From Silicimonas algicola (lineage in GTDB: Bacteria > Pseudomonadota > Alphaproteobacteria > Rhodobacterales > Rhodobacteraceae), in contig NZ_QGGV01000006.1 of assembly GCF_003148765.1 (NCBI RefSeq), positions 186,001-250,000 of the forward strand: a DNA stretch of 64,000 nucleotides. The letters run 5' to 3'. Of this stretch, positions 1 to 64,000 are shown one piece after another. The notes under the pieces were generated by a model. The model did no database searches and was not told the origin of the DNA. It worked only from the letters and a program-made list of their open reading frames with translations. The first letter of the stretch is position 1. Each line of letters starts with the position of its first letter. The position numbers and the translations under genes were made by a program.

Positions 1-504
<504 letters not shown>

Positions 505-526
505 GGATCTTCCTTGCAGGATGAAA

Positions 527-565
527 CGGGCTGCGCGTGACGAGTGTCTCGCCCGGCGCAGCCCG
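527..565 (-). terminator. Hairpin between binding protein and ATPase genes
   Basis: A 10-bp perfect stem (arms 527-536 and 556-565, CGGGCTGCGC with its complement) encloses a small CGAG/CTCG hairpin. It sits in the gap after the binding-protein stop and before the ATPase start. There is no U-tract, so an mRNA-stabilising or partly terminating element is more likely than a full terminator. Confidence 0.5.
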
Positions 566-586
566 CCGCAAGCGGGGAGGACACCG

Positions 587-1534
587 CTATCCCGAAATGC
601 GCGCCTTCAGTTCGGCCTCGAACGCGTCGACGTTCGACTGGTCGATGACCTTGGTCGGCACGATGATGAGCCCGTCAGCCGGCACGCCAGAGGTGTCGCC
701 CTCCAGGTAATCGGCCATGAGGTGCATGCCCTGATAGCCCCACTGGTAGGGATCCTGAACCACCGTCCCGGCAAAGGAGCCTTCGCGCACCGCGCCAAGC
801 GTCACCGGATCCTCGTCGAAGGCGATGACGGTGATTTCACCCAGTTTTCCAGCTGCTTGCAGGGCTTCGTAGATCTTGGGCGGGTTGTAGGAATAGAAGC
901 CGACCATGCAGTTGATGTCCGGGTTCGCCGCCAGCACGTCATCGACGTTCGAGCGCGCACGGGCGAAGTCCACGTCGTCGCCGCGCACGTCGACAAGCTC
1001 GATGCCCGAGCCCTCGACCGCCTGGCGGAAACCCGCGATGCGCTCGACGGCGTTGTCGGCGCCGAGGAAGCCCACGAAGCCCATGCACTGGCCTCCGTCG
1101 GGTAGCGCTTTCTTGGCGATCTCGCCCGCCTGCACGCCGGCGTCGGTGTTCGACGAGCCGAGGTAGGCGATGCGCTCGCTGTCGGGCGCGTCCGAGTCGG
1201 TGGTGAAGAGCGGGATCTGGCTCGCGATGCGGTTGAAGGCGTCGATCGACGTCTTGGGATCGACCGACGAGATCATGATGGCGTCGGTGCCTGCGGCCAC
1301 GAGGTCGTCCATCAGCGCGTTCTGAAGTGCTGCCGTCCCTTGCGCGGGATAGCGGAACTGAAGGTCATAGTCGGGCAGCTCGGCCTGCGCTGCGGCGACA
1401 CCGGCCTCGGCCAGCTTCCAGAAGTCCGAAGCCGCGTTGACCACGAAGGCGAGTTGCGGCTTGTCCTGCGCCGCAGCGCCGGTAGCCAGTGCCGCGGCCA
1501 TGCAGGTCGTGGCGAACGTTCTTGCGAATGTCAT
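587..1534 (-). CDS. Sugar ABC transporter substrate-binding protein
   Basis: This is a periplasmic binding protein of the ribose-binding (Peripla_BP_4, LacI-like fold) class, 315 residues, about the family length. A cleavable signal peptide covers residues 1-22 and ends in ATGAAAQ, followed by the mature DKPQLAFVV strand. The FWKLAEAGV segment and the ISSVDP segment near residue 90 are the usual positions of sugar-contacting and hinge residues. It follows a second, non-identical binding-protein gene by 94 bases and precedes the ATPase gene on the same strand. Having two binding proteins in one sugar operon is unusual and suggests that two ligands share one membrane complex. The ligand cannot be named from sequence alone. 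Confidence 0.88.
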   Translation of the reverse strand: MTFARTFATTCMAAALATGAAAQDKPQLAFVVNAASDFWKLAEAGVAAAQAELPDYDLQFRYPAQGTAALQNALMDDLVAAGTDAIMISSVDPKTSIDAFNRIASQIPLFTTDSDAPDSERIAYLGSSNTDAGVQAGEIAKKALPDGGQCMGFVGFLGADNAVERIAGFRQAVEGSGIELVDVRGDDVDFARARSNVDDVLAANPDINCMVGFYSYNPPKIYEALQAAGKLGEITVIAFDEDPVTLGAVREGSFAGTVVQDPYQWGYQGMHLMADYLEGDTSGVPADGLIIVPTKVIDQSNVDAFEAELKARISG

Positions 1535-1588
1535 TTGTTCCTCCCTGACCGGGGTTGTCCCGGGTCGTCGTGTTGAGCGTGTGAGGCG

Positions 1589-1613
1589 GGGCCCGGCCGA
1601 TGGGGCCGGACCC
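1589..1613 (-). terminator. Hairpin between the two binding-protein genes
   Basis: The stem has arms 1589-1598 (GGGCCCGGCC) and 1604-1613 with one mismatch and a 5-base loop. It lies directly after the stop codon of the upstream binding-protein gene (1629) and resembles the hairpins behind the other binding-protein genes in this window. Confidence 0.5.
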
Positions 1614-1628
1614 TGCCTTGTCCTGCGA

Positions 1629-2621
1629 TCAGTTGTCCTTGCAGAACCCCGGATCGTCCTGGTTGCAGACGTCGAGCCCGGTGTAGAGCGGATCCTCGAC
1701 CGTCTGACCCTCGATGAGCTGGATCATCACGTCGGGCGCCTTGTAGCCCATCTCGAACGGACGCTGGCCGACCTGGGCGTGGCTGCGCCCGTCGCGGAAG
1801 GCTTGCGTCTGCGGCGGCAGGGTGTCGCCCGCGATGATGATGAGCTCCTTCGAGTTAAGCTTGTCCATCACCTGGTCCGTGACCTGCGAATAGGCCTGCG
1901 GCGCGAACTGGGCCCAGCCGCCGACGAGGATGAAGGCGTCGAGGTCGGGGTTCGCGATGAAGGTGTCCGCCATCTGCTGGTTGGCGAGGTCGGCCTGGTC
2001 GTTGGTGAAGACCGGGCAGCCCTCGATCTCGGTCCAGCCGCCTTCGCCAGCCAGACGCTCGATGCCTTCGGCGCCGCCCGCGGTGTCGCGGAACCCCTGC
2101 GCGCGGGCGTTGATGTTGTCCGCGGCGACGTTGCCGAGCTGGAGGCAGACAGTGCCGCCTTCGGGCTTAAGCTTGGCGGCCTCCTCGGCCATCTTGACGC
2201 CCATGAGGTAGTTATCGGTGCCGAGATAGGTGGTCCGCAGGTCGCGGTCGGCTTCGAGGAAGTCGGCGTCGATGGTCATCACGGGAACGTCCGGTGCGAT
2301 CTCGCGAACGCGGTTGGCCATGGCGGGCGCGTTCGACGGCGAAATCGCGATGGCTGCGACGCCGGACGTCAGGAGGTCGTCGACGATCTGGACCTCGCCG
2401 GCCTCGTCAGCCGAAGACGCCGGGCCGGTATAGAGGCATTGGTATTCGCTGTCGGCGTTTTCGGACATCCACTTCTGGCAGCCGAGGTTGATCTGTTCGA
2501 AGAACGGGTTGTCGAGACCCTTCACGACGATGGCGAGGGTCTTCTTGTCCTGTGCCTGCGCCGCGGTGGCCAGCGCCACGAGCGCCGTGGCCGTGGCCAG
2601 ATATGCGATGGTCGTCTTCAT
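1629..2621 (-). CDS. Sugar ABC transporter substrate-binding protein (first gene of operon)
   Basis: A periplasmic sugar-binding protein of 330 residues in the Peripla_BP_4 class. The signal peptide is residues 1-23 (cleavage after TAAQAQ), and the mature protein opens with KKTLAIVVKGLDNPFFEQI, the usual start of ribose/xylose-type binding proteins, where the NPFF aromatic residues stack on the sugar. Four cysteines occur in the mature protein, including a pair near the C-terminus, so disulfides are possible. It is the promoter-proximal gene of the leftward operon, which favours high expression, and a hairpin follows its stop. It differs clearly from the second binding protein (587-1534), so this is not a recent duplication. 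The substrate is unresolved. Confidence 0.88.
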   Translation of the reverse strand: MKTTIAYLATATALVALATAAQAQDKKTLAIVVKGLDNPFFEQINLGCQKWMSENADSEYQCLYTGPASSADEAGEVQIVDDLLTSGVAAIAISPSNAPAMANRVREIAPDVPVMTIDADFLEADRDLRTTYLGTDNYLMGVKMAEEAAKLKPEGGTVCLQLGNVAADNINARAQGFRDTAGGAEGIERLAGEGGWTEIEGCPVFTNDQADLANQQMADTFIANPDLDAFILVGGWAQFAPQAYSQVTDQVMDKLNSKELIIIAGDTLPPQTQAFRDGRSHAQVGQRPFEMGYKAPDVMIQLIEGQTVEDPLYTGLDVCNQDDPGFCKDN

Positions 2622-2993
2622 TGATAGTGCTCCCTGTCTTGTTCCGGTTTCTGGTTCATCCGTGCGCCCGGGCGGTGCCTGGGTGTCGAATTCCTGTGGA
2701 GCCCTGCGGCCTTGAAAGGCGGCGGGAGCTCAGTGTCGGTTCGCCAATGATGAAAGGCTCTGCCGCTGCGCCGCTTCCGTCAGAGAGCGGCTTCAGACGC
2801 ACGATCGCAGACACTCCGAACCCTCCCCAGTCTTGGCGCCGTCGACGTTTTTCAATAATAATACTATTTACTAATATTATTCCGTCAAGCTACTAATTCT
2901 CCACTTCGGACGACGCGGAAGCGGCTTCCGATGCTACAAGAACGCGAGAGGGGCGGCTTGTCCGGCCATCGCTGCGGAAGGGGAGGAGGACAG
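2622..2993. other. Divergent intergenic region between two sugar-ABC operons
   Basis: These 372 bases hold no credible gene. The part near 2845-2900 is very AT-rich in a GC-rich context and contains the inverted repeat annotated separately. The remainder holds the ribosome site of the rightward ATPase (GGAAGGGGAGGAGG at about 2976-2990). The region must carry the promoters of both operons. Confidence 0.6.
2854..2881. promoter_or_regulatory. AT-rich inverted repeat overlapping a leftward promoter (probable operator)
   Basis: The arms AATAATAAT (2854-2862) and AATATTATT (2873-2881) pair at 8 of 9 positions around a 10-base spacer. On the minus strand TTGACG (2888-2883), a 16-base spacer and TAGTAT (2866-2861) make a plausible sigma-70 promoter for the binding-protein operon, so the repeat covers the promoter spacer. 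A LacI- or ROK-type repressor is a reasonable guess; no regulator gene lies nearby inside the window. Confidence 0.45.
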
Positions 2994-3734
2994 ATGTCAC
3001 GACTGAGGCTTTCCGGCATATCCCGGAGTTTCGGCGCCATTCAGGCGCTCGACGGCGTCTCGCTGGAGCTTGCGCCCGGCGAGGTCATGGGCCTGATGGG
3101 CGACAACGGGGCGGGCAAATCGACGCTCGTGAAGATCATCGCGGGCAACTACCGGCCGTCAAAGGGCGAGATTCGAATCGACGACAAGCCGGTCGAGTTT
3201 CACCGCCCGATCGACGCGCAGCGCGCGGGCATCGAGATCGTTCACCAGAACCTCGCGCTTTGCGATCACCTGACCGCGGCCTCGAACGTCTTTCTCGGGC
3301 GCGAGCCCATGAAGCGCTTTGGCCCGATCCGCGTCATCGACTACGACACGATGCGGTCGACCTCGGCAGGCCTCTTCGCGCGGCTCAAGTCCGAGACGCG
3401 GCCGCGCGACGTGGTGCGGCGGATGTCGGGCGGCCAGAGGCAGGCCGTGGCCATCGCGAGGACGCTTCTGTCGGAGGCGCGCATCGTTCTCCTGGACGAA
3501 CCCACCGCCGCGATCTCGGTCCGGCAGGTGGCCGAGGTGCTGGATCTCATCCGCAACCTGCGCGACCACGGGATCAGCGTCATCCTCATCAGCCACCGTA
3601 TGCCGGACGTCTTCGCCGTCGCGGACACCATCGCGGTCCTGCGCCGCGGCAACCTCGTCGCCGCGAAACGCGCCGCCGACAGTTCGCCGGAAGAGGTCAC
3701 GGGCCTCATCACCGGCGCTATCGAATACGCCTGA
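2994..3734 (+). CDS. Sugar ABC transporter ATP-binding protein, single-domain
   Basis: A cytoplasmic ABC ATPase of 246 residues that energises the permease encoded 11 bases downstream. It has Walker A GDNGAGKST (about residues 38-46), the signature RMSGGQRQAVAIART (about 140-155), Walker B IVLLDEPTAA and a switch histidine in ISHRM. It carries only one ABC domain, like the FrcA-type ATPases of alphaproteobacterial fructose importers and unlike RbsA. An upstream in-frame ATG at 2931 is possible, but I chose 2994 because it has a strong GGGGAGGAGG ribosome site and begins directly with the conserved MSRLRLSGISRSFG. It lacks its own binding-protein gene and probably uses one from the divergent operon. 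Confidence 0.87.
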   Translation: MSRLRLSGISRSFGAIQALDGVSLELAPGEVMGLMGDNGAGKSTLVKIIAGNYRPSKGEIRIDDKPVEFHRPIDAQRAGIEIVHQNLALCDHLTAASNVFLGREPMKRFGPIRVIDYDTMRSTSAGLFARLKSETRPRDVVRRMSGGQRQAVAIARTLLSEARIVLLDEPTAAISVRQVAEVLDLIRNLRDHGISVILISHRMPDVFAVADTIAVLRRGNLVAAKRAADSSPEEVTGLITGAIEYA

Positions 3735-3745
3735 GGGAGAGCGAC

Positions 3746-4738
3746 ATGACGGATACACTCGAGCAGGTCATCGGACGGGCGCAGCATCGCTCGTCCTGGT
3801 CGCGGGTCGCCAATCTCCAGGTCTTCTGGGTCTTCATCGCGGCCGTTCTGGCCTGCGTCGCCCTCAGCTTCATGACCGATGGCTTCGCCACGCAGCGAAA
3901 CCTCTTCAACGTCGCGCGCAACTTCGCCTTCGTGGCGATCATCGCCATCGGCATGACGACCGTCATCGCCTCGGGCGGGATCGACCTGTCGGTGGGCTCC
4001 ATCGTCGTGCTCACGGCCATGGTGATCTCGGTCCTGATGGAGGGAGGGTATTCCTTCTGGCTGTCGGCCATCGCGGCTCTTGGCGTCGCCTTGGTCGTGG
4101 GAGCGATCAACGGAACGCTGATCGCCTATGCCGGGATGCCGGCCTTCGTCATTACGCTGGGGATGCTGTCGGCGGCGCGGTCTGCGGCCATGGTGCTGTC
4201 GAACAACAAGATGATCTACCAGTTCGGGCCGGACCACGACCTGCTGCTGTGGATCGGGGGCGGATCGACGTTCGGCCTGCCGCATCCGCTTTTTGCGTTG
4301 ATCGCGCTGACGGTGGTGATGACCGTCGTCTACCGGTGGACACGCTGGGGCCAGTACGTCTTCGCCATCGGCTCGAACGAAGAGGCAGCGACCCTGACGG
4401 GGATCGCGGTCAAGCGCATCAAGGTGACCATCTACATGTTCTCGGCCTTCACCGCAGGGTTGGCCGGCATCCTCATGGCCGGTTGGCTGGGAAGCGTGAC
4501 GACAAATTTAGGGACGGCGATGGAGCTCACGGTGATCGCCGCCGCCGTCATCGGGGGCGCGAACCTCAACGGAGGAGAAGGCACGGCGATCGGCGCCGTC
4601 GTCGGCGCACTTTTGATCGAGGTTATCCGCAACTCGCTGATCCTGCTAGGGATTTCGACGTTCTGGCAGGGCATGTTCATCGGCACCTTCATCGTCGTCG
4701 CCGTGTCCTTCGACCGCATCAGGCACAGGCAGAACTGA
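3746..4738 (+). CDS. Sugar ABC transporter permease
   Basis: An inner-membrane permease of the RbsC/FrcC (BPD_transp_2) family, 330 residues, with about nine hydrophobic segments beginning near residue 27. Family marks are the GMTTVIASGGIDLSVGS segment near residue 75 and the GTAMELTVIAAAVIGGANLNGG segment near residue 260, which includes the cytoplasmic coupling region. It is cotranscribed with the single-domain ATPase (11-base gap, GAGGGAGAG ribosome site). A strong hairpin 12 bases after its stop marks the end of the operon. The family is certain; the sugar is not known. Confidence 0.9.
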   Translation: MTDTLEQVIGRAQHRSSWSRVANLQVFWVFIAAVLACVALSFMTDGFATQRNLFNVARNFAFVAIIAIGMTTVIASGGIDLSVGSIVVLTAMVISVLMEGGYSFWLSAIAALGVALVVGAINGTLIAYAGMPAFVITLGMLSAARSAAMVLSNNKMIYQFGPDHDLLLWIGGGSTFGLPHPLFALIALTVVMTVVYRWTRWGQYVFAIGSNEEAATLTGIAVKRIKVTIYMFSAFTAGLAGILMAGWLGSVTTNLGTAMELTVIAAAVIGGANLNGGEGTAIGAVVGALLIEVIRNSLILLGISTFWQGMFIGTFIVVAVSFDRIRHRQN

Positions 4739-4750
4739 CGCGATCCGGCG

Positions 4751-4775
4751 CGCTGCCCGGCAAGTCCGGGCAGCG
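4751..4775 (+). terminator. Rho-independent-like terminator after the sugar permease
   Basis: The perfect 10-bp stem CGCTGCCCGG / CCGGGCAGCG (4751-4760, 4766-4775) has a 5-base loop, followed by a weakly T-rich tail (TCATCATAATTTC). It lies 12 bases after the permease stop. Confidence 0.7.
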
Positions 4776-4846
4776 TCATCATAATTTCAATTGAGGCGCG
4801 CCGGATTCCGGGGTTTTGTAGGCGCACTGCGCGGCCTGCACGACTC

Positions 4847-4860
4847 CACGAGATCTCGTG
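4847..4860. promoter_or_regulatory. 14-bp perfect palindrome upstream of the Fe/polyamine-type ABC operon
   Basis: CACGAGATCTCGTG is fully self-complementary and lies 47 bases before the binding-protein start, between the preceding terminator and this operon. Its position suits an operator; no cognate regulator is visible. Confidence 0.35.
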
Positions 4861-4907
4861 CCGGGGGGCCGGCCGACGCTGCTGCATACGAACAGGGAGA
4901 CACCACT

Positions 4908-6020
4908 ATGAGAACGACAACTCTGCGAGTGATCGCGGTGACCTCGGCGCTGGCCATTGCGGCCGCGACGCCCGTCGCCTCGCTTGCGCAGTCGATGGAC
5001 GAGCTTGCGGCCGCGGCCGAGGCGGAAGGCACGCTTTCGACCATCGCCCTGCCGCACAGCTGGTGCGGCTATGGCGACGTGATTGCGGGCTTCAAGGCGA
5101 AGTATCCGAACATCACGGTCAACGAACTGAACCCTGATGCGGGTTCGGCGGACGAGCTTGAGGCGGTGCGCGCCAACAAGGACAACACCGGACCGCAGGC
5201 GCCCGACGTCCTCGACGTGGGCTTCGCCTTCGGTCCGCAGGCCAAGGAAGAGGGCCTGACCCAGCCGCACAAGGTCGCGACCTGGGACACGATTCCCGAC
5301 GACGCCAAGGACGCCGATGGCCACTGGTACGGCGACTATTACGGCGTGCTGTCCTTCGTGGTGAACACCGACCTCGTCGAGAACGTGCCGCAGGACTGGG
5401 AAGACCTTCTGAAGCCCGAGTACGCCAACTCGGTGGCTCTGGCGGGCGATCCGCGCGCCTCGAACCAGGCGATCCTCGCGGTCATGGCGGCGGGTCTCGC
5501 GCGCGGCGGTGAGGCCGGCCAAGGCTCGGGCGAAGCCGGGCTCGAATTCTTCAAGGAGCTGAACGAGGCCGGGAACTTCGTGCCCGTCATCGGCAAGGCG
5601 GGCACCATCGCCCAGGGCGCCACGCCCATCGTGATCGCCTGGGATTACAACGGCCTTGCATGGCGCGACACACTGGCTGGCAACCCGCCGCTCGAGGTCG
5701 TGGTACCGGCGTCTGGCGTCGTCGCGGGCGTCTACGTCCAGGCGATCAGCGCCTATGCGCCGCAGCCGAACGCGGCGAAGCTGTGGATGGAGTATCTCTA
5801 TTCCGACGAGGGTCAGCTTGGCTGGCTGAAGGGATACTGCCACCCGATCCGCTTCAACGACCTCGCCCAGTCCGGCAAGATCCCGCAGGAACTGCTGGAT
5901 GCCTTGCCGCCGGCCGAAGCCTATGAGGCGGCCGTGTTCCCGACGCTCGACCAGCAGGGCGGCAACAAGGATGCGGTGACCGGCGGATGGGATTCCGTCG
6001 TCGGCGCGAACGTCCAGTAG
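4908..6020 (+). CDS. ABC transporter substrate-binding protein (iron/polyamine type)
   Basis: A periplasmic binding protein of 370 residues in the extracellular solute-binding class II fold (AfuA/PotD-like, SBP_bac_6/8). A signal peptide spans about residues 1-27 (VASLAQ). The mature protein opens with a MDELAAAAEAEGTL helix and then FKAKYPNITVNEL, the usual order in this class. Later segments GDYYGVLSFVVNTD and WEDLLKPEYAN match the ligand-cleft and hinge regions of ferric-iron, thiamine and polyamine binders. It is the first gene of a binding protein, permease, permease, ATPase operon, separated from the permease by a 14-bp hairpin. The substrate could be ferric iron, a polyamine or an organophosphonate; the sequence does not decide. 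Confidence 0.85.
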   Translation: MRTTTLRVIAVTSALAIAAATPVASLAQSMDELAAAAEAEGTLSTIALPHSWCGYGDVIAGFKAKYPNITVNELNPDAGSADELEAVRANKDNTGPQAPDVLDVGFAFGPQAKEEGLTQPHKVATWDTIPDDAKDADGHWYGDYYGVLSFVVNTDLVENVPQDWEDLLKPEYANSVALAGDPRASNQAILAVMAAGLARGGEAGQGSGEAGLEFFKELNEAGNFVPVIGKAGTIAQGATPIVIAWDYNGLAWRDTLAGNPPLEVVVPASGVVAGVYVQAISAYAPQPNAAKLWMEYLYSDEGQLGWLKGYCHPIRFNDLAQSGKIPQELLDALPPAEAYEAAVFPTLDQQGGNKDAVTGGWDSVVGANVQ

Positions 6021-6027
6021 GACGATC

Positions 6028-6059
6028 CGGCCCCGCGATCCTTCAGGGTCGCGGGGCCG
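6028..6059 (+). terminator. Strong hairpin between binding-protein and permease genes
   Basis: The stem is 14 bp (6028-6041 with 6046-6059, one G-T wobble) with loop TTCA, 7 bases after the binding-protein stop and 7 bases before the permease start. It has no U-tract. It probably stabilises the upstream message or attenuates read-through. Confidence 0.6.
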
Positions 6060-6066
6060 ACCTTCG

Positions 6067-6957
6067 ATGACCGATCTCACCCAACAGTCAGCGCCAACCG
6101 CGCGCCCGCGCAGGCCCATGCCGCTTGCATGGCTCGGCATGGTGCCCTTCACGCTGTTCGCGGTGCTGTTCCTGATCCTGCCCACCATGAACATCGTCGT
6201 CGGCGCCTTCCAGACGCCTGACGGCACGCCCACGTTCCGGAACGTCCTAAACCTGTTCCAGCCGTCGATCCTGTCCGCCTACTGGATCTCGATCCGCATC
6301 TCGGTGGCCTCGGCGCTGGCAGGCTGTCTCATCGGCTTCGCGATGGCGGCAGCGATCACCTTGGGCGGGCTGCCGCAGTGGATCCGGGGGCCGCTTCTGA
6401 CCTTCTCGGGCGTCGCGTCGAACTTCGCGGGCGTACCGCTGGCCTTCGCCTTCCTCGCCACCCTGGGGCGGCTTGGCCTCGTCACCGTGATCCTGAAGGA
6501 CTGGTTCGGCATCAACATCTACGGGCTCGGCTTCAACCTCCTGTCCTTCTGGGGCCTGACCCTGGTCTACCTGTTCTTCCAGATCCCGCTGATGATCCTC
6601 ATCATCACGCCCGCGCTGGACGGGTTGAAGAAGGAATGGCGCGAGGCGGCCGAGATCCTGGGCGCCTCGGGGCCGCAGTACTGGCGCATGGTCGCGTTGC
6701 CGATCCTTCTGCCGTCGCTTCTGGGGACCTTCGCGCTGCTCTTCGCCAACGCCTTCGGGGCAGTTGCAACGGCCTATGCGCTGACGGGCTCGTCGCTGTC
6801 CATCGTGCCGATCGTGCTCTTCGCCCAGATCCGCGGCGACGTGCTTCAGGATCCGCACCTGGGCTATGCGCTTGCCTTCGGCATGATCGTCGTCACCGGA
6901 ATTGCCAACGGCATTTACGTCTGGCTGCGGGCCCGGACCGAGAGGTGGACGCGATGA
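6067..6957 (+). CDS. ABC transporter permease (first)
   Basis: An inner-membrane permease of 296 residues, BPD_transp_1 superfamily, with six predicted transmembrane helices. The cytoplasmic coupling (EAA) loop is visible as EWREAAEILGASGPQYWRMV around residues 190-210. The N-terminus PTARPRRPMPLAWLGMVPF puts a basic tail before the first helix. It overlaps the next permease gene by four bases (ATGA), so the two are translationally coupled and probably form a heterodimer. The pair resembles PotB/PotC and phosphonate or spermidine importer permeases. Confidence 0.88.
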   Translation: MTDLTQQSAPTARPRRPMPLAWLGMVPFTLFAVLFLILPTMNIVVGAFQTPDGTPTFRNVLNLFQPSILSAYWISIRISVASALAGCLIGFAMAAAITLGGLPQWIRGPLLTFSGVASNFAGVPLAFAFLATLGRLGLVTVILKDWFGINIYGLGFNLLSFWGLTLVYLFFQIPLMILIITPALDGLKKEWREAAEILGASGPQYWRMVALPILLPSLLGTFALLFANAFGAVATAYALTGSSLSIVPIVLFAQIRGDVLQDPHLGYALAFGMIVVTGIANGIYVWLRARTERWTR

Positions 6958-7745
6958 AGGCGCCCCGCGTCTGGTCCTGGATCGCGCTGACCCTGGGGCT
7001 TCTGTACTTTTTCCTGCCCCTCATCGGAACCATCGAGTTCTCGCTGAGGAAGCGCCGGGGTGAGTATTCGCTCGACGCCTATCGCTGGGTTTTCGAGGAT
7101 CCGAAGTTTCGCGAGACCTTCAGCTATTCGGTCGTGATGGCGCTTTTCACCATCGTCGTGGGCGTGCTGATCGTCGTGCCGACCGCCTATTGGGTGCGGC
7201 TCAAGTTTCCGCGGCTGAGACCGCTCGTCGAGTTCGTGACGCTCCTGCCGCTGGTCATTCCGCCCATCGTCATCGTGTTCGGCTACATCCGGCTCTACAA
7301 CACGTCGTCGTTCCTGCCGCTTACCGGCACGGCCTCCGGGACGAACCTGCTTCTGATGATGGGCTATGCGACGCTGTCCTTGCCCTACATGTACCGCGCC
7401 GTGGACACCGGGCTTCGGACCATCGACGTGCGCACGCTGACCGAGGCGGCGCAAAGCCTCGGCGCCAACTGGCCCACGATCATCGGCAGGGTCATCATGC
7501 CGAACGTGCTGGTCGCCGTGATGTCGGGCGCTTTCCTGACCTTCGCCATCGTGATCGGCGAATTCGTCATGGCGGCCCTTCTGAACCGTCCCGCCTTCGG
7601 TCCCTATCTTCAGCTCATCGGCGCGAACCGCGCCTATGAGCCGGCCGCGCTGGCCGTGATCGCCTTCTCGATCACCTGGATCTGCATGGGCCTGATCCAG
7701 CTTGCCACTCTTTTGACCCGCCATTCCCGTCCCCCGAGGTCCTGA
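6954..7745 (+). CDS. ABC transporter permease (second)
   Basis: An inner-membrane permease of 263 residues, PotC-like. The EAA coupling loop is TLTEAAQSLGANWPTIIGRV near residues 160-180, and about six hydrophobic segments are present. The start ATG overlaps the stop of the previous permease (ATGA), and its stop shares one base with the ATPase start (TGATG), so the three genes are translated as a coupled unit. It pairs with the upstream permease to form the transmembrane channel. Confidence 0.88.
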   Translation: MKAPRVWSWIALTLGLLYFFLPLIGTIEFSLRKRRGEYSLDAYRWVFEDPKFRETFSYSVVMALFTIVVGVLIVVPTAYWVRLKFPRLRPLVEFVTLLPLVIPPIVIVFGYIRLYNTSSFLPLTGTASGTNLLLMMGYATLSLPYMYRAVDTGLRTIDVRTLTEAAQSLGANWPTIIGRVIMPNVLVAVMSGAFLTFAIVIGEFVMAALLNRPAFGPYLQLIGANRAYEPAALAVIAFSITWICMGLIQLATLLTRHSRPPRS

Positions 7746-8806
7746 TGTCCTTTCTCGAAATCGAGCACCTCGAAAAGTCTTTCGGCTCCGTAAGGGTCGT
7801 GAAGGACTTCAACCTTCCGATCGAGAAGGGCGAGTTCGTCTCGCTTCTGGGGCCCTCGGGCTGCGGCAAGACAACGGTGCTGCGGATGGTCGCCGGGTTT
7901 GAGACGCCCTCGACCGGCTCGATCCGGATCGACGGGCGCGACGTGGTGTCGCTTCGTCCGAACCAGCGCAACATCGGCATGGTGTTCCAGTCCTACGCGC
8001 TGTTTCCGAACCTGACGGTGGCGCAGAACGTGGCCTTCGGGCTGAAGGTCAAGGGCGTCAAGGTCGCCGACCGAACCGCTCGCGTGGCCGAGATGCTGAG
8101 GCTCATCGGACTTGAGGGCTATGACGACCGCTATCCCTTCCAGCTCTCCGGCGGACAGCAGCAGCGGGTCGCACTGGCGCGTGCGCTGGCGGTCCAGCCG
8201 CAGGTCCTTCTGCTCGACGAACCGCTGTCGGCGCTCGACGCCAAGATCCGCGTGAGCCTTCGTGAAGAAATTCGCGACATTCAGCGACGCCTCGCCATCA
8301 CGACGATCTTCGTCACCCACGATCAGGAAGAGGCGCTGTCGATTTCGGACCGCGTCGTGGTGATGAACGGTGGCGTGGCCGAACAGGTGGGTCAGCCGTT
8401 CGAGATCTACAACCGACCCTCGACACGGTTCGTGGCCGAGTTCGTCGGAACGCTCAACCTGATCGAGGCCAGGGTGCTTGACCGCGACAGCGGCCGCATC
8501 GGGATCGGCTCGCGCGAGGCAAGTCTCGGACGGCCGCTTACGTCCGACCGGCTGACGCTGGGGATAAGGCCCGAAGCGCTGACGCTCGGCCGCGCGGCCG
8601 ACCGCGACATGGTGCTGGAAGGCCGGATCGACGACGTGCATTTCCTCGGCTCGGTGATCAGGATTCAGGCCACCGTCGCAGGCGAACGGGTGATGCTCGA
8701 CACCTTCAACCGACCCGGCACACCGCCGCCCGCGCCGGGGCAGGCGGCGGAGTTCTCGGTGCATCCCGAAGACCTTCTCGTGCTCGAGGGCGAGAGATCG
8801 CCGTGA
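7745..8806 (+). CDS. ABC transporter ATP-binding protein with TOBE domain
   Basis: A cytoplasmic ATPase of 353 residues. Walker A GPSGCGKTT is near residue 38, the Q-loop MVFQSYALFPNLTV near 80, the signature LSGGQQQRVALARAL near 135, Walker B VLLLDEPLSALDA near 158 and the H-loop FVTHDQEEA near 190. A C-terminal extension from about residue 240 (LTLGIRPEALTLG) fits a TOBE regulatory domain of the CysA/PotA/FbpC group. It is the last gene of the 4908-8806 operon. PotA-like and FbpC-like members cannot be separated here without alignment. Confidence 0.9.
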   Translation: MSFLEIEHLEKSFGSVRVVKDFNLPIEKGEFVSLLGPSGCGKTTVLRMVAGFETPSTGSIRIDGRDVVSLRPNQRNIGMVFQSYALFPNLTVAQNVAFGLKVKGVKVADRTARVAEMLRLIGLEGYDDRYPFQLSGGQQQRVALARALAVQPQVLLLDEPLSALDAKIRVSLREEIRDIQRRLAITTIFVTHDQEEALSISDRVVVMNGGVAEQVGQPFEIYNRPSTRFVAEFVGTLNLIEARVLDRDSGRIGIGSREASLGRPLTSDRLTLGIRPEALTLGRAADRDMVLEGRIDDVHFLGSVIRIQATVAGERVMLDTFNRPGTPPPAPGQAAEFSVHPEDLLVLEGERSP

Positions 8807-8946
8807 GTTGCGCGCGCGCCTCTGGCAAGTCCGTAGCGACGATCTAAGTCGACCGTCGGGGCGGTTGTTTCGAGGCAAGATGGTGTCAGTGAAAATCGGA
8901 CCGGGACGAAGCGGAGAGGCCAATCGCCCATCCGCGAGGGTGGCAT

Positions 8947-9306
8947 ATGAGTGACCTCGTTCTGGTGGTGGATGACGAGGCATTGATTGCTCTCGATCTT
9001 TCGGCGACCGTTGAGCAAAGCGGCCGAAAGGTCCTGGGTCCCGCCTTCAGCCTCGATCAGGCGCGCAGTCTCATCGCCCGGCAGACGCCCGAGCTGGCGA
9101 TCCTGGACATCAACGTCGGAAACGAGGTCGTGTGGCCGCTGGCGCGCGAGCTGTCGGGTCGCGGATGTGCGGTGATCTTCATCAGCGGAGACGGGCGTCA
9201 GCGCATGGACGTGCCCGAATTCGCCGAGGTTCCCTGCCTCGAGAAGCCGACCACGCCGCGCGACGTCATCGAGGCGCTCGATACCGTCGTGGGCATGCGG
9301 GACTAG
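8947..9306 (+). CDS. Single-domain response regulator (receiver only)
   Basis: A 119-residue receiver domain with no output domain. The acidic pair D9-D10 (VVDDEA), the phospho-acceptor D54 (LAILDIN) and the conserved lysine in CLEKP near residue 98 are all present, so it should be phosphorylatable. A GAGGGTGG ribosome site precedes the ATG. It points toward the large HWE kinase gene, and the two stop codons overlap (9303-9306), a tight convergent pair. Single-domain receivers next to HWE kinases in alphaproteobacteria commonly act as phosphate sinks or relay proteins. That it is the cognate partner of the neighbouring kinase is inferred from position. Confidence 0.85.
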   Translation: MSDLVLVVDDEALIALDLSATVEQSGRKVLGPAFSLDQARSLIARQTPELAILDINVGNEVVWPLARELSGRGCAVIFISGDGRQRMDVPEFAEVPCLEKPTTPRDVIEALDTVVGMRD

Positions 9307-12300
9307 ACCAGCTTCGGGAAGACGAGCGTGCGGCGGAAGCCCTCGTCGGTCTCCTCGCCTTCGACGGTCGCGCGAAGCTGAAGCGCCGTTGCCTCGATCA
9401 GCGCGGTGCCGAAGCCGCTGCCCGAGCTTCTGGACCTGTCCTTGCCACTTTCGATCCACTCGACGCGGACGGTATCCTCGCCGTCCTCGACGCGAACCGT
9501 GACGATGCCGTCAGGCACGGTCAGGGCCCCGTACTTCGTCGCATTCGTCGCCCACTCATGGAAGATCAGCGCCAGAGACGTGAGCTGCGAGGTGTCCACC
9601 TCGAGATCCAGCCCTTCATAGACGAAGGATTGTTGATCGCGGGCCGGTTCAAGCACGGTCTCGACAATACCCCTCAGCGTCGCCTGACGGACCTCGGTGC
9701 CTTCGTTCGTCAGGGAATGGGACTGCCCGAGCGCCCTGATGCGCGACCGCAGTTCCATCGCGAAATCATCCACGTCCTGCGCTTCGCGGGCGCAAATCGA
9801 GACAAGCGCCGAGATGATGGCGAAGAGGTTCTTCAACCGATGGTTCATCTCGCGGATCATGAGCTCGCGCTGGCTCAGAAGCTCACGCTCGGCGGTGACG
9901 TCGTAGGTCACGCCGATGAACTTGCGCCCGCGATGGCGGAAGTGCCGCTTGCCCAGGCCGTGAAGCCAGCGGCGACGCCCGCCACCAAGGGGGATCGAGA
10001 AGACCTCGTCGAAATCGCGGGTGCCGTCCATCGCCTGCCGCAGCGCCGTGTTGACGCGGTCGCGGTCCTCGGCGGTCATCCTCGACAGGATCCGCTCCAT
10101 CGTGTCGCCTTCGCCTTCGCCGAGGTTCAGAAGCCAGCGCTCGGTCTTGTCGAGGCGGGTGAAGTCGGTATCGGGTTCGTACTCCCAGATGCCGATGCGC
10201 GCGACCTCTAGCGCAAGCCGCAGGCGTTCACGTTCTTCCTCGAGGTCGCGGGCGAGAGCGAGCGTCTCGGTCACGTCGGTTAGCACGAGGATGGCACCGT
10301 CCGTGGACCCGTCCTTCTTCTTGTAGGGCGTCGCGCGACCGAGGAATTCGCGTGTGCCGTCTGACGAGGTGGCACGGAATTCCGAGCTTGTGTCCTGCTT
10401 CGCCGCCTGGGTGAGGCGTTCGACGAATTCGCTGTCTGTGAGGTTCGCTTCAAGCTGATCGAGCGCGGTGCCATCCTTGTCTCCGGCGCCGGGAAACACC
10501 CGGTCGACGGACGAAGACGTGCTTCGGACCCGCAGATCGCGGTCCACGACGACGACGACGAGCTCGGTCGAGGTGAAGAAGTTCGTCAGGTCGGCGTTGG
10601 CCACTATAAGCTGGTCGACCTTCGTCTTCAGCTCGTCGTTGACGGTGGTCAGCTCCTCGTTCGTCGACTGAAGCTCCTCGTTCATCGACATCATTTCTTC
10701 GTTCGAGCTCTTCAGCTCCTCGTTCGTCGTCTCGAGTTCCTCGATGGCCGTTCTCAGCCGATAGCGCGTCGCCTGAAGCTCTTCCTCCAGATACCGGACC
10801 TGTCCTTCCTCGGGACGAACCTCGAGATAGTCGTCGGTGTCGATGGGCGTCAGCTCGCCACTTTCGCGAATGACCAGGAGATAGGCATCGTCGTCGATCG
10901 GCTCGCACATGACGTTGACGGTCATCAGGCCGAAGTCGGTATGGACCTCGACGTCGCGCACGATCGCTCGGGCCGCGCCCTTGACCACGTCGCGCAGGAG
11001 ACCGCCCAGGACGTCACGCAATCCGGCACGGGCCAGGCTCGGGACATGGACCGTCCGCTCGATCCTGTCCGGAAAATCGAGGTAGCGGCCGACCTTGCCC
11101 CATCTGCTCAGGAGGTTTCCCTCGGCATCGACAAGAAGGCTGACCGGTGCATAGCTTTCGGCGATACGCCTCAGGGCATCGGCTTCGGCCGAGACCTCGC
11201 GTCGCTGCGACATGACCTGATCGCTGAGGCCCGGCAGGCGTTCGGCCCGGCGCGCGCGGGGCTGCGCGATCTGGAGGTTGTAGCGCCCCTGCACGGTCCG
11301 GCGAAGGAACACGCGGGCCGACTGGTCGACAACCTCGAACAGATCCTCATACCGCTGGATCGCCTCGGACGAGCCCAAGAAGAGAAATCCGTCCTGGCGG
11401 AGCGCGAAGTGGAACAGCGGCACGACCTGCCGCTGCAGCGTCTCCTCGAAGTAGATCAGCAGGTTCCGGCACGAGATCAGGTCCATGCTGGAGAACGGCG
11501 GGTCCTTGATCAGGCTGTGCAGGCTGAAGCGCACCATGTCCCGGATCTTCGGAGCGATGACGACGTGCTGGTTGTTGCCGATGGTGAAGCGCTGCCGGTA
11601 TTCGGCCGGAATGTCGCTGAGGGAGGACAGGGGATAGGTGCCTGAGCGCGCGATGGACAGCATCTTCTCGTCGATGTCGGTTGCGAAGATCTGGACGTTC
11701 AGCCGCCGGTTTCTCTTCTCGATCTCGTCAGCGAAAAGCATGGCCATCGAGTAGGCTTCCTCGCCGCTGGAGCAGCCGGCGACCCAGACGCGGATCTCGT
11801 CGTCTTCCATCGCGCGTTCGACAAGGGGCGCCACGACGATCTCGCGCAGGGCTTCGAACTCGTGGGTGTCGCGGAAGAACTTGGTGACGTTGATGAGAAG
11901 GTCGCTGAACAGCGCCATGCACTCGCCGTCGTCCTTGTGGACGCGGTCGGCATAGGTGGTGGCGCTGTCGATGCCGAGGACCTGCATCCGCCGCGCCACA
12001 CGCCGGGCCATCGTCGAGCGCTTGTAGCCCGAAAAGTCGTGTCCCGTGGCCTGCGACAGCGATTGGCACAGGTCCTCGAGGTGGTCGACGATCTCGGCCG
12101 GTCCGCCGTTGGGTTCACCCGGCTGGAAGTTGAAGAAGCGCCGAAGATAGCTCAGCATTTCCGACGGCGGGGCGACGACGTCGACAAGGCCTGTCCGCAT
12201 CGCCGAGACCGGCATCCCGTCATAGCGCGCCGTCTCGGGCTCCTGCGCGAGGCAGACGCCACCGTTTTCCTTGATCGCGCGCAGGCCGCGGCTGCCGTCG

Positions 12301-12692
12301 CCTCCGGTGCCCGACAGGATCACGCAGGCCGATAGCGCACCCACATCCTCGGCGAGGCTTTCGAAGAAATCGTCGATCGGGCGGCGCAGGCCCCTCGGGT
12401 CAACGAATTCGGTCAGATGAAGCGTGCGGTCGCCGACGACAAGGCCGTGGCCGGGAGGGATGACATAGACGTGGTCGGCCTCCAGCGCCTCGCCGCCCTC
12501 GGCCTGGCGGACGTGCATGGACGTATAGCGCTCGATCAGTTGCGCCATGAGGGATTCGTGGTTGGGGTCGAGGTGCTGGATGACCACGAAGGCCATTCCG
12601 GTCGTTCCCTTGTATCCCGCGAAGAGTTCGCGCAGGGCTTCCAGGCCTCCGGCCGAGGCGCCTACGCCAATGATGGGCAGCGACGTGTCCAT
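9303..12692 (-). CDS. CheB-CheR-PAS-HWE hybrid sensor histidine kinase
   Basis: A 1129-residue cytoplasmic signalling protein. Domain order: CheB methylesterase (about 1-185; S13 in GASAGG, H40, D132 in GTGGDG), CheR methyltransferase (about 200-465; NVTKFFRD and the SAM loop GCSSGEEAYSM), a linker PAS region (about 505-615), a long coiled coil rich in EELxxxNEEL heptads (about 632-705), two PAS domains (about 705-930), then an HWE-type kinase with phospho-histidine H951 (MNHRLKNLF), N-box N1050 (HEWATNATKYGAL) and the WxE motif (EWIES). No receiver precedes CheB and no transmembrane segment is seen. I chose ATG 12692 because the CheB domain starts immediately; the open frame further upstream overlaps the LOV gene. 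It lies 17 bases behind the LOV gene, so the two are probably cotranscribed. Confidence 0.9.
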   Translation of the reverse strand: MDTSLPIIGVGASAGGLEALRELFAGYKGTTGMAFVVIQHLDPNHESLMAQLIERYTSMHVRQAEGGEALEADHVYVIPPGHGLVVGDRTLHLTEFVDPRGLRRPIDDFFESLAEDVGALSACVILSGTGGDGSRGLRAIKENGGVCLAQEPETARYDGMPVSAMRTGLVDVVAPPSEMLSYLRRFFNFQPGEPNGGPAEIVDHLEDLCQSLSQATGHDFSGYKRSTMARRVARRMQVLGIDSATTYADRVHKDDGECMALFSDLLINVTKFFRDTHEFEALREIVVAPLVERAMEDDEIRVWVAGCSSGEEAYSMAMLFADEIEKRNRRLNVQIFATDIDEKMLSIARSGTYPLSSLSDIPAEYRQRFTIGNNQHVVIAPKIRDMVRFSLHSLIKDPPFSSMDLISCRNLLIYFEETLQRQVVPLFHFALRQDGFLFLGSSEAIQRYEDLFEVVDQSARVFLRRTVQGRYNLQIAQPRARRAERLPGLSDQVMSQRREVSAEADALRRIAESYAPVSLLVDAEGNLLSRWGKVGRYLDFPDRIERTVHVPSLARAGLRDVLGGLLRDVVKGAARAIVRDVEVHTDFGLMTVNVMCEPIDDDAYLLVIRESGELTPIDTDDYLEVRPEEGQVRYLEEELQATRYRLRTAIEELETTNEELKSSNEEMMSMNEELQSTNEELTTVNDELKTKVDQLIVANADLTNFFTSTELVVVVVDRDLRVRSTSSSVDRVFPGAGDKDGTALDQLEANLTDSEFVERLTQAAKQDTSSEFRATSSDGTREFLGRATPYKKKDGSTDGAILVLTDVTETLALARDLEEERERLRLALEVARIGIWEYEPDTDFTRLDKTERWLLNLGEGEGDTMERILSRMTAEDRDRVNTALRQAMDGTRDFDEVFSIPLGGGRRRWLHGLGKRHFRHRGRKFIGVTYDVTAERELLSQRELMIREMNHRLKNLFAIISALVSICAREAQDVDDFAMELRSRIRALGQSHSLTNEGTEVRQATLRGIVETVLEPARDQQSFVYEGLDLEVDTSQLTSLALIFHEWATNATKYGALTVPDGIVTVRVEDGEDTVRVEWIESGKDRSRSSGSGFGTALIEATALQLRATVEGEETDEGFRRTLVFPKLV

Positions 12693-12709
12693 GTCGTTCC
12701 GTGCGTTGT

Positions 12710-13234
12710 CTAAAGCCTGTGACGCGCGATGAGCGCGTTGGAGTTGGCGATTATGTTGTAGTTGGCAAGTAGGTTCCACTGGGTGGGCCGCAAGACCGAG
12801 GCAATTGCCTGGACGTCGCGTGTCAGCGCCCCCGCGTAGGCCTCGATGTCGCCGCGGTCGCCATCTCCGACGTCGAACTGCGAGGCGAGGATCAGTGCGT
12901 CCTCGCCTGCAAAGACTAGCCGCGACATGTAGACCAGGTTGAGAAAGCGCGAGCCGTCCTTGCGGATGTTCGGGATCAGGAAGTGGGCGTCGGTCGTCTT
13001 GCCATCGTTGACGAAGGCATGCATCCGCACGCGCACCGGTCCCGCGCCGGTATTGGGCTGCAGGAAGCGGCAATTGCGCCCCAGCATCTCGTCCGGGCCA
13101 TAGCCGGTGATACGGCAGAAGGGCTCGTTCACGGCGACGAGGGGGCAGTCGGGCAGCCGGGTATCGCCCACGGTCATCGCGACGCGGCTATTCCGGACAT
13201 GGGTCTCCAGGCCGTCAGGAAGGGCATCGGTCAC
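12710..13234 (-). CDS. Short LOV blue-light photoreceptor protein
   Basis: A 174-residue protein with one PAS/LOV domain and short flanking helices. The photoactive motif GRNCRFLQ is complete, with adduct cysteine C55. The flavin-contacting positions N89 (NIRKDG), N99 (FLNL) and Q119 (ASQFDV) are also present, so an FMN-cysteinyl photocycle is expected. There is no output domain; the C-terminal helix (about 130-174) may mediate dimerisation. Length and layout match the short LOV proteins known from Rhodobacter. The GTG start follows GGAGGAG at good spacing. It is encoded directly upstream of the CheB-CheR-HWE kinase, which suggests that it feeds light information to that kinase. The photoreceptor call is strong; the partner is inferred. 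Confidence 0.9.
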   Translation of the reverse strand: MTDALPDGLETHVRNSRVAMTVGDTRLPDCPLVAVNEPFCRITGYGPDEMLGRNCRFLQPNTGAGPVRVRMHAFVNDGKTTDAHFLIPNIRKDGSRFLNLVYMSRLVFAGEDALILASQFDVGDGDRGDIEAYAGALTRDVQAIASVLRPTQWNLLANYNIIANSNALIARHRL

Positions 13235-13284
13235 GCGGTTCTCCTCCGATCAGTCGATAAGGCGGGACGATGCCGGCGAGACCG

Positions 13285-15705
13285 TCATCGGTCCGAGACC
13301 CAGGCTTCAAGCCGCTCGACGACGCGGGCATTCAGTGTGGCGGGTTCCGGCCGGTCGGGCACGGGGCGGTCGAGTGCCTCGCGGATCGACACGCCATTCG
13401 CACGGCGGAACGAAGGCAGTTCGTCCCAGGTCACGGGGACTGCGACGGGCGCGCCCGGCCTCGCCCGAAGCGACCACGGAGCGATGGCCGTCGATCCTCT
13501 CTCGTTGCGCATCCAGTCGATGAAGATGCGCCCCTCGCGTTTGGCCTTCGACATGGTGGCGACGAAGCGCTTCGGTTCAGCGGCGGCGAGATGCGCGGCG
13601 AAGGTGCGGGCGAAGAGGGAGACGGCCGGCCAGTCCGCCGTCCGGCGCAGGGGAACAACGACGTGAATTCCCTTGCCGCCGGTCAGAAGGGGCCAGGACG
13701 GCAGGCCGAGACTTTCCAGCCTGTCGCGCACGTCGAAGGCGGCCTTCCGCACCTTGGCAAACCCGAGACCCTCATCGGGGTCGAGGTCGAAGACCATGCG
13801 GTCCGGGCGCTCGAGCCGGTCCCGCCGCGAGCCCCAGATGTGGAACTCGATGGTGCCGACCTGAGCCGCGCCGACAAGGCCTTCGGCCGTCGTGATGGTC
13901 ATGTAGTCCTCGACACCGCCGTTCTTTTCGGGAATCGGGATAGATCGGATGGCGTCGGGAAAGCCCTTGCCGCGGTGCTTCTGGAAGAACGACTCTCCGC
14001 CCAGCCCCTCCGGTAGCCGCACCAGCGACAGCGGCCGGTCGGCCATGTCCGGGAGCATCCGCTCGGCGACCTGGGCGTAGTAGTCCGCGACGTCGCCCTT
14101 CGTGACCTTGGGCTTCGGAAAGACGACCCGGTCCGCCGAGCTGATGGCGACGCCCGAAACGGTGATGGCGTCCTTCGCCACGAGGCGCGCCGCGGCGGGA
14201 CGCACGACCTGCGCTGGCGGCTTGTCGTCGCGCAGCCCGATGAAAGTCGCGTGACGCAGGCGGCCCTGATCCGTCGTCTCGGCATAGCGGATCTCGGCGA
14301 CGAGGCGGGGCGTCACCCATGTTACCCCCTTCGCTTCCGCCGCCTCGACGTCCACGGGCGCAGACTTGCGGGCGAGCGGCTTCAGCTTCGCGGCAAGATC
14401 GTCGGCAGTCTCTCCGTCCCACCCGGTGCCGACCTTGCCGACATAGACCCAGCCCCCGGCATCCTCGACACCGAGGAGGAGCGAGGCGAAGGGCCGCCCG
14501 CGCTTGTCGGACGCCTGCCAGCCGAGGATGACGAATTCGTCGCGTTTGATGCACTTGATCTTCTGCCAGACCGTCGAGCGTCCGCCGCGATAGGGGGCGT
14601 CGATGCGCTTCGAGATCAGGCCCTCGCCGCCGGTGTCGCAGATCGACTGGAACGCGCCGTCGGCATCGCCTCGCAGGACGGGCGAGAGTTGAAGCCGGCC
14701 AAGGGGCGGTGTGTCGTCGAAGAGACCTTCCAGAGCGTCGCGTCGAGCGTCAAGAGGCTGGGACACAAGGCTTTTGCCGTCGAGCCAGAGAAGGTCGAAG
14801 GCGTTGAGCGTGAAAGGCCCACCCGCCGAAATCGCGCGCTGAAGCGCACCGAAGCCGTAAAGACCCGCGCCGACGGTCACCTCCGCGTCGATCAGCGCCG
14901 TGTCGCAGTCGAGACGCTCCAGCGGGCGGACGAGCGGCGCGAAACGGTCCGTCCAGTCGTGCCCGTTGCGCGAGAAGATGCGCACGCCAGACTTTCCGAC
15001 GGCGCACAAGGCGCGATAGCCGTCGAACTTCAGTTCGTGCCACCGCGACCCGGGATCACCGAGAGCGTCGGTCTGCGTCGCGAGTTGCGGCGCGCGCCAC
15101 TTCGGCGTCACGCCTTTTCGCTTCGCAACCGGTACCGGCGCCTCGTCCTTGGCGATGGCGTCGAAGCCTCGGTTCGTGACCACGCTGGTCTTGTAGCGCT
15201 CGACGGGGTCGGGGGCGTGCGCCGCCTCGTCATCTTCCTTCATCAGAAGCCAGTTCGTGCGCTTACCCTCGCGGTTCATGCGCACGAGGTTCCACTTTCC
15301 GCTCATCCGCTCGCCATGAAGCGCGAAGTGCAGATGGCCTTTCTTCAACCCTTTCTGGACGTCCATGAGCGGCTGCCAGTGTCCGATGTCCCAGAGCATG
15401 ACGGTGCCCGCGCCGTAGTTGCCCTCGGGGATCGTGCCCTCGAACGTCAGGTAGTCGAGCGGGTGGTCCTCGGTTTCAACCGCCAGACGCTTCTCGCCCG
15501 GATCTAGCGAGGGGCCCCGCGTTATCGCCCAGGACAGCAGAACGCCATCCCACTCCAGTCGAAGGTCCCAGTGCAGCCGCGTGGCGTCGTGGTTCTGGAT
15601 GGAATAGGCGGGTGCCAGGCCACCGGTCGCCGAGACGCCCGAACCGTCAGGCTCGGGCGTCGCCGCGAAATCGCGCATCCCGTGATATCGATCGAGCCGG
15701 GCCAC
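13285..15705 (-). CDS. ligD: Multifunctional DNA ligase D (PE-LIG-POL), non-homologous end joining
   Basis: An 806-residue LigD that repairs double-strand breaks with Ku. The N-terminal 3'-phosphoesterase is at about 30-160 (HDATRLHWDLRLEWDG), the ATP-dependent ligase at about 205-500 with nucleophile K226 in HELKFDGYRA, and the archaeo-eukaryotic primase-like polymerase at about 520-800 (DLDPDEGLGF carries the metal aspartates). The PE-LIG-POL order is that of Pseudomonas LigD rather than the mycobacterial order. The start is GTG, one base after the Ku stop, so the pair is translationally coupled. It is transcribed toward the LOV/kinase genes, which are on the same strand with a 50-base gap. 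Confidence 0.95.
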   Translation of the reverse strand: MARLDRYHGMRDFAATPEPDGSGVSATGGLAPAYSIQNHDATRLHWDLRLEWDGVLLSWAITRGPSLDPGEKRLAVETEDHPLDYLTFEGTIPEGNYGAGTVMLWDIGHWQPLMDVQKGLKKGHLHFALHGERMSGKWNLVRMNREGKRTNWLLMKEDDEAAHAPDPVERYKTSVVTNRGFDAIAKDEAPVPVAKRKGVTPKWRAPQLATQTDALGDPGSRWHELKFDGYRALCAVGKSGVRIFSRNGHDWTDRFAPLVRPLERLDCDTALIDAEVTVGAGLYGFGALQRAISAGGPFTLNAFDLLWLDGKSLVSQPLDARRDALEGLFDDTPPLGRLQLSPVLRGDADGAFQSICDTGGEGLISKRIDAPYRGGRSTVWQKIKCIKRDEFVILGWQASDKRGRPFASLLLGVEDAGGWVYVGKVGTGWDGETADDLAAKLKPLARKSAPVDVEAAEAKGVTWVTPRLVAEIRYAETTDQGRLRHATFIGLRDDKPPAQVVRPAAARLVAKDAITVSGVAISSADRVVFPKPKVTKGDVADYYAQVAERMLPDMADRPLSLVRLPEGLGGESFFQKHRGKGFPDAIRSIPIPEKNGGVEDYMTITTAEGLVGAAQVGTIEFHIWGSRRDRLERPDRMVFDLDPDEGLGFAKVRKAAFDVRDRLESLGLPSWPLLTGGKGIHVVVPLRRTADWPAVSLFARTFAAHLAAAEPKRFVATMSKAKREGRIFIDWMRNERGSTAIAPWSLRARPGAPVAVPVTWDELPSFRRANGVSIREALDRPVPDRPEPATLNARVVERLEAWVSDR

Positions 15706-15706
15706 G

Positions 15707-16561
15707 TCAGGCCTTCTTCCGCCGCGACCCCTTGGCGGGCGTCTTGGGCGCGGCCTTGCCCTTGTCGGCCTTCAGGCTGTCCTTCAGGGCCGCCATCAGG
15801 TCGATGACGTTGTCGCCGCTCTTGCCGCCACCGGACTTGGCGTCGGGTCCGGTCCTGGCGCGCGGGGTCTTGCGGTTCTTGCGCTTGGCCTCGATCAACT
15901 CGCGAAGGGCCACATCGTAGTGATCCTTGAAGGCGTCGGCATCGAAGGGCGCCGTCTTTCGGTCGATCAGTTCGGTTGCGACCGCCAGAAGGTCCTTGTC
16001 CGCCTCCTCGTCCTCAATGGAGGCGAACAGCGGATCGGCCGCCTTGATCTCGTCGGCATAGTGCAGCGTCTCGAGAAGCAGGCCGTCGCCGCAGGGGCGG
16101 ATCGCACAGAGGTATTCCTTGCCGCGCATCGTGAGCTGCCCCAGCCCCGTCTTTTCGCTGGCGCGGAGGGCGTCCCGGACGACGCGATAGGCGTCCTCGG
16201 CCAGGTCGTCGGTCGGAACGACGTAGTAGGGCTTGTCGAAGTAAAGCGGCGGGATCTCGCAGGAGCCGACGAATTGCACCAGTTCCAGCGTCTTCTTCGT
16301 CTCGAGCCTGATGGCGTCGATCTCGTCGGGTTCGAGAAGGAGATATTCGTCGTTGCCGATCTCGTAGCCCTTCATGATCTCACCCGCATCGACAGGACCG
16401 ACGCCGGGCACCGTCTTCTCGTACCGGACCCGTTGCCCCGACCCCTTGTGAATCTGACGGAACTCGATCCGGGCGCCGGTCTTGGTCGCCGAATGGATCT
16501 CGACCGGGATCGACACCAACGACAGGCGTAGCTGACCTTTCCAGAGCGCGCGCGATGCCAT
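15707..16561 (-). CDS. ku: Ku homodimer protein (NHEJ)
   Basis: A 284-residue bacterial Ku that binds and bridges DNA ends and recruits LigD. The N-terminal Ku core begins SRALWKGQLRLSLVSIPVE, the standard bacterial start; the core runs to about residue 230. A basic lysine- and arginine-rich tail follows (KAAPKTPAKGSRRKKA), as expected for DNA binding and LigD interaction. I used ATG 16561 rather than the longer upstream frame because the conserved MASRALWKG starts there. The gene is first in a two-gene operon with ligD, one base apart. Confidence 0.95.
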   Translation of the reverse strand: MASRALWKGQLRLSLVSIPVEIHSATKTGARIEFRQIHKGSGQRVRYEKTVPGVGPVDAGEIMKGYEIGNDEYLLLEPDEIDAIRLETKKTLELVQFVGSCEIPPLYFDKPYYVVPTDDLAEDAYRVVRDALRASEKTGLGQLTMRGKEYLCAIRPCGDGLLLETLHYADEIKAADPLFASIEDEEADKDLLAVATELIDRKTAPFDADAFKDHYDVALRELIEAKRKNRKTPRARTGPDAKSGGGKSGDNVIDLMAALKDSLKADKGKAAPKTPAKGSRRKKA

Positions 16562-16734
16562 GACGGTCTCCTTTCGCGACTCCCAATGCGCGAAGGGCCG
16601 AGTCGGTTGCATTCATCCGGCTCGGAGAGGCGGGGTCGACACGCCAACCCCTCTGTTCGGACGAGAAGAACGGACCGTTGAGACGCCGATACGCGATGCC
16701 GTGATCGCCCAGGCGCTCGCGGAAGAGTGACGCT

Positions 16735-17697
16735 CTATTGGCGTGAGAACCAGTCGGCCAAGTCGGCGATCTCGGCGTCGGTCAACTCGCCCGAGGCGTG
16801 CTGCATGAGCGCGACCCAGGGGCCGCCGCCGCGCTCGGGGTCGCCCTCCATGAAGAGGTGAAGCTGGGTTTCGAGGTAGCTCCGGTACTGCCCCGCGAGG
16901 CGAGGGAAGGATGGAGACGCCGCATTTCCGTGGCACCCGAGACAGGCGCCGACAGACTGGTCCGGGTTCCCGTCAGTCGCGATGGCCGGAGCGCCCTCGG
17001 CCGAGACCTCGACCGCATTGCCTGACAGACGCCCGGCCAGCGCCTCGATGGCGTCGGCGTCGAGTTCCGTCGCCACCTCCTGCATGAAGCCGCTCTTGCG
17101 TGCGCCTGAGCGGAAGGCGCGCAGGGCGTCGGCAAGGTAGGCGGGCGACTGTATCCCGAGACGTGGCGCGGCGTCGATATCGCGGACATGGCAGCGGGCG
17201 CAGGTTGCGACGGTGTCGTCCTGGGCCACCGTGTCCATCGCTGCGACTTTTGCGTACTCGTCGGCGTTAAGGCCCGGCAGGCGCAGAAGGAAGGCCACCA
17301 TGGCCCAGACCTCGTCCGACCGTCCCGGCGCGGTCCATCCGGGCATGGCACTCCCCGGCACGCCGTCGTGTACGACGCGGTAGAGAAGCGCGGGCGTCCA
17401 GTCCGTCAGCCGGTCGTGAAGGCGTGGCGCGGGCGGCACGAGGACCAGATGGCGGCCGCGCTCGGGGTCGGCCGGGCTGCCGTGGCACTCGGCACAGACG
17501 AGGTCGTAGTGGACCGCAGCGCGCCTCAGGACTCCCAGGTCGTCCTCGCCTTCGACGAAAGCAGGCATGTCGTGCCCCCGCGCGGCGGAGAGCAGCCTGT
17601 CGAATGTCTGAAGCGGGGGCCGAACCGCTGTGAGGATGGCCACGAGACCAAGGAGCGCCACCGACCCGCCAATCGCGATGACCGCGCCCCGCTTCAC
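16735..17697 (-). CDS. Membrane-anchored triheme cytochrome c
   Basis: A 320-residue protein with an N-terminal membrane anchor (about 4-24) and three haem-c CxxCH motifs at residues 68-72 (CAECH), 166-170 (CARCH) and 252-256 (CLGCH). Likely axial methionines occur in SAMPGW and in later segments. The second and third domains have the layout of a cytochrome c4 or c553-type tandem. It should carry electrons in the periplasm. The gene is last in the caa3-type oxidase operon, and its GTG start overlaps the CtaG stop (GTGA), so it is probably an electron donor to this oxidase. The triheme layout is directly visible; the donor role is inferred. Confidence 0.82.
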   Translation of the reverse strand: MKRGAVIAIGGSVALLGLVAILTAVRPPLQTFDRLLSAARGHDMPAFVEGEDDLGVLRRAAVHYDLVCAECHGSPADPERGRHLVLVPPAPRLHDRLTDWTPALLYRVVHDGVPGSAMPGWTAPGRSDEVWAMVAFLLRLPGLNADEYAKVAAMDTVAQDDTVATCARCHVRDIDAAPRLGIQSPAYLADALRAFRSGARKSGFMQEVATELDADAIEALAGRLSGNAVEVSAEGAPAIATDGNPDQSVGACLGCHGNAASPSFPRLAGQYRSYLETQLHLFMEGDPERGGGPWVALMQHASGELTDAEIADLADWFSRQ

Positions 17698-18314
17698 GTC
17701 CGCGCCTCCGACGGCCGCAGACCCATGGCGGCCAGCCAGAGGCCGGCCAGAAGGTAGACGCTGCCCGAAACGGCGAGCATGACGATCCCGCCCAACTCCT
17801 GGTCCTGCATCGCGTCGAGGCCCCAGATCCCGGCGCCGTGCCCCTCGTGTCCGTGGAGGAGAACGGGCGACACGGCGATGAGCACGCCAAGAAGCGTCAT
17901 GTGCATCGCAGTGAAGAACAGCGCGAGGGCACCCGCCAGCGCCGGACCGGCCAGGGCGGGAAGCCAGACGAAAAGGGCGGCCAGCGCGAAACTCGCTTGT
18001 TCCAGCGCCAGGATCCAGCCGTTGGCGCGTGCGGCGGTCTGAAGCGCGGGCAGGTGCCACGCCCAGACCACGACGAGATCGATCATGGTGGCCGCGGCGA
18101 GGATGACGGGCGCGCGGGCGGCGAGGCGTCCACCAGACAGCGCGGGGGCAAGGCCGAGGGCGATCATCGGGATCGCGGCGGCGACGACACCCATGTGCAG
18201 GATCATGTGCGCCGCATGGCTTCCACCACGGGCGATGCCGGGCAGAGGACCGGCCCAGAGCGCAAGCAGGCTTGCCACGCCAAGGACCAGCCAGACAGGG
18301 CGGAGGCCGCTCAT
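17694..18314 (-). CDS. ctaG: Cytochrome c oxidase assembly protein, Caa3_CtaG family
   Basis: A 206-residue polytopic membrane protein with about five to six helices. Histidine-rich helices (SHAAHMILHMGVV near residue 35, FFTAMHMTLLGVL near 135) are typical of the caa3_CtaG family that delivers copper to the CuB site. It overlaps both neighbours by four bases. It is shorter than Bacillus CtaG (about 300 residues), as is common in alphaproteobacterial members. It is unrelated to Cox11-type CtaG despite the shared name. Confidence 0.72.
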   Translation of the reverse strand: MSGLRPVWLVLGVASLLALWAGPLPGIARGGSHAAHMILHMGVVAAAIPMIALGLAPALSGGRLAARAPVILAAATMIDLVVVWAWHLPALQTAARANGWILALEQASFALAALFVWLPALAGPALAGALALFFTAMHMTLLGVLIAVSPVLLHGHEGHGAGIWGLDAMQDQELGGIVMLAVSGSVYLLAGLWLAAMGLRPSEART

Positions 18315-18712
18315 CGGCAGGTCCCCACGAGCACGGCGGGGATCGCGACATAGATCACGCCGACCCCCGACAGGACCGACAACATCAGCGCGACGTGACC
18401 GAGAAAGCGATGCCGCTCTTCGGGGGTGTCGTGGTCGTAGTCGAAGTCGTCGTCCGTCAGGCTTCGCGCCCGGATGCGCCACAGCCGCAAGGTGTTGAAG
18501 CCGATGAGGGCAAGCGCAATGCCGGTCAGGACGAAGATGCCCGTCCGCGCGGGGTCGAGGTCGGCCATCCTCCCCGCCTTCTCGCAGTGAATGGCGGCCC
18601 AGACATAGCAGGCGAGGAAGTGAAGCGACCAGACGATGGGTGCCGCGATCACCTGGCACAGGTCGGTGCCCGTCTCGACCCGCCGGCGCTTATGCGGTGC
18701 TGCCTTGCTCAT
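18311..18712 (-). CDS. Small membrane protein of the cytochrome oxidase operon, unknown function
   Basis: A 133-residue protein with three predicted helices (about 20-40, 57-76, 103-128). The N-terminus is basic (PHKRRRVETG), and the acidic DDDFDYDHDTPEERHR loop lies between helices two and three. The first helix contains histidine and cysteine residues (WSLHFLACYVW). It overlaps the CoxI-III stop and the CtaG start by four bases each, so it is made in step with oxidase assembly. It may be a small accessory subunit or assembly factor; I recognise no named family. Confidence 0.7.
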   Translation of the reverse strand: MSKAAPHKRRRVETGTDLCQVIAAPIVWSLHFLACYVWAAIHCEKAGRMADLDPARTGIFVLTGIALALIGFNTLRLWRIRARSLTDDDFDYDHDTPEERHRFLGHVALMLSVLSGVGVIYVAIPAVLVGTCR

Positions 18713-21201
18713 TGCGCGCCCGGGACGAAGCCGATGACCGCCGCCGTGACGAGGCCGGCGAAGAGCGTGAAGTGCCAGTAGAGCGTCACGTTCCAGATGT
18801 CCGCGTCGTAGTCCGGCGTCATCTTCCCCGCCAGCGACCGCGCGAGGCAATAGCCTTGCATGATGGCACCCGCGAGCAGATGCGCCATGACCCAGAGCAC
18901 CAGCGCGCCGACGATGGCGGGATAGGAATGCGATGTCGGGTCCATCCCCCTGGTGAGCGGTCCGAGCGCGAAGGCCGCAGCCGCCGCCAGCGTGGCGGCG
19001 ACCGAGAGCCCGAGAAGGAACCGTGCCGTCGTCACCGCGCCGGCCGCGTTCCTCAGCCGGGCGGCAAGGGTCAGGCCCCAGGCAAGTGCCGTCAGAAGAC
19101 CCGCGGCCGCGGGCCAGAACATGCCCGGTGTCACGCTGCCCTCGGGAGGGAACTCGGGGTGGACGGTCCAGAAGAAGAAATACCCGAAGACGAGGGCGAG
19201 GAAGGCCGTGGCGTCGCCCGTCATGGTGATGAACATGGCCCACCAGCCCGTCGCCTGCGGCCCCGACCGGTAAAGCGGCAGCACGAGGCCATTGCCTACG
19301 TCCTTCTCGGTCTTTTCGGGGATCGGTGCCGCACCGTGCCACAGCCACCAGATTTGCGCCGCGAGGTAGAGGAGCCCCGAGGCGAGCGCCGTCCAGTAGA
19401 AATGGAAGGTCGAAAGGATGAAGAGCCCTCCCAGACCCACGGCGGCAACCATGGGCACAAAGGATGGCCCCGGAACGCGCAGAACCTGCACCGGCGTCGC
19501 GTCCAGCACCGTCGTCACCAGCGTCTCGCGCTTGCCTTCCTCGGCGTCGGGCAGATAGCCCTCGGCTTCGAGGCTGCGGCGGACGATGTCGGGATCGTCC
19601 CAGAGCGGATAGCGGTGACTGATGTCGGGGATCGAGCGCATCCCGATGTCGAGCGAGGGCGACAGCCACTCCAGGGTGCCGGCCTTCCAGGGGTTGTGGC
19701 CCGCGTCCTCGCCGTACTTCCACGACTTCAGGCAGTTCCATACGAAGACCAGGAACCCCGCGGCGAAAAGGAAGGCGCCGGCTGTCGAGACGAGGTTGAG
19801 TTCGCTCCACCCCCGGTCGGCCCCGTAAGTGAACACCCGGCGCGGCATCCCCAGAAGCCCCGTCAGGTGCATGGGCAGGAAGGCCACGTTGAAGCCCGTG
19901 AACATCAGCCAGAAGGACCAGATGCCGAGACGCCTGGACAGAAGGCGGCCGCTGAAGAAGGGGAAGTAGTAGTGAACGCCCGCCAGCGTGGGAAACAGCA
20001 TGCCGCCGATCAGCGTGTAGTGCAGGTGAGCCACGATGAAATAGGTATCGTGGACCTGGAAATCGAAGGGCGCCACGGCGACCATCACGCCGGTCAGACC
20101 GCCCGCGACGAAGGTGGCGAGCGCGCCGAGGCAGAAGATCATCGGCACCGACCGCTGGGCGCGACCCAGCATCACTGTCCCGATGAAGGCGAAAAGCTGA
20201 ATGCCCGTCGGGATCGCCACGGCCTCGGAGGCTGCCGAGAAGAATCCGAGCGAGATCGACGGCAGGCCCGTCGTGAACATGTGGTGGACCCAGAGCCCGA
20301 AGCTGAGGAACCCGGTGCCGAGCGCCGACAGAACGATCCACGAATAGCCCACGATGGGACGGCCCGAGAACGTGGGGATGATCATCGCGAGAAGGGCGAT
20401 GGCGGGCAGGAAGATGATGTAGACCTCGGGGTGCCCGAAGATCCAGAAGAGGTGCTGCCAGAGCAGTGGGTCGCCGCCTCGGGTGATGTCAAAGAACGGC
20501 CAGTCCAGCAGGCGCTCGAGTTCGAAGAGAAGGTCGCCCGCGATCAGCGGCGGGAAGGCGAAGAGGATCATCCCTCCGACGACGAGGACGTACCAGCCGT
20601 AGAGCGGCGTGAGGTTGATGTGCATCCCCGGCGCCCGGCACTTCAGGACGCCGACGATCAGCTCGACCGCGGCGGCGATGGAGGCGACCTCGATGAACGA
20701 CAGGCCCAGAAGCCAGATGTCGGCGCCGATCCCTGCCTGCTCGGTGGCGAGCGGGGGGTACATGAACCATCCCCCGTCGGGGGCGATGCCGAAGAAGATC
20801 GAGCCGCAGACGAAGACGCCGCCGATCAGGAAGCACCAGTAGCCGAAGGCGGACAGGCGCGGAAACGGCAGGTCTCGCGCGCCCAGCATCGCGGGCAGGA
20901 TCAGGATGGCCACGGCCTCGAAGATCGGCACGGCGAAGAGGAACATCATCACCGTGCCGTGGAGCGTGAACACCTGATTGTAGGTGTCGGCCGAGACGAG
21001 ACCGGCCTCAGGCACGGCGAGTTGGGCACGGATGATCAGGGCAAGGACGCCGCCGAACAGCATGAAGGCGAAGGCGGTGACGATGTACCAGATGCCGACC
21101 GAGGTGTTGTTCACGTCCGACCAGTAGGCGAATCCTTTCGGCGTCTCCCAGGTCTTCTCGAGGCGCCGCTCCTGCGCCTCGCGGGTCGCGGCGTCGGTCA
21201 T
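18709..21201 (-). CDS. ctaD: Cytochrome c oxidase, fused subunits I and III
   Basis: An 830-residue membrane protein, the proton-pumping core of a caa3-type haem-copper oxidase that reduces O2 to water. Subunit I occupies about 1-560: the haem-ligand segment with LHGTVMMFLF, the CuB and cross-link segment HPEVYIIFLP, and HDTYFIVAHLHY with the haem-a3 and haem-a histidines. A subunit III-like module of about seven helices fills 580-830 and ends IWNVTLYWHF. The I-III fusion explains why no separate subunit III gene occurs in the operon. It overlaps coxB by four bases. I chose the ATG at 21201, where MTDAATREAQERRLEKTWE begins. Confidence 0.92.
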   Translation of the reverse strand: MTDAATREAQERRLEKTWETPKGFAYWSDVNNTSVGIWYIVTAFAFMLFGGVLALIIRAQLAVPEAGLVSADTYNQVFTLHGTVMMFLFAVPIFEAVAILILPAMLGARDLPFPRLSAFGYWCFLIGGVFVCGSIFFGIAPDGGWFMYPPLATEQAGIGADIWLLGLSFIEVASIAAAVELIVGVLKCRAPGMHINLTPLYGWYVLVVGGMILFAFPPLIAGDLLFELERLLDWPFFDITRGGDPLLWQHLFWIFGHPEVYIIFLPAIALLAMIIPTFSGRPIVGYSWIVLSALGTGFLSFGLWVHHMFTTGLPSISLGFFSAASEAVAIPTGIQLFAFIGTVMLGRAQRSVPMIFCLGALATFVAGGLTGVMVAVAPFDFQVHDTYFIVAHLHYTLIGGMLFPTLAGVHYYFPFFSGRLLSRRLGIWSFWLMFTGFNVAFLPMHLTGLLGMPRRVFTYGADRGWSELNLVSTAGAFLFAAGFLVFVWNCLKSWKYGEDAGHNPWKAGTLEWLSPSLDIGMRSIPDISHRYPLWDDPDIVRRSLEAEGYLPDAEEGKRETLVTTVLDATPVQVLRVPGPSFVPMVAAVGLGGLFILSTFHFYWTALASGLLYLAAQIWWLWHGAAPIPEKTEKDVGNGLVLPLYRSGPQATGWWAMFITMTGDATAFLALVFGYFFFWTVHPEFPPEGSVTPGMFWPAAAGLLTALAWGLTLAARLRNAAGAVTTARFLLGLSVAATLAAAAAFALGPLTRGMDPTSHSYPAIVGALVLWVMAHLLAGAIMQGYCLARSLAGKMTPDYDADIWNVTLYWHFTLFAGLVTAAVIGFVPGAQ

Positions 21202-22187
21202 TTCAGCCCTCCGAGGAAAGCGAGGATCGCGTCCATCTGGTCGTCCGTGAGCATGTCGTAGGAGGGCATCCGCGCGTCGGGCTTGAACGCCACGGGATGG
21301 GCGATCCACTCCCGCAGGATCTCGGACGTGTTGTCTAGGATACCGGCGATGGTCGCGCGGCTGGCGAAATGGGTCAGGTCGGGTCCGGTCGCGCCAAGCT
21401 CGACGACGCCCCGCACCGTATGGCAGCCACCGCACCCCGCCGCGACGAAGGCGGACGCGTCGCCGCTCGCCGGCTCGGCCTGGGCGGCGAGATAGGCGGT
21501 GAAGTCCTCGGGCGGGACGACCCGTGCCTCGAAGGCCATGAAGGCATGGCTCGCGCCGCAGAACTCGGCGCAGATGCCGCGATAGAGGCCGGGCGTCGTC
21601 GGACGCAGCCTCAGCACGTTCTCGCGCCCGGGAATTGTGTCCATCTTGCCGCCGAGGGGCGGGATCCAGAACGAGTGTATCACGTCGGGACTGGTCAGGT
21701 GGAAATCGACCTCGGCGCCCGCTGGCAGGACGACCTCGTTCGCGGTCTCGATCATCGCGCCGTCCGGCCCCTCGATGCGGACGCGCCACCAGTATTGCTC
21801 GGCCTCGACGTGGACGCGCAGGTCGGGCGGTTCTCCCGGTCCCCAATCGGGCAGGAGCGTCAGCCCGTAGGCCAGAAGGGCGCCAAGCGTCACGGTCGGG
21901 AAGACGACTCCGCCGAACAGCACGACGAGGTCGGCGCCCCGCTCGGTGGTCGGCTTTCGTCGGGATACGATGGCAAAGACCGCCGCCCCGAAGACAACCG
22001 CCCAGATGACGACAGCCCCCACGGCCATGACCCAGAACAGCCGAGCGATCTCGGCGGCGTCCTCTCCGGCGGGGTGCAGGACGCTCTGCGCGGGATTGCA
22101 ACCCGCCAGAAGCGCAAGCGTCGCCGGACCGAGCCAGGGATTTGGATTTCGCCTCCAGGCATGAAGATGACTTGCGATGACGGGCAC
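21198..22187 (-). CDS. coxB: Cytochrome c oxidase subunit II fused to cytochrome c (caa3 type)
   Basis: About 329 residues. A lipoprotein-like signal (LALLAGC, lipobox cysteine near residue 28) is followed by two membrane helices and the periplasmic cupredoxin domain with the CuA ligands (CAEFCGASHAFM near residue 220). The C-terminal cytochrome c domain has CGGCH near 255. It accepts electrons and passes them to subunit I. The start is uncertain: I used GTG 22187, but an ATG at 22268 is in frame and would overlap the divergent cytochrome b561 gene. It is the first gene of the five-gene oxidase operon. Confidence 0.88.
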   Translation of the reverse strand: MPVIASHLHAWRRNPNPWLGPATLALLAGCNPAQSVLHPAGEDAAEIARLFWVMAVGAVVIWAVVFGAAVFAIVSRRKPTTERGADLVVLFGGVVFPTVTLGALLAYGLTLLPDWGPGEPPDLRVHVEAEQYWWRVRIEGPDGAMIETANEVVLPAGAEVDFHLTSPDVIHSFWIPPLGGKMDTIPGRENVLRLRPTTPGLYRGICAEFCGASHAFMAFEARVVPPEDFTAYLAAQAEPASGDASAFVAAGCGGCHTVRGVVELGATGPDLTHFASRATIAGILDNTSEILREWIAHPVAFKPDARMPSYDMLTDDQMDAILAFLGGLK

Positions 22188-22262
22188 CTGGGGCTTTGGT
22201 AGTCGGAACGGCGCGCTCCGTCCTGTCGGGATGCGGGCGCCAGCGGCGGGATACTGGAAAAC

Positions 22263-22844
22263 ATGCACGAAACGGATGCTGGACGAAAGGGGTCAGACGG
22301 TCGGGAAGAGACCGAGGCGCGCGCCGAGGTAGACGGCTACACCCCCCTCCAGATCGCGCTGCACTGGGCCATCGCAGGGCTCGTCCTCGTGCAGCTTCTT
22401 CTGAACGGCTCGATCGAGGTCGCCTTCGACGCGCGGATGGACGGCGACGTGGCCCTGCACGGCTTCATCGGGCAGGCGCTGGCCTTCGGACACATCGCGA
22501 TCGGGTCGGCGATCCTGATCCTCACCGTGTGGCGTCTCGCGGTGCGCCTCAGCGTCGGCCCGCCCGATCCGTCCATGCCCGCACCGCGCGCCATCGTCCT
22601 CATCGGCAAGATGGCGCATGTGGCCCTTTATGCCTTCATTCTCGTCATGCCGATGACCGGCCTCGTTGCCTGGGTTTTGAAAAGCGATATCGCCGCCGAG
22701 CTTCACGAATGGCTGCGCTGGCCCTTCATCCTGCTCATCATCGGACACGGTCTCGGCGCGTTGCTGGAGCACATGGCCTTCGGCAACAGGACGCTTGAAC
22801 GGATGCTGAGAAGCAAAGTGCGCGGGGCGGCGGGCCAGAGATGA
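22263..22844 (+). CDS. Cytochrome b561 family protein
   Basis: A 193-residue diheme membrane cytochrome of the bacterial CybB type, with four helices starting near residue 29. Candidate haem ligands are H34 (IALHWAIAG), the HGFIGQ and HIAIG histidines, and later HVALYAF and HGLGALLEH. It would shuttle electrons between the quinone pool and a periplasmic or membrane acceptor. It diverges from the oxidase operon across only about 75 bases and overlaps the downstream short-chain dehydrogenase by four bases (ATGA). The first 25 residues are polar and poorly conserved in the family, so the true start could be slightly internal. Confidence 0.85.
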   Translation: MHETDAGRKGSDGREETEARAEVDGYTPLQIALHWAIAGLVLVQLLLNGSIEVAFDARMDGDVALHGFIGQALAFGHIAIGSAILILTVWRLAVRLSVGPPDPSMPAPRAIVLIGKMAHVALYAFILVMPMTGLVAWVLKSDIAAELHEWLRWPFILLIIGHGLGALLEHMAFGNRTLERMLRSKVRGAAGQR

Positions 22845-23581
22845 CGCTCGGCGGACAGGTGGCCATCGTCACGGGCGCAAGCCGAGGCATCGGGCGGGAG
22901 ACGGCGCTGCGGCTTGCCCGGGCAGGCGCACAGGTGATCGTTCATGCGACGGGCCTCGAGCGGGTCGAGTCGCTGGCGGCCGAGATAGGGGCGGATGGGG
23001 CCGTCGCCGTCGCCGGGGACATCGTCGATCCAGGTGTGAGCGCGCTGCTCGCGCAGACGGCACTTGACCGCTTCGGGCGCATCGACGTCCTCGTGAACAA
23101 TGCAGGGATGAACCTGCGTTCGGGCACTCTCGACATGGCGCTCGAGGATTGGCAGCGCGTCATGAACGTCAACCTCAACGGCACGCTTCACGCCTGCCGG
23201 GCCGTGCTTCCTGCCATGATCGCCGCGCGGTCGGGACGGATCGTCAACGTCAGTTCCACCGCCGCGAAGACGGCGCACCGCAATGCCGCTCCGGCCTACG
23301 GCGCGTCGAAGGCGGCCGTGAATTACCTCACCATGCACCTCGCCCGCGAAATGGCCCCGCACGGGATACGGGTGAACGCTGTCTGCCCCGGTCCCGTCGA
23401 GACGGACATGACCGCCGAATGGGACGACGGATATCGCGCGCAGGTCATGGCGAATGTTCCCCTTGGACGTCTGGGGCGGGCCAGCGAGATCGCCGATACG
23501 ATCCTGTTTCTCGCCTCCGACGCCTCGGGCTTCGTGACGGGCGAGACGCTGAACGCGAACGGCGGTACCTTCATGGCTTGA
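22841..23581 (+). CDS. SDR family oxidoreductase
   Basis: A 246-residue classical short-chain dehydrogenase/reductase. The cofactor-binding TGASRGIGRE (residues 11-20), NNAG (about 87-90), active-site serine in NVSSTAAK (about 140) and YGASK (about 154-158) are all present, followed by the VNAVCPGPVETDM segment. It belongs to the FabG-like group, in which substrates range from acyl-ACP to sugars and polyols. It is coupled to cytochrome b561 by an ATGA overlap and lies just upstream of the sugar-acid kinase operon, so a polyol or sugar-acid substrate is possible. The substrate is not determined by sequence. Confidence 0.85.
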   Translation: MTLGGQVAIVTGASRGIGRETALRLARAGAQVIVHATGLERVESLAAEIGADGAVAVAGDIVDPGVSALLAQTALDRFGRIDVLVNNAGMNLRSGTLDMALEDWQRVMNVNLNGTLHACRAVLPAMIAARSGRIVNVSSTAAKTAHRNAAPAYGASKAAVNYLTMHLAREMAPHGIRVNAVCPGPVETDMTAEWDDGYRAQVMANVPLGRLGRASEIADTILFLASDASGFVTGETLNANGGTFMA

Positions 23582-23586
23582 GATGC

Positions 23587-23608
23587 TCCAATATGTAAAC
23601 AGATTGGA
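23587..23608. promoter_or_regulatory. Probable GntR operator upstream of the sugar-acid kinase operon
   Basis: The dyad TCCAAT-A-TGT / ACA-G-ATTGGA matches at 9 of 11 symmetric positions. It lies 13 bases before a TTGACG (23621-23626) that could be the -35 box of this operon. The TGT-ACA core is compatible with FadR-subfamily GntR sites, and the operon encodes such a regulator. Confidence 0.5.
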
Positions 23609-23675
23609 CCGAGAAGAGTATTGACGAACAAGCCTTTGCTTCTACCCTGCGAACAAATTCGCCTTTGGAGAGAGC

Positions 23676-24701
23676 TTGCTTCAAGTCGCCATCATCGCCG
23701 ATGACCTGACCGGCGCGCTCGACGCGGCCGCGCCCTTCGCCGGGGTTGCGGGTGGCGTCGTCGTCGCCACGCGCCCCGAAACGCTGGGGGCCGCCTTGGC
23801 AACAAATTCCGGCGTCGTGTCGGTATCGACCCGCTCGCGCGAGGTCCACCCGGAAGAGGCGCAGCGAAGGGTCGCCGCCGTTCTGGCGGAGTTGCCGAAG
23901 GGCCTCCGGTTGTTCAAGAAGATCGACTCGCGCCTGAAGGGCAACGTCGCCTCCGAGCTGGAGGCGTTCGGAGACCGGCAGATGATCGTCGCGCCCGCCA
24001 TCCCCGAGTTCGGGCGGATCGTGCGAAACGGTCATCTGGAGGGCTTCGGGATCGACATGCCGCTGGCTGTCTCCAAGGCTCTCGGTGCGGCATCGGATCG
24101 CGCCGCCATCCCCGACACCGTCACAGCCTCCGACATGCGGGAGGTGTTGCGACTCGCGGGCGAGGGTGCGGTCCTCGTGGGTGCAAGGGGGCTTGCCTCG
24201 GCACTTGCGTCCTCCCTCGGTGTGGTCGCTGCACCCGCGCCGGTGCGCCTCCCCGGGCCGGTCTGCATCGCCATCGGCTCCACCGACCCGATCACGCTGT
24301 CGCAGGTGGCGCAACTCGCACAGCATGGCGAGGGCGTTCAGCATGTCCGGGCCGTCTCGGGCCGCGTTCCACTGGCGCCGGACGGTGCCCTCGCCCCGGT
24401 GACGCTTCTCCAGATCGTCGGCGGCAGGGACGACGACGTCGGCACGACATCGCGCCGTTTCGCCGAAGGCGCCGCTTCCTGGCTCGGCGGCGCGAGGTCG
24501 ATCATCGTCTCGGGCGGTGCGACCGCAGAGGCCTGTCTCGATGCCCTTGGCATCGACGTCCTGTCGTTGAAGGGCGAGGCGCTTCCCGGGCTGCCTGTGT
24601 CGGAAGGGGGCGGACGGACTATCGTGACGAAGTCGGGCGGCTTCGGGGATGTCGACTGCCTGCTTCGCCTGGTCGCGGGTGCGGTGGTCACGGAGGCATG
24701 A
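23676..24701 (+). CDS. Four-carbon acid sugar kinase family protein (DUF1537)
   Basis: A 341-residue kinase of the OtnK/DtnK family, which phosphorylates four-carbon acid sugars such as D-threonate, L-threonate and erythronate on the terminal hydroxyl. The hallmarks are IADDLTGALDA at residues 7-17, KKIDSRLKGN near 88 and the C-terminal TKSGGFGD near 316. It is about 80 residues shorter than typical DtnK/OtnK. The start is TTG 23676 with GGAGAG five bases upstream; no ATG is possible before the conserved IADDLTGA. It is the first gene of an operon with a GntR regulator and a transporter. The substrate is presumably the sugar acid handled by the PdxA2-like enzyme in the converging operon. Confidence 0.82.
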   Translation: MLQVAIIADDLTGALDAAAPFAGVAGGVVVATRPETLGAALATNSGVVSVSTRSREVHPEEAQRRVAAVLAELPKGLRLFKKIDSRLKGNVASELEAFGDRQMIVAPAIPEFGRIVRNGHLEGFGIDMPLAVSKALGAASDRAAIPDTVTASDMREVLRLAGEGAVLVGARGLASALASSLGVVAAPAPVRLPGPVCIAIGSTDPITLSQVAQLAQHGEGVQHVRAVSGRVPLAPDGALAPVTLLQIVGGRDDDVGTTSRRFAEGAASWLGGARSIIVSGGATAEACLDALGIDVLSLKGEALPGLPVSEGGGRTIVTKSGGFGDVDCLLRLVAGAVVTEA

Positions 24702-25432
24702 GCATGTCCGACCGCAAGCCCGTGGACCTGCGCGTCCCGCCCGCCAACCGCAAGAGCCTGGCCGACATAGTGTTCGACCGTCTGATGCGGTCGATCAAGT
24801 CCGGCTCCTACGGTCCCGACGAAAGGCTGCCGACGGAACATGCGCTCGCGGCCGAGTTTCAGGTTTCGCGGCCCGTCATCCGGGAGGCGCTTCAGCGTCT
24901 GCGCGAGCAGGGCTTTGTCTACTCGCGGCAAGGGGCGGGGACATTCATCCGTCAGATCGGCCTCCGCGAACCTCTGGGGTTCGGGACGCTCGAAAGCATC
25001 GCCGACCTGTCGCGCTGCTACGAGTTCCGTATTACGCTCGAACCCGAAGCCGCCGCCGCCGCCGCCGAGCGCCGAAGCGCCTCGGCCCTCGCCGATATCG
25101 CCGAGGCGCTGGACTTGATGCGGGACGCCACTGCGCGGCAGCGGCACCGCGAGGATGCCGATTTCGCCTTTCACGGCGCCATCGCAAGGGCGAGCGACAA
25201 CAGGTACTTCGTGACCGCTCTTGAAGCGTTGGCCGACCACATCGGCGTCGGCATGCAGTTCCACGGCCAGTCACTGAAAGCGTCGCCCGACGGGCTGGCG
25301 CAGGTCTTCGAAGAACACGCGGCGATCCACGACGCGATCCGTGACCACCAGCCCGACGCTGCGCGGAGGCTGATGCGCCAGCACCTTATCGGCTCGCGCG
25401 ACCGCCTGTTCGTAGGTCGTCCGCGAGGATGA
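24698..25432 (+). CDS. GntR-family transcriptional regulator (FadR/FCD subfamily)
   Basis: A 244-residue regulator. The N-terminal winged helix-turn-helix is at about 15-80 (LPTEHALAAEFQVSRPVIREALQRLREQG in outline), and the all-helical FCD effector domain at about 95-235 has the metal- and ligand-binding FHGAIARASDN and HAAIHDAIRDHQ histidines. The FCD pocket usually binds a carboxylate, in line with a sugar-acid inducer. It is coupled to the kinase (ATGA) and to the transporter (ATGA). It is the best candidate to bind the palindrome at 23587-23608, and perhaps the different palindrome before the sialidase gene. Confidence 0.88.
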   Translation: MSMSDRKPVDLRVPPANRKSLADIVFDRLMRSIKSGSYGPDERLPTEHALAAEFQVSRPVIREALQRLREQGFVYSRQGAGTFIRQIGLREPLGFGTLESIADLSRCYEFRITLEPEAAAAAAERRSASALADIAEALDLMRDATARQRHREDADFAFHGAIARASDNRYFVTALEALADHIGVGMQFHGQSLKASPDGLAQVFEEHAAIHDAIRDHQPDAARRLMRQHLIGSRDRLFVGRPRG

Positions 25433-26826
25433 CGCGAAGCTGGGGCGGCAGAACCATCGGCATTCTTCTCTTCGTGGTTACGGGCCTCGTGATCTGCGAC
25501 GAATGGGGTCTTGCCACCTGGGCGCTCGACGCGAAGCCGGCGGTGACGCTTGCTCTGATCGCGGTCTACCTGCCGCAGGTCCGTGCGTCGCGGAAAGCCT
25601 TCATCATCTTCGCCGCTCTTCTGACTGTCTTCCTTGCCGCCACGAACCCGGCCTGGAGGACGACGGTCCTTGCCGCCCTCGACACCACCGCCTTCATCGC
25701 GGCCTTCTTCACGGCGCTGACGATCCTCAAGTCGGCCGCGCAGACCTCTCCGGCGATCCGGCGCGCGGGACGCTTTCTTGCAGGTCAGCCGCCGGGGCGA
25801 AGATATCTTGCCCTGACGGCGGGGGGACAGGCGTTCACGCTCCTTCTCAACTATGGCTCGCTTCAGCTTCTCGGTGCCATGGCTGTGAGCAGCGCGGCCG
25901 AGGAGCAGAACCCCGAGATCCGCGCGATCCGGATGCGGCGGATGCTTCTGGCGATCGAGCGTGGACTGATCTCGACCCTGCCGTGGTCTCCGCTGTCCTT
26001 CGCCGTCGCGATCTCGACGGCGACGGTGCCCGGCACGTCCTGGGCAGGTATCCTGTTGCCCTCGATGGTCACCGGCCTCATCGCGGCGGGGACGGGATGG
26101 GCGCTCGACACGATCTTCAAACCGAAGGTCTCGTCGTCCCGCCCGACGAGAAGCGCGCCGCCGGAGGGAAGCTGGGCGACGATGGCGCCGCTGGCTCTCC
26201 TCCTGGCGATCCTCGTCGTCAGCGTGGGGACGCTTCACGAGCTGACAAGCGTGCGCATCGTGGGGCTTGTGACGGTCATCGTGCCTGCGATGGCGACCGG
26301 CTGGATGCTTCTCCAGCACCGGCACGACCGCCCGTTGCAGTCGGTCGGTCGCCGCTACAAGACCTATTTCTTCGAGGAGCTTCCGGCGTTCTCGGGCGAG
26401 ATGACACTCATCATGATGGCGGGCTACATCGGGACCGTCGGTGCGGCCGTGCTGGCGCCGGTCCTGAACGACCTCGGACTCGATCTCTCGCTCCTGCCGA
26501 CATGGGTCCTTCTGGTCGGCTTCGTGTGGATCATTCCGGTTCTGGGTCAGCTCGCCATGAACCCCATCCTTGCCGTCACCCTCATCGGTCCGTTCATCCC
26601 CTCCGCCGAGACGCTTGGCGTCAGCCCGACGGCGGTGGTGGTCGCCCTGACCGCAGGATGGGCGATCAGCGGCGCGAGTTCGCCCTTCACCGCGACGCAG
26701 CTTCTTCTGGCGCACCATGCCGGCGTGTCCGCCTGGAGCGTGGGGCTGAGGTGGAACGGCCTCTTCACTCTCACCTGCCTCGTCCTGCTCTCGGCCTGGG
26801 TGCTGGTCTACGCCTATGTCTTCTGA
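25429..26826 (+). CDS. Polytopic membrane protein, putative transporter, unknown substrate
   Basis: A 465-residue protein with about eleven to twelve predicted helices and short polar loops. A charged loop with RSAPPEGS lies near residue 240, in the middle, dividing the protein into two halves as in ion-transporter-superfamily carriers. The repeated segments TLPWSPLSFAVAIS (about residue 185) and GWAISGASSPFTATQ (about 410) look like the two re-entrant hairpins of such carriers. I do not recognise the family. The gene overlaps the GntR gene (ATGA), so uptake of the sugar acid used by this locus is the simplest role. Its stop shares the palindrome TGATCA with the stop of the converging gene. 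Confidence 0.7.
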   Translation: MTRSWGGRTIGILLFVVTGLVICDEWGLATWALDAKPAVTLALIAVYLPQVRASRKAFIIFAALLTVFLAATNPAWRTTVLAALDTTAFIAAFFTALTILKSAAQTSPAIRRAGRFLAGQPPGRRYLALTAGGQAFTLLLNYGSLQLLGAMAVSSAAEEQNPEIRAIRMRRMLLAIERGLISTLPWSPLSFAVAISTATVPGTSWAGILLPSMVTGLIAAGTGWALDTIFKPKVSSSRPTRSAPPEGSWATMAPLALLLAILVVSVGTLHELTSVRIVGLVTVIVPAMATGWMLLQHRHDRPLQSVGRRYKTYFFEELPAFSGEMTLIMMAGYIGTVGAAVLAPVLNDLGLDLSLLPTWVLLVGFVWIIPVLGQLAMNPILAVTLIGPFIPSAETLGVSPTAVVVALTAGWAISGASSPFTATQLLLAHHAGVSAWSVGLRWNGLFTLTCLVLLSAWVLVYAYVF

Positions 26827-27948
26827 TCAGAGGGTGGCGCGGTAGATCGCCTCGACGTCCGCGACGCTCATGTCGCGCGGGTTGTTGTCCATCAGGCGAC
26901 GGATGCCATGCGCCTCGATGGCCCAGTCGCCAAGCTGATCCTCTCGCACGCCGTGTGCCGCCATCGACATGTCGATGCCAAGGGCTTGGCAGAACGCCCG
27001 GACAGACGCGCGAACCGTCTCCGGATCGACCGAGGCCGGAAGCCCGAGAGCGTCCAGCACCTCGGCGGTCTTTTCCGGTCGCGCCGGGGCATTGAAGGCC
27101 AGAACGTCCGGGAAGAGAAGCGCCACGCTCAAACCGTGGGGGATGCCCGCACGGGTGCCGAGGGGATAGGCGAGGGCGTGCCCGGCGGCCGTGTTGACGG
27201 GTCCGAGGCACAAGCCGCCATAGAACGAGGAGAGCAGCATCCCCTCGCGCGCCTCGGCGTCCGAGCCATCCTCGACCGCGCGCCGCAGGAACCTACCTGC
27301 AAGCCGAATGCCCATCCTCGCATAGTCGTCGATGAGGGGATGGGCGCGAACATTCGTGAAGGCCTCGACCGCGTGCGCCAGGGCGTCGACACCCGTGGCT
27401 GCCGTCACTGCGGAGGGCACGCTCATCGTCAGATCCGGATCCAGGATCGCGATATCAGCCGCCATATGAGGGCTTTCCACGGCGACCTTCATCCCTGTCC
27501 GCGTCGAAGTCACCAGAGCGCGAATGCCGCCTTCCGATCCCGTTCCCGCGGTGGTCGCGACCTGCGCAAGTGCGGCGCATTTGCTCGCCACCTTGTCGGG
27601 TCCCGCGACGTCGTCCAGCGTCTGATCGCTGTTCCACAGGACCGAGACGAGCTTCGCCACGTCCATCACCGATCCGCCGCCGAGGCCCACCACCAGGTCT
27701 GGCCGCACCTGACGCGCCACCTCGAGCGCCGCTTCAAGGTCGGTGTCCTTCGGTTCGGGCTGCACGCCGTCGAAGACGGTGACCGTGCCCGACAGACCCA
27801 GGCGGCCGACCATGGCACGCGTCACCGGCTGCGCGATCACGAGGATGCGTGACATGCCTGCCGCCCATGTGCCAAGGCGAGCGGCCGCGCCCGAGCCGAT
27901 CTCGATCCGCTTCGGCAGGTGCAGGGTGATCGGACGGGGGCTGTTCAT
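26827..27948 (-). CDS. Iron-containing alcohol dehydrogenase
   Basis: A 373-residue group III alcohol dehydrogenase that oxidises or reduces an alcohol/aldehyde pair with NAD(P). The cofactor motif is GGGSVMDVAK near residue 95, the metal-binding histidines lie in DALAHAVEAF (about 190) and AAGHALAYPLG (about 250), and HGLSVAL follows in the C-terminal helical domain. Members often act on glycerol-like or hydroxy-acid substrates and on maleylacetate. It is the last gene of the leftward sialidase-PdxA2-DapA operon, 9 bases behind the aldolase-like gene, so it probably reduces or oxidises an aldehyde produced there. Confidence 0.85.
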   Translation of the reverse strand: MNSPRPITLHLPKRIEIGSGAAARLGTWAAGMSRILVIAQPVTRAMVGRLGLSGTVTVFDGVQPEPKDTDLEAALEVARQVRPDLVVGLGGGSVMDVAKLVSVLWNSDQTLDDVAGPDKVASKCAALAQVATTAGTGSEGGIRALVTSTRTGMKVAVESPHMAADIAILDPDLTMSVPSAVTAATGVDALAHAVEAFTNVRAHPLIDDYARMGIRLAGRFLRRAVEDGSDAEAREGMLLSSFYGGLCLGPVNTAAGHALAYPLGTRAGIPHGLSVALLFPDVLAFNAPARPEKTAEVLDALGLPASVDPETVRASVRAFCQALGIDMSMAAHGVREDQLGDWAIEAHGIRRLMDNNPRDMSVADVEAIYRATL

Positions 27949-27957
27949 GTCGGATCC

Positions 27958-28863
27958 TCAGCCGCCGAGGCGGTCCATCTGGGCCCAGATATCGTTCCGC
28001 TCGGCTTCAGGCAGTTCGACCAGCGGCGGCATGAGGTTCAGCCACGCCATGTCTCCACGACGCTTCGCGAGCATCGTCTTGATCGTCGGAAGCTGGACGT
28101 ACTTGTTCGAGAGCGTCCGCCACTCGTCGATCCGGGCCTGCGCGGCCTCGACCTGTTCGGTCTTGGCGGGATCGTTCCAGCCGTCCCAGACGATGCGAAG
28201 CGCATCGGCGCGGACGTTCGATGTCGCAGTGATGCAGCCCGCGCCTCCCAACCTGAGGAGCGGCAGCATCAGAGGGTCTGCGCCCGCGAGGACACCGAGC
28301 GCCGGGAATGTCTCGCACATGGCGCGCATGTTGTTCATGTCGCCGGAGCTGTCCTTGATGCCGGTGACGATGCCGGGGAATGCCTCCAGCAAGCGGCCGA
28401 TCAGAGCGTGCGACAGCGGGATCTGGCTGACCTGCGGGATGTGATAGAGCACGATCCTGAGCCGGTCGTCGGCGACGGCTTCGATAACGCGGGCGTAAAA
28501 GCGGAACAGCCCTTCGTCGCTGACGCCCTTGTAGTAGTAGGGCGGCAACATCACGACGCCTTTAGCTCCTGACTGCACAGCGTGACGGGTCAGCTCGACG
28601 GTGTCGGCGACCGCCGGTGTCGACGTGCCGGGCAGAAGCGCGTTCGCCGGTGTGCCGCCCGCGATGGCGGCCTCGACGAGGTCGATGCGCTGCCTGACGC
28701 CGAAGCTGTTCGCCTCGCCGGTGGTCCCCAGCATCGCGATGCCGTGGCAGCCGTCTTCGAGGAGGCGGCGGCAATGGTCGCCGAAAAGCTTCAGGTCCGG
28801 CGTGCCGTCCCCGGTGACAGGTGTGGCGGCAGCCGAGTGGACGCCGTGGATCGCGTGCTTCAC
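27958..28863 (-). CDS. DapA-family aldolase (dihydrodipicolinate synthase/N-acetylneuraminate lyase superfamily)
   Basis: A 301-residue class I aldolase of the DHDPS/NAL superfamily. The substrate carboxylate loop GTTGE is at 46-50, the catalytic tyrosine is Y140 (LYHIPQVS) and the Schiff-base lysine is K170 (GIKDSSGD). Genuine DapA is unlikely because the genes around it are catabolic. The superfamily also includes 2-keto-3-deoxy sugar-acid aldolases and sialate lyases, which suits this locus. It overlaps the PdxA2-like gene by four bases. The exact substrate is open: a keto-deoxy acid is favoured over N-acetylneuraminate because no ManNAc kinase or epimerase is nearby. Confidence 0.85.
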
Positions 28864-29807
28864 GTCTTTCTCCCCGTGGCCAGTCGCCGGGCATAGGCGA
28901 TGGCCTTCTCCATGTTTCCGTGATCCGCGATGCCCTTGCCCGCGATGTCGAAGGCGGTGCCGTGGTCGACCGAGGTGCGGTCGATCGGCAGGCCGAGCGA
29001 GACGTTCACCGCCGTATCGAAGGCGACGAGCTTGATCGGGATATGCCCCTGGTCGTGGTACTGCGCGACGACGAGGTCGAACTGCCCCGTGTAGGCGCGG
29101 TGAAAGACGGTGTCGCCGGCGATGGGGCCGTGGGCGTCGATGCCCTCGGCCCGCGCGCGTTCGACGGCGGGGGCGAGTTGGTCGGCATCTTCGGTTCCGA
29201 ACAGGCCGCCTTCACCGCAGTGTGGATTGATCCCCGCGACCGCGATCCGCGGAGCCTCGAGGCCGAGGCGTCTGAGGTGCTCGTGCCCGACCCGGATCGT
29301 CTGGAGGACGGACTCGGTCGTGGCGCGGTCAATGGCGTCGCGCAGGCTGACGTGGGTCGAGTTGTGGATGACCTTCAGGCGGTCCGAGGCGAGGATCATC
29401 CAGGCCTTCTTCTGGCCCGTCAGAGCGGCCAGCATCCCGGTATGCCCGTCGTAATGGTGACCGGCGGCGTTAAGCGCGGCCTTGTTGAGGGGCGCGGTCA
29501 CGATGCAGCCGATTTCTCCGGCCTCGGCGGCGCGGACGGCGGCCTCGACGAAGCGGAAGGCGGCGTCGCCCGCGCGCGCGTCTTCCTTGCCGAAGGGCAG
29601 GGGCGCGCTCGCGACGGGCAGGTCGGTGAGGGCCACATCGATGCCGGGGCGCAGGCCGGTGCGGACCACAGCCTCGGCAGCCTCGAGCGTCTTACGGCAG
29701 CCGAAAATGCGCGTTTGCGCGCGCTCGCCCTCGCTCATGGCCGCGACGGCCTTCAGCGTGATCTCGGGACCGACGCCTGCGGGGTCGCCGAGGGTGATGC
29801 CGATCAT
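28860..29807 (-). CDS. pdxA2: PdxA2-like 4-phosphate dehydrogenase (D-threonate/erythronate 4-phosphate)
   Basis: A 315-residue NAD-dependent dehydrogenase of the PdxA family. The N-terminus [13 protein letters not shown] and the metal-binding histidines in the HNSTHVSL and [10 protein letters not shown] segments are typical. In the DUF1537-kinase pathways known for D-threonate, PdxA2 oxidises the phosphorylated acid with decarboxylation to give dihydroxyacetone phosphate. Finding it beside the DUF1537 kinase, and away from pyridoxine genes, favours the catabolic PdxA2 role over vitamin B6 synthesis. It is coupled by ATGA overlaps to the sialidase-like gene upstream and the aldolase downstream. 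Confidence 0.82.
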
Positions 29808-30949
29808 TGCGCGTCCAGCCAGGCCCGCGTCATGCGGACGTGTTTTATGGCGCGGCGGAAGTACGTGTAGGCGAGGTCGAGTGTGCCTTCCGGTCCTTCG
29901 ACCAGAGACGGATAGGACATCTCGTGGTTCTGCCCGTCGACCGAGTTGTTGGTGAGGCAGGTTCCCGAGCCGTCCTCGACGAGGATGCGCTTGGGGAAGG
30001 TCCGGCCGCCATCCGTGGAAAAGCAGAGCGTCATGGGGGCGCGAGGCACACCCCAGATCGGCTTGCAGCCGCCCGACGCGTTCGGCCGGTCGTCGCCTTC
30101 GCCGAGTTCGTCGTAGAGCGAGGCGCGCCGGGCGTCGGGGTGCATTTCGGCATTTGCCGGGTTGCAGGCCATGGCGACGCGTCCGTCGGACAGCGCGATG
30201 GCCGAGAGCGAGGAATTGTTGTTGGGCACGTCGGTCGGCTTGGGCGCGCTCCAGGTTTCGCCACCGTCGTCGCTTTCGCTACGGTGAACGAAATCGGCCT
30301 GCCTTCGACGATAGAAGGCCGCGAAGCGGTCGCCACCAAGCGGAACGAGAGTCATGTGGACCGAGCCGATGGAGTCGGGCACCTCGACCTCGCGCCACGT
30401 GGTGCCGGCGTCGGTCGAGATCGCGACTGCGGCCGTGTCATGACTTCCGGTCCAGCGCTCGCCGGGACGGGGCACACAGCGGAAAAGGGGCAGAAGCCAG
30501 GCGCCATCGCCGCGCACGCGGATGGGGCCCCGGATGAAGGTGCCCTTGGGCAGATCGAGGTCGACGGGCGCCGCTCCGGCCTCGCGCATCCGCACGAGAC
30601 AGGCGTCCTGGTTGCCGCCTTCCTGCGCGGTGTGAAGGATCAGCCGCCGACCGTCGGGTGCGTCGAACTGCACCGGGTTCTGTTCGGATCGCGCGGGATC
30701 GTCCGAGATCTGCTCCGCCGGGCTCCACAGCCCGTCGCGCAGCGTCGAACGCCAGATCGAGATGTCGGACTTGCCCTCAAGCGACCCGCCGAACCAGAGA
30801 CAGTGAAGCGCGTCCTTGCCGTGCGACAGGAAGGCCGCATGATTCTGTATGCAGGGCGAGGGAAGCAAGGCCTCCTCACGCCCCTCGGCCGTCGCGACGA
30901 GCCTGCCGTTCATCCGGTCTGCGATCATCTCGGGCGAAAGGACGGACAT
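29804..30949 (-). CDS. Sialidase-like BNR-repeat protein (cytoplasmic)
   Basis: A 381-residue six-bladed beta-propeller of the BNR_2/sialidase superfamily. Asp-box motifs are visible as STDAGTTW (about 195), SDDGGETW (about 240) and STDGGRTF (about 320), and the conserved [13 protein letters not shown] stretch follows the start. No signal peptide is present, so the enzyme should be cytoplasmic and act on an imported glycoside, unlike secreted sialidases. It is the first gene of a leftward operon with PdxA2-like, DapA-like and Fe-ADH genes. A glycosidase or lyase releasing a sugar acid is likely; sialidase activity itself is doubtful. Confidence 0.78.
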
Positions 30950-31002
30950 CGATTCGAGGCTCCCCGGCAGCTTGACTGGCGCTCAAAATCTGGGCGCACA
31001 AC

Positions 31003-31021
31003 ATCAAGTTGTCAACTTGAT
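31003..31021. promoter_or_regulatory. 19-bp perfect palindrome upstream of the sialidase operon
   Basis: Arms ATCAAGTTG (31003-31011) and CAACTTGAT (31013-31021) pair fully around one T. It lies 54 bases upstream of the sialidase start, in the divergent gap that also serves the EamA transporter. The TTGTCAA core fits GntR or LacI-type operators. It is the only extended symmetry I see in this gap. Confidence 0.55.
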
Positions 31022-31192
31022 ATGGGAACTTTGGACGAAGTGTAAAGGCTATCCAAGCGTTAACTATCTGAAACAAAATTTATAATTTCGATGACAGTTT
31101 TTAGTGCCGCTTTCGTCCGCATTAAATTTGACAAATCTGCGCCACGGACGGACAGTCGGGCCAAGTGCCTCTCGGCACAGATGGGAGCCTGC

Positions 31193-32086
31193 ATGGCAAC
31201 AGGGGTGTCGTCCGATGGAACCGAGCGCGCCGCGCTGATCGGCGTCGCTCTCATGCTGTGCGTCGCCGTGCTGAGCGCGATCGACGCGGTGATCGTACGC
31301 CAGCTTTCTCCCGGAGTGCATCCGTTCATCATCGCCTTCACCCGCGCGCTGTTCGGCTGCCTTGTGTTCCTGCCATATATCCTGGCGCATCCGGACATCC
31401 TTACGTCGAACTTCCGCTTCCTGCATGTCTTCCGTGCCGCCCTGAAGCTTTTGTCCCTGATCGCCTTCTTCATCGCTTTCGCCTCGGCGCCCCTTGCCGA
31501 TGTGACCGCCATCGCCTTTACCGCCCCGATATTCGTGACCATCGGCGCCTGGTTCTTCCTGTCCGAGAAGCCGCGCGCATTGCGCGTGTTCGCGGTGCTC
31601 GTCGGGTTTGTGGGCGTGGTTCTCGTCATCCGGCCCCTGCAGGGCGGCGGCATCTCGACCGGGCTCGCCTTCGCGCTGGTGGGCGCGCTCCTGACGGCGG
31701 TCATTCAACTGATCCTGAAGCCCATGTCGGGACGCGACAGGACCGAAACGCTGGTCGCATGGAACCTTCTGGTGACGGTCCCCATCGCCATCGTGCCCGC
31801 AGCCTTCGTCTGGGCAACGCCGACGGCGGTCGAATGGATGCTTCTGTCGATTCAGGGCGTCCTGGGCGCCATCAACATGGCGCTGGTCACGCGGGCCTTC
31901 TCGCTGGCCGAGGCGTCGCTTCTCGTCCCAATCGACTTCCTGCGTCTTCCGATCGTCGCTGGCCTTGCCTTCGCGCTGTTCGGGCAGACCGTGCCGGTGA
32001 CGACGTGGATCGGCGGCAGCGTGATCTTCGCGGCGACCCTTCTGATGGCGCGCAGCGCGCGCAACAGGCGGGACCGAGAAATATGA
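31193..32086 (+). CDS. EamA-family (DMT) transporter
   Basis: A 297-residue drug/metabolite exporter-type membrane protein with ten predicted helices in two EamA repeats (about 10-140 and 155-290). The junctions after each repeat, FFLSEKPRALRVFAVLVGFVGVV and the corresponding C-terminal end, are typical. I chose ATG 31193 because GGGAG lies at correct spacing; ATG 31181 is also possible. It diverges from the sialidase operon across a gap holding the 19-bp palindrome and may be co-regulated with it. The transported compound is unknown. Its stop is three bases from the stop of the converging LysR gene. Confidence 0.85.
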   Translation: MATGVSSDGTERAALIGVALMLCVAVLSAIDAVIVRQLSPGVHPFIIAFTRALFGCLVFLPYILAHPDILTSNFRFLHVFRAALKLLSLIAFFIAFASAPLADVTAIAFTAPIFVTIGAWFFLSEKPRALRVFAVLVGFVGVVLVIRPLQGGGISTGLAFALVGALLTAVIQLILKPMSGRDRTETLVAWNLLVTVPIAIVPAAFVWATPTAVEWMLLSIQGVLGAINMALVTRAFSLAEASLLVPIDFLRLPIVAGLAFALFGQTVPVTTWIGGSVIFAATLLMARSARNRRDREI

Positions 32087-32088
32087 GC

Positions 32089-33012
32089 CTAGTCCGGCAC
32101 ATGAGGCGCGTAGGCGCCGAGCGCATCGAGGATGATGTCCCGCACCCGAGTATGAAGCGCGGCGCGGCGCCTGTGCCCGGCGATGAGGTAAAGCTCGGAG
32201 CGGAACCAGTCCGGCAAATCGACGGGGCGATAGACGACATTCGCCATCCGCATCGCCTGCGTCGAACTCGGCACGAAGGCTACGCCGATGCCGCGATTGA
32301 CCAGAGCGACGACGGAATGCGTCTGGCTGACGTCGAGCGCCACGCGCGGCGACACGTCCGCGCCGGCGAAGAGAGCGTTCTGCATCTCGCGCACGAAGCC
32401 GCCGCGCTCGGTCGAGTAGGCGACGAAGTCGAGGCCGTCGAGGTCCGCGAGGCTCGGGCGGTCCTTTTTCGCAAGGGGATGGCCCGAGGGCGTCGCCAGG
32501 ACGAAGGTTTCGCTGATGACGCGGACGCTTTCGAGGTCGGTCTGGCGGCCGGACGAGCGGGTGAGGCCCAGATCGATCTGGCCGCTGTTCAGGGCCTCGA
32601 CGATCTCGTAGCTCATCATCTCGGTCGGGTTGAACGTCACCCCGGGCAGCGCCTTGTGCAGCGCGCTGACGATGCGGGGGACGAATTCGAGCGCGGCCGA
32701 CGGCACGAAACCCATGGCGATGGCGCCCACCTCGCCCCGCTCGGCCTGCTTCGCCGACAGCGCGGCGTATTCCGCCCGTTGCAGGATGTCCGTGGCGTTG
32801 ACGAGAAACGTCGCGCCTGCCTGCGTCAGGCTGACCTGGCGGTTCGTCCGCTCGAAAAGCTGAAGGCCGAGCGCGTGCTCGAGAAGCTTGATCTGCCGCG
32901 ACAGTGGCGGCTGTGTCATGTTCATACGCTCGGCCGCGCGGCTGAAGTTCAGCTCCTCGGCGACGGCGACGAAACACCGAAGCTGGAAGAATTCGAAATG
33001 GCCGGTCGCCAT
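32089..33012 (-). CDS. LysR-family transcriptional regulator
   Basis: A 307-residue regulator. The N-terminal winged helix-turn-helix is at about 6-65 (ELNFSRAAERMNMTQPPLSRQ in outline), and the effector domain of periplasmic-binding-protein fold is at about 92-300. It diverges from the peptide-type ABC operon across 173 bases that contain two adjacent dyads at 33034-33070, the first a T-N11-A LysR box. This makes it the likely regulator of that operon and of itself. The inducer is unknown; a hydroxyacid or peptide is plausible from the genes controlled. Confidence 0.9.
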   Translation of the reverse strand: MATGHFEFFQLRCFVAVAEELNFSRAAERMNMTQPPLSRQIKLLEHALGLQLFERTNRQVSLTQAGATFLVNATDILQRAEYAALSAKQAERGEVGAIAMGFVPSAALEFVPRIVSALHKALPGVTFNPTEMMSYEIVEALNSGQIDLGLTRSSGRQTDLESVRVISETFVLATPSGHPLAKKDRPSLADLDGLDFVAYSTERGGFVREMQNALFAGADVSPRVALDVSQTHSVVALVNRGIGVAFVPSSTQAMRMANVVYRPVDLPDWFRSELYLIAGHRRRAALHTRVRDIILDALGAYAPHVPD

Positions 33013-33033
33013 GCGTGCCTCCGGTCGATCAGC

Positions 33034-33070
33034 GATACAAGTCTTGTATCATTTCAATCCAAGATTGGAA
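33034..33070. promoter_or_regulatory. Tandem LysR-type binding sites between LysR and ABC operon
   Basis: The first site, GATACAAG-T-CTTGTATC (33034-33050), is a perfect 17-bp palindrome containing the T-N11-A consensus. The second, TTTCAATC-CAA-GATTGGAA (33052-33070), pairs at 7 of 8 positions. The centres are 19 bases apart, about two helical turns, as in recognition and activation half-sites of LysR regulators. Confidence 0.7.
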
Positions 33071-33185
33071 TGACAATCAAGAGCGCCGCCCGTACAGTCG
33101 AGGCCGATCGGAACCAGAAATGGCACCGGACGGTGACGGCGGCGGGAGGACAAGCAGCCGACACTTTGGACAAGGGAGGAACCAG

Positions 33186-34688
33186 ATGACCCAAAGATTT
33201 ACTCGTGTTGCCGCGATCCTGATGGCCACGACCGCAGGTTTTGCGGCCCATGCGCAGGACTCCGTCACCATCGTGCTTTCGGAGGAGCTCGAAAACGTCG
33301 AGCCCTGCATGGCATCCAAGTCGAACATCGGACGCGTCATCCTGCAGAACGTCTCCGAGACGCTGACCGAGCTGGTGCCCGGCACCGGGCTCGAACCTCG
33401 CCTGGCGGAAAGCTGGGAGGACATGGGCAACGGCACATGGCGCTTCAACCTGCGTGAGGGCGTGACCTTCTCGGACGGCACCGCCTTCGACGCGGGAGAC
33501 GTCGTGTTCTCGCTCGAGCGGAACAAGTCCGACAAGTTCGTCTGCGAAATCGGCGCCAAGTACTATGGCGGCATGACGCTGACGACGAACGTGATCGACG
33601 ATACCACCATCGAGATCACGTCGGACCCGGCGCAGCCGATCCTGCCGCTGCTGATGTCGACCCTGACGGTGCTGCCGTCGGAAGCCAATCCCGACGCCTT
33701 CGTCGATCAGCCGATCGGCACCGGGCCCTATACCTTCGACGAATACAATCGCGGCGAGAACATCAAGCTTTCCGTCCGCGACGACTATTGGGGCGAAGCT
33801 CCGACCATCAAGAACGCGACCTACCTTTTCCGCTCGGAAAGTGCTGTCCGCGCGGCGATGGTCGAGGCCGGCGAAGCCGATATCGCACCGAACATCGCGG
33901 TGCAGGACGCCACCAATGAGGCGACCGACTACAGCTACCCGAACTCGGAGACCGTCTACATGCGTCTCGAAACGGCGACCCCGCCGCTCGACGACGTGCG
34001 GGTGCGGCAGGCGCTGAACTACGCCGTGGACAAGGAAGCCTTCGTCGGCACCATCCTCGCCAACGGCACGCTTCTGGCCACCGGCATGGTCCCGCCGTCG
34101 ACCATCGGCTACAACACCGACCTCCAGCCCTATCCCTATGACCTCGAAAAGGCCAAGGCGCTGCTCGAGGAGGCCAAGGCGGACGGCGTTCCGGTCGACA
34201 CCGAGATCCTCGTGATCGGACGGCTGGAGAACTATGCCAACGTCACCGAGACGATGGAGGCGCTGGTCGCCATGTGGCAGGACGCGGGCTTCAACGTCAC
34301 GCTGAACATGGTCGAGACGGCGGAGTGGAACGAGTACTACTCGAAGCCCTTCGTCGAGGGCAAAGGGCCGATCATGGTCAACGCACAGCACGACAACGCC
34401 AACGGCGACCCGGTCTTCTCGATGTTCTTCAAGTACGCCTCGGACGGCGTGCAGTCGGGTATCTCCGATCCGAAGCTCGACGAGATGATCGCCGCCGCGA
34501 CGGCGGCCACGGGTGACGAACGCGAGGCGCTCTGGAAGGACACATTCGCTTACATCTTCAACGATGTCGTGGCGGACGTCTTCCTCTGGCACATGGTGGG
34601 CTTCACCCGGGTCAGCGACAAGCTCGACTTCGAGCCGACGATCCGCACGAACTCCGAGCTGCAACTGTCGCAGATCAAGTTCAAGTGA
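33186..34688 (+). CDS. ABC transporter substrate-binding protein, family 5 (peptide/opine type)
   Basis: A 500-residue periplasmic binding protein (SBP_bac_5, DppA/OppA class). The signal peptide covers about 1-22 (AAHAQ). The class motifs are LAESWEDMGNGTWRFNLREG near residue 77 and GTGPYTFDEYNRGENI near 178, then DVRVRQALNYAVDKEAF near 270. It is the first gene of a binding protein, permease, permease, ATPase, dehydrogenase operon, with an 11-bp-stem hairpin directly after its stop. Ligands of this class include di- and oligopeptides, opines, glutathione and nickel; the linked hydroxyacid dehydrogenase may hint at the ligand, but I cannot assign it. Confidence 0.88.
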   Translation: MTQRFTRVAAILMATTAGFAAHAQDSVTIVLSEELENVEPCMASKSNIGRVILQNVSETLTELVPGTGLEPRLAESWEDMGNGTWRFNLREGVTFSDGTAFDAGDVVFSLERNKSDKFVCEIGAKYYGGMTLTTNVIDDTTIEITSDPAQPILPLLMSTLTVLPSEANPDAFVDQPIGTGPYTFDEYNRGENIKLSVRDDYWGEAPTIKNATYLFRSESAVRAAMVEAGEADIAPNIAVQDATNEATDYSYPNSETVYMRLETATPPLDDVRVRQALNYAVDKEAFVGTILANGTLLATGMVPPSTIGYNTDLQPYPYDLEKAKALLEEAKADGVPVDTEILVIGRLENYANVTETMEALVAMWQDAGFNVTLNMVETAEWNEYYSKPFVEGKGPIMVNAQHDNANGDPVFSMFFKYASDGVQSGISDPKLDEMIAAATAATGDEREALWKDTFAYIFNDVVADVFLWHMVGFTRVSDKLDFEPTIRTNSELQLSQIKFK

Positions 34689-34697
34689 CGCCAGCAC

Positions 34698-34724
34698 CGG
34701 GGGCGGCGTCCTGCCGCCCCCGGA
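34698..34724 (+). terminator. Strong hairpin between binding-protein and permease genes
   Basis: The perfect 11-bp stem (34698-34708 with 34714-34724, CCGGGGGCGGC and its complement) has a 5-base loop, 9 bases after the binding-protein stop and 21 before the permease start. It has no U-tract; an attenuator or 3'-end stabiliser is the likely role. Confidence 0.6.
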
Positions 34725-34745
34725 ACGCCGGAACCGGGGGCAGCC

Positions 34746-35660
34746 ATGCTATCCTTCCTTGGAAAACGTGCCGTCGCCAGTGCCATCTCCCTTATCGGCC
34801 TCGTGATCCTCGTTTTCTTCCTGTCGCGATTGACGGGTGATCCGACCAACCTCTACCTGCCGGTCGATGCCTCGCTGGAAAGCCGCGAGCGCTTTCGCGA
34901 GATAAACGGCCTCAACGATCCGCTGATCGTCCAGTTCTTCCGTTACGCCGGCGACCTCATCCGTTTCGACTTCGGCATGTCGGTCCGGCGCGGCGAGCCC
35001 GCGCTCGACGCCGTCCTGCGCGCCTTCCAGTGGACGCTGTGGCTGGCGCTCATCACCATGACGCTGGTCACCGTCGCCGCGATCGTCGTGGGATCGCTCG
35101 CCGCCTTCCGCGTCGGAGGCATCTTCGACCGCATTGCCACGTTCTTCTCGTTGATCGGCGCCAGCGCACCCGATTTCTGGATCGCCATCGTCGCCATCGT
35201 CGTCTTCTCGGTGTCGCTCGGGTGGGTGCCGACCTCGGGGACGGGGACCGTGTGGCACTGGATCCTGCCCGTCTCGGTCCTGTTCATCCGGCCGTTCGGC
35301 CTGATCCTTCAGGTGGTGCGGGGGTCGATGATCTCGACGTTGAGCTCGGCCTACGTCAAGACGGCCCGCGCCAAGGGGGTGCGGAACCGCCCCATCATCT
35401 TCGTCCACGCCCTGCGGAACGCGATGCTGCCCGTCATCACGGTGATCGGCGACCAAGCGGCAGGGCTTCTGAACGGCGCGGTGATCGTCGAGACGATCTT
35501 CGGCTTCCCGGGTGTCGGCAAGCTGATGATCGACTCGATCCTTCAGCGCGACTTCACCGTCGTCCTCGCGGCGATCTTCGTGACGGCGGTCGCGATCTTC
35601 CTGATGAACATCCTGATCGACATTTTCTACGCGGTGCTCGACCCGCGCATCCGGTACTAG
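34746..35660 (+). CDS. ABC transporter permease (DppB/OppB type)
   Basis: A 304-residue inner-membrane permease with six helices and the long periplasmic loop after helix one that marks the DppB type. The EAA-like coupling loop includes YVKTARAKGVRNRPIIFVHALRN near residues 200-222, and the C-terminus ends DIFYAVLDPRIRY, as is usual for this family. It is separated from the second permease by four bases. It forms the channel with the DppC-type protein encoded next. Confidence 0.92.
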   Translation: MLSFLGKRAVASAISLIGLVILVFFLSRLTGDPTNLYLPVDASLESRERFREINGLNDPLIVQFFRYAGDLIRFDFGMSVRRGEPALDAVLRAFQWTLWLALITMTLVTVAAIVVGSLAAFRVGGIFDRIATFFSLIGASAPDFWIAIVAIVVFSVSLGWVPTSGTGTVWHWILPVSVLFIRPFGLILQVVRGSMISTLSSAYVKTARAKGVRNRPIIFVHALRNAMLPVITVIGDQAAGLLNGAVIVETIFGFPGVGKLMIDSILQRDFTVVLAAIFVTAVAIFLMNILIDIFYAVLDPRIRY

Positions 35661-35664
35661 GCCC

Positions 35665-36582
35665 ATGTCCCTCTCCGACACCGTCGCGATCCCCGCACCG
35701 CCGCATCCCGTAATGCAGGTCCTGCGGATGCTCTGGCGCGACAAGGTGGCATTGGCCGCGTCCGTCTTCCTTGTCTTCATCGTGTTCTGCGCGATCTTCG
35801 GTCCGGCCCTCTTCGAGGACATCGCGACCAAGCAGAATCTGCGCGGCCGGAACGCGGCGCCGTTCGACTTCTCGAAGGACTGGATCTTCTGGCTGGGCGG
35901 CGACGCCCTTGGCCGGCCGCTTCTGGCGCGCATCATCGTCGCGGCGCAGAACACGATCATGGTCGCGGCCGGCGCGGTGGTCTGTTCGCTGCTGATCGGC
36001 ACGACGCTCGGGCTGATCGCGGGCTATACCTCGACGCGGGTCAGCCAAGTCATCATGCGCCTGGCGGACGTCATCATGTCGTTCCCGTCGCTGCTTCTGG
36101 CCGTCATCGTTCTCTACATGCTCGCGCCCTCGGTCACGAACCTGATCATCGTGCTCGCGATCACCCGCATCCCCGTCTACCTCCGGACCTCGCGCGCCGA
36201 GGTGCTGGAGGTGCGCGAGCGCATGTTCGTCCAGGCCGCACAGGTCATGGGAGCCTCGACGGGGCGCATCGTGTTCCGCCACATCCTGCCAATCGTCTTC
36301 CCGACTCTCGTTACCATCGCCACGCTCGACTTCGCTTTCGTCATGCTCGCGGAATCGTCGTTGTCCTTTCTCGGCATTGGCATCCAGCCGCCCGAGATCA
36401 CCTGGGGCATGATGGTGGCGCAGGGCCGGCCTTATCTCACCACGGCCTGGTGGCTGTCGTTCTGGCCGGGCATGGCGATCATCCTGACGACGCTGTCGCT
36501 GAACCTGCTGTCGAACTGGATGCGCACGGCGCTGGACCCGGTGCAGCGGTGGCGGCTCGAAACGACGCCGAGGAAGAAATGA
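35665..36582 (+). CDS. ABC transporter permease (DppC/OppC type)
   Basis: A 305-residue inner-membrane permease. It has the DppC-type N-terminal helix, then the conserved GGDALGRPLLARIIVAAQNT segment near residue 78, and the coupling loop MFVQAAQVMGASTGRIVFRH near residue 195. The stretch FLGIGIQPPEITWGMMV near residue 238 is highly typical. The stop overlaps the ATPase start (ATGATG region). It is the partner of the upstream DppB-type permease. Confidence 0.92.
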   Translation: MSLSDTVAIPAPPHPVMQVLRMLWRDKVALAASVFLVFIVFCAIFGPALFEDIATKQNLRGRNAAPFDFSKDWIFWLGGDALGRPLLARIIVAAQNTIMVAAGAVVCSLLIGTTLGLIAGYTSTRVSQVIMRLADVIMSFPSLLLAVIVLYMLAPSVTNLIIVLAITRIPVYLRTSRAEVLEVRERMFVQAAQVMGASTGRIVFRHILPIVFPTLVTIATLDFAFVMLAESSLSFLGIGIQPPEITWGMMVAQGRPYLTTAWWLSFWPGMAIILTTLSLNLLSNWMRTALDPVQRWRLETTPRKK

Positions 36583-38207
36583 TGGCCGGCCACCTGCTCG
36601 AGGTTCGCGGCCTTTCGGTCGACTTCCATACCGCGCAGGGCGCGGTCCATGCCGTGCGGAATGTCTCGTGGCACCTCGACCGAGGCGAGACGCTGGCGAT
36701 CCTCGGCGAAAGCGGATCGGGCAAGTCGGTGTCGGCCAGTGCCATCATGAACCTGATCGATTGCCCGCCGGGCGATATCGACTCGGGCGAGGTCCTGTTC
36801 GAGGGCCGGGACGTCCTGAAAATGTCCGACGAGCAGCGGCGTCAGCTCAACGGCAAGCGGATCGCGATGATCTTCCAGGACCCGCTCAGCCACCTGAACC
36901 CGGTCTATACCGTCGGCTTCCAGATCATGGAGACGATGACGACACACGGCGTGTCGAAGGCCGATGCGCGGGCGCGGACGCTCGAGCTGATGGAGAGGGT
37001 CGGTATCCCCGACTTCGGGACCAAGATCGACGCCTATCCGCACCAGTTCTCGGGCGGTCAGCGGCAGCGGCTGATGATCGCGATGGCGCTTGCGCTGAAG
37101 CCCGACATCCTGATTGCCGACGAACCCACGACCGCGCTCGACGTGACGGTGCAGGCGCAGATCCTGGCGCTGCTGGAGGAGCTTCAGAAAGAGACCGGAA
37201 TGGGTCTCCTTCTCATCACCCACGACCTTGGCGTCGTGGCCGAGGTGGCCGACCGCGTCGTCGTGATGAACTCGGGCGAGATCGTCGAGACCGGCAGCGC
37301 CGCCGAGGTCTACCGCAACCCGCACCACCCCTATACGAAGAAACTGATCTCGGCCGTTCCGGGGACGGGCGGCATGGCGGCGTCTCTGGGAACCGGCATC
37401 AGGCCCCTTCTCGACGTGCAGGGCATCTCGAAGCGCTTCGGGGATTTCCTCGCGCTCGACGAGGCGACGTTCACCGTCCTTCCGGGCGAGACGGTCGCCA
37501 TCGTGGGAGAGTCCGGCTCGGGCAAGTCGACGCTGGCGAAGGCGCTTCTGCGCCTGATCGAGCCCACGTCGGGCGCGGCCTTCTACGACAGCCGAGACCT
37601 GGTGACGATGCCGCCGAAGGAGCTGTTCGAGCTTCGCCGGGACATCCAGATGGTGTTCCAGGACCCCACGCAGTCGCTCAATCCGCGCATGTCGGTCTAT
37701 CAGATCGTGTCCGAGGCCTTCGCGATCCATCGAGATATCCTGCCGAAGGATCGCTGGCAGGGCAGGGTGCGCGAGCTTCTGGAACAGGTCGGGCTCGACG
37801 CCAGCCATATGCGGCGTTACCCGCACCAGTTCTCGGGCGGCCAGCGGCAGCGTATCGCCATCGCACGGGCGCTGGCGTTGGAGCCGAAGCTGATCATCTG
37901 CGACGAGGCGGTTTCGGCGCTGGACGTGTCGATCCAGGCGCAGGTTATCCGCTTGTTGCGCGGGCTTCAGGAGCGGCTGCACCTCAGCTATCTGTTCATC
38001 GCACACGACCTGCCCCTTGTGCGCGACTTCGCGCACCGGGTCGTCGTTATGCAGGCCGGGCGCATCGTCGAACAGGGGCCGGTCAGGCAGATCTTCGAAG
38101 CGCCGCAGGCCGACTATACGCGGAGCCTCATCGCCGCCAGCCTGCACCCGGATCCCGAGGTTCAGGCCGAGCGGCGTGCCGTGCGCGAGCTTCGGAGGGA
38201 GGCGTGA
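36579..38207 (+). CDS. ABC transporter fused dual ATP-binding protein (DppD-DppF type)
   Basis: A 542-residue fusion of two ATPases that energise the dipeptide-type importer. The first half has Walker A GESGSGKS near residue 43, signature [15 protein letters not shown] near 160 and Walker [13 protein letters not shown]. The second half has Walker [10 protein letters not shown] near 310, signature [15 protein letters not shown] near 415 and Walker [13 protein letters not shown], where A replaces the usual P after DE. Oligopeptide/dipeptide C-terminal segments follow each half. ATG 36579 overlaps the permease stop, with a second ATG immediately behind it. Fused ATPases of this kind (GsiA/YejF-like) are common in alphaproteobacteria. 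Confidence 0.92.
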
Positions 38208-39172
38208 CGGTGCCCAAGCGCGACATTCTCGTGATGCACTGGCTGCGGCCGATCGCCATGACGCAGCTCGAAGCAGCCTACACCCTGCATCGCTACGACG
38301 AAGCCGCAGACCGTGACGCGTTCCTTGCCGAATTCGGACCTCGCTGCGTGGGCATCGCCACCAATGGCCATGCTCCACTGACCAAAAACGACTTGCAGCA
38401 CCTGCCGAAGGTCGAGATCGTCGCCTGTTCCTCGGCCGGGTTCGAACCCATCGACGTGGATGCCCTGAGGGAGCGCGGGATCGCCTTCACCAACACCTCG
38501 GCAGCCCTGCTGGACGATGTGGCCGACACTGCGCTGATGCTGACGATTGCCGCTCGCCGACACCTCGTGCGCGCGCACGCTTACGTCGAACGGGGGGACT
38601 GGGGACGGAAGGGCATGTATCCGCTTCTGTCCACCATGCGCGGCAAGAAGGCGGGGATCGTCGGCCTCGGTAACATCGGGCGGGCCATCGCGGCGCGTTT
38701 CGAACCGCTGGGTCTTGAGATCGGCTATACCTCGCGAAGCCGGAAGCCGGGAACCTATCGGTACTTCCCACAGGTCCGCGATCTGGCGGAATGGTCCGAT
38801 ATCCTTGCCGTGGTGGTGCCGGGCGGCGCCGAGACGGACAACATGATCGACGGCCCGGTGCTGGAGGCGCTTGGACCAGAGGGGACGCTGGTCAACGTGG
38901 CGCGGGGAAGCGTCGTCGACGAACCTGCCCTCATTGAAGCGCTTACCAGTGGCAAACTGGGTTCGGCGGCGCTGGACGTCTTCTGGAACGAACCCCATGT
39001 CGATCCGGCACTGTCCTCCCTTCCGAACGTGACGCTCTATCCGCATCACGCCAGCGGCACCGAGGAGACGCGTGACGCCATGGCGCAACTCGTCGTCGAC
39101 AACCTGGCAGCACACTTCGCCGGCAAGCCGCTTCTGACGCCTGTGCACGACCTTCCCGCGCAGTCGCGCTGA
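38204..39172 (+). CDS. D-isomer specific 2-hydroxyacid dehydrogenase
   Basis: A 322-residue NAD(P)-dependent dehydrogenase interconverting 2-keto acids and D-2-hydroxyacids. The Rossmann motif GLGNIGRAIA is near residue 152, the substrate arginine is in NVARGSVVDE (about 233), the catalytic glutamate in the SAALDVFWNEPHVD segment (about 262) and the catalytic histidine in LYPHHASGTEET (about 285). It resembles glyoxylate/hydroxypyruvate reductases. The GTG start overlaps the ATPase stop (GTGA) and has GGAGGGA upstream, so it is cotranscribed with the importer. A cargo yielding a 2-keto or 2-hydroxy acid is therefore plausible. Confidence 0.9.
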   Translation: MTVPKRDILVMHWLRPIAMTQLEAAYTLHRYDEAADRDAFLAEFGPRCVGIATNGHAPLTKNDLQHLPKVEIVACSSAGFEPIDVDALRERGIAFTNTSAALLDDVADTALMLTIAARRHLVRAHAYVERGDWGRKGMYPLLSTMRGKKAGIVGLGNIGRAIAARFEPLGLEIGYTSRSRKPGTYRYFPQVRDLAEWSDILAVVVPGGAETDNMIDGPVLEALGPEGTLVNVARGSVVDEPALIEALTSGKLGSAALDVFWNEPHVDPALSSLPNVTLYPHHASGTEETRDAMAQLVVDNLAAHFAGKPLLTPVHDLPAQSR

Positions 39173-39284
39173 GGCCGGGTCCGTCGATCAGCGGTGCGTC
39201 TCGGTCAGGCGTGGCGCTTTCTCCATCTCGAAGCTCTCGGAGAGGTGCTTTCGTTCGGCGCATCATCCGCGCCTGAGGCAGGCA

Positions 39285-40292
39285 TCAGCCCGAATGCATC
39301 GCCCATAGTGCTGCATCGACCGTGACGCCGTCCTTCAGCTGGCGCGCCTTTCGGGCCAACGCCGCCTCGCCCGGCAGGCGCACCGGGTTCGCCGGGTCGA
39401 TCGGCCGGGCGGTGCGGCAGAGGTCCGAGACGTGTCCCATCACCCCGCCAAGCGCGTCGAGGCCGCCGAAGGCCTCGGGGTCGATGACCTGAACGAAGAC
39501 GTTTGCGCCGAGGAAAGACGTCTCGTCGGCCCGGCCCTTGCCGGCGAGGCCCGAGGTCAGGGCTTCGACCATCAGTCCCATGGCATAGCCCTTGTGACCG
39601 GCGTCGAGACCGCCGAGCGGGAGGATCACCTCGCTCTCCTGCGGATCGGTCGTCGCCTTCCCGTCCTCGCGGATCACCCAAGGGTGCGGAAGCGACCGCC
39701 CCTCGCGCGCCAGTTGGCGCACGAGGCTGTTCGACGTGACCGAGGTCGAGATGTCGATGAGGATCGGCTGGTCGTCCGTCGGATAGCCGATGGCGATCGG
39801 GCTGGGCGAAAGGACCGCCGATGTACCGCCCGCGGGCGCCACGGTCGCCGATTGCGGCGCCGAGGTCTGCAGTTGAAGGATCATCCCCCGCCTCGCCACG
39901 GGTTCGAGGTAGGCGGCAAGGCAGGCGATGTGAAAGCTTCGCCGGATCACGATGGTGCCGGTGCCATGGGTGCGCGCCATCGTCTCGGCCTCTGCTATGG
40001 CCTTAAGCGTCAGCCAGGCACCAGGAAGGCGCTTGCCGTCCCAGAGCTGCGCGGCGCCGCGCTTCGACAGGACATCGGGTGCGCCGGACGACGCCATCGT
40101 GCCGTCCCGAATGCAGTCGAGGTACATCTTCAGAAGCGCGATCCCGTGTGTGCGGTGACCCAACAGGTCTGCTTCGGCGAGGATCGTCGCCGTATCCTGC
40201 GCCATCCCGGCCTCGAGTCCGGCCTGTTCCAGCCGCTCGGCCATGCGGCCGCGAAGGACGTCCGCGTCCACGAGAGCCGTATCGTCTACCAT
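39285..40292 (-). CDS. LDH2 family malate/lactate/ureidoglycolate dehydrogenase
   Basis: A 335-residue NAD(P)-dependent oxidoreductase of the LDH2/MDG2 family, which differs in fold from Rossmann-type lactate dehydrogenases. The catalytic-region GHRTHGIALLK is near residue 47, the cofactor segment around GTIVIRRSFHIACLA near 115 and GLDAGHKGYAMGLMVE near 230. Known substrates are malate, L-lactate, ureidoglycolate, sulfolactate and delta-1-piperideine-2-carboxylate. I chose ATG 40292, where MVDDTALVDADVLR begins. It lies 148 bases beyond the small membrane protein gene at the end of the TRAP-amidase operon and may have its own promoter. Confidence 0.85.
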   Translation of the reverse strand: MVDDTALVDADVLRGRMAERLEQAGLEAGMAQDTATILAEADLLGHRTHGIALLKMYLDCIRDGTMASSGAPDVLSKRGAAQLWDGKRLPGAWLTLKAIAEAETMARTHGTGTIVIRRSFHIACLAAYLEPVARRGMILQLQTSAPQSATVAPAGGTSAVLSPSPIAIGYPTDDQPILIDISTSVTSNSLVRQLAREGRSLPHPWVIREDGKATTDPQESEVILPLGGLDAGHKGYAMGLMVEALTSGLAGKGRADETSFLGANVFVQVIDPEAFGGLDALGGVMGHVSDLCRTARPIDPANPVRLPGEAALARKARQLKDGVTVDAALWAMHSG

Positions 40293-40440
40293 GCGATTTT
40301 TCCTTTCGGCAACTGTCGGGGGCGCGTCTGGAGGCCAACCCCAAAGCACCTGATGGCGAGGACGGAATGCCTGAGGGGCGCAAGAAGGGACCCTTGCGCA
40401 AGACCGAGATCAGGTCGAAACGCGATACCAGTTCTGACGT

Positions 40441-40602
40441 CTAGTCCCGTTTCCCACGGTTCGCGGTCACGAAGTCATAGGCGACCAGGACCAGCGTCAG
40501 GACGATGATCGCAACAAGGTCGGGGCTCGGGACTTCGACCGCCAGGATCAGGACGAACGCCGCGAAGGTCGCGAAGGCGATAAATGCGAGTAGCTTGTTC
40601 AT
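40441..40602 (-). CDS. Small hydrophobic membrane protein (53 residues)
   Basis: The sequence encodes 53 residues with two hydrophobic helices (about 4-22 and 29-43) separated by VEVPSPD, and a basic C-terminus ending TANRGKRD. It lies 15 bases after the amidase stop on the same strand, so it is probably cotranscribed with the TRAP genes and amidase. I do not recognise the family. Codon use with G or C at third positions, like that of its neighbours, supports it being a real gene rather than chance. Confidence 0.6.
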   Translation of the reverse strand: MNKLLAFIAFATFAAFVLILAVEVPSPDLVAIIVLTLVLVAYDFVTANRGKRD

Positions 40603-40617
40603 CTGCGGTCCATCCCT

Positions 40618-41967
40618 TCAGCCATCCATCCGATCATAGAGCCATCTTGCCGTGCGTAACAGCCGCGCATCGTTGCCTCGGCCCCCGACAAGCTGGACCC
40701 CCATGGGCAGCCCGTTGCTTGCGGTCATGATGGGTATCGTCACTGCGGGCGTGCCGCAAAGCGTCCAGAGGCCGTTGAAGATCGCATCGCCCGTGCTTTC
40801 GAGACCCTCGGGCGCCGGGCCGGTCGCCGCCGGACAGAGTATCGCGTCGCAGCGCTCGAGAATAGCCTCGATGGCGGCGTACAGGATGTCCGGCCAGTCG
40901 AGCGCGGCAAGGTAGTCGCGCACGGGGATGACGGCTCCCTTGCGGATCGCGTCCCGCGTCTCGTCCCCCAGAAGGTCGGCGCCCTCGCGTTCGTAGCGGT
41001 GATAATAGCGGGACATCTCGGCCTGGTTGACCCGCAGCCTGATCTCTGCTGCGTCGTCGAAGACCTCGGGAAGTTCGACGCTGAACGCCTGTTCGCCCAA
41101 ATCCTCCTCCAGAGCGGCGAGGCCGTCCTTCATGTCCTCGTGCGCGCCTTCCCAGCCCGGAGGCCGGACGATGGCGAACACAGGCGGCATGACCGGCTCG
41201 GTCATGGCCGTGCGCTCCAGCGCCGGAAAGGCGGCAGGCGCACTGGCGGGGTCGGCGGAATCGTATCCGAAGAGGACATCGGCGAGCATGGCCGCGCCGA
41301 GAGGGTCGGCAGCGAATACGCCCACGGTGTCCAGCGTGTGCGACTGCATCAGCACACCGCGCCGCGAGATCGACCCGAAGGTGGGCATGAACCCGGTGAC
41401 GCCGCAATACGAGGCGGGACGGATGCAGGAGCCCCCGGTCTGCGTGCCGACGGCCAGCGGGACCATGCCGTCGCCGACCGCCGCCGCCGAGCCCGCGGAG
41501 GATCCTCCGGGCGTATGGGCCGGATTGTGCGGATTGCGGGTCCGTGCCGGGTGGGTGAAGGCCAGTTCGGTCGTGACCGTCTTGCCCAGGATGATCGCGC
41601 CTGCCGACTTCAGCCGCTCGACGATATGCGCGTCCTTGCGCGGCACGCGACCGGCGTCGAGCGCAGCTCCGTTCTCGGTCGGAATTCTCGCGGTGTCGAT
41701 GATGTCCTTCAGGCCGACCGGCAGTCCGTGCAGCGCCCCGAGCGGCCGGCCGGTCCGACGGAGAGCGTCCATCGTTTTGGCCTGATGGCGGGCCAGTTCG
41801 GGGTCGAACCAGGCCCAGGCGCCGATCTCGGGTTCCCGCGCCTCGATCCTTGCGATGCAGGCCTCGACGAGCGTGATCGCGTCCAGCGCGCCGGACGCCA
41901 GCCGGTCCCGCAGGACGACGGCGCCGAGCGACAGCAGGCTTTCGGACTTCGCGGCCTTACCGGCCAT
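40618..41967 (-). CDS. Amidase (GatA-like amidase signature family)
   Basis: A 449-residue serine hydrolase of the amidase signature family. The Ser-cisSer-Lys triad can be placed at the lysine in GLPVGLKDI (about 72), the serine in GGSSAGSAAAV (about 150) and the second serine in TQTGGSCIRPASYCG (about 174), of which the glycine-rich part is characteristic. It would hydrolyse a carboxamide to acid and ammonia. I chose ATG 41967, which overlaps the TRAP permease stop by 11 bases. The substrate imported by the TRAP system may be the amide. Confidence 0.85.
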   Translation of the reverse strand: MAGKAAKSESLLSLGAVVLRDRLASGALDAITLVEACIARIEAREPEIGAWAWFDPELARHQAKTMDALRRTGRPLGALHGLPVGLKDIIDTARIPTENGAALDAGRVPRKDAHIVERLKSAGAIILGKTVTTELAFTHPARTRNPHNPAHTPGGSSAGSAAAVGDGMVPLAVGTQTGGSCIRPASYCGVTGFMPTFGSISRRGVLMQSHTLDTVGVFAADPLGAAMLADVLFGYDSADPASAPAAFPALERTAMTEPVMPPVFAIVRPPGWEGAHEDMKDGLAALEEDLGEQAFSVELPEVFDDAAEIRLRVNQAEMSRYYHRYEREGADLLGDETRDAIRKGAVIPVRDYLAALDWPDILYAAIEAILERCDAILCPAATGPAPEGLESTGDAIFNGLWTLCGTPAVTIPIMTASNGLPMGVQLVGGRGNDARLLRTARWLYDRMDG

Positions 41968-43375
41968 AGAAGAGTTCCGGCAGATAGAAGACGATCTGCG
42001 GGAAGACATACATCAGGATCATCGAGATGAAGACGCAGACCAGGAAGGGCATGACACCCTTGAAGATCTGCGTGAGCCGAACCTCGGGCGGAGCGATGCC
42101 CTTGAGGTAGTAGGCCGACATCGCCATCGGTGGAGTCAGGAAACTGGTCTGCAGGTTCAGCGCGACGAGGATGCCGAAGAACAGCGGATCGACCTCGAAG
42201 ATCGCGAGAAGCGGCAGGAAGATGGGGACGAAGATGATGATGATCTCCGACCACTCCAGCGGCCATCCGAGAAGGAAGATGATGATCTGCGCGAGGATCA
42301 GGAACATCAGCGGCGAAAGGTTCAGCGACTGCACGAACTCCGAGATTACCTGCTCGCCGCCGAGGTATGAGAAGACTGCCGAGAAGGTGTAGGATCCCAC
42401 GAACAGCCAGCACACCATCGCCGTTGTGCGCACCGTGAGGTAGACGCTCTCGCGCATGCGCTGCCACGTCATCGCCCGGTAGATGAAGGCCAGGAATATG
42501 CCGCCAAGGGCCCCGATGGAGGCGGCCTCGGTCGGTGTCGCCAGTCCGAACAGGATCGAGCCCAGCACCGCTAGGATGAGGAACGCGAGAGGAAGGAACG
42601 ACGTCAGGATCATGACGATGAGCTGGCGGGCAGGGACGTCCGGGACTTCTTCGTCGGTCGGGCGTGGTGCCACCGAAGGCTGAAGGATCGACCGTCCGAT
42701 CACGTAGATCAGGTAAAGGCCGACGAGGGTAAGGCCCGGAAGCAGCGCTGCCGCATAGAGCCGAACGATCGAGACGCCCGACGCCGCCGCATAGACGATC
42801 AGCATGATCGACGGCGGGATCAGGATGCCCAGGGTTCCGCCGGCGCAGATGATCCCGCTGGCGAACGAAGGATCATAGCGCGCCTTCAGCATCTGCGGCA
42901 GCGCCAGAAGTCCCATCAGCGTGACGACCGCGCCCACGATGCCCGTGGCGGTCGCGAACAGGGCGCAGGTGATCAGCGCAGCGACCCCCATCGAGCCCGG
43001 GACGTTCTTCGAGGCGACGTTCAGGGTCGAGAACAGCCGGTCGACGATGTTCGACCTCTCGACGATGTAGCCCATGAAGAGGAACAGCGGCACCGCCGTC
43101 AGCACCTCGTTCGACATGACCGTATAGGTCTGGTTGACGAAGAGGTCGAAAATTCTGTTGTTCGCGAACCCCTCCAGCCAGGTGGTCCAGGAGTCCCAAT
43201 AGCTGGCCGTCTCGTCCAGGCGGTCGAAGGTCCGCCACATTCTGCCTTCGTCGTAGTAGGCGAAGTAGCCGAAACCTATCCCCATCGCCATCAGGGTGAA
43301 GGCGATAGGGAACCCCAGGAAGACGAAGACGATGAACAGCCCCAGCATTACCAGGGCGATTTGCGGGTCGGTCAT
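41957..43375 (-). CDS. TRAP transporter large permease (DctM)
   Basis: A 472-residue, 12-13 helix membrane protein that forms the sodium-coupled substrate channel of a TRAP importer. Typical DctM segments are PLFLFMGYIVERSNI (about 95), TGIVGAVVTLMGLLALP (about 140), GTLGILIPPSIMLIVYA (about 180) and LNLQTSFLTPPMA (about 420). It is coupled to the DctQ gene (ATGA overlap). The long loop near residue 60-75 and the order of genes P-Q-M are usual for the family. Substrates of such systems are often organic acids or amides. Confidence 0.93.
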   Translation of the reverse strand: MTDPQIALVMLGLFIVFVFLGFPIAFTLMAMGIGFGYFAYYDEGRMWRTFDRLDETASYWDSWTTWLEGFANNRIFDLFVNQTYTVMSNEVLTAVPLFLFMGYIVERSNIVDRLFSTLNVASKNVPGSMGVAALITCALFATATGIVGAVVTLMGLLALPQMLKARYDPSFASGIICAGGTLGILIPPSIMLIVYAAASGVSIVRLYAAALLPGLTLVGLYLIYVIGRSILQPSVAPRPTDEEVPDVPARQLIVMILTSFLPLAFLILAVLGSILFGLATPTEAASIGALGGIFLAFIYRAMTWQRMRESVYLTVRTTAMVCWLFVGSYTFSAVFSYLGGEQVISEFVQSLNLSPLMFLILAQIIIFLLGWPLEWSEIIIIFVPIFLPLLAIFEVDPLFFGILVALNLQTSFLTPPMAMSAYYLKGIAPPEVRLTQIFKGVMPFLVCVFISMILMYVFPQIVFYLPELFYGR

Positions 43376-43962
43376 GGATGCGAGCCCTTTTCGGCCTCGT
43401 TGGCCTTCCTGATAAGCAGATCTTCGGTTTCGAAGACGTCTTCCTCGGCCTCGATCCAGACGTTCGTGCGGATCGCGATCAGGCATCGGCAGACTTGAGC
43501 GATCCCCTGAATGAACAGCAGGATTCCCGCCGCGACGATCACGGTCTTGAATTGGTAGATCGGCACGCCGGCCGGACTGTTGATGCTGACCTCGCCGTAT
43601 TGCCAGGACCGCGCCGCATATTTCCAGCCGGAGAAGATCAGGGCGAGCACCCCAGGGAAGAAGAAGAGGAAATAAAGGACGAGGTCGAGCTTTGCCTGCG
43701 TCCTCGGCTGCCACAGGCGATAGAGGAAGTCGCCTCGCACGTGACCGCCGCGCGACAGCGTGTAGGCGCCGCCCATCATGAACAGCGTTCCGTACATGAT
43801 GAAGGATACATCCAGCGCCCAGGCGGTGGGGTCGTTCAGCACATATCGGACGAAGACTTCATATCCGGTGCCGACCGCCATAAGGACGATCAGCCAGGCG
43901 AAGGCCTTGCCGAACCACGCCGACAAGCTGTCGGCAAAGCGAATGAATCCGATCAAGTGCAC
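43372..43962 (-). CDS. TRAP transporter small permease (DctQ)
   Basis: A 196-residue membrane protein with four predicted helices, the small subunit that pairs with the DctM permease. The family features SFIMYGTLFMMGGAYTLSRGGHVRGD near residue 52 and LDLVLYFLFFFPGVLALIF near 92 are present. The C-terminal tail after residue 175 is charged (EAEEDVFETEDLL). It sits between the binding-protein gene and DctM, coupled to DctM by a four-base overlap, and a GC-rich hairpin precedes it. Its length is at the upper end for DctQ. Confidence 0.92.
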   Translation of the reverse strand: MHLIGFIRFADSLSAWFGKAFAWLIVLMAVGTGYEVFVRYVLNDPTAWALDVSFIMYGTLFMMGGAYTLSRGGHVRGDFLYRLWQPRTQAKLDLVLYFLFFFPGVLALIFSGWKYAARSWQYGEVSINSPAGVPIYQFKTVIVAAGILLFIQGIAQVCRCLIAIRTNVWIEAEEDVFETEDLLIRKANEAEKGSHP

Positions 43963-43981
43963 CTCCTGCCCGCATCACTGA

Positions 43982-44005
43982 CCCCGGCGCGTTGTCGCGC
44001 CGGGG
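43982..44005 (-). terminator. Perfect hairpin between TRAP binding-protein and permease genes
   Basis: CCCCGGCGCG and CGCGCCGGGG (43982-43991, 43996-44005) pair around TTGT, just after the DctP stop and before the DctQ start. It has no U-tract. This is the same position as the hairpins in the ABC operons. Confidence 0.6.
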
Positions 44006-44026
44006 CAGTTTCCCCAACCCCTCTTA

Positions 44027-45151
44027 TCAGAGGGCGAGCTTGCCCGGGAAGTAGTGCTCGAAGGCGAGGGCGTAGTCGGGAGCGTTCATCAGCTCGTAGT
44101 AGGCAACACGCTCCACCCACTCGCGCTGGCTGTCGAGCGTGCGCTTCATGAATTCGTCCTGCTCAAGCTCGGTGATCAGTTCGTCCCATGCGGCGAGCTG
44201 GGCGTCGAGGATCTCCTTCGACGTCCTGCGCACGTTCACGCCGCCTGCCTGTAGTTCGGCCAGGTCGGTCGAATACTGCTTCATGGCTTTCGCGGTGTTC
44301 GCGGTCGAAGCGGCCTCGACGCTGTATTTCAGGATCGCCTGAAGGTCGGGCTCCAGATCTTCGAGGAAGGTGCGCGAGAACAGGAACTCGAAGCTTTCGG
44401 ACGCCTGGTGGTAGGAGGAGAGATAGTAGTTCTTCGCCACGTCCTGGGCGCCGAAGCGGCGGTCCGAGGTCGGGTTGTTGAACTCGAAGGCGTCGATGAC
44501 GCCCCGTTCCATCGCCGGAACGATCTCGCCGCCCGGAAGCTGGGCGACGGACATGCCGAGCTTGGCCATCAGATCGGCCGCAAGTCCGACGGTACGGTAC
44601 TTGAAGCCCTGCAGGTCGGCGACGGTGTTCACCTCTCCCTTGAACCAGCCGAACGGCTGCGCGAACATCGGGAAGCCTAGGTAGCCGACCACGTCGAGAC
44701 CCATGATGTCCTGGGTCAGCTCGCGATAAAGCTCCTGTCCGCCGCCTTCGTAGAACCAGCTGAGCATCGTGGTGGCCGAGCCGCCGAATACGGGACCGGT
44801 GCCGAAGAGCGACGCGGCCTTGTTCTTTCCATACCAGTAGACCGGCACCGAATGCGCGGCATCGAGAACGCCGTCGTTGACGGCATCGAGCACCTGGAAC
44901 GCGCCCACGACCGCACCGGCCGGAAGCACGTCCACCTTGAGGCGACCGGCGGACATTTCGTCCACGCGCATCGCGTAATCCTTGGCGAATTCGTCCCAGA
45001 TGTCGGATGCCGGCCAGGACGTCTGCATTTTGACGACCAGCGGCGATTGCGCCAGCACCGCCGGGGCGGCCAGCATGGCTCCGGTCGCGGCGGTTCCGGC
45101 AAGTGCGCTCTTTTTCAGAAACGAGCGACGGTCGTATGTCTTGTTGGTCAT
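44027..45151 (-). CDS. TRAP transporter substrate-binding protein (DctP family, Tat signal)
   Basis: A 374-residue periplasmic binding protein. The N-terminus has a twin-arginine signal (RRSFLKKSALAG, residues about 8-19) with cleavage near APAVLA. The domain order is the DctP fold; ERGVIDAFEFNNPTSDRRFG near residue 205 includes the conserved region that fixes the ligand carboxylate. This arrangement resembles the alpha-keto-acid-binding TakP/FcbT1 group. It is the first gene of the TRAP, amidase and small-membrane-protein operon. A carboxylate ligand is likely, but not proven by sequence. Confidence 0.9.
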   Translation of the reverse strand: MTNKTYDRRSFLKKSALAGTAATGAMLAAPAVLAQSPLVVKMQTSWPASDIWDEFAKDYAMRVDEMSAGRLKVDVLPAGAVVGAFQVLDAVNDGVLDAAHSVPVYWYGKNKAASLFGTGPVFGGSATTMLSWFYEGGGQELYRELTQDIMGLDVVGYLGFPMFAQPFGWFKGEVNTVADLQGFKYRTVGLAADLMAKLGMSVAQLPGGEIVPAMERGVIDAFEFNNPTSDRRFGAQDVAKNYYLSSYHQASESFEFLFSRTFLEDLEPDLQAILKYSVEAASTANTAKAMKQYSTDLAELQAGGVNVRRTSKEILDAQLAAWDELITELEQDEFMKRTLDSQREWVERVAYYELMNAPDYALAFEHYFPGKLAL

Positions 45152-45497
45152 GGTATCTCCTCCCATTGGAGCGCAATCAGACCTTCTCGTCGCCCGGGGG
45201 CGCGCCTGTCTGTATCGCACGTCCGGTCATCGTACCTATCCGGAGGATGACCACAAGCGCTATGGTGGTCTTAAGCTACGGCTGATCGCGCGCTTCTGTG
45301 TCGAGGGTGTCGAGATAATACCCTGAGGCCTGTCCCGGGGCTTACCTATCTCCGCCGGAACACCCTGCCTGGCTAGCGCGGCATTCCCGGCGTGGTGGCG
45401 TCCGTGCCTGTCCGGGATGTTCCGAAATGACGGAACCGAGCGACCTGAGCGTCGTTTTCCCGTGACAAGTCACGATGTATTTCAGGAGGTCCAAAGG
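45152..45497. other. Divergent intergenic region (TRAP operon / stress gene)
   Basis: These 346 bases hold the TRAP operon promoter on the left and an EcfG-type promoter for the 45498 gene on the right (annotated separately). A weak inverted repeat GACCAC-N10-GTGGTC (45249-45270) could be an operator for the TRAP operon. I see no gene in it. Confidence 0.5.
45432..45456 (+). promoter_or_regulatory. EcfG (general stress sigma factor) promoter
   Basis: GGAAC (45432-45436), exactly 16 bases, then CGTT (45453-45456): a full match to the EcfG/SigT consensus of alphaproteobacteria. The gene start at 45498 with its AGGAGG site lies at a normal distance downstream. Confidence 0.8.
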
Positions 45498-45704
45498 ATG
45501 CAGGAAGATCGATCCAAGAAAGTTGAAGAACGCGCGCATGGGATCTGGGAGTCCGAAGGCCGCCCCGATGGGAAGCACGACGAACATTGGAAGCGTGCCG
45601 AACAGGAGTTGTCCGAAGGCGAAAAGCAATCCGAGACGCCCAAAGCCCGTTCCTCGACTGCGTCCGGTGGAAGTGAAAAGAAGCGCAGGCAGTCGAAGGC
45701 CTGA
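45498..45704 (+). CDS. DUF2934 domain small protein
   Basis: A 68-residue polar, highly charged protein. The DUF2934 core is seen as KKVEERAHGIWESEGRPDG near residue 7 followed by HWKRAEQEL. The C-terminal third is serine- and lysine-rich and disordered-looking (SSTASGGSEKKRRQ). I chose ATG 45498 because an AGGAGG ribosome site lies eight bases upstream and because the longer frame at 45417 would start before the EcfG promoter. The family is common in stress-induced genes of rhizobia and roseobacters; the molecular role is not known. Confidence 0.8.
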   Translation: MQEDRSKKVEERAHGIWESEGRPDGKHDEHWKRAEQELSEGEKQSETPKARSSTASGGSEKKRRQSKA

Positions 45705-45874
45705 GTTTGCAGCCTGCCGTATTCCTGGCGGCTGCGCTTTGGGCAAGGGCTCGAACCTGACTGGTCATTTGCAGCTCAGGTTCGCCTGAGCGGACAGCGC
45801 ACGAAGGCCGTAAGAGCTGGGTACGGCTTTCCCAAGCGCTGATTGTACAAAGTGCCGCCCCTGGGAAACATGGT

Positions 45875-45894
45875 CGGACGGTCTAGACCGTCCG
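45875..45894. promoter_or_regulatory. 20-bp perfect palindrome before glgX
   Basis: CGGACGGTCT followed directly by its reverse complement (45875-45894), then TCTTTT. It could fold into an 8-bp-stem terminator for the DUF2934 gene or serve as an operator for the glycogen/trehalose operon, whose start lies 50 bases away. A TTGACG at 45899-45904 follows it. Confidence 0.5.
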
Positions 45895-45944
45895 TCTTTT
45901 GACGCTACTCTTTACGGTCTTCCACTATTCGGAGTACCTCGACC

Positions 45945-48041
45945 ATGAACGCTCCCGCAGCGATCACCAAACGTCCGGTCCTTGCGGGGTCGGACGTCCC
46001 GCTTGGCGCGACGTGGGACGGCTCCGGCACCAATTTCGCTCTCTTTTCGGCCCATGCGGAAAAGGTCGAACTCTGCCTGTTCGACAACCGTGGTCGCCGC
46101 GAGATCGAGCGCATCGAGCTGCCCGAGTTCACCCACCAGGTCTGGCACGGTTACCTGCCCGACGTCCGACCCGGACAGCTTTACGGCTATCGCGTTCACG
46201 GTCCCTACGCGCCCGAGGCAGGACACCGTTTCAACCCGAACAAGCTTTTGCTCGACCCCTATGCCCTCCAGCATAAGGGCGACCTGCGCTGGCACGAGTC
46301 CCTGTTCGGCTACCGTCTGGGCCACGACAAGGCAGACCTGTCGTTCGACCGCCGCGACAGCGCGTTCGTGATGCCAAAGTGCGTCGTCGTCGATGGAGCC
46401 CATACGTGGGGCGGGGACATCCGGCCCGGCGTGCCGTGGGGTCGCACGATCGTCTACGAGGCACATGTGGGCGGCATGACGATGGGCCATCCGGACATTG
46501 AACGGCCCCTGCGCGGCACCTTCGAGGGACTTGCCGATCCTCGCGTGATCGACCACCTCGTCAAGCTCGGCGTCACCTCGCTGGAATTGCTGCCGGTCCA
46601 GGCCTTCTATGACGAGGGCCACCTGACCGAGAAGAACCTCGTCAATTGGTGGGGCTACCAGACACTCGGCTTCTTCGCCCCGGCTCCCCGCTACCTCACG
46701 ACGGACGGCAGCCTGCACGAATTCAAGCTGATGGTCCGCCGACTGCACGAGGCGGGCATCGAGATCATCATGGATGTCGTCTACAACCACACCGCCGAAG
46801 GGTCCGAGCGTGGGCCGACCATGTCTTTCCGCGGGATCGACAACGCGTCCTACTACACGCTGGCCGACGATCCGCGTCACTATTTCGATACCACCGGCTG
46901 CGGCAACTCGCTGAACCTGCGGAATTCGCGCGTGCTTCAGATGGTCATGGACTCGCTGCGGTACTGGGTCGAAGTGTGCCATGTCGACGGCTTCCGCTTC
47001 GACCTCGCGACGACTCTGGGCCGCGACCGCGACCACTACAGCGAGCATGCGATCTTTCTCGAGGCAGTGCGACAGGACCCGATCCTGGCCGGCGTGAAGC
47101 TTATCGCCGAGCCCTGGGACACCGGCCCGAACGGCTATCAGGTGGGCAACTTTCCCCCGGGCTGGTCGGAATGGAACGACCGTTACCGCGACACCACCCG
47201 CGCCTACTGGAAGGGCGACGAGGGCATGCTGCCCAAGATCGCCAATGGCCTTCTCGGTTCGGCCGACACTTTCTCGCACGACGGGCGCCGCCCGTGGGCG
47301 AGCATGAATTTCATCACCGCGCACGACGGGTTCACGCTGATGGACCTCGTTTCCTACAACGAGAAGCACAACGAGGCGAATGGCGAGGACAACCGCGACG
47401 GCCATTCCCACAACCTCAGTTGGAACTGCGGTGTCGAGGGCGAGACAGACGACCCCGACATCATCGCCCTGCGCGACCGTCAGCGGCGCAACCTGATGGC
47501 GACGCTCCTGTTCAGCCAGGGAACGCCGATGCTGCTGATGGGCGACGAGCGCGGGCGAAGCCAGGGCGGCAACAACAACTCCTACTGCCAGCCGGGCGAA
47601 ATGAACTGGTTCGACTGGGACACCTCCGAACGAGACCGCGACTTCGAGGCTTTTGTCCGCGGCCTGATCCGCATCCGGAAAAGCCGCGGTCTCTTCCTCG
47701 CCGATCGCTACCTGCACTCCGGACCCGACGCGCGGCACAACCGCTTTGCCAGGTGGCTGCGCCCTGACGGCCAGCAGATGGAGGACAGCGACTGGGACAA
47801 CGGGATCAGCCGGTCTGTCGGCCTGCTTCTGCACGAGCGTGAGACGTTTCTTCTGATGCTGCTGAACGCGAGTGATGGCGATCTCGATTTCGTCCTTCCA
47901 GGCGGGGATGAGCGGGACTGGCAGCAGCTGGTCGACACCTACGAGGCCGTGGCCGATCCGACGGGGCAAACCATCATCACCGGCGCGACGGTCAAGCTGC
48001 CGGCCCGCACGCTGATGCTGCTGGAAACCGACCGTGGCTGA
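45945..48041 (+). CDS. glgX: Glycogen debranching enzyme GlgX
   Basis: A 698-residue GH13 isoamylase-type enzyme that cleaves alpha-1,6 branches of glycogen or limit dextrin. The N-terminal CBM48 (about 10-110) precedes the catalytic barrel. The nucleophile is D353 in DGFRFDLA and the acid/base is E389 in IAEPWDTG, with a TAHDGFTL aspartate later. A GGAG ribosome site precedes the ATG. It overlaps treZ by eight bases and starts a four-gene operon that converts glycogen and maltodextrins to trehalose. Isoamylase TreX is the alternative name in trehalose operons of other bacteria; GlgX length fits here. Confidence 0.92.
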   Translation: MNAPAAITKRPVLAGSDVPLGATWDGSGTNFALFSAHAEKVELCLFDNRGRREIERIELPEFTHQVWHGYLPDVRPGQLYGYRVHGPYAPEAGHRFNPNKLLLDPYALQHKGDLRWHESLFGYRLGHDKADLSFDRRDSAFVMPKCVVVDGAHTWGGDIRPGVPWGRTIVYEAHVGGMTMGHPDIERPLRGTFEGLADPRVIDHLVKLGVTSLELLPVQAFYDEGHLTEKNLVNWWGYQTLGFFAPAPRYLTTDGSLHEFKLMVRRLHEAGIEIIMDVVYNHTAEGSERGPTMSFRGIDNASYYTLADDPRHYFDTTGCGNSLNLRNSRVLQMVMDSLRYWVEVCHVDGFRFDLATTLGRDRDHYSEHAIFLEAVRQDPILAGVKLIAEPWDTGPNGYQVGNFPPGWSEWNDRYRDTTRAYWKGDEGMLPKIANGLLGSADTFSHDGRRPWASMNFITAHDGFTLMDLVSYNEKHNEANGEDNRDGHSHNLSWNCGVEGETDDPDIIALRDRQRRNLMATLLFSQGTPMLLMGDERGRSQGGNNNSYCQPGEMNWFDWDTSERDRDFEAFVRGLIRIRKSRGLFLADRYLHSGPDARHNRFARWLRPDGQQMEDSDWDNGISRSVGLLLHERETFLLMLLNASDGDLDFVLPGGDERDWQQLVDTYEAVADPTGQTIITGATVKLPARTLMLLETDRG

Positions 48042-49758
48042 CATCGCCTACACATGGGGTGCCGGTCCGTCCGGGGAAGGCAAGTGGCGGTTCCGGCTTT
48101 GGGCGCCGGGACTGGAACGGCTGTTGCTGCGATTGAACGGTGGCGATCACGCGATGGAGGCCGTCGGCGATGGTTGGTTCGCGCTCGAACGGCCGGCGGA
48201 GGAGGGCGATGCCTACGGCTTTGTCCTTTCCGACGGGCTGGTCGTGCCCGACCCGGCGGCGCGCCGCCAGCAGAAGGGTGTCCACGGGCTGTCCCTCGTC
48301 ACCGCTCCACGCCGGGGCGAATTCTGGGCGGGACGCCCCTGGGAAGAGACGGTGATCTACGAATTGCATGTGGGCACCTTCACCCAGGCAGGGACCTACA
48401 CTGCCGCTGCGGCTGAGCTCGACCGGCTTGCGGCTCTCGGTATCACCGCCATCGAGCTATTGCCGGTTTCCCAGTTCGGCGGTGAACGCGGCTGGGGCTA
48501 TGACGGGGTGCTGCCCTATGCGCCGCACCCGGTCTATGGCACGCCCGACGACCTCGCCGCCTTCGTCGCCGCCGCGCACGAGCGTGGGCTGATGGTTCTC
48601 CTCGACGTCGTCTACAACCACTTCGGTCCCGACGGGAACTACCTCCACGCCTACGCGCCAGGCTTCTTCGACGAACATCGGCACACGCCCTGGGGCGCGG
48701 GGATCGACTACCGCGAGCCCCCCGTCCGCCGCTTCTTCATCGAGAACGCCCTCTACTGGCTCGCCGAATACGGCTTCGACGGTCTGCGCCTCGATGCGAT
48801 CGATCAGATCGAGGACCCGTCCAATCCCGAGCTGCTGGTCGAGCTGGCGCAGGAGTTGCGCGCGCGTCTCGACCGGCCGGTGCATCTGACGACCGAGGAC
48901 AACCGGAACGTCACGCACCTCCACGAGCGCAGGCAGGACGGCGAGATCCTGCTCCATTCGGGCGAATGGAACGACGATTTCCACAACGCCGCCCACGTTC
49001 TCGCCACGGGTGAGAGCGAGGGTTACTACCGCGACTATGCCGGCGACCCTCTCGGCCTCCTGGGCCGTTCACTTGCGGAGGGGTTTGCCTTTCAGGGCGA
49101 GACCGGGCGGGGCGAGCCCTCCGCCCACCTGCCGCCGACGGCCTTCGTGGACTTCCTGCAGAACCACGACCAGACGGGCAACCGCGCCCGCGGCGAGCGG
49201 CTTGCGACGCTGACCGACCCGGAGACGCTGGAGGCGCTGACGGCGATCCTCTTGTTGTCGCCGCACATCCCGATGCTGTTCATGGGCGAGGAATACGGAG
49301 AGACCCGCCCGTTCTGCTTCTTCGCCGGCTTCGAGGGCGAGCTTGGCGAGGCCGTGCGCAAGGGGCGCCGCGAGGAATTCAGGGGCTTTGTCGGCTTCGA
49401 CAACGTGCCCGATCCGATCTCGGCTCAGACGATGGCCGCCTCGACGCTCGACCCGGCGCGGCGCGACAGCAGGGCAGGGCAGGACGCCCAGGAGCGGGTG
49501 AAACGGTTGCTGCACCTGCGCCATACCGAAATCGTGCCGCGCCTTGCCGGGACGGGTGGCGGCGCCGGGCGGTTGCTGGCGGCCGCTGATGGAGCACTTG
49601 CAGTGGACTGGCAGCTCGACGGAGGGTTGCTGCAGTTGCGGGCCAACTTCGCAGACGCACCGCGCGAGTTGCCGGCGGTGGACGGCACGGAACTGCACAA
49701 GGTGGGGGAGCTTGGCGCGCCAAAAAGCGCAGTGCACTGGCTGCGGGTGTCCGCATGA
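48034..49758 (+). CDS. treZ: Malto-oligosyltrehalose trehalohydrolase
   Basis: A 574-residue GH13 enzyme that releases trehalose from maltooligosyl-trehalose. The N-terminal CBM48-like domain (about 10-100) leads to the barrel with YELHVGTFTQAGTY near residue 110, DVVYNHFGPDGNY near 190, the nucleophile in FDGLRLDAIDQIEDP near 250 and HLTTEDNRN near 287. It starts with GTG within the end of glgX and overlaps malQ by four bases. The length is close to that of known TreZ proteins (about 560-600). It works with the treY product at the end of the operon. Confidence 0.93.
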   Translation: MADIAYTWGAGPSGEGKWRFRLWAPGLERLLLRLNGGDHAMEAVGDGWFALERPAEEGDAYGFVLSDGLVVPDPAARRQQKGVHGLSLVTAPRRGEFWAGRPWEETVIYELHVGTFTQAGTYTAAAAELDRLAALGITAIELLPVSQFGGERGWGYDGVLPYAPHPVYGTPDDLAAFVAAAHERGLMVLLDVVYNHFGPDGNYLHAYAPGFFDEHRHTPWGAGIDYREPPVRRFFIENALYWLAEYGFDGLRLDAIDQIEDPSNPELLVELAQELRARLDRPVHLTTEDNRNVTHLHERRQDGEILLHSGEWNDDFHNAAHVLATGESEGYYRDYAGDPLGLLGRSLAEGFAFQGETGRGEPSAHLPPTAFVDFLQNHDQTGNRARGERLATLTDPETLEALTAILLLSPHIPMLFMGEEYGETRPFCFFAGFEGELGEAVRKGRREEFRGFVGFDNVPDPISAQTMAASTLDPARRDSRAGQDAQERVKRLLHLRHTEIVPRLAGTGGGAGRLLAAADGALAVDWQLDGGLLQLRANFADAPRELPAVDGTELHKVGELGAPKSAVHWLRVSA

Positions 49759-51572
49759 GTGCCCAGCTCGATCGGCTCGCGCGCCACCATGGCGTCACGC
49801 TTGCTTACGACGACCCCTTCGGCGACGGCAAACGACCCGTGCCGGACGCGACTAAGCGGCTGATCCTGGACGGTCTCGGGCAAGACCCGGACGGACCGCC
49901 GCATGGGCTGCCCGCGCCGCGGCGCATGAGCGTGCCCGAGGGCGCTCGCTGTTACACGCCACCTTCGCTCGCGCAATCGCCCGGCTGGGGCATCTTCTGC
50001 CAGCTCTATGAACTCCGCTCGTCCCGCAACTGGGGGATCGGCGACTTCTCCGACCTCGAGATGCTTGCAGGGATCGCCGGCCGGGCCGGGGCCGATTTCC
50101 TTGGCATCAACCCTGTCCACGCCCTGTTCCTCGCGGCTCCGGACCGGCGCAGCCCCTTCTTCCCGTCGAACCGCCGCTTTCTCAATCCGCTCTACATCGC
50201 CCCCGACAGGCTTGGCCTCGAGGCGACCGACGAGGTCGCAACTCGGCGCGAGGCGGATCTGCTGGACTACCCGGCCCTCGTGGCGGTCAAGCTGTCCGCG
50301 CTGCGCGAGGCCTTTGACGCTGGTGTCCGCACCGAAGGGCTTGAAGCCTTCGCCGACGGAGAGGGGGAGGCCCTTGCGAGGCACGCGTTGTTCGAGGCGA
50401 TCTCGGCCCGCATGGTGGCGGAGGGACGCGGCGCGGGCTGGCGAGACTGGGAAGAGGCACTGCAGGTTCCCGAGAGCGATGCCGTGGCCGCCTTGCAGGT
50501 CGAGCTTGCCGACGAGGTCCGCTTCCACACCTGGCTTCAGATGATCGCACGCGAGCAGATAGGAGCCGCCGCCGACGCCGCCCGCGCGGCGGGAATGCGG
50601 ATTGGCCTCTACCTCGACCTTGCCGTCGGCGAGGCGCCCGACGGCTCGGCCACCTGGTCGGGCGCGGCGGCGGCACTTCCGGGGCTGTCGGTCGGCGCGC
50701 CGCCCGACATGTTCGCCACCGAAGGCCAGAACTGGGGCCTCGCCGCCCCATCGCCCACCGCCTTGCGTGCCGCCGATTTCGCCCCCTTCCGGGACATGAT
50801 CGAAGCGCAACTCCGCAGCGCCGGGGCGCTCAGGATCGACCATGCCATGGCGCTCTGGCAACTCTTCCTCGTTCCCGAGGGTGCGAGCCCGGCCGAGGGC
50901 ACGCACCTGCGCTTTCCGTTCCAGGACATGGTGCAGGTGCTCGCGGACCTCAGCCAGCGGCACGAGGCGGTGGTGATCGGCGAAGACCTGGGTTTCGTGC
51001 CGAAGGGCTTTCGCCGCGCAATGGAGACGGCGAACATTCTCTCTTACCGGATCCTCGTCTTCGAGCAGACGGAGAAGGGATTCAAGGGCCTCGCGCGCTA
51101 TCCCGAGGCCGCGCTCGCCTGCATCTCGACCCACGACCTGCCTGTCCTGTCGGCCTGGTGGCGCGGAGAGGATGTAGAGCGGCGGCGCGAGCACGGGCTT
51201 GTCGACGAGGAACGGTCCGACATGGATGCGCTTCATCGCAAGACCGAGCGCGACGACCTGCTGCGCGCTCTTCGTCGCGCGGGCGTCCTGAGCGGGCAGA
51301 TCGATGTCGACGCGGCCGAGATGCCCCTTGGGGTGCTGGATGCCTGTCACCGCTTCCTTGCCCGCACGAAGAGCCGCCTCGTCGGCGTGCGGCTGGCCGA
51401 CCTCGTCGGTCCCGCCGTGCCGACGAACCTGCCCGGCACGCTCGACCAGTACCCGAACTGGAGGCCGCGCAGTCCGACCGACCTGGACTCTCTCGAGACC
51501 CACCCCGTGTTCGCTGCCACCGCCGCGTTGATGCGGCAGGAACGTCCGCGCCCAGAGGACGCGACAGAATGA
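49755..51572 (+). CDS. malQ: 4-alpha-glucanotransferase
   Basis: A 605-residue GH77 amylomaltase that transfers maltosyl units between maltodextrins. Family segments are LYELRSSRNWGIGDFSDLE near residue 82, INPVHALF near 118, FFPSNRRFLNPLY near 135, ALRIDHAMALWQLF near 357 (nucleophile aspartate) and VVIGEDLGFVPKGF near 407 (acid/base glutamate). It overlaps both treZ and treY by four bases. In this operon it probably lengthens short maltodextrins so that TreY can use them. It is somewhat shorter than Escherichia MalQ (694) and nearer plant-like GH77 sizes. Confidence 0.93.
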   Translation: MSAQLDRLARHHGVTLAYDDPFGDGKRPVPDATKRLILDGLGQDPDGPPHGLPAPRRMSVPEGARCYTPPSLAQSPGWGIFCQLYELRSSRNWGIGDFSDLEMLAGIAGRAGADFLGINPVHALFLAAPDRRSPFFPSNRRFLNPLYIAPDRLGLEATDEVATRREADLLDYPALVAVKLSALREAFDAGVRTEGLEAFADGEGEALARHALFEAISARMVAEGRGAGWRDWEEALQVPESDAVAALQVELADEVRFHTWLQMIAREQIGAAADAARAAGMRIGLYLDLAVGEAPDGSATWSGAAAALPGLSVGAPPDMFATEGQNWGLAAPSPTALRAADFAPFRDMIEAQLRSAGALRIDHAMALWQLFLVPEGASPAEGTHLRFPFQDMVQVLADLSQRHEAVVIGEDLGFVPKGFRRAMETANILSYRILVFEQTEKGFKGLARYPEAALACISTHDLPVLSAWWRGEDVERRREHGLVDEERSDMDALHRKTERDDLLRALRRAGVLSGQIDVDAAEMPLGVLDACHRFLARTKSRLVGVRLADLVGPAVPTNLPGTLDQYPNWRPRSPTDLDSLETHPVFAATAALMRQERPRPEDATE

Positions 51573-53875
51573 CTCTCCCCACCGCGTGTTATCGCCTGCA
51601 ATTCCGCAACGGCATGGACTTCGACCGTGCTGCCGGCCTCGTACCGTATTTCGCGCGTCTCGGTGTAAGCCACCTTTACGCCTCACCTCTGTTCACCGCG
51701 CAGCCCGGATCAACTCACGGCTACGACATCACCGATCCAAACGAGATCGACCCCGAGATTGGCGGCCGGGACGGGCTGAGAAGGCTTTCCGCTGTTCTCA
51801 AGGAGAACGGCCTCGGCCTTGTCCTTGATATCGTGCCCAACCACATGGCCTTTTCCGTCGCCACTCCCTGGTTGCGCGACGTGCTGCGCAACGGCGCCGA
51901 AAGCCGCTATTCCGGCCACTTCGACCTCGACCCCACCGCAGAACGCATCCGGCTGCCCTGGCTGACCGCGCCGTTCGAGAGCATCCTCGCGGGCGAGGGG
52001 GACGGCTTTTCGATCGACGACGATCCCGACGGGCCGGTACTCGTCACCGGCGGACTGCGTGTGCCGTTGGCAGAGACGGCCTCTCTAGACAAGGCGCGGG
52101 GTGGTGATCGAGACGCCCTGCGCGACCTCCACGCCGAGCAGCCGTGGCGGCTCGTCCACTGGCGCACCGAAAGCGACGCGCTCAGCCATCGCCGCTTCTT
52201 CAACGTCACCGGACTGATCGGCGTGCGCGTCGAGGATGCCGCGGTGTTCGAGGACGCCCACCGGCTGCTGTTCGAGCTTGTCGACGAGGGCGTCGTGGAC
52301 GGCATCCGTATCGACCACGTCGACGGTCTTGCGGACCCGACCGGTTACCTCAGGCAGCTGCGCGAGCGTGTAGGCGACACGCCGATCTGGGTGGAGAAGA
52401 TCCTCTCCGGGACCGAGATGCCGCCGCGCGAGTGGCCTATCGAAGGTACGACGGGCTATGTCGTCGCCAGGGCGCTGAACCGTCTCTTGACGGACGCCGA
52501 GGGACTGGGGCGGATCGAGGCGACGTACCTCGATGCGACGGGACGCACCGAGTCCGTCGAGGATGCCCTCTGGACTGCGCGCCGCCAGATTATGACGCAC
52601 GACCTTGCGGCCGAGCTGTGGCAACTCTACCGCCAGTTTCACGAGATCGCGGCAGGCGACCCCGTGGGTGTCGAGTTCGGCCCGGAGAACCTGCGCGAGG
52701 CGCTTCTCGCCTTCATCGGCGCCTTCCCCCGCTATCGGACCTACATGACCGCCGAGACGATCACGGAGGACGACGTCAGGCTCGTCCAGCGTACCGGGGA
52801 CCGCGCCGCCGAGCGCCTTCAGGACCCTGGGGCGCTGCCGTTTCTCGTGGACGTGCTGACCCGCCCCGGTGCGGCGACCGCCCGGTTCCGTCTGCGAATG
52901 CAGCAGGTGACGGGCGCGGCGGTGGCAAAAAGCCAGGAGGACACGGCCTTTTACCGGGAAGTGAAACTTCTTTCGGCCAACGAGGTCGGCGGCGAGCCGG
53001 ACGACGATCCGCTCGGCTTCGAAGGCTTCCACCGCGCGATGGAGCGGCGTGCGCAGGTCATGCCCCACGGGCTGTCGCTCACCTCCTCGCACGATACCAA
53101 GCGCAGCGAGGACGCGCGGATGCGCATCGCCGCCATTACCCGCGAGCCTGCTGCCTTCGAGGCCTGGCACCGAATCTGCCGCGGTTTCGCTCCCGAGCGG
53201 ATCAACGACAACCTCGTCTGGTATGTCGCCCAGACATTCATCGCCATCGACCAGGCGGACGGCGAATTCGCCGACCGTCTCGCCGATCACATCGTGAAGG
53301 CTTTGCGCGAGGCCAAGACGGAAAGCTTCTGGACCGCGCCAGATCTTGAACTCGAGGAGGCAGCGCAGACCTACCTGCGCCGTCTCGCCGCGCACTTCCC
53401 GCACCATGCCCGGGAAGTGGACCCGATCCTTGTCGAGGCCGACCGGATGTCGATGGTACAGACCGCACTGAAGCTGACCATCCCCGGTATCCCCGACATC
53501 TACCAGGGGTGCGAGCTTGCGTCCTACGCCCTGACCGATCCCGACAACCGCCGTCCGGTCGATTTCGACCTGCGGGCGCAGGCGCTCGAGGACCTGTCGG
53601 TGCTGTCTCGGCCGCTGGACTCGGTGAAGCTCGACCTCACTCGGGCTCTGCTCCGGGCGAGGCGCTCGCATCCCGAGCTGTTTCTCGACGGGACCTACAA
53701 CCGGCTCGAGACGCCGGAGGGGGTTTTCGGCTTCGAACGGAAGCACGGTCAGCGGACCGTCTGCGTTGCGGTCAGCCTGCGCGAGAAGAGCTTGGACACT
53801 GTCTTGACGGGAACGCCGCTCTGGCCGCGCAAAAACGGGCCGGATTGTGCATCCGTGCGCATCACACTCGACTGA
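51569..53875 (+). CDS. treY: Malto-oligosyltrehalose synthase
   Basis: A 768-residue GH13 enzyme that turns the reducing-end alpha-1,4 bond of maltodextrin into the alpha,alpha-1,1 bond of trehalose. The N-terminal ATCYRLQFRNGMDFDRA-type start and LGVSHLYASPLF near residue 30 are diagnostic, as are GTTGYVVARALNRLL near 295 and VDGIRIDHVDGLADP near 245 (nucleophile). The late TSSHDTKRSEDARMR segment near 505 is typical too. The length is in the TreY range (about 700-850). It is the last gene of the glgX-treZ-malQ-treY operon and needs TreZ to release trehalose. Confidence 0.93.
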   Translation: MTLPTACYRLQFRNGMDFDRAAGLVPYFARLGVSHLYASPLFTAQPGSTHGYDITDPNEIDPEIGGRDGLRRLSAVLKENGLGLVLDIVPNHMAFSVATPWLRDVLRNGAESRYSGHFDLDPTAERIRLPWLTAPFESILAGEGDGFSIDDDPDGPVLVTGGLRVPLAETASLDKARGGDRDALRDLHAEQPWRLVHWRTESDALSHRRFFNVTGLIGVRVEDAAVFEDAHRLLFELVDEGVVDGIRIDHVDGLADPTGYLRQLRERVGDTPIWVEKILSGTEMPPREWPIEGTTGYVVARALNRLLTDAEGLGRIEATYLDATGRTESVEDALWTARRQIMTHDLAAELWQLYRQFHEIAAGDPVGVEFGPENLREALLAFIGAFPRYRTYMTAETITEDDVRLVQRTGDRAAERLQDPGALPFLVDVLTRPGAATARFRLRMQQVTGAAVAKSQEDTAFYREVKLLSANEVGGEPDDDPLGFEGFHRAMERRAQVMPHGLSLTSSHDTKRSEDARMRIAAITREPAAFEAWHRICRGFAPERINDNLVWYVAQTFIAIDQADGEFADRLADHIVKALREAKTESFWTAPDLELEEAAQTYLRRLAAHFPHHAREVDPILVEADRMSMVQTALKLTIPGIPDIYQGCELASYALTDPDNRRPVDFDLRAQALEDLSVLSRPLDSVKLDLTRALLRARRSHPELFLDGTYNRLETPEGVFGFERKHGQRTVCVAVSLREKSLDTVLTGTPLWPRKNGPDCASVRITLD

Positions 53876-53965
53876 TCCGACCCGGCGCGCGAGGCTCTGC
53901 GGCCTGTCCGTGTGGCGCTAGGTGGCGGGCTGTCGCCGTACTGACTGCGGACAGCCGTTCCGAGA

Positions 53966-53990
53966 GGAACACGCGCATCGTCCAAGGGTT
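53966..53990 (+). promoter_or_regulatory. EcfG-type promoter upstream of secreted stress protein
   Basis: GGAAC (53966-53970), 16 bases, then GGTT (53987-53990), one base off the CGTT consensus. The -35 lies inside the small dyad GTTCC-GAGA-GGAAC. The downstream start is at 54032, about 40 bases beyond the -10, a normal distance. Confidence 0.65.
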
Positions 53991-54031
53991 TCCTCTGTGG
54001 CGAGGTAGAGCCGCAATGGAGGAGAGAAACG

Positions 54032-54505
54032 ATGAAGATCGGAGCTATTGGATGTCTGGTCGCCGCCTGCACCATCGGTGCAGCGGCGGCTCCGGCTTGG
54101 GCCGATTGTCAGGAAGAACTGGCGCAGCTTCAGGGCGAGGTTCAGCCTGAGGGAGGCGGTATTTCCAAGGACGGAAGCCTGGCCCCCCTCGAAGAAAGCA
54201 GTACCGCTGCCAAGGCGCCTGCGACTGCCACGGACGGAGCAGGTGGGGCGGACACGGCAAATGCCGAGGGCACCGTTGTCAAGGATGGCAGCGAAACGCC
54301 GCTCGAGACGGACTTGTCCGGCATCGCGACCTCCGGACAAGAAGCTGCTGCGCAGCAGGATGAGGCAGCACCGGGTCAGACAGGCGACAGCTCGGCTGCC
54401 ATGTCACCAGAGGCTGAAGCGGCTCTCGAGCGTGCTACGGCTGCGCTCCAGGCCGGAGACGAGGCCGGCTGTATGGAGGCTGTCGAAGAGGCCAGGAGCC
54501 TTTGA
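54032..54505 (+). CDS. Secreted low-complexity protein with KDGS repeats
   Basis: A 157-residue exported protein with signal peptide 1-24 (cleavage after PAWA, mature start DCQEEL). The mature protein is rich in Ala, Gly, Glu and Ser. Two copies of a motif of the form KDGSxxPLE are visible (residues 46-54 and 84-92), each preceded by a Gly- or Val-rich strand. A C-terminal helix (about 125-157) includes a cysteine, which could pair with the one at the mature N-terminus. The EcfG-type promoter upstream suggests general-stress induction. I do not know its function; periplasmic or envelope protection is a guess. Confidence 0.72.
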   Translation: MKIGAIGCLVAACTIGAAAAPAWADCQEELAQLQGEVQPEGGGISKDGSLAPLEESSTAAKAPATATDGAGGADTANAEGTVVKDGSETPLETDLSGIATSGQEAAAQQDEAAPGQTGDSSAAMSPEAEAALERATAALQAGDEAGCMEAVEEARSL

Positions 54506-54749
54506 ACTGCAGGTGCGAGCGGTATCTCCGGATATGCGCTTGCACCACCTCGCTACGGATATTCTATCGAAGATTTGGCTCGTCACTGTAAATCCTTAAT
54601 TCGGGACGGTCCTCGACTGCGGATGCATGGCGAGGAAAAGACTGGAAAACCGCGCCGCTCCGCTTCAAAACCTTCCCTGATGCTATCCGGAGCCCACCGG
54701 AGGCCGTGGCTCATGTCGCAGGTCGACTTGCTGCCCCACGCACGGAGCG
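54506..54749. other. Intergenic region before the glycan cluster
   Basis: These 244 bases hold no gene that I can support. A GGAG ribosome site for 54750 lies at the right end. No strong terminator or palindrome is evident; the promoter of the glycan cluster should lie here. Confidence 0.4.
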
Positions 54750-55883
54750 ATGCGAGATATGCAGGGATGGAAGCTGCGGCGAGAACTCCGGCGACTGGCG
54801 CGGCAGCTTCACGGCGCGCTCACCTCTCCGCTTGAAGCTGTCGTCCGGGCACGTCGGTCGCGTGCCGTATTGTTCGGTTCTGAGCGGTCCACAATTCTCG
54901 GCGGGACGAAGGTCGCAATCTTCGTACTTTATCAGCCCGGTGGCGTCCCGGAGAGTGTGTTTGCGACCGTTGGATACCTCGCAAGCGCGGGCTATGGCGT
55001 CATCGCGGTCTCAAATGCGCCTCTCGGCGATGTGGACCGTGAGCGGCTCAAAGCGGTAACGGTCGATGTCGTCGAGCGGCCGAATTTCGGTTACGACTTC
55101 GGAGCATACCAGGAGGTTATCCTGTCGCTCCAGGATCGGATCGAGCACATCGAAGCGCTTCTGCTGATGAACGACAGCGTCTGGTTTCCATTTCTGCAGG
55201 ACGGCGTCTCGATCCGAGCCGTCGAGGAACTGCCGCTCGACGTCGTCGCAGCGCAAATTTTTGGCGAACGGCTGCTTGCGACAGGGCGCTCGCCGCGTTC
55301 ATACCCGATCTTGGGATCGTATTTTCTTCTTTTCCGGAAGCCAGCCCTTGCCCATCCCGTCTTCCTCGATTTCTGGCGCGCCTACAGAATGAGCTCGAAC
55401 AAGGACAAGACCGTGAGACGCGGAGAGCGGGAGTTGTCCCGGCGCCTTCAGGACGCAGGGCTGGCCTGTGGCGGGCTTCTCTCAGACAGACAGTTCGAGG
55501 AGACTTTGAGAAGCCTTTCGGGCGAGAGATTGCGACAGGCCGTTGAGGAACTGGTTTGCCTGTCGTCTGCTGCCGAACGGAGCCGGTCCGACTTGCTTTG
55601 CGCAACCGGCGATGTGGGCGAGCAGATGCGGGCGCTCCTTCTCGACGTCTCGGCGACCAAGAACGTTCTCGGCTCCTCGCCGCTTGTGTGTCTCGAGGTG
55701 ATGCGGGCAGGTTTTATCAAGAAGAACAACGACATGCTCTATCGCCTGGCTCGCCAGAGGATCGCGGACGCGCTGGAACAGGGCCGTCTCGCCGATGCGA
55801 ACCCCATCATGGCCCGTGAACTTCTGGAGCGCGCCGCGCTGGACAGAGGCAAGCCTGAGCTTGCAGCGGCAGTCCCTGCGTGA
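54750..55883 (+). CDS. Rhamnan synthesis F-like protein (RgpF family)
   Basis: A 377-residue protein with the RgpF (rhamnan synthesis protein F) core, seen as VERPNFGYDFGAYQEV near residue 110 and LLLMNDSVWFPF near 137, followed by PILGSYFLLFRKPAL near 185. RgpF-like proteins take part in building cell-surface polysaccharides and appear in lipopolysaccharide clusters of alphaproteobacteria. The extra C-terminal region (about 230-377) is helical. It is the first gene of a four-gene rightward operon with glycosyltransferases and an FAD oxidoreductase, coupled to the next gene by a GTGA overlap. Confidence 0.75.
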   Translation: MRDMQGWKLRRELRRLARQLHGALTSPLEAVVRARRSRAVLFGSERSTILGGTKVAIFVLYQPGGVPESVFATVGYLASAGYGVIAVSNAPLGDVDRERLKAVTVDVVERPNFGYDFGAYQEVILSLQDRIEHIEALLLMNDSVWFPFLQDGVSIRAVEELPLDVVAAQIFGERLLATGRSPRSYPILGSYFLLFRKPALAHPVFLDFWRAYRMSSNKDKTVRRGERELSRRLQDAGLACGGLLSDRQFEETLRSLSGERLRQAVEELVCLSSAAERSRSDLLCATGDVGEQMRALLLDVSATKNVLGSSPLVCLEVMRAGFIKKNNDMLYRLARQRIADALEQGRLADANPIMARELLERAALDRGKPELAAAVPA

Positions 55884-56746
55884 GCCCGGGTGAGCCAACC
55901 TCTGGGCGCATCGTTTGCGTTGCCGAGGCGGATCTGCGTTTCCGCGACCAGACCATACGTTGGTTCCTCTCCCTGACGCAATTGGCCAAGGTGCCCGTCG
56001 AGCGGTTGTCGCTCGTCTTCGCGGGCGTGGGCGAGCCGCCGGCCTGGGCGATGCCGTTTCGGCGGGCGGGGCTCGACCTCGGCACCGTCTCCCGCTTCGA
56101 CGGTCGCAGCCCGCACTGCAACAAGATCGAGGCTTTGACCTACGCGGCGAAGCTCACGGCTGGTCCGGTGGTCGTGACCGATTGCGATATGGCGTTCCTG
56201 GAGGACCCGCTCGGCTTTCCCCAAGCTGCCGCCGCGGTCTCAGCCAAGCCGGTGGATCGTTCGAATCCTCCACTTCGGATCCTCGACACGCTCCTACGTG
56301 AGGCTGGCCTGCCGAAGCCGAGGACGACCCGGATTGCGGCTAAGCCCTGGCAGCGCACCTACCGAGGGAACTGCAACGGCGGCCTTGCCATCGTCGGTCC
56401 CGGCGTCTCAGGCCAGCTCGCCGAACGGTGGGCGTTCCGGGCCCGGTGGCTGCTGGATCGACGGAAAATTCTGGAAGGCTGGGCGGTCCACGTGGACCAG
56501 GTTGCCATGTTCCTTGCCATCGTGGACCTCGATCTGGAGATTGTGCCACTTGGGACGCGCCACAATTTTCCCATGCACCGGCGCCCGCCCGTATTTCCCG
56601 TCGATCCTGCGGCCCTGCATTACCACGACCGCGTGGACGGGCAGGGCTCCCTTCTCCCCGTCGGCCGAGGCGCCATCGATCGCCGGATCGACCAAGTGAA
56701 CCGCATCCACTTGGCAGAACGATCGCAACTGGAGGTGCCCGCATGA
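55880..56746 (+). CDS. Glycosyltransferase-like protein with DCD motif
   Basis: A 288-residue cytoplasmic protein without signal or membrane segments. A GT-A-like nucleotide-sugar site is suggested by VVVTDCDMAFLEDPLG near residue 92, with the acidic DxD (DCD) that binds the metal. NCNGGLAIVGPGVS near 162 and HNFPMHRR near 230 could complete the acceptor side. It is coupled to both neighbours by four-base overlaps. It belongs with the surface-glycan cluster. I cannot name the family; it is probably a hexosyltransferase acting on an undecaprenyl- or lipid-linked acceptor. Confidence 0.62.
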   Translation: MSPGEPTSGRIVCVAEADLRFRDQTIRWFLSLTQLAKVPVERLSLVFAGVGEPPAWAMPFRRAGLDLGTVSRFDGRSPHCNKIEALTYAAKLTAGPVVVTDCDMAFLEDPLGFPQAAAAVSAKPVDRSNPPLRILDTLLREAGLPKPRTTRIAAKPWQRTYRGNCNGGLAIVGPGVSGQLAERWAFRARWLLDRRKILEGWAVHVDQVAMFLAIVDLDLEIVPLGTRHNFPMHRRPPVFPVDPAALHYHDRVDGQGSLLPVGRGAIDRRIDQVNRIHLAERSQLEVPA

Positions 56747-57948
56747 GTGACGCTCAGGTCCTCGTCGCCGGGGGTGGCCTGACCGGCAGTCTCGCCGCCT
56801 GCATGCTGCACGACCGTGGCGCCAAGATCGCCATCGTGGACGCGGCGGGCGAGGTCATGCAGCGGGCCAGCCGCTGGAACGAAGGCAAGATCCATCTGGG
56901 ATACACCTACGTCGGAACGGACAGCACGCAGACGGCCGAACTGATGCTCGCAGGCGCCGCAACGTTCCTGCCGACCATCGAACGCGTGACCGGGGCGGCC
57001 ATTCCGGACCAGGCATTCACCAGCCCGATCACCTACATCGTCGACAGGAACTCGCTTTTCCCGCCCGATGTGCTGTGGGCCCGCAGTTGCGCCGTACATG
57101 CGCTTGTGAGAGCCGCGGCAGACGGGGCGCCTGGACTGATACCAGGCGGAGCGGACTGCGCAACGATGGTGCGGCTCGACCCGGACGAGGCGGCCGAGGC
57201 CACGGGCCAGCAGAACATCGCTGCCGCATGGACCACGCCGGAACGGGCGCTTTCGGCTCGCGTGCTCTCGGAGCAGATCGAAGTGGCTGTCCGAGCGCGC
57301 GGCATTCCGGTCATTCCCGGGCGAGTGGTGCGGGTTGCGAGGACCGCTGACCAGTGGCGAATGGAACTTGAATCCGGAGAGTCCCTGCAGGCACCCTCCA
57401 TCGTAAACGCCCTCTGGGAGAGCCGGAGTGCGATCGACGCCGGGCTCGCGCCCGCGGCCCCGACGTCGATCCGATGGAAGGCGGGCGTCTTCGCGACGGG
57501 CCAGACGGCCTTCGCGGGCGTCGCGCCGTCGACGAGGATTCTTGGCGCTTACGGCGATGTCACGCCCTATGCCAATGGCGACGTCTATCTGAGCTGGTAT
57601 CCAAGCAACATGATTGCGCGGTCCGACACCGGGACAGCCCCGGATGTTCCGGCCTTCGACGAGACTGTCATGAAGCGTCGCACGCTCGAGGGACTTCGGC
57701 TTCCGCACGACATCCTCCTCGAAGGGGACGGCCGTGTGGAGGTGCGTGGAGGCTATGTCGTCGCTCGCGGGCATGGCGACATCCGTGTGAAGGAGAGCCC
57801 GCTCCACGACCGAAGCCGCGCCTTCGCGACCGAACTGGCGCCAGGGTATGTAAGCGTGGACACAGGCAAGCTCACGACGGCGCCTCTTCTTGCCGAACGT
57901 GCGGCGCGCCTGGCTCTGGCCCATCTCGAAATCGGAGACTTCGCGTGA
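56743..57948 (+). CDS. FAD-dependent oxidoreductase in glycan cluster
   Basis: A 401-residue protein with an N-terminal dinucleotide-binding fold: VLVAGGGLTGSLAACMLHDRG (residues about 6-25, GxGxxG-type) and an acidic end of strand two (IVDAA near 34). It belongs broadly to the DAO/GMC-like FAD fold. The RWNEGKIHLGYTY stretch near 48 would lie near the flavin. Its place between two glycosyltransferase genes, with four-base overlaps on both sides, implies a redox step on a sugar. Sugar-ring oxidation or a UDP-galactopyranose-mutase-like role are possibilities; the sequence does not settle it. Confidence 0.75.
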   Translation: MSDAQVLVAGGGLTGSLAACMLHDRGAKIAIVDAAGEVMQRASRWNEGKIHLGYTYVGTDSTQTAELMLAGAATFLPTIERVTGAAIPDQAFTSPITYIVDRNSLFPPDVLWARSCAVHALVRAAADGAPGLIPGGADCATMVRLDPDEAAEATGQQNIAAAWTTPERALSARVLSEQIEVAVRARGIPVIPGRVVRVARTADQWRMELESGESLQAPSIVNALWESRSAIDAGLAPAAPTSIRWKAGVFATGQTAFAGVAPSTRILGAYGDVTPYANGDVYLSWYPSNMIARSDTGTAPDVPAFDETVMKRRTLEGLRLPHDILLEGDGRVEVRGGYVVARGHGDIRVKESPLHDRSRAFATELAPGYVSVDTGKLTTAPLLAERAARLALAHLEIGDFA

Positions 57949-58913
57949 CCGCAAGACTGCTGACTGTCCTGGTTCCGGCTTACCGTCCGGATCGCATCGT
58001 GGAAACGGTTCAGAGCCTGGCCGACCAAGGGTTCCAGGACTTCGTGGTGCGGGTCGGATACGATCGTGCGGACGACTATGAGCCACCGGATCTGCCGAGG
58101 GCGCAGTTTGATCTCGACGTCGTCCAGCACCCGCGACGGATGGGCTGGGTCGGCAACGCGAACGCGCTTCTGGCAACTGTGGATACGCCCTATTTCGTTG
58201 TGGTGGCGCATGACGACACTCTGTCGCAGACCTTCCTTGCCGACGCGGTTGAAGCCATGGAGCGCGAGCCCGATGCCGTCGTCGTTCATGGCGTCACAGA
58301 GCATCGAGGGATGGTCCGCGCCGGAGAGGTGTCGCAGACTGACGCGATCGTCGGCTCGGCCTTCGAGAGAATGTCCGAGTTCATCCGCCGGGGACCGCAT
58401 CGCGCCGAGCTGGGCTGGCGGGGGCTGATCCGTCGCGAAGCGCTACCGACGGTGCCGCACCTTCGGACCAGGCTCTCCGACGGGCAGTTCTCGAACACCC
58501 TCTTCGCTCTCGAGCTTCTGTGTTACGGGGAGTCCGTGTCGTTGGACGGGATCCGCTACATCAAGAACACGTCCTCCAAAGGACTTAGCCGGGATCTTGT
58601 CAGCCGGTCAGCGGACGCGAAGTCACGGATGCTGGCGGACAACCTCGCCTGCCTTGCCGATGCGTTGGCAGCGGCCGGGGACCGGCTGGACCTCGACCAG
58701 CGCGAGCACCTTCTGACCGAGTACGCCCACTGGCTCCTGAAGCTGCAGGGGCCGTGGAACATTCTCGCCGACGAGAAGGATTCAAGCCGCAGGAAGCTTC
58801 GCGACGTCCGCGGGCAGGTCGCCAGCTTCGTGGCTCGGGCGCTGCTCAGTTCCGTGAGCGGACATGCTCGACCCACGGATGAAACGCCGGCCTCAGAGCG
58901 CCGTTCTTCTTGA
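57945..58913 (+). CDS. Family 2 glycosyltransferase
   Basis: A 322-residue GT-A glycosyltransferase. It opens with TVLVPAYRPDRIVETVQSLADQ (residues about 7-28), typical of GT2, and has a VVVAHDDTLSQTF stretch near 87 in place of the classical DxD (HDD), then GWRGLIRREALPT near 162. It starts with GTG overlapping the FAD oxidoreductase stop. It is the fourth gene of the glycan operon. Its last 68 bases overlap the end of the convergent sulfotransferase gene, which is unusual. Confidence 0.82.
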   Translation: MTARLLTVLVPAYRPDRIVETVQSLADQGFQDFVVRVGYDRADDYEPPDLPRAQFDLDVVQHPRRMGWVGNANALLATVDTPYFVVVAHDDTLSQTFLADAVEAMEREPDAVVVHGVTEHRGMVRAGEVSQTDAIVGSAFERMSEFIRRGPHRAELGWRGLIRREALPTVPHLRTRLSDGQFSNTLFALELLCYGESVSLDGIRYIKNTSSKGLSRDLVSRSADAKSRMLADNLACLADALAAAGDRLDLDQREHLLTEYAHWLLKLQGPWNILADEKDSSRRKLRDVRGQVASFVARALLSSVSGHARPTDETPASERRSS

Positions 58914-59874
58914 AGACGGCGCGACGGAATGGCCGTCGCACCGTTTCGCCCTGCTCGAACAGAAGGGCGCGCATCCAAGGCCTCGGCATTCCGTCCGCGC
59001 GGAAGCCAAGGAAAGTTAGAAACGGATGGACGCGTCGAAATGCCTGTCGGCGCGCCTCGTCCAAGCGCCGGTCGATGCCGGGCGTTGCCTCGTCCAGGTC
59101 GCGGGCGATGGCGCGCAGCCGCTCCAGATCGTCCGGCCGTTGCGAACCCGCCGCCATTCGAAGGAATATCCGGTGCGCTTCCTCAGCCCGGAAGGGTAGC
59201 GGAGCGTCGAGTTGGGCGGTGCGTCCCATGAGCCTGCTTTCGATGAAGCTCGCATCAACGTCTGGCGCCGTAGGTCGATCCCCTGCAATCCCGAGCTGCA
59301 TCTCCAGATCTCGAAGCTGACCGACGGGGTCCTCCATCAGCCGATCGACCGCGACGAAGGCCCTCGTCACCGATCGGCTCCTGCGCTCGGCTTCGAGCAT
59401 GTGGCGAAGCCAGCAGGCAACGCCATGTTCGATATCAAGACCGTCGCGCGCTTGCAGTGACCGTGCCACGTCGGCGGGGGAACGGCAGACGATCGCGACC
59501 CGGGCGGACCAGCCGGCCCCCTCGGCGCAGGACAGCCAGAAGGGCAGATGCAGGCTCGTCCTCGGATCCTTGACGATGATGGTCGGCTTGGCGGGAAAGG
59601 CCGCGGTCAGGACCGACCCGGCGACGGCGGTCTCGTGTGCGTCCTGTATGTCAGCGACGGGTCGAGTGTGGAACCATTGGCGGCATCCCAGTCCAAGGAG
59701 CCGCTCGTTCAGGTCGACCACTTCACGCGCCTCGAAGGTGCCTTTCACGTTGTCGGGCGACGTCGGCAGCGGGTTCAGCGGTCCTGCATGCCCCGATTGA
59801 ACCAGCGCGCCCGCAAGCGCACTGGTCCCGCTTCGATGCATGCCGACCACGAATACGACGACCTTGTTGCCCAT
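58846..59874 (-). CDS. Sulfotransferase family protein
   Basis: A 342-residue P-loop sulfotransferase that would transfer sulfate from PAPS to a sugar or similar acceptor. The 5'-phosphosulfate loop GMHRSGTSALAGAL is at residues 11-24 and the 3'-phosphate-binding region includes VAIVCRSPADVARSL (about 125). It is convergent with the glycan operon and may sulfate the glycan made there. The C-terminus overlaps the end of the GT2 gene by 68 bases, so one C-terminus might be shorter than annotated. Only the first half shows strong family features. Confidence 0.78.
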   Translation of the reverse strand: MGNKVVVFVVGMHRSGTSALAGALVQSGHAGPLNPLPTSPDNVKGTFEAREVVDLNERLLGLGCRQWFHTRPVADIQDAHETAVAGSVLTAAFPAKPTIIVKDPRTSLHLPFWLSCAEGAGWSARVAIVCRSPADVARSLQARDGLDIEHGVACWLRHMLEAERRSRSVTRAFVAVDRLMEDPVGQLRDLEMQLGIAGDRPTAPDVDASFIESRLMGRTAQLDAPLPFRAEEAHRIFLRMAAGSQRPDDLERLRAIARDLDEATPGIDRRLDEARRQAFRRVHPFLTFLGFRADGMPRPWMRALLFEQGETVRRPFRRAVFKKNGALRPAFHPWVEHVRSRN

Positions 59875-59942
59875 CGCGAGAGCATGGCATTCGTCTTGCG
59901 GCCAATCACGCGAAATGAGCGTCTGGGACGCCCGATGTTCCT

Positions 59943-61316
59943 CTAACTCAATGTCGCTTCGACGGCGCGAACTGTCGCCTCGACAACCTTGTCTGCCTCT
60001 TCACGCGTCAGGCAAAGCGGCGGGGCGAAGCCCAGGATGTCGCCCTGCGGCATGGCGCGGGCAATGACCCTGTCCTGAGCCAAGAGCGTAGCGGCCATCT
60101 GCGGGACCAGCTTGCGCGCGGGGTCGAAGGGCCGCCGCGTGTCGCGGTCCTCAACGAACTCAACCGCACAGAGCATCCCCTCGCCGCGCACCTCTCCCAC
60201 GTTCGGGTGGTCGGCAAGCGCCTCGCGCATCGTCCGGTTGAGGTAGCCGCCGACGTCGCCCGCGTTGGAGACGAGGCCCAGCTCGTCGATGAGCCGGAGG
60301 TTCGCGACCCCGGCGGCCGCCCCGATCGGGTGGGCGGAATAGGTCCAGCCGTGCCCGATGGGACCCAACGCGTCGGTGCCCTGTTCCAGCACTTTCCAGA
60401 CGCGGTCCGAGACGATGGAACCCGAGAGCGGCGCATAGGCCGACGTCAGACCCTTCGCGATAGTGATGATGTCGGCTTCGATCCCGTAGTGGTCCGAACC
60501 GAACATCGACCCCAGCCGCCCGAAGCCGGTCACGACCTCGTCCGCTATGAGAAGGATGTCGTGCCGGCGCAGCACGGTCTGGATGGCCTCCCAGTAGCCC
60601 GCCGGCGGCGGAACGATCCCGCCCGTGCCCAGCACCGGCTCGCCGATGAAGGCGGCGATGGTGTCGGCACCCTCGCGGTCGATCAGCGTCTCCAGCTCGG
60701 CCACGCAATGCGCGGTGAAGTCGGCTTCGGTCATCTCGGCCTTCGGGCGGCGATAGTAGTAGGGCGCCTCGGTGTGGATCACCTGCGGCAGCGGCAGATC
60801 GAACGCCTTGTGGAACAACTCGAGCCCGGTGAGCGAGCCGGTCATCAGCCCCGATCCGTGATATCCGCGCCAGCGCGAGATGATCTTCTTCTTCTCGGGC
60901 CGCCCGAGCACGTTGTTGTAGTACCAGACGAGCTTGACGTTCGTCTCGTTCGCATCCGACCCGCCGAGACCGAAATAGACCTTCGACATGTTGGAGGGCG
61001 CGCGGTCGAGGATCATCTTCGCCAGCGTGATCGACACTTCGGTGCCGTGACCGACATAGGCGTGATAGTAGGCGAGCTCCTTCGCCTGCGCGGCGATGGC
61101 CTCGGCGATCTCGGGCCGGCCGTAGCCTACGTTCACGCAATAGAGCCCGGCGAAGGCGTCGAGAAATCGGGTGCCGTCGCGGTCCTCGATATAGACGCCG
61201 TCTCCGCCGCGCATGATCCGCGTCGTGGTCTCGCCGCGCGCGTGTTGGGCGAGGTGCGTCGAGGGGTGGAAGAAGTTCTCGCGGTCCCAAAGGGCCAGTT
61301 GGTCGTTTGTCAGCAT
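59943..61316 (-). CDS. Class III aminotransferase (probable L-2,4-diaminobutyrate transaminase, ectoine catabolism)
   Basis: A 457-residue PLP enzyme. The PLP lysine lies in [16 protein letters not shown] (K near 285), with [17 protein letters not shown] near 120 and [15 protein letters not shown] near 255. It is close to omega-amino acid:pyruvate transaminases. In the R. pomeroyi ectoine operon an aminotransferase (atf) follows ssd and asnC; here the order asnC-ssd-aminotransferase on the minus strand is the same. It would convert L-2,4-diaminobutyrate to aspartate-4-semialdehyde (DoeD role). The family is certain; the substrate is inferred from synteny. Confidence 0.82.
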
Positions 61317-61346
61317 GGTGGTTCCTTCCTAAAGCCCCAGACTGGT

Positions 61347-62822
61347 TCAAGCCCAGTCGCGGCACACATATTTGACCTCGGTGAATTCCTCCATCCCGAG
61401 GCGCGAGCCCTCGCGGCCGAGGCCTGACTGCTTCATGCCGCCGAAGGGAATGGGCGGGCCGGTCACCTTCGTCCGGTTCACTGCGACCATCCCGTATTGA
61501 AGCGCGCGCGACAGCCGGTAAATCCGGCGCGGGTCGGAGGTGTGCAGGTAGGCGACGAGGCCGTATTCGGTGTCGTTGGCACGTCCGAGAACCTCGTCCT
61601 CGGTGTCGAAGGGCAGGATCGCCGCGACGGGACCGAAGGTCTCCTCGCGCAGGATCGCGGCGCCTTCGGGGACATCGGTCAGGACGGTCGGCGCATAGAA
61701 CAGCGGGCCGAGCGGAAGCCTCCGCCCGCCGCAGGCAAGACGCGCGCCGCGGCCCAGCGCGTCGGCGACATGAGCCTCCTGCTTGGCGACGGTCGCCTCG
61801 TTCATCAGGGGGCCGATGTCGCCGTCATCCATTCCCGGCGCGACGCGCAGCGCCTCGGTCGCCGCAACGAACCTCTCGCAAAAGGCGTCGTAGACTGGCC
61901 GCTCCACATAGATGCGGTTGGCGGCAAGGCAGTCCTGACCGGATGTCGCGAACTTGGCCTTCATCGTCTCGGCGACAGCAGTGTCGAGGTCGGCGTCCGC
62001 GAAGACGATGACCGGCGCGTGGCCGCCCAGCTCGAGCACCAGCCGCTTCACCGTGTCGGCCGACTGACGGTAAAGAAGCCGCCCCACCTCGGTCGATCCG
62101 GTAAAGGACAAGGCGCGGACGCGGGCATCGCGCGTCCAGGGCTCGACGATCTCGGGCGCATGGCCGGTCACGATGTTGAAGACGCCCGGCGGCAGGCCCG
62201 CGCGCTCGGCAAGCTCGGCGAGCGCGAGGGCCGAATAGGGCGTCTCGGCGGAGGGGTGGCAAACCACAGTGCAACCGGCGGCAAGCGCGGCAGCCGCCTT
62301 GCGCGTCAGCATCGCGCAGGGAAAGTTCCAGGGAGTGACGAGAGCAGCGACCCCCACCGGCTCGCGCCACAGCTCGACCTCGGCGTCGGGAAGGTGGCTC
62401 GTCACCCCCTCGATGTTCGGACGCTTCGCCTCCTCCGAGTAGAACTCGACGAAGGCGGCGCCGTAATCGATCTCGCCCTGCGCCTCCGACAGCGGTTTGC
62501 CCTGCTCCAGGGTCATGATCCGGGCGAGGTCTTCGCGGTTGGCCGCGATCTCGTCGAACCAGCGGCGAAGCAGCCGGGCGCGGTCCTGCGGCAAGCGTCC
62601 CGCCCAGCCGGCGAAGGCCGCCTGCGCCGCGTCCACGGCGATTGTCGCCTCCTCACCCGACAGCTTTGCCACGTCGCCCAGCGTGTCTTCCGTCGCCGGA
62701 TCGGTGACCCGGAACGTTGCGCCTGACGCGGCGTCGCGCCACTTGCCGCCGACATAGGCGAAGGACCGGACAAGCCGCTTGTCCGCGATATCGGCGCGTG
62801 CCGAGAGTGCCGTGGCGGTCAT
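61347..62822 (-). CDS. NAD-dependent succinate/aspartate-semialdehyde dehydrogenase (aldehyde dehydrogenase family)
   Basis: A 491-residue aldehyde dehydrogenase of the GabD/DoeC type. The cofactor segment FTGSTEVGRLL is near residue 240, the catalytic glutamate in LELGGHAPVIVF near 263, and the catalytic cysteine in SGQDCLAANRIYVE near 300. In ectoine degradation such an enzyme oxidises aspartate-4-semialdehyde to aspartate. It lies 113 bases after the AsnC-type regulator gene, and a 15-bp palindrome (62896-62910) sits in that gap. Succinate semialdehyde is the alternative substrate if the locus is not ectoine-related. Confidence 0.85.
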   Translation of the reverse strand: MTATALSARADIADKRLVRSFAYVGGKWRDAASGATFRVTDPATEDTLGDVAKLSGEEATIAVDAAQAAFAGWAGRLPQDRARLLRRWFDEIAANREDLARIMTLEQGKPLSEAQGEIDYGAAFVEFYSEEAKRPNIEGVTSHLPDAEVELWREPVGVAALVTPWNFPCAMLTRKAAAALAAGCTVVCHPSAETPYSALALAELAERAGLPPGVFNIVTGHAPEIVEPWTRDARVRALSFTGSTEVGRLLYRQSADTVKRLVLELGGHAPVIVFADADLDTAVAETMKAKFATSGQDCLAANRIYVERPVYDAFCERFVAATEALRVAPGMDDGDIGPLMNEATVAKQEAHVADALGRGARLACGGRRLPLGPLFYAPTVLTDVPEGAAILREETFGPVAAILPFDTEDEVLGRANDTEYGLVAYLHTSDPRRIYRLSRALQYGMVAVNRTKVTGPPIPFGGMKQSGLGREGSRLGMEEFTEVKYVCRDWA

Positions 62823-62895
62823 CGTTCGCTCCTCCTCGCTGACGTCAGTATGGGGCGTCTCAAGGGGTCGATGCGGCTGTTCTCGCGGCGCGTTG

Positions 62896-62910
62896 CAGAG
62901 GAATCCTCTG
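62896..62910. promoter_or_regulatory. AsnC/Lrp-type operator upstream of the semialdehyde dehydrogenase gene
   Basis: CAGAGGA-A-TCCTCTG is a perfect 15-bp palindrome with the YAG-N9-CTR edges of Lrp-family sites. It lies 74 bases before the dehydrogenase start and just behind the asnC-like gene. Confidence 0.5.
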
Positions 62911-62935
62911 GCAGCGGCCTATACGTCAGGCAAGG

Positions 62936-63415
62936 TCACCCGGCGGCCAGCAGCACTTCGAACGGCGGCGGCGACGGCCCTTTCACCGGCTTCGTCACGA
63001 TGTAGGTGAAATAGCGGGCAAGCCCGATCCGGGCGTCGAGCATCGTGTCGATGAACCGCTGGTAGGCGTCGATGTCGCGGGTGACGATCTGGAGGAGATA
63101 GTCGAACCCGCCGCCCAACGCCCAGCAGGCCACGACCTCGTCATAGCGCCGCATCGCGTCTTCGAAGCTGCGGAAGCGGGCCGCGGTGTGGTCAGCCAGT
63201 TCGGCTGCCACGAAGACCGTCACATGCGGCCCGAGCTTCTTCAGCGCGATCTCGGCGCGATAGCCCTCGATCAGGCCCGCCTGTTCCAGCCGGCGCATCC
63301 GGTCCCAGCACGGCGTCGGCGACAGACCCACGCGCTCGGCCAGCGCCGTCTTGGCGATCCGTCCTTCAGTGGACAGGACTCGCAGAATGGCAATATCACG
63401 CGCGTCGAGTTTCAT
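62936..63415 (-). CDS. Lrp/AsnC family transcriptional regulator
   Basis: A 159-residue regulator with an N-terminal helix-turn-helix (about 5-55; GLSPTPCWDRMRRLEQAGL) and a C-terminal RAM ligand-binding domain (about 65-150). It sits between the cyclodeaminase-like gene (4-base gap) and the dehydrogenase gene, as the AsnC/DoeX regulator does in alphaproteobacterial ectoine operons. It is probably induced by an ectoine-degradation intermediate. The palindrome at 62896-62910 is its likely target. Confidence 0.88.
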   Translation of the reverse strand: MKLDARDIAILRVLSTEGRIAKTALAERVGLSPTPCWDRMRRLEQAGLIEGYRAEIALKKLGPHVTVFVAAELADHTAARFRSFEDAMRRYDEVVACWALGGGFDYLLQIVTRDIDAYQRFIDTMLDARIGLARYFTYIVTKPVKGPSPPPFEVLLAAG

Positions 63416-63419
63416 GGCG

Positions 63420-64000
63420 TCAGGCCCGGATCACGGTGCCGGCGCCGGGGAAGCGGGCGCGGACATGCGCGGCGATGGCCGTGTCCTGCACGCCGGTGCC
63501 GGTCAGGTCGCAGATCGTGACGTCGGACTCCGATTGCCGTCCCGTGGCGCGGCCGAGGATCACGTCGCCCAGTTCCGGCGGCGTGCCCCTGTCCCACAGT
63601 CCGGCGGCGAGGGCGGCGCGCAGTTCGCCGCGCTCGGCGCACTGGCTGCCGCGGTCGCAGACATAGACATCGGCGCGGGAGAGGGCGGCAGGCTCGATCT
63701 CGCACTTGCCCTCCTGGTCGGAGCCCATGGCGGTGATGTGCAGGCCGGGGTGCAGCCAGTCGGCCATCAGCACCGGCTCTCGTGCCGGGGTGGTTGTGAC
63801 CACGAGCTGAGACTTGGCGACAAGCGCGGCCGGATCGGCCACAGCCTCGGCCTCGACACCTAACCGCTGGCCCAGGTCGGCGGCGCAGGCGCGCGCCTTC
63901 TCGGCATCCCGCGCATGAACGAGCACGCGGGAGAATGGCCGCACCAGATGCGCCGCCTCGATCTGGAGGCGCGCCTGCACTCCGGCCCCGATGACGCCTG
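63420..64000 (-). CDS. eutC: Ornithine cyclodeaminase family protein, EutC-like (partial)
   Basis: The C-terminal 193 residues of a cyclodeaminase-fold protein; the N-terminus lies beyond the window. The dinucleotide motif GVIGAGVQARLQIEA is at the visible start, and VVTTTPAREPVL, TAMGSDQEGKCEIE and YVCDRGSQCAERGEL follow. The last two match the ectoine-utilisation EutC group better than ornithine cyclodeaminase itself. The neighbours asnC, semialdehyde dehydrogenase and aminotransferase support the ectoine context. The doeA (hydrolase) and doeB (deacetylase) genes should lie upstream, outside the window. Alternative: another member of the mu-crystallin family. Confidence 0.75.
   Translation of the reverse strand, partial: GVIGAGVQARLQIEAAHLVRPFSRVLVHARDAEKARACAADLGQRLGVEAEAVADPAALVAKSQLVVTTTPAREPVLMADWLHPGLHITAMGSDQEGKCEIEPAALSRADVYVCDRGSQCAERGELRAALAAGLWDRGTPPELGDVILGRATGRQSESDVTICDLTGTGVQDTAIAAHVRARFPGAGTVIRA

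Follow-up and report, generated by a model that had tools for sequence, protein, structure and literature searches.

The closest described light-sensing kinases, LovK of Caulobacter and LOV-HK (LovhK) of Brucella, carry the LOV domain and the kinase in one chain and have no CheB or CheR. RsLOV is a short LOV protein of Rhodobacter sphaeroides whose dark-state dimer dissociates in light. A 2022 paper described the binding partner of RsLOV and of a second short LOV protein, DsLOV, as then unknown (PMC9758184), and RsLOV is in use as an optogenetic switch (PMC9614035). In the open-access literature that we searched, we found no description of LOV paired with CheB/CheR or with an HWE kinase; an earlier remark in the original R. 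sphaeroides papers is possible.

We analyzed a 64,000-nucleotide stretch of Silicimonas algicola DNA (here called the window) in which a lov gene, a kinase gene, and a receiver gene lie together (Table 1). The locus resembles LovK-LovR and LOV-HK in its LOV input, HWE kinase, single-domain receiver, alphaproteobacterial host, and possible link to the stress response, but the photoreceptor and the kinase are separate open reading frames, and the kinase also carries CheB and CheR. Against the NCBIfam model BluLightHisKinLov, the window proteins score only 70 and 105 bits, compared with a cut-off of 450. LOV-HWE signaling is already known; what appears to be new, judging by the sequences, is HWE signaling that is probably LOV-controlled, with a separate photoreceptor and with CheB-CheR fused to the kinase. 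A preliminary description had listed the genes, their positions and motifs, the 17-bp gap, and the convergent receiver, and open reading frames and Pfam matches agree with it in every detail. The shared strand and close spacing of lov and the kinase gene are consistent with co-transcription; no promoter or terminator evidence for it was found. The lov gene sits 50 bp after ligD.

Table 1. Features of the lov, kinase, and receiver genes in the window
Feature	Position	Strand	Remark
Single-domain response regulator	8947..9306	+	119 aa; Asp54 phosphoacceptor at 9106-9108
Kinase, CheB-CheR-PAS-coiled coil-PAS-PAS-HWE	9303..12692	-	1129 aa; ATG at 12692
HWE kinase ATP-binding part, aa 1006-1126	9315..9677	-	His1045, Trp1079, Glu1081
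HWE_HK phosphoacceptor region, aa 948-1027	9612..9851	-	Pfam, E 1.6e-15
Phospho-His951 codon of kinase	9840-9842	-	HWE H box
Third PAS fold, adjoining kinase core, about aa 834-931	9900..10193	-	Model and own profile
PAS_10/PAS_4 domain, aa 702-808	10269..10589	-	Pfam match aa 702-810; model fold aa 712-806
Coiled coil, aa 631-708, 78 residues, EELETTNEELKSSNEEMMSMNEELQSTNEEL	10569..10802	-	Model
PAS-like fold, about aa 515-610	10863..11150	-	Model only
CheR SAM-binding methyltransferase domain, aa 268-458	11319..11891	-	Pfam, E 5.7e-57, and conserved motifs
CheR N-terminal all-alpha domain (CheR_N), aa 204-254	11931..12083	-	Pfam
CheB methylesterase catalytic domain, aa 8-181	12150..12671	-	Pfam, E 8.6e-53, 179 bits
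Gap from lov stop to kinase start	12693..12709	-	17 bp, same strand
lov gene	12710..13234	-	GTG start; encodes a stand-alone LOV protein of 174 aa and RsLOV type
LOV C-terminal helical extension, residues 127-173	12716..12856	-	Counterpart of RsLOV dimer helices (structure model)
Photoactive Cys55 codon in GRNCRFLQ of LOV	13070..13072	-	Invariant in 89/89 paired LOV proteins
Shine-Dalgarno sequence of lov, GGAGGAG	13241-13247		6 nt upstream of start

The LOV protein is a predicted photoreceptor. It has a PAS fold (Pfam detects the PAS domain) with the GxNCRFLQ cysteine and the flavin-contact Asn/Asn/Gln, and Asn54, Cys55, Arg56, Gln59, Asn89, Asn99, and Gln119 are all present; in an alignment of 89 paired LOV proteins, the main flavin-contact residues are as invariant as the cysteine. 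No other LOV homologue was found in the S. algicola genome, and the closest relative of this protein with a solved structure is an RsLOV entry. A structure model built from 58 relatives (mean pLDDT, 89; plasmid sequences were left out of the structure-model alignments) matches RsLOV (PDB 4hia, 4hj4, and 7ob0) with a Z score of ∼22 over 160 to 163 aligned residues, compared with 17 for the next family. Sequence identity to RsLOV is 28 to 31%, yet the structural match covers the full length, including the helices on both sides of the LOV core. With a stand-alone LOV domain, an N-cap, a C-terminal helical extension, and this full-length match, sequence and structure agree that the protein is probably an RsLOV-type short LOV and not a fragment of a LovK-type kinase. 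The C-terminal helices are a candidate kinase contact.

In G051, the LOV protein is a close RsLOV relative, matching the crystallized RsLOV (4hia) at an E value of 5e-91. The gene is divergent beside that of a 1,170-residue CheB-CheR-PAS-PAS-HWE kinase, followed by a receiver, and this kinase shares its make-up with the one in the window. RsLOV-type lov genes differ from the window gene in being divergent from the kinase. These arrangements make a CheB-CheR-PAS-HWE kinase the likeliest candidate partner of RsLOV-type LOV proteins, RsLOV included.

The preliminary description had also called the CheB and CheR enzymes of the kinase complete, and both Pfam domains and intact catalytic residues bear this out. 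The CheB catalytic domain has its Ser13-His40-Asp132 triad, CheR has both CheR_N and a SAM-binding domain with the conserved motifs, and the HWE_HK match (58 bits; cut-off, 22.8) is joined by the H-box residue His951, the N-box residue His1045, and Trp1079 and Glu1081 of the G1 box. The N-terminal receiver of chemotaxis-type CheB is absent from the window kinase, in which the CheB domain begins at residue 8. Across aligned relatives, the CheB triad is invariant (86/86), the CheR motif sites are kept in 83/83 except for Glu311 (80/83), and His951 is invariant (85/85), with Trp1079 and Glu1081 also kept. Mean identity to the window is 64% for CheB and 56% for CheR, compared with 39% for HWE, 35% for LOV, and 31% for the receiver. 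We therefore rejected the notion that CheB and CheR are decayed relics, given their invariant triads and the highest conservation among the modules. As both are conserved above the kinase core, their chemistry is probably important in these kinases. With a pLDDT of 78 and a pTM of 0.42, the kinase model can be relied on for where domains begin and end but not for how they are placed relative to each other; it predicts three PAS-like folds. Matches to our own profile of the third are almost confined to the LOV-paired kinase clade. The S. algicola genome as a whole has 19 HWE kinase matches.

Scanning by LOV sequence alone, with one genome per species, gave 80 loci from named genomes, of which 79 were evaluable. 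According to per-domain HMMs, a CheB-CheR-PAS-PAS-HWE kinase adjoins LOV in 78 of these 79 loci, a few kinases being shortened by a contig end. The exceptions among the 80 are L079, cut off by the edge of its contig, and L118, a natural LOV-PAS-HWE fusion like those of L038 and L039. The preliminary description had named conserved pairing in relatives as a check on its proposal, and the outcome is strongly positive. As the scan pattern was made from LOVs of such gene sets (cassettes), the scan samples the cassette LOV subfamily. A less biased search of 248 Rhodobacteraceae genomes used a non-cassette LOV as the query; the 30 loci fetched contained 13 stand-alone LOV genes, 11 of which adjoin CheB-CheR and 2 a dynamin-like pair. 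Family members with the pairing include one locus in which the genes are co-directional (L002) and four in which they are divergent (L004, L006, L007, and L013). The paired loci are spread over Rhodobacterales, Sphingomonadales, Hyphomicrobiales, and Asaia, i.e., at least four alphaproteobacterial orders. LOV-kinase-receiver sets also occur on plasmids of Sagittula, Novosphingobium, Sphingomonas, Sphingobium, and Rhizobium, and all seven inspected plasmid loci with a stand-alone LOV were paired. Overall, the sequences support well the view that LOV and the CheB-CheR-PAS-HWE kinase belong together as a unit.

In paired loci, a single-domain receiver nearly always comes next after the kinase. 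L073 alone lacks it; gaps elsewhere trace to the ends of contigs, to an overlong frame (L071), or to a frame-joined receiver (L031). The gene order is LOV-kinase-receiver in 76 loci and LOV is divergent in 6; typically, the LOV stop lies a median of 57 nt from the CheB domain and the receiver domain begins at about the kinase stop. The window receiver scores 31.4 bits as Response_reg in Pfam (cut-off, 30.2), and Asp54 and Lys100 are kept in 83/83 aligned receivers. The FATGUY receivers MrrA, SdrG, and Sma0114 are likewise single-domain receivers serving HWE kinases (PMC5964349, PMC5898713), but they carry PFxFATG[G/Y], a motif present in neither the window receiver nor its aligned cassette relatives. 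Relatives' cassettes have IFHSGH at this site, and the window has IFISGD (VIFISGD). In the window alone, the receiver is convergent with the kinase, the stop codons overlapping by 4 bp; in relatives, it runs in the same direction. This departure from the cassette norm in both motif and orientation counts against a reading in which LOV controls the kinase in trans.

Distance matrices of LOV, CheB, CheR, and HWE correlate at 0.91 to 0.95. The values for LOV-CheB (0.94) and LOV-HWE (0.93) come close to that for CheB-CheR (0.95), so that LOV and CheB/CheR have diverged together nearly as closely as the two enzyme domains have; this partly reflects common ancestry and joint transfer of the block. 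In Aureimonas, all five modules are nearest to sphingomonad versions, which fits a transfer of the unit as a whole.

In a quick tree of the CheB-CheR part, in which the program flagged long branches, the 79 cassette kinases group together (SH-aLRT, 99), and four RsLOV-type kinases make up a second clade (100). The two share a branch (95) with a single LOV-free kinase, L155, near which no LOV remnant was found within 12 kb; 26 sampled LOV-free kinases fall outside this branch. LOV-free CheB-CheR-PAS-HWE kinases are common and mostly have an adjacent receiver, as do four of the five inspected on named plasmids (the one in Sulfitobacter does not). Kinase-receiver pairs such as those of Sinorhizobium fredii, Azospirillum oryzae, and Methylobacterium radiotolerans share the kinase architecture and the adjacent receiver with the window but lack LOV, are 32 to 38% identical, fall (those sampled) outside the LOV-paired clade, and match the third PAS weakly or not at all. 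Since LOV-free kinases lie outside the clade and mostly come with a receiver, the CheB-CheR-HWE-receiver system is probably older, and LOV was probably added to it later, either once with a loss or twice. The preliminary description had proposed a split blue-light phosphorelay. Its view of LOV and kinase as one unit holds (78/79 loci, intact residues, and distance correlations of 0.93 to 0.94), but the word "split" does not fit well: LOV-free kinases of this type are common and the LOV is full length and of the RsLOV type, so that recruitment in trans is a better reading than a split LovK, which we rejected as the simplest history.

We consider it likely that LOV acts on the CheB-CheR-PAS-HWE kinase in trans. 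The case draws on the domains, the intact residues, the conserved gene unit, the co-divergence, the kinase tree, and the natural LOV-PAS-HWE fusions; against it, gene adjacency is no proof of contact, and lov closely follows ligD as well. The three genes would then form one light-sensing two-component system whose photoreceptor is a protein of its own. This short LOV of the RsLOV type would bind flavin, and blue light would produce a Cys55 adduct that alters the N- and C-terminal LOV helices. These may touch the kinase, most likely at the coiled coil or the PAS domains, and change the autophosphorylation of His951. The phosphoryl group would pass from His951 to Asp54 of the receiver, which could relay it via an HWE/PhyK-type network to PhyR, i.e., to the general stress response, or serve as a sink. 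CheB and CheR would be working enzymes, probably tuning the gain of their own or another signaling complex via methylation. A more ambitious version is rather doubtful: the stand-alone LOV would reversibly join the kinase and set both phosphorylation and methylation, giving the system a built-in methylation adaptation, and this would also be the missing partner arrangement of RsLOV.

For a stress-response output, we would put the chances slightly short of even. HWE kinases, single-domain receivers, and PhyK/PhyT form such relays (PMC5964349, PMC5898713), and in R. sphaeroides PhyR has a narrow role only (PMC5830050). In the S. algicola genome, PhyR and a PhyK-like HWE kinase share one region with an ECF sigma factor and two NepR hits, and this stress-response locus has 9 EcfG-type promoter matches versus 1.1 expected. 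No EcfG-type promoter was found near the cassette, and we rejected EcfG promoter control of it. NepR is present in all 40 cassette genomes tested. In the family sample, it occurs in 6/6 paired genomes versus 36/84 unpaired ones (Fisher test, P = 0.008, uncorrected for kinship); it also occurs in 17/19 genomes with any LOV versus 25/71 without, so NepR goes with LOV whether or not the LOV is paired, and the link is not specific to the pairing. The distribution of NepR supports a stress-response context.

The most serious competitor is a sub-case of trans control in which the light-controlled kinase and its receiver drain phosphate from a hub, lowering the stress response. LovK and LovR act as a phosphate sink for MrrA in this manner (PMC5964349), and both systems have an HWE-class kinase and a single-domain receiver. 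We nevertheless regard a sink as unlikely: the S. algicola genome yielded no hub receiver, and LovK has its LOV in the same chain, in contrast to the separate LOV here. Still less likely is a shared pathway in which LOV and kinase never meet, LOV acting on a third protein, the kinase sensing through its own PAS domains, and the neighborhood reflecting shared regulation. Precedents are the Dinoroseobacter LOV protein, which acts on PpsR (PMC10890935), and the short LOV of Pseudomonas, which acts on a LitR regulator (PMC9758184). In the latter case, PmSB-LOV of Pseudomonas mendocina, like the window LOV a stand-alone short LOV, acts in trans on the product of the adjacent gene, PmlR2, but this partner is a MerR-type repressor and no kinase is involved. 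The three predicted PAS folds of the kinase and the many CheB-CheR-HWE kinases without any LOV also favor separate action. However, beside LOV only the kinase and the receiver are kept, with no regulator gene, and LOV-kinase co-divergence is near that of two domains in one protein.

We think it very improbable that the unit is a light-controlled methylation device, in which LOV steers CheB/CheR to chemoreceptors and the kinase and receiver provide feedback. CheB and CheR are the best-conserved modules, with intact catalytic residues, and chemoreceptors occur in 38 of 40 cassette genomes, but two (draft assemblies) lack any MCP, and residues of HWE and the receiver are no less invariant than the CheB/CheR ones. 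Chemoreceptor absence, seen in only 2/40 genomes, was too weak as proof of another CheB/CheR substrate. That the genes are chance neighbors without a functional link, as the convergent window receiver and the closeness of lov to ligD might suggest, is scarcely credible, since the LOV-kinase arrangement recurs in about 90 loci and the 78/79 pairings are kept in four orders with differing genomic surroundings.

Conservation of the gene pair in four orders gives RsLOV-type photoreceptors a candidate partner that can be tested. Should LOV indeed act on the kinase in trans, the unit would amount to a two-component light sensor whose input module is detachable, and the highly conserved CheB and CheR fused to the kinase would raise the question of methylation beyond classical chemotaxis.

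The kinase frame of the cassette (the stand-alone LOV gene, the CheB-CheR-PAS-HWE kinase gene, and the single-domain receiver gene) was broken or frame-shifted at six loci (L067, L089, L098, L106, L040, and L031), reflecting either decay or sequencing error; at L031, the receiver was joined to the kinase. Natural LOV-PAS-HWE fusions of ∼490 to 500 residues (L038, L039, and L118) represent a fused counterpart of the cassette but lack CheB and CheR. The cassette in a record titled Bacillus sp. 2B10 (L107) was, module by module, 84 to 97% identical to that of Sphingomonas and is probably contamination.

The S. algicola genome also carries two closely similar LOV-free CheB-CheR-PAS-HWE systems, of which the one on contig C3 is divided between two overlapping reading frames. 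On the same contig (L153; C3:298000-314000), nine GGAAC-N16-18-GTT sites surround phyR-nepR-ecfG within 16 kb (1.1 expected), with a second NepR match ∼6.7 kb away. A complete ku-ligD end-joining pair adjoins lov in the window. In Sphingopyxis, ku-ligD is a target of the stress response (PMC7083833); we searched for an EcfG-type promoter at the window ku-ligD pair and found none. Elsewhere in the window, three consecutive genes constitute a trehalose pathway.

Coordinates of neighboring and related features
Feature	Location	Strand	Remark
ku-ligD pair	window 13285-16612	(-)	50 bp upstream of lov, same strand
GlgX debranching enzyme, alpha-amylase-family protein, TreY malto-oligosyltrehalose synthase	window 45945-53875	(+)	consecutive
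LOV-free system + receiver	L184:5515-9165		S. algicola, contig C8
LOV-free system + receiver	L185:3760-7304		S. algicola, contig C3
LOV + dynamin GTPase pair	L125:517-5442 (G058:C4)		118-aa protein in between
LOV + dynamin GTPase pair	L126:5851-9691 (G015:C7)		118-aa-protein counterpart fused to second GTPase

Two genera carry another type of stand-alone short LOV protein, encoded directly downstream of a pair of genes for dynamin-family GTPases. The small protein of these loci was not recognized by Pfam, unlike the neighboring GTPases, which were matched. A dynamin operon with a light sensor looks unusual.
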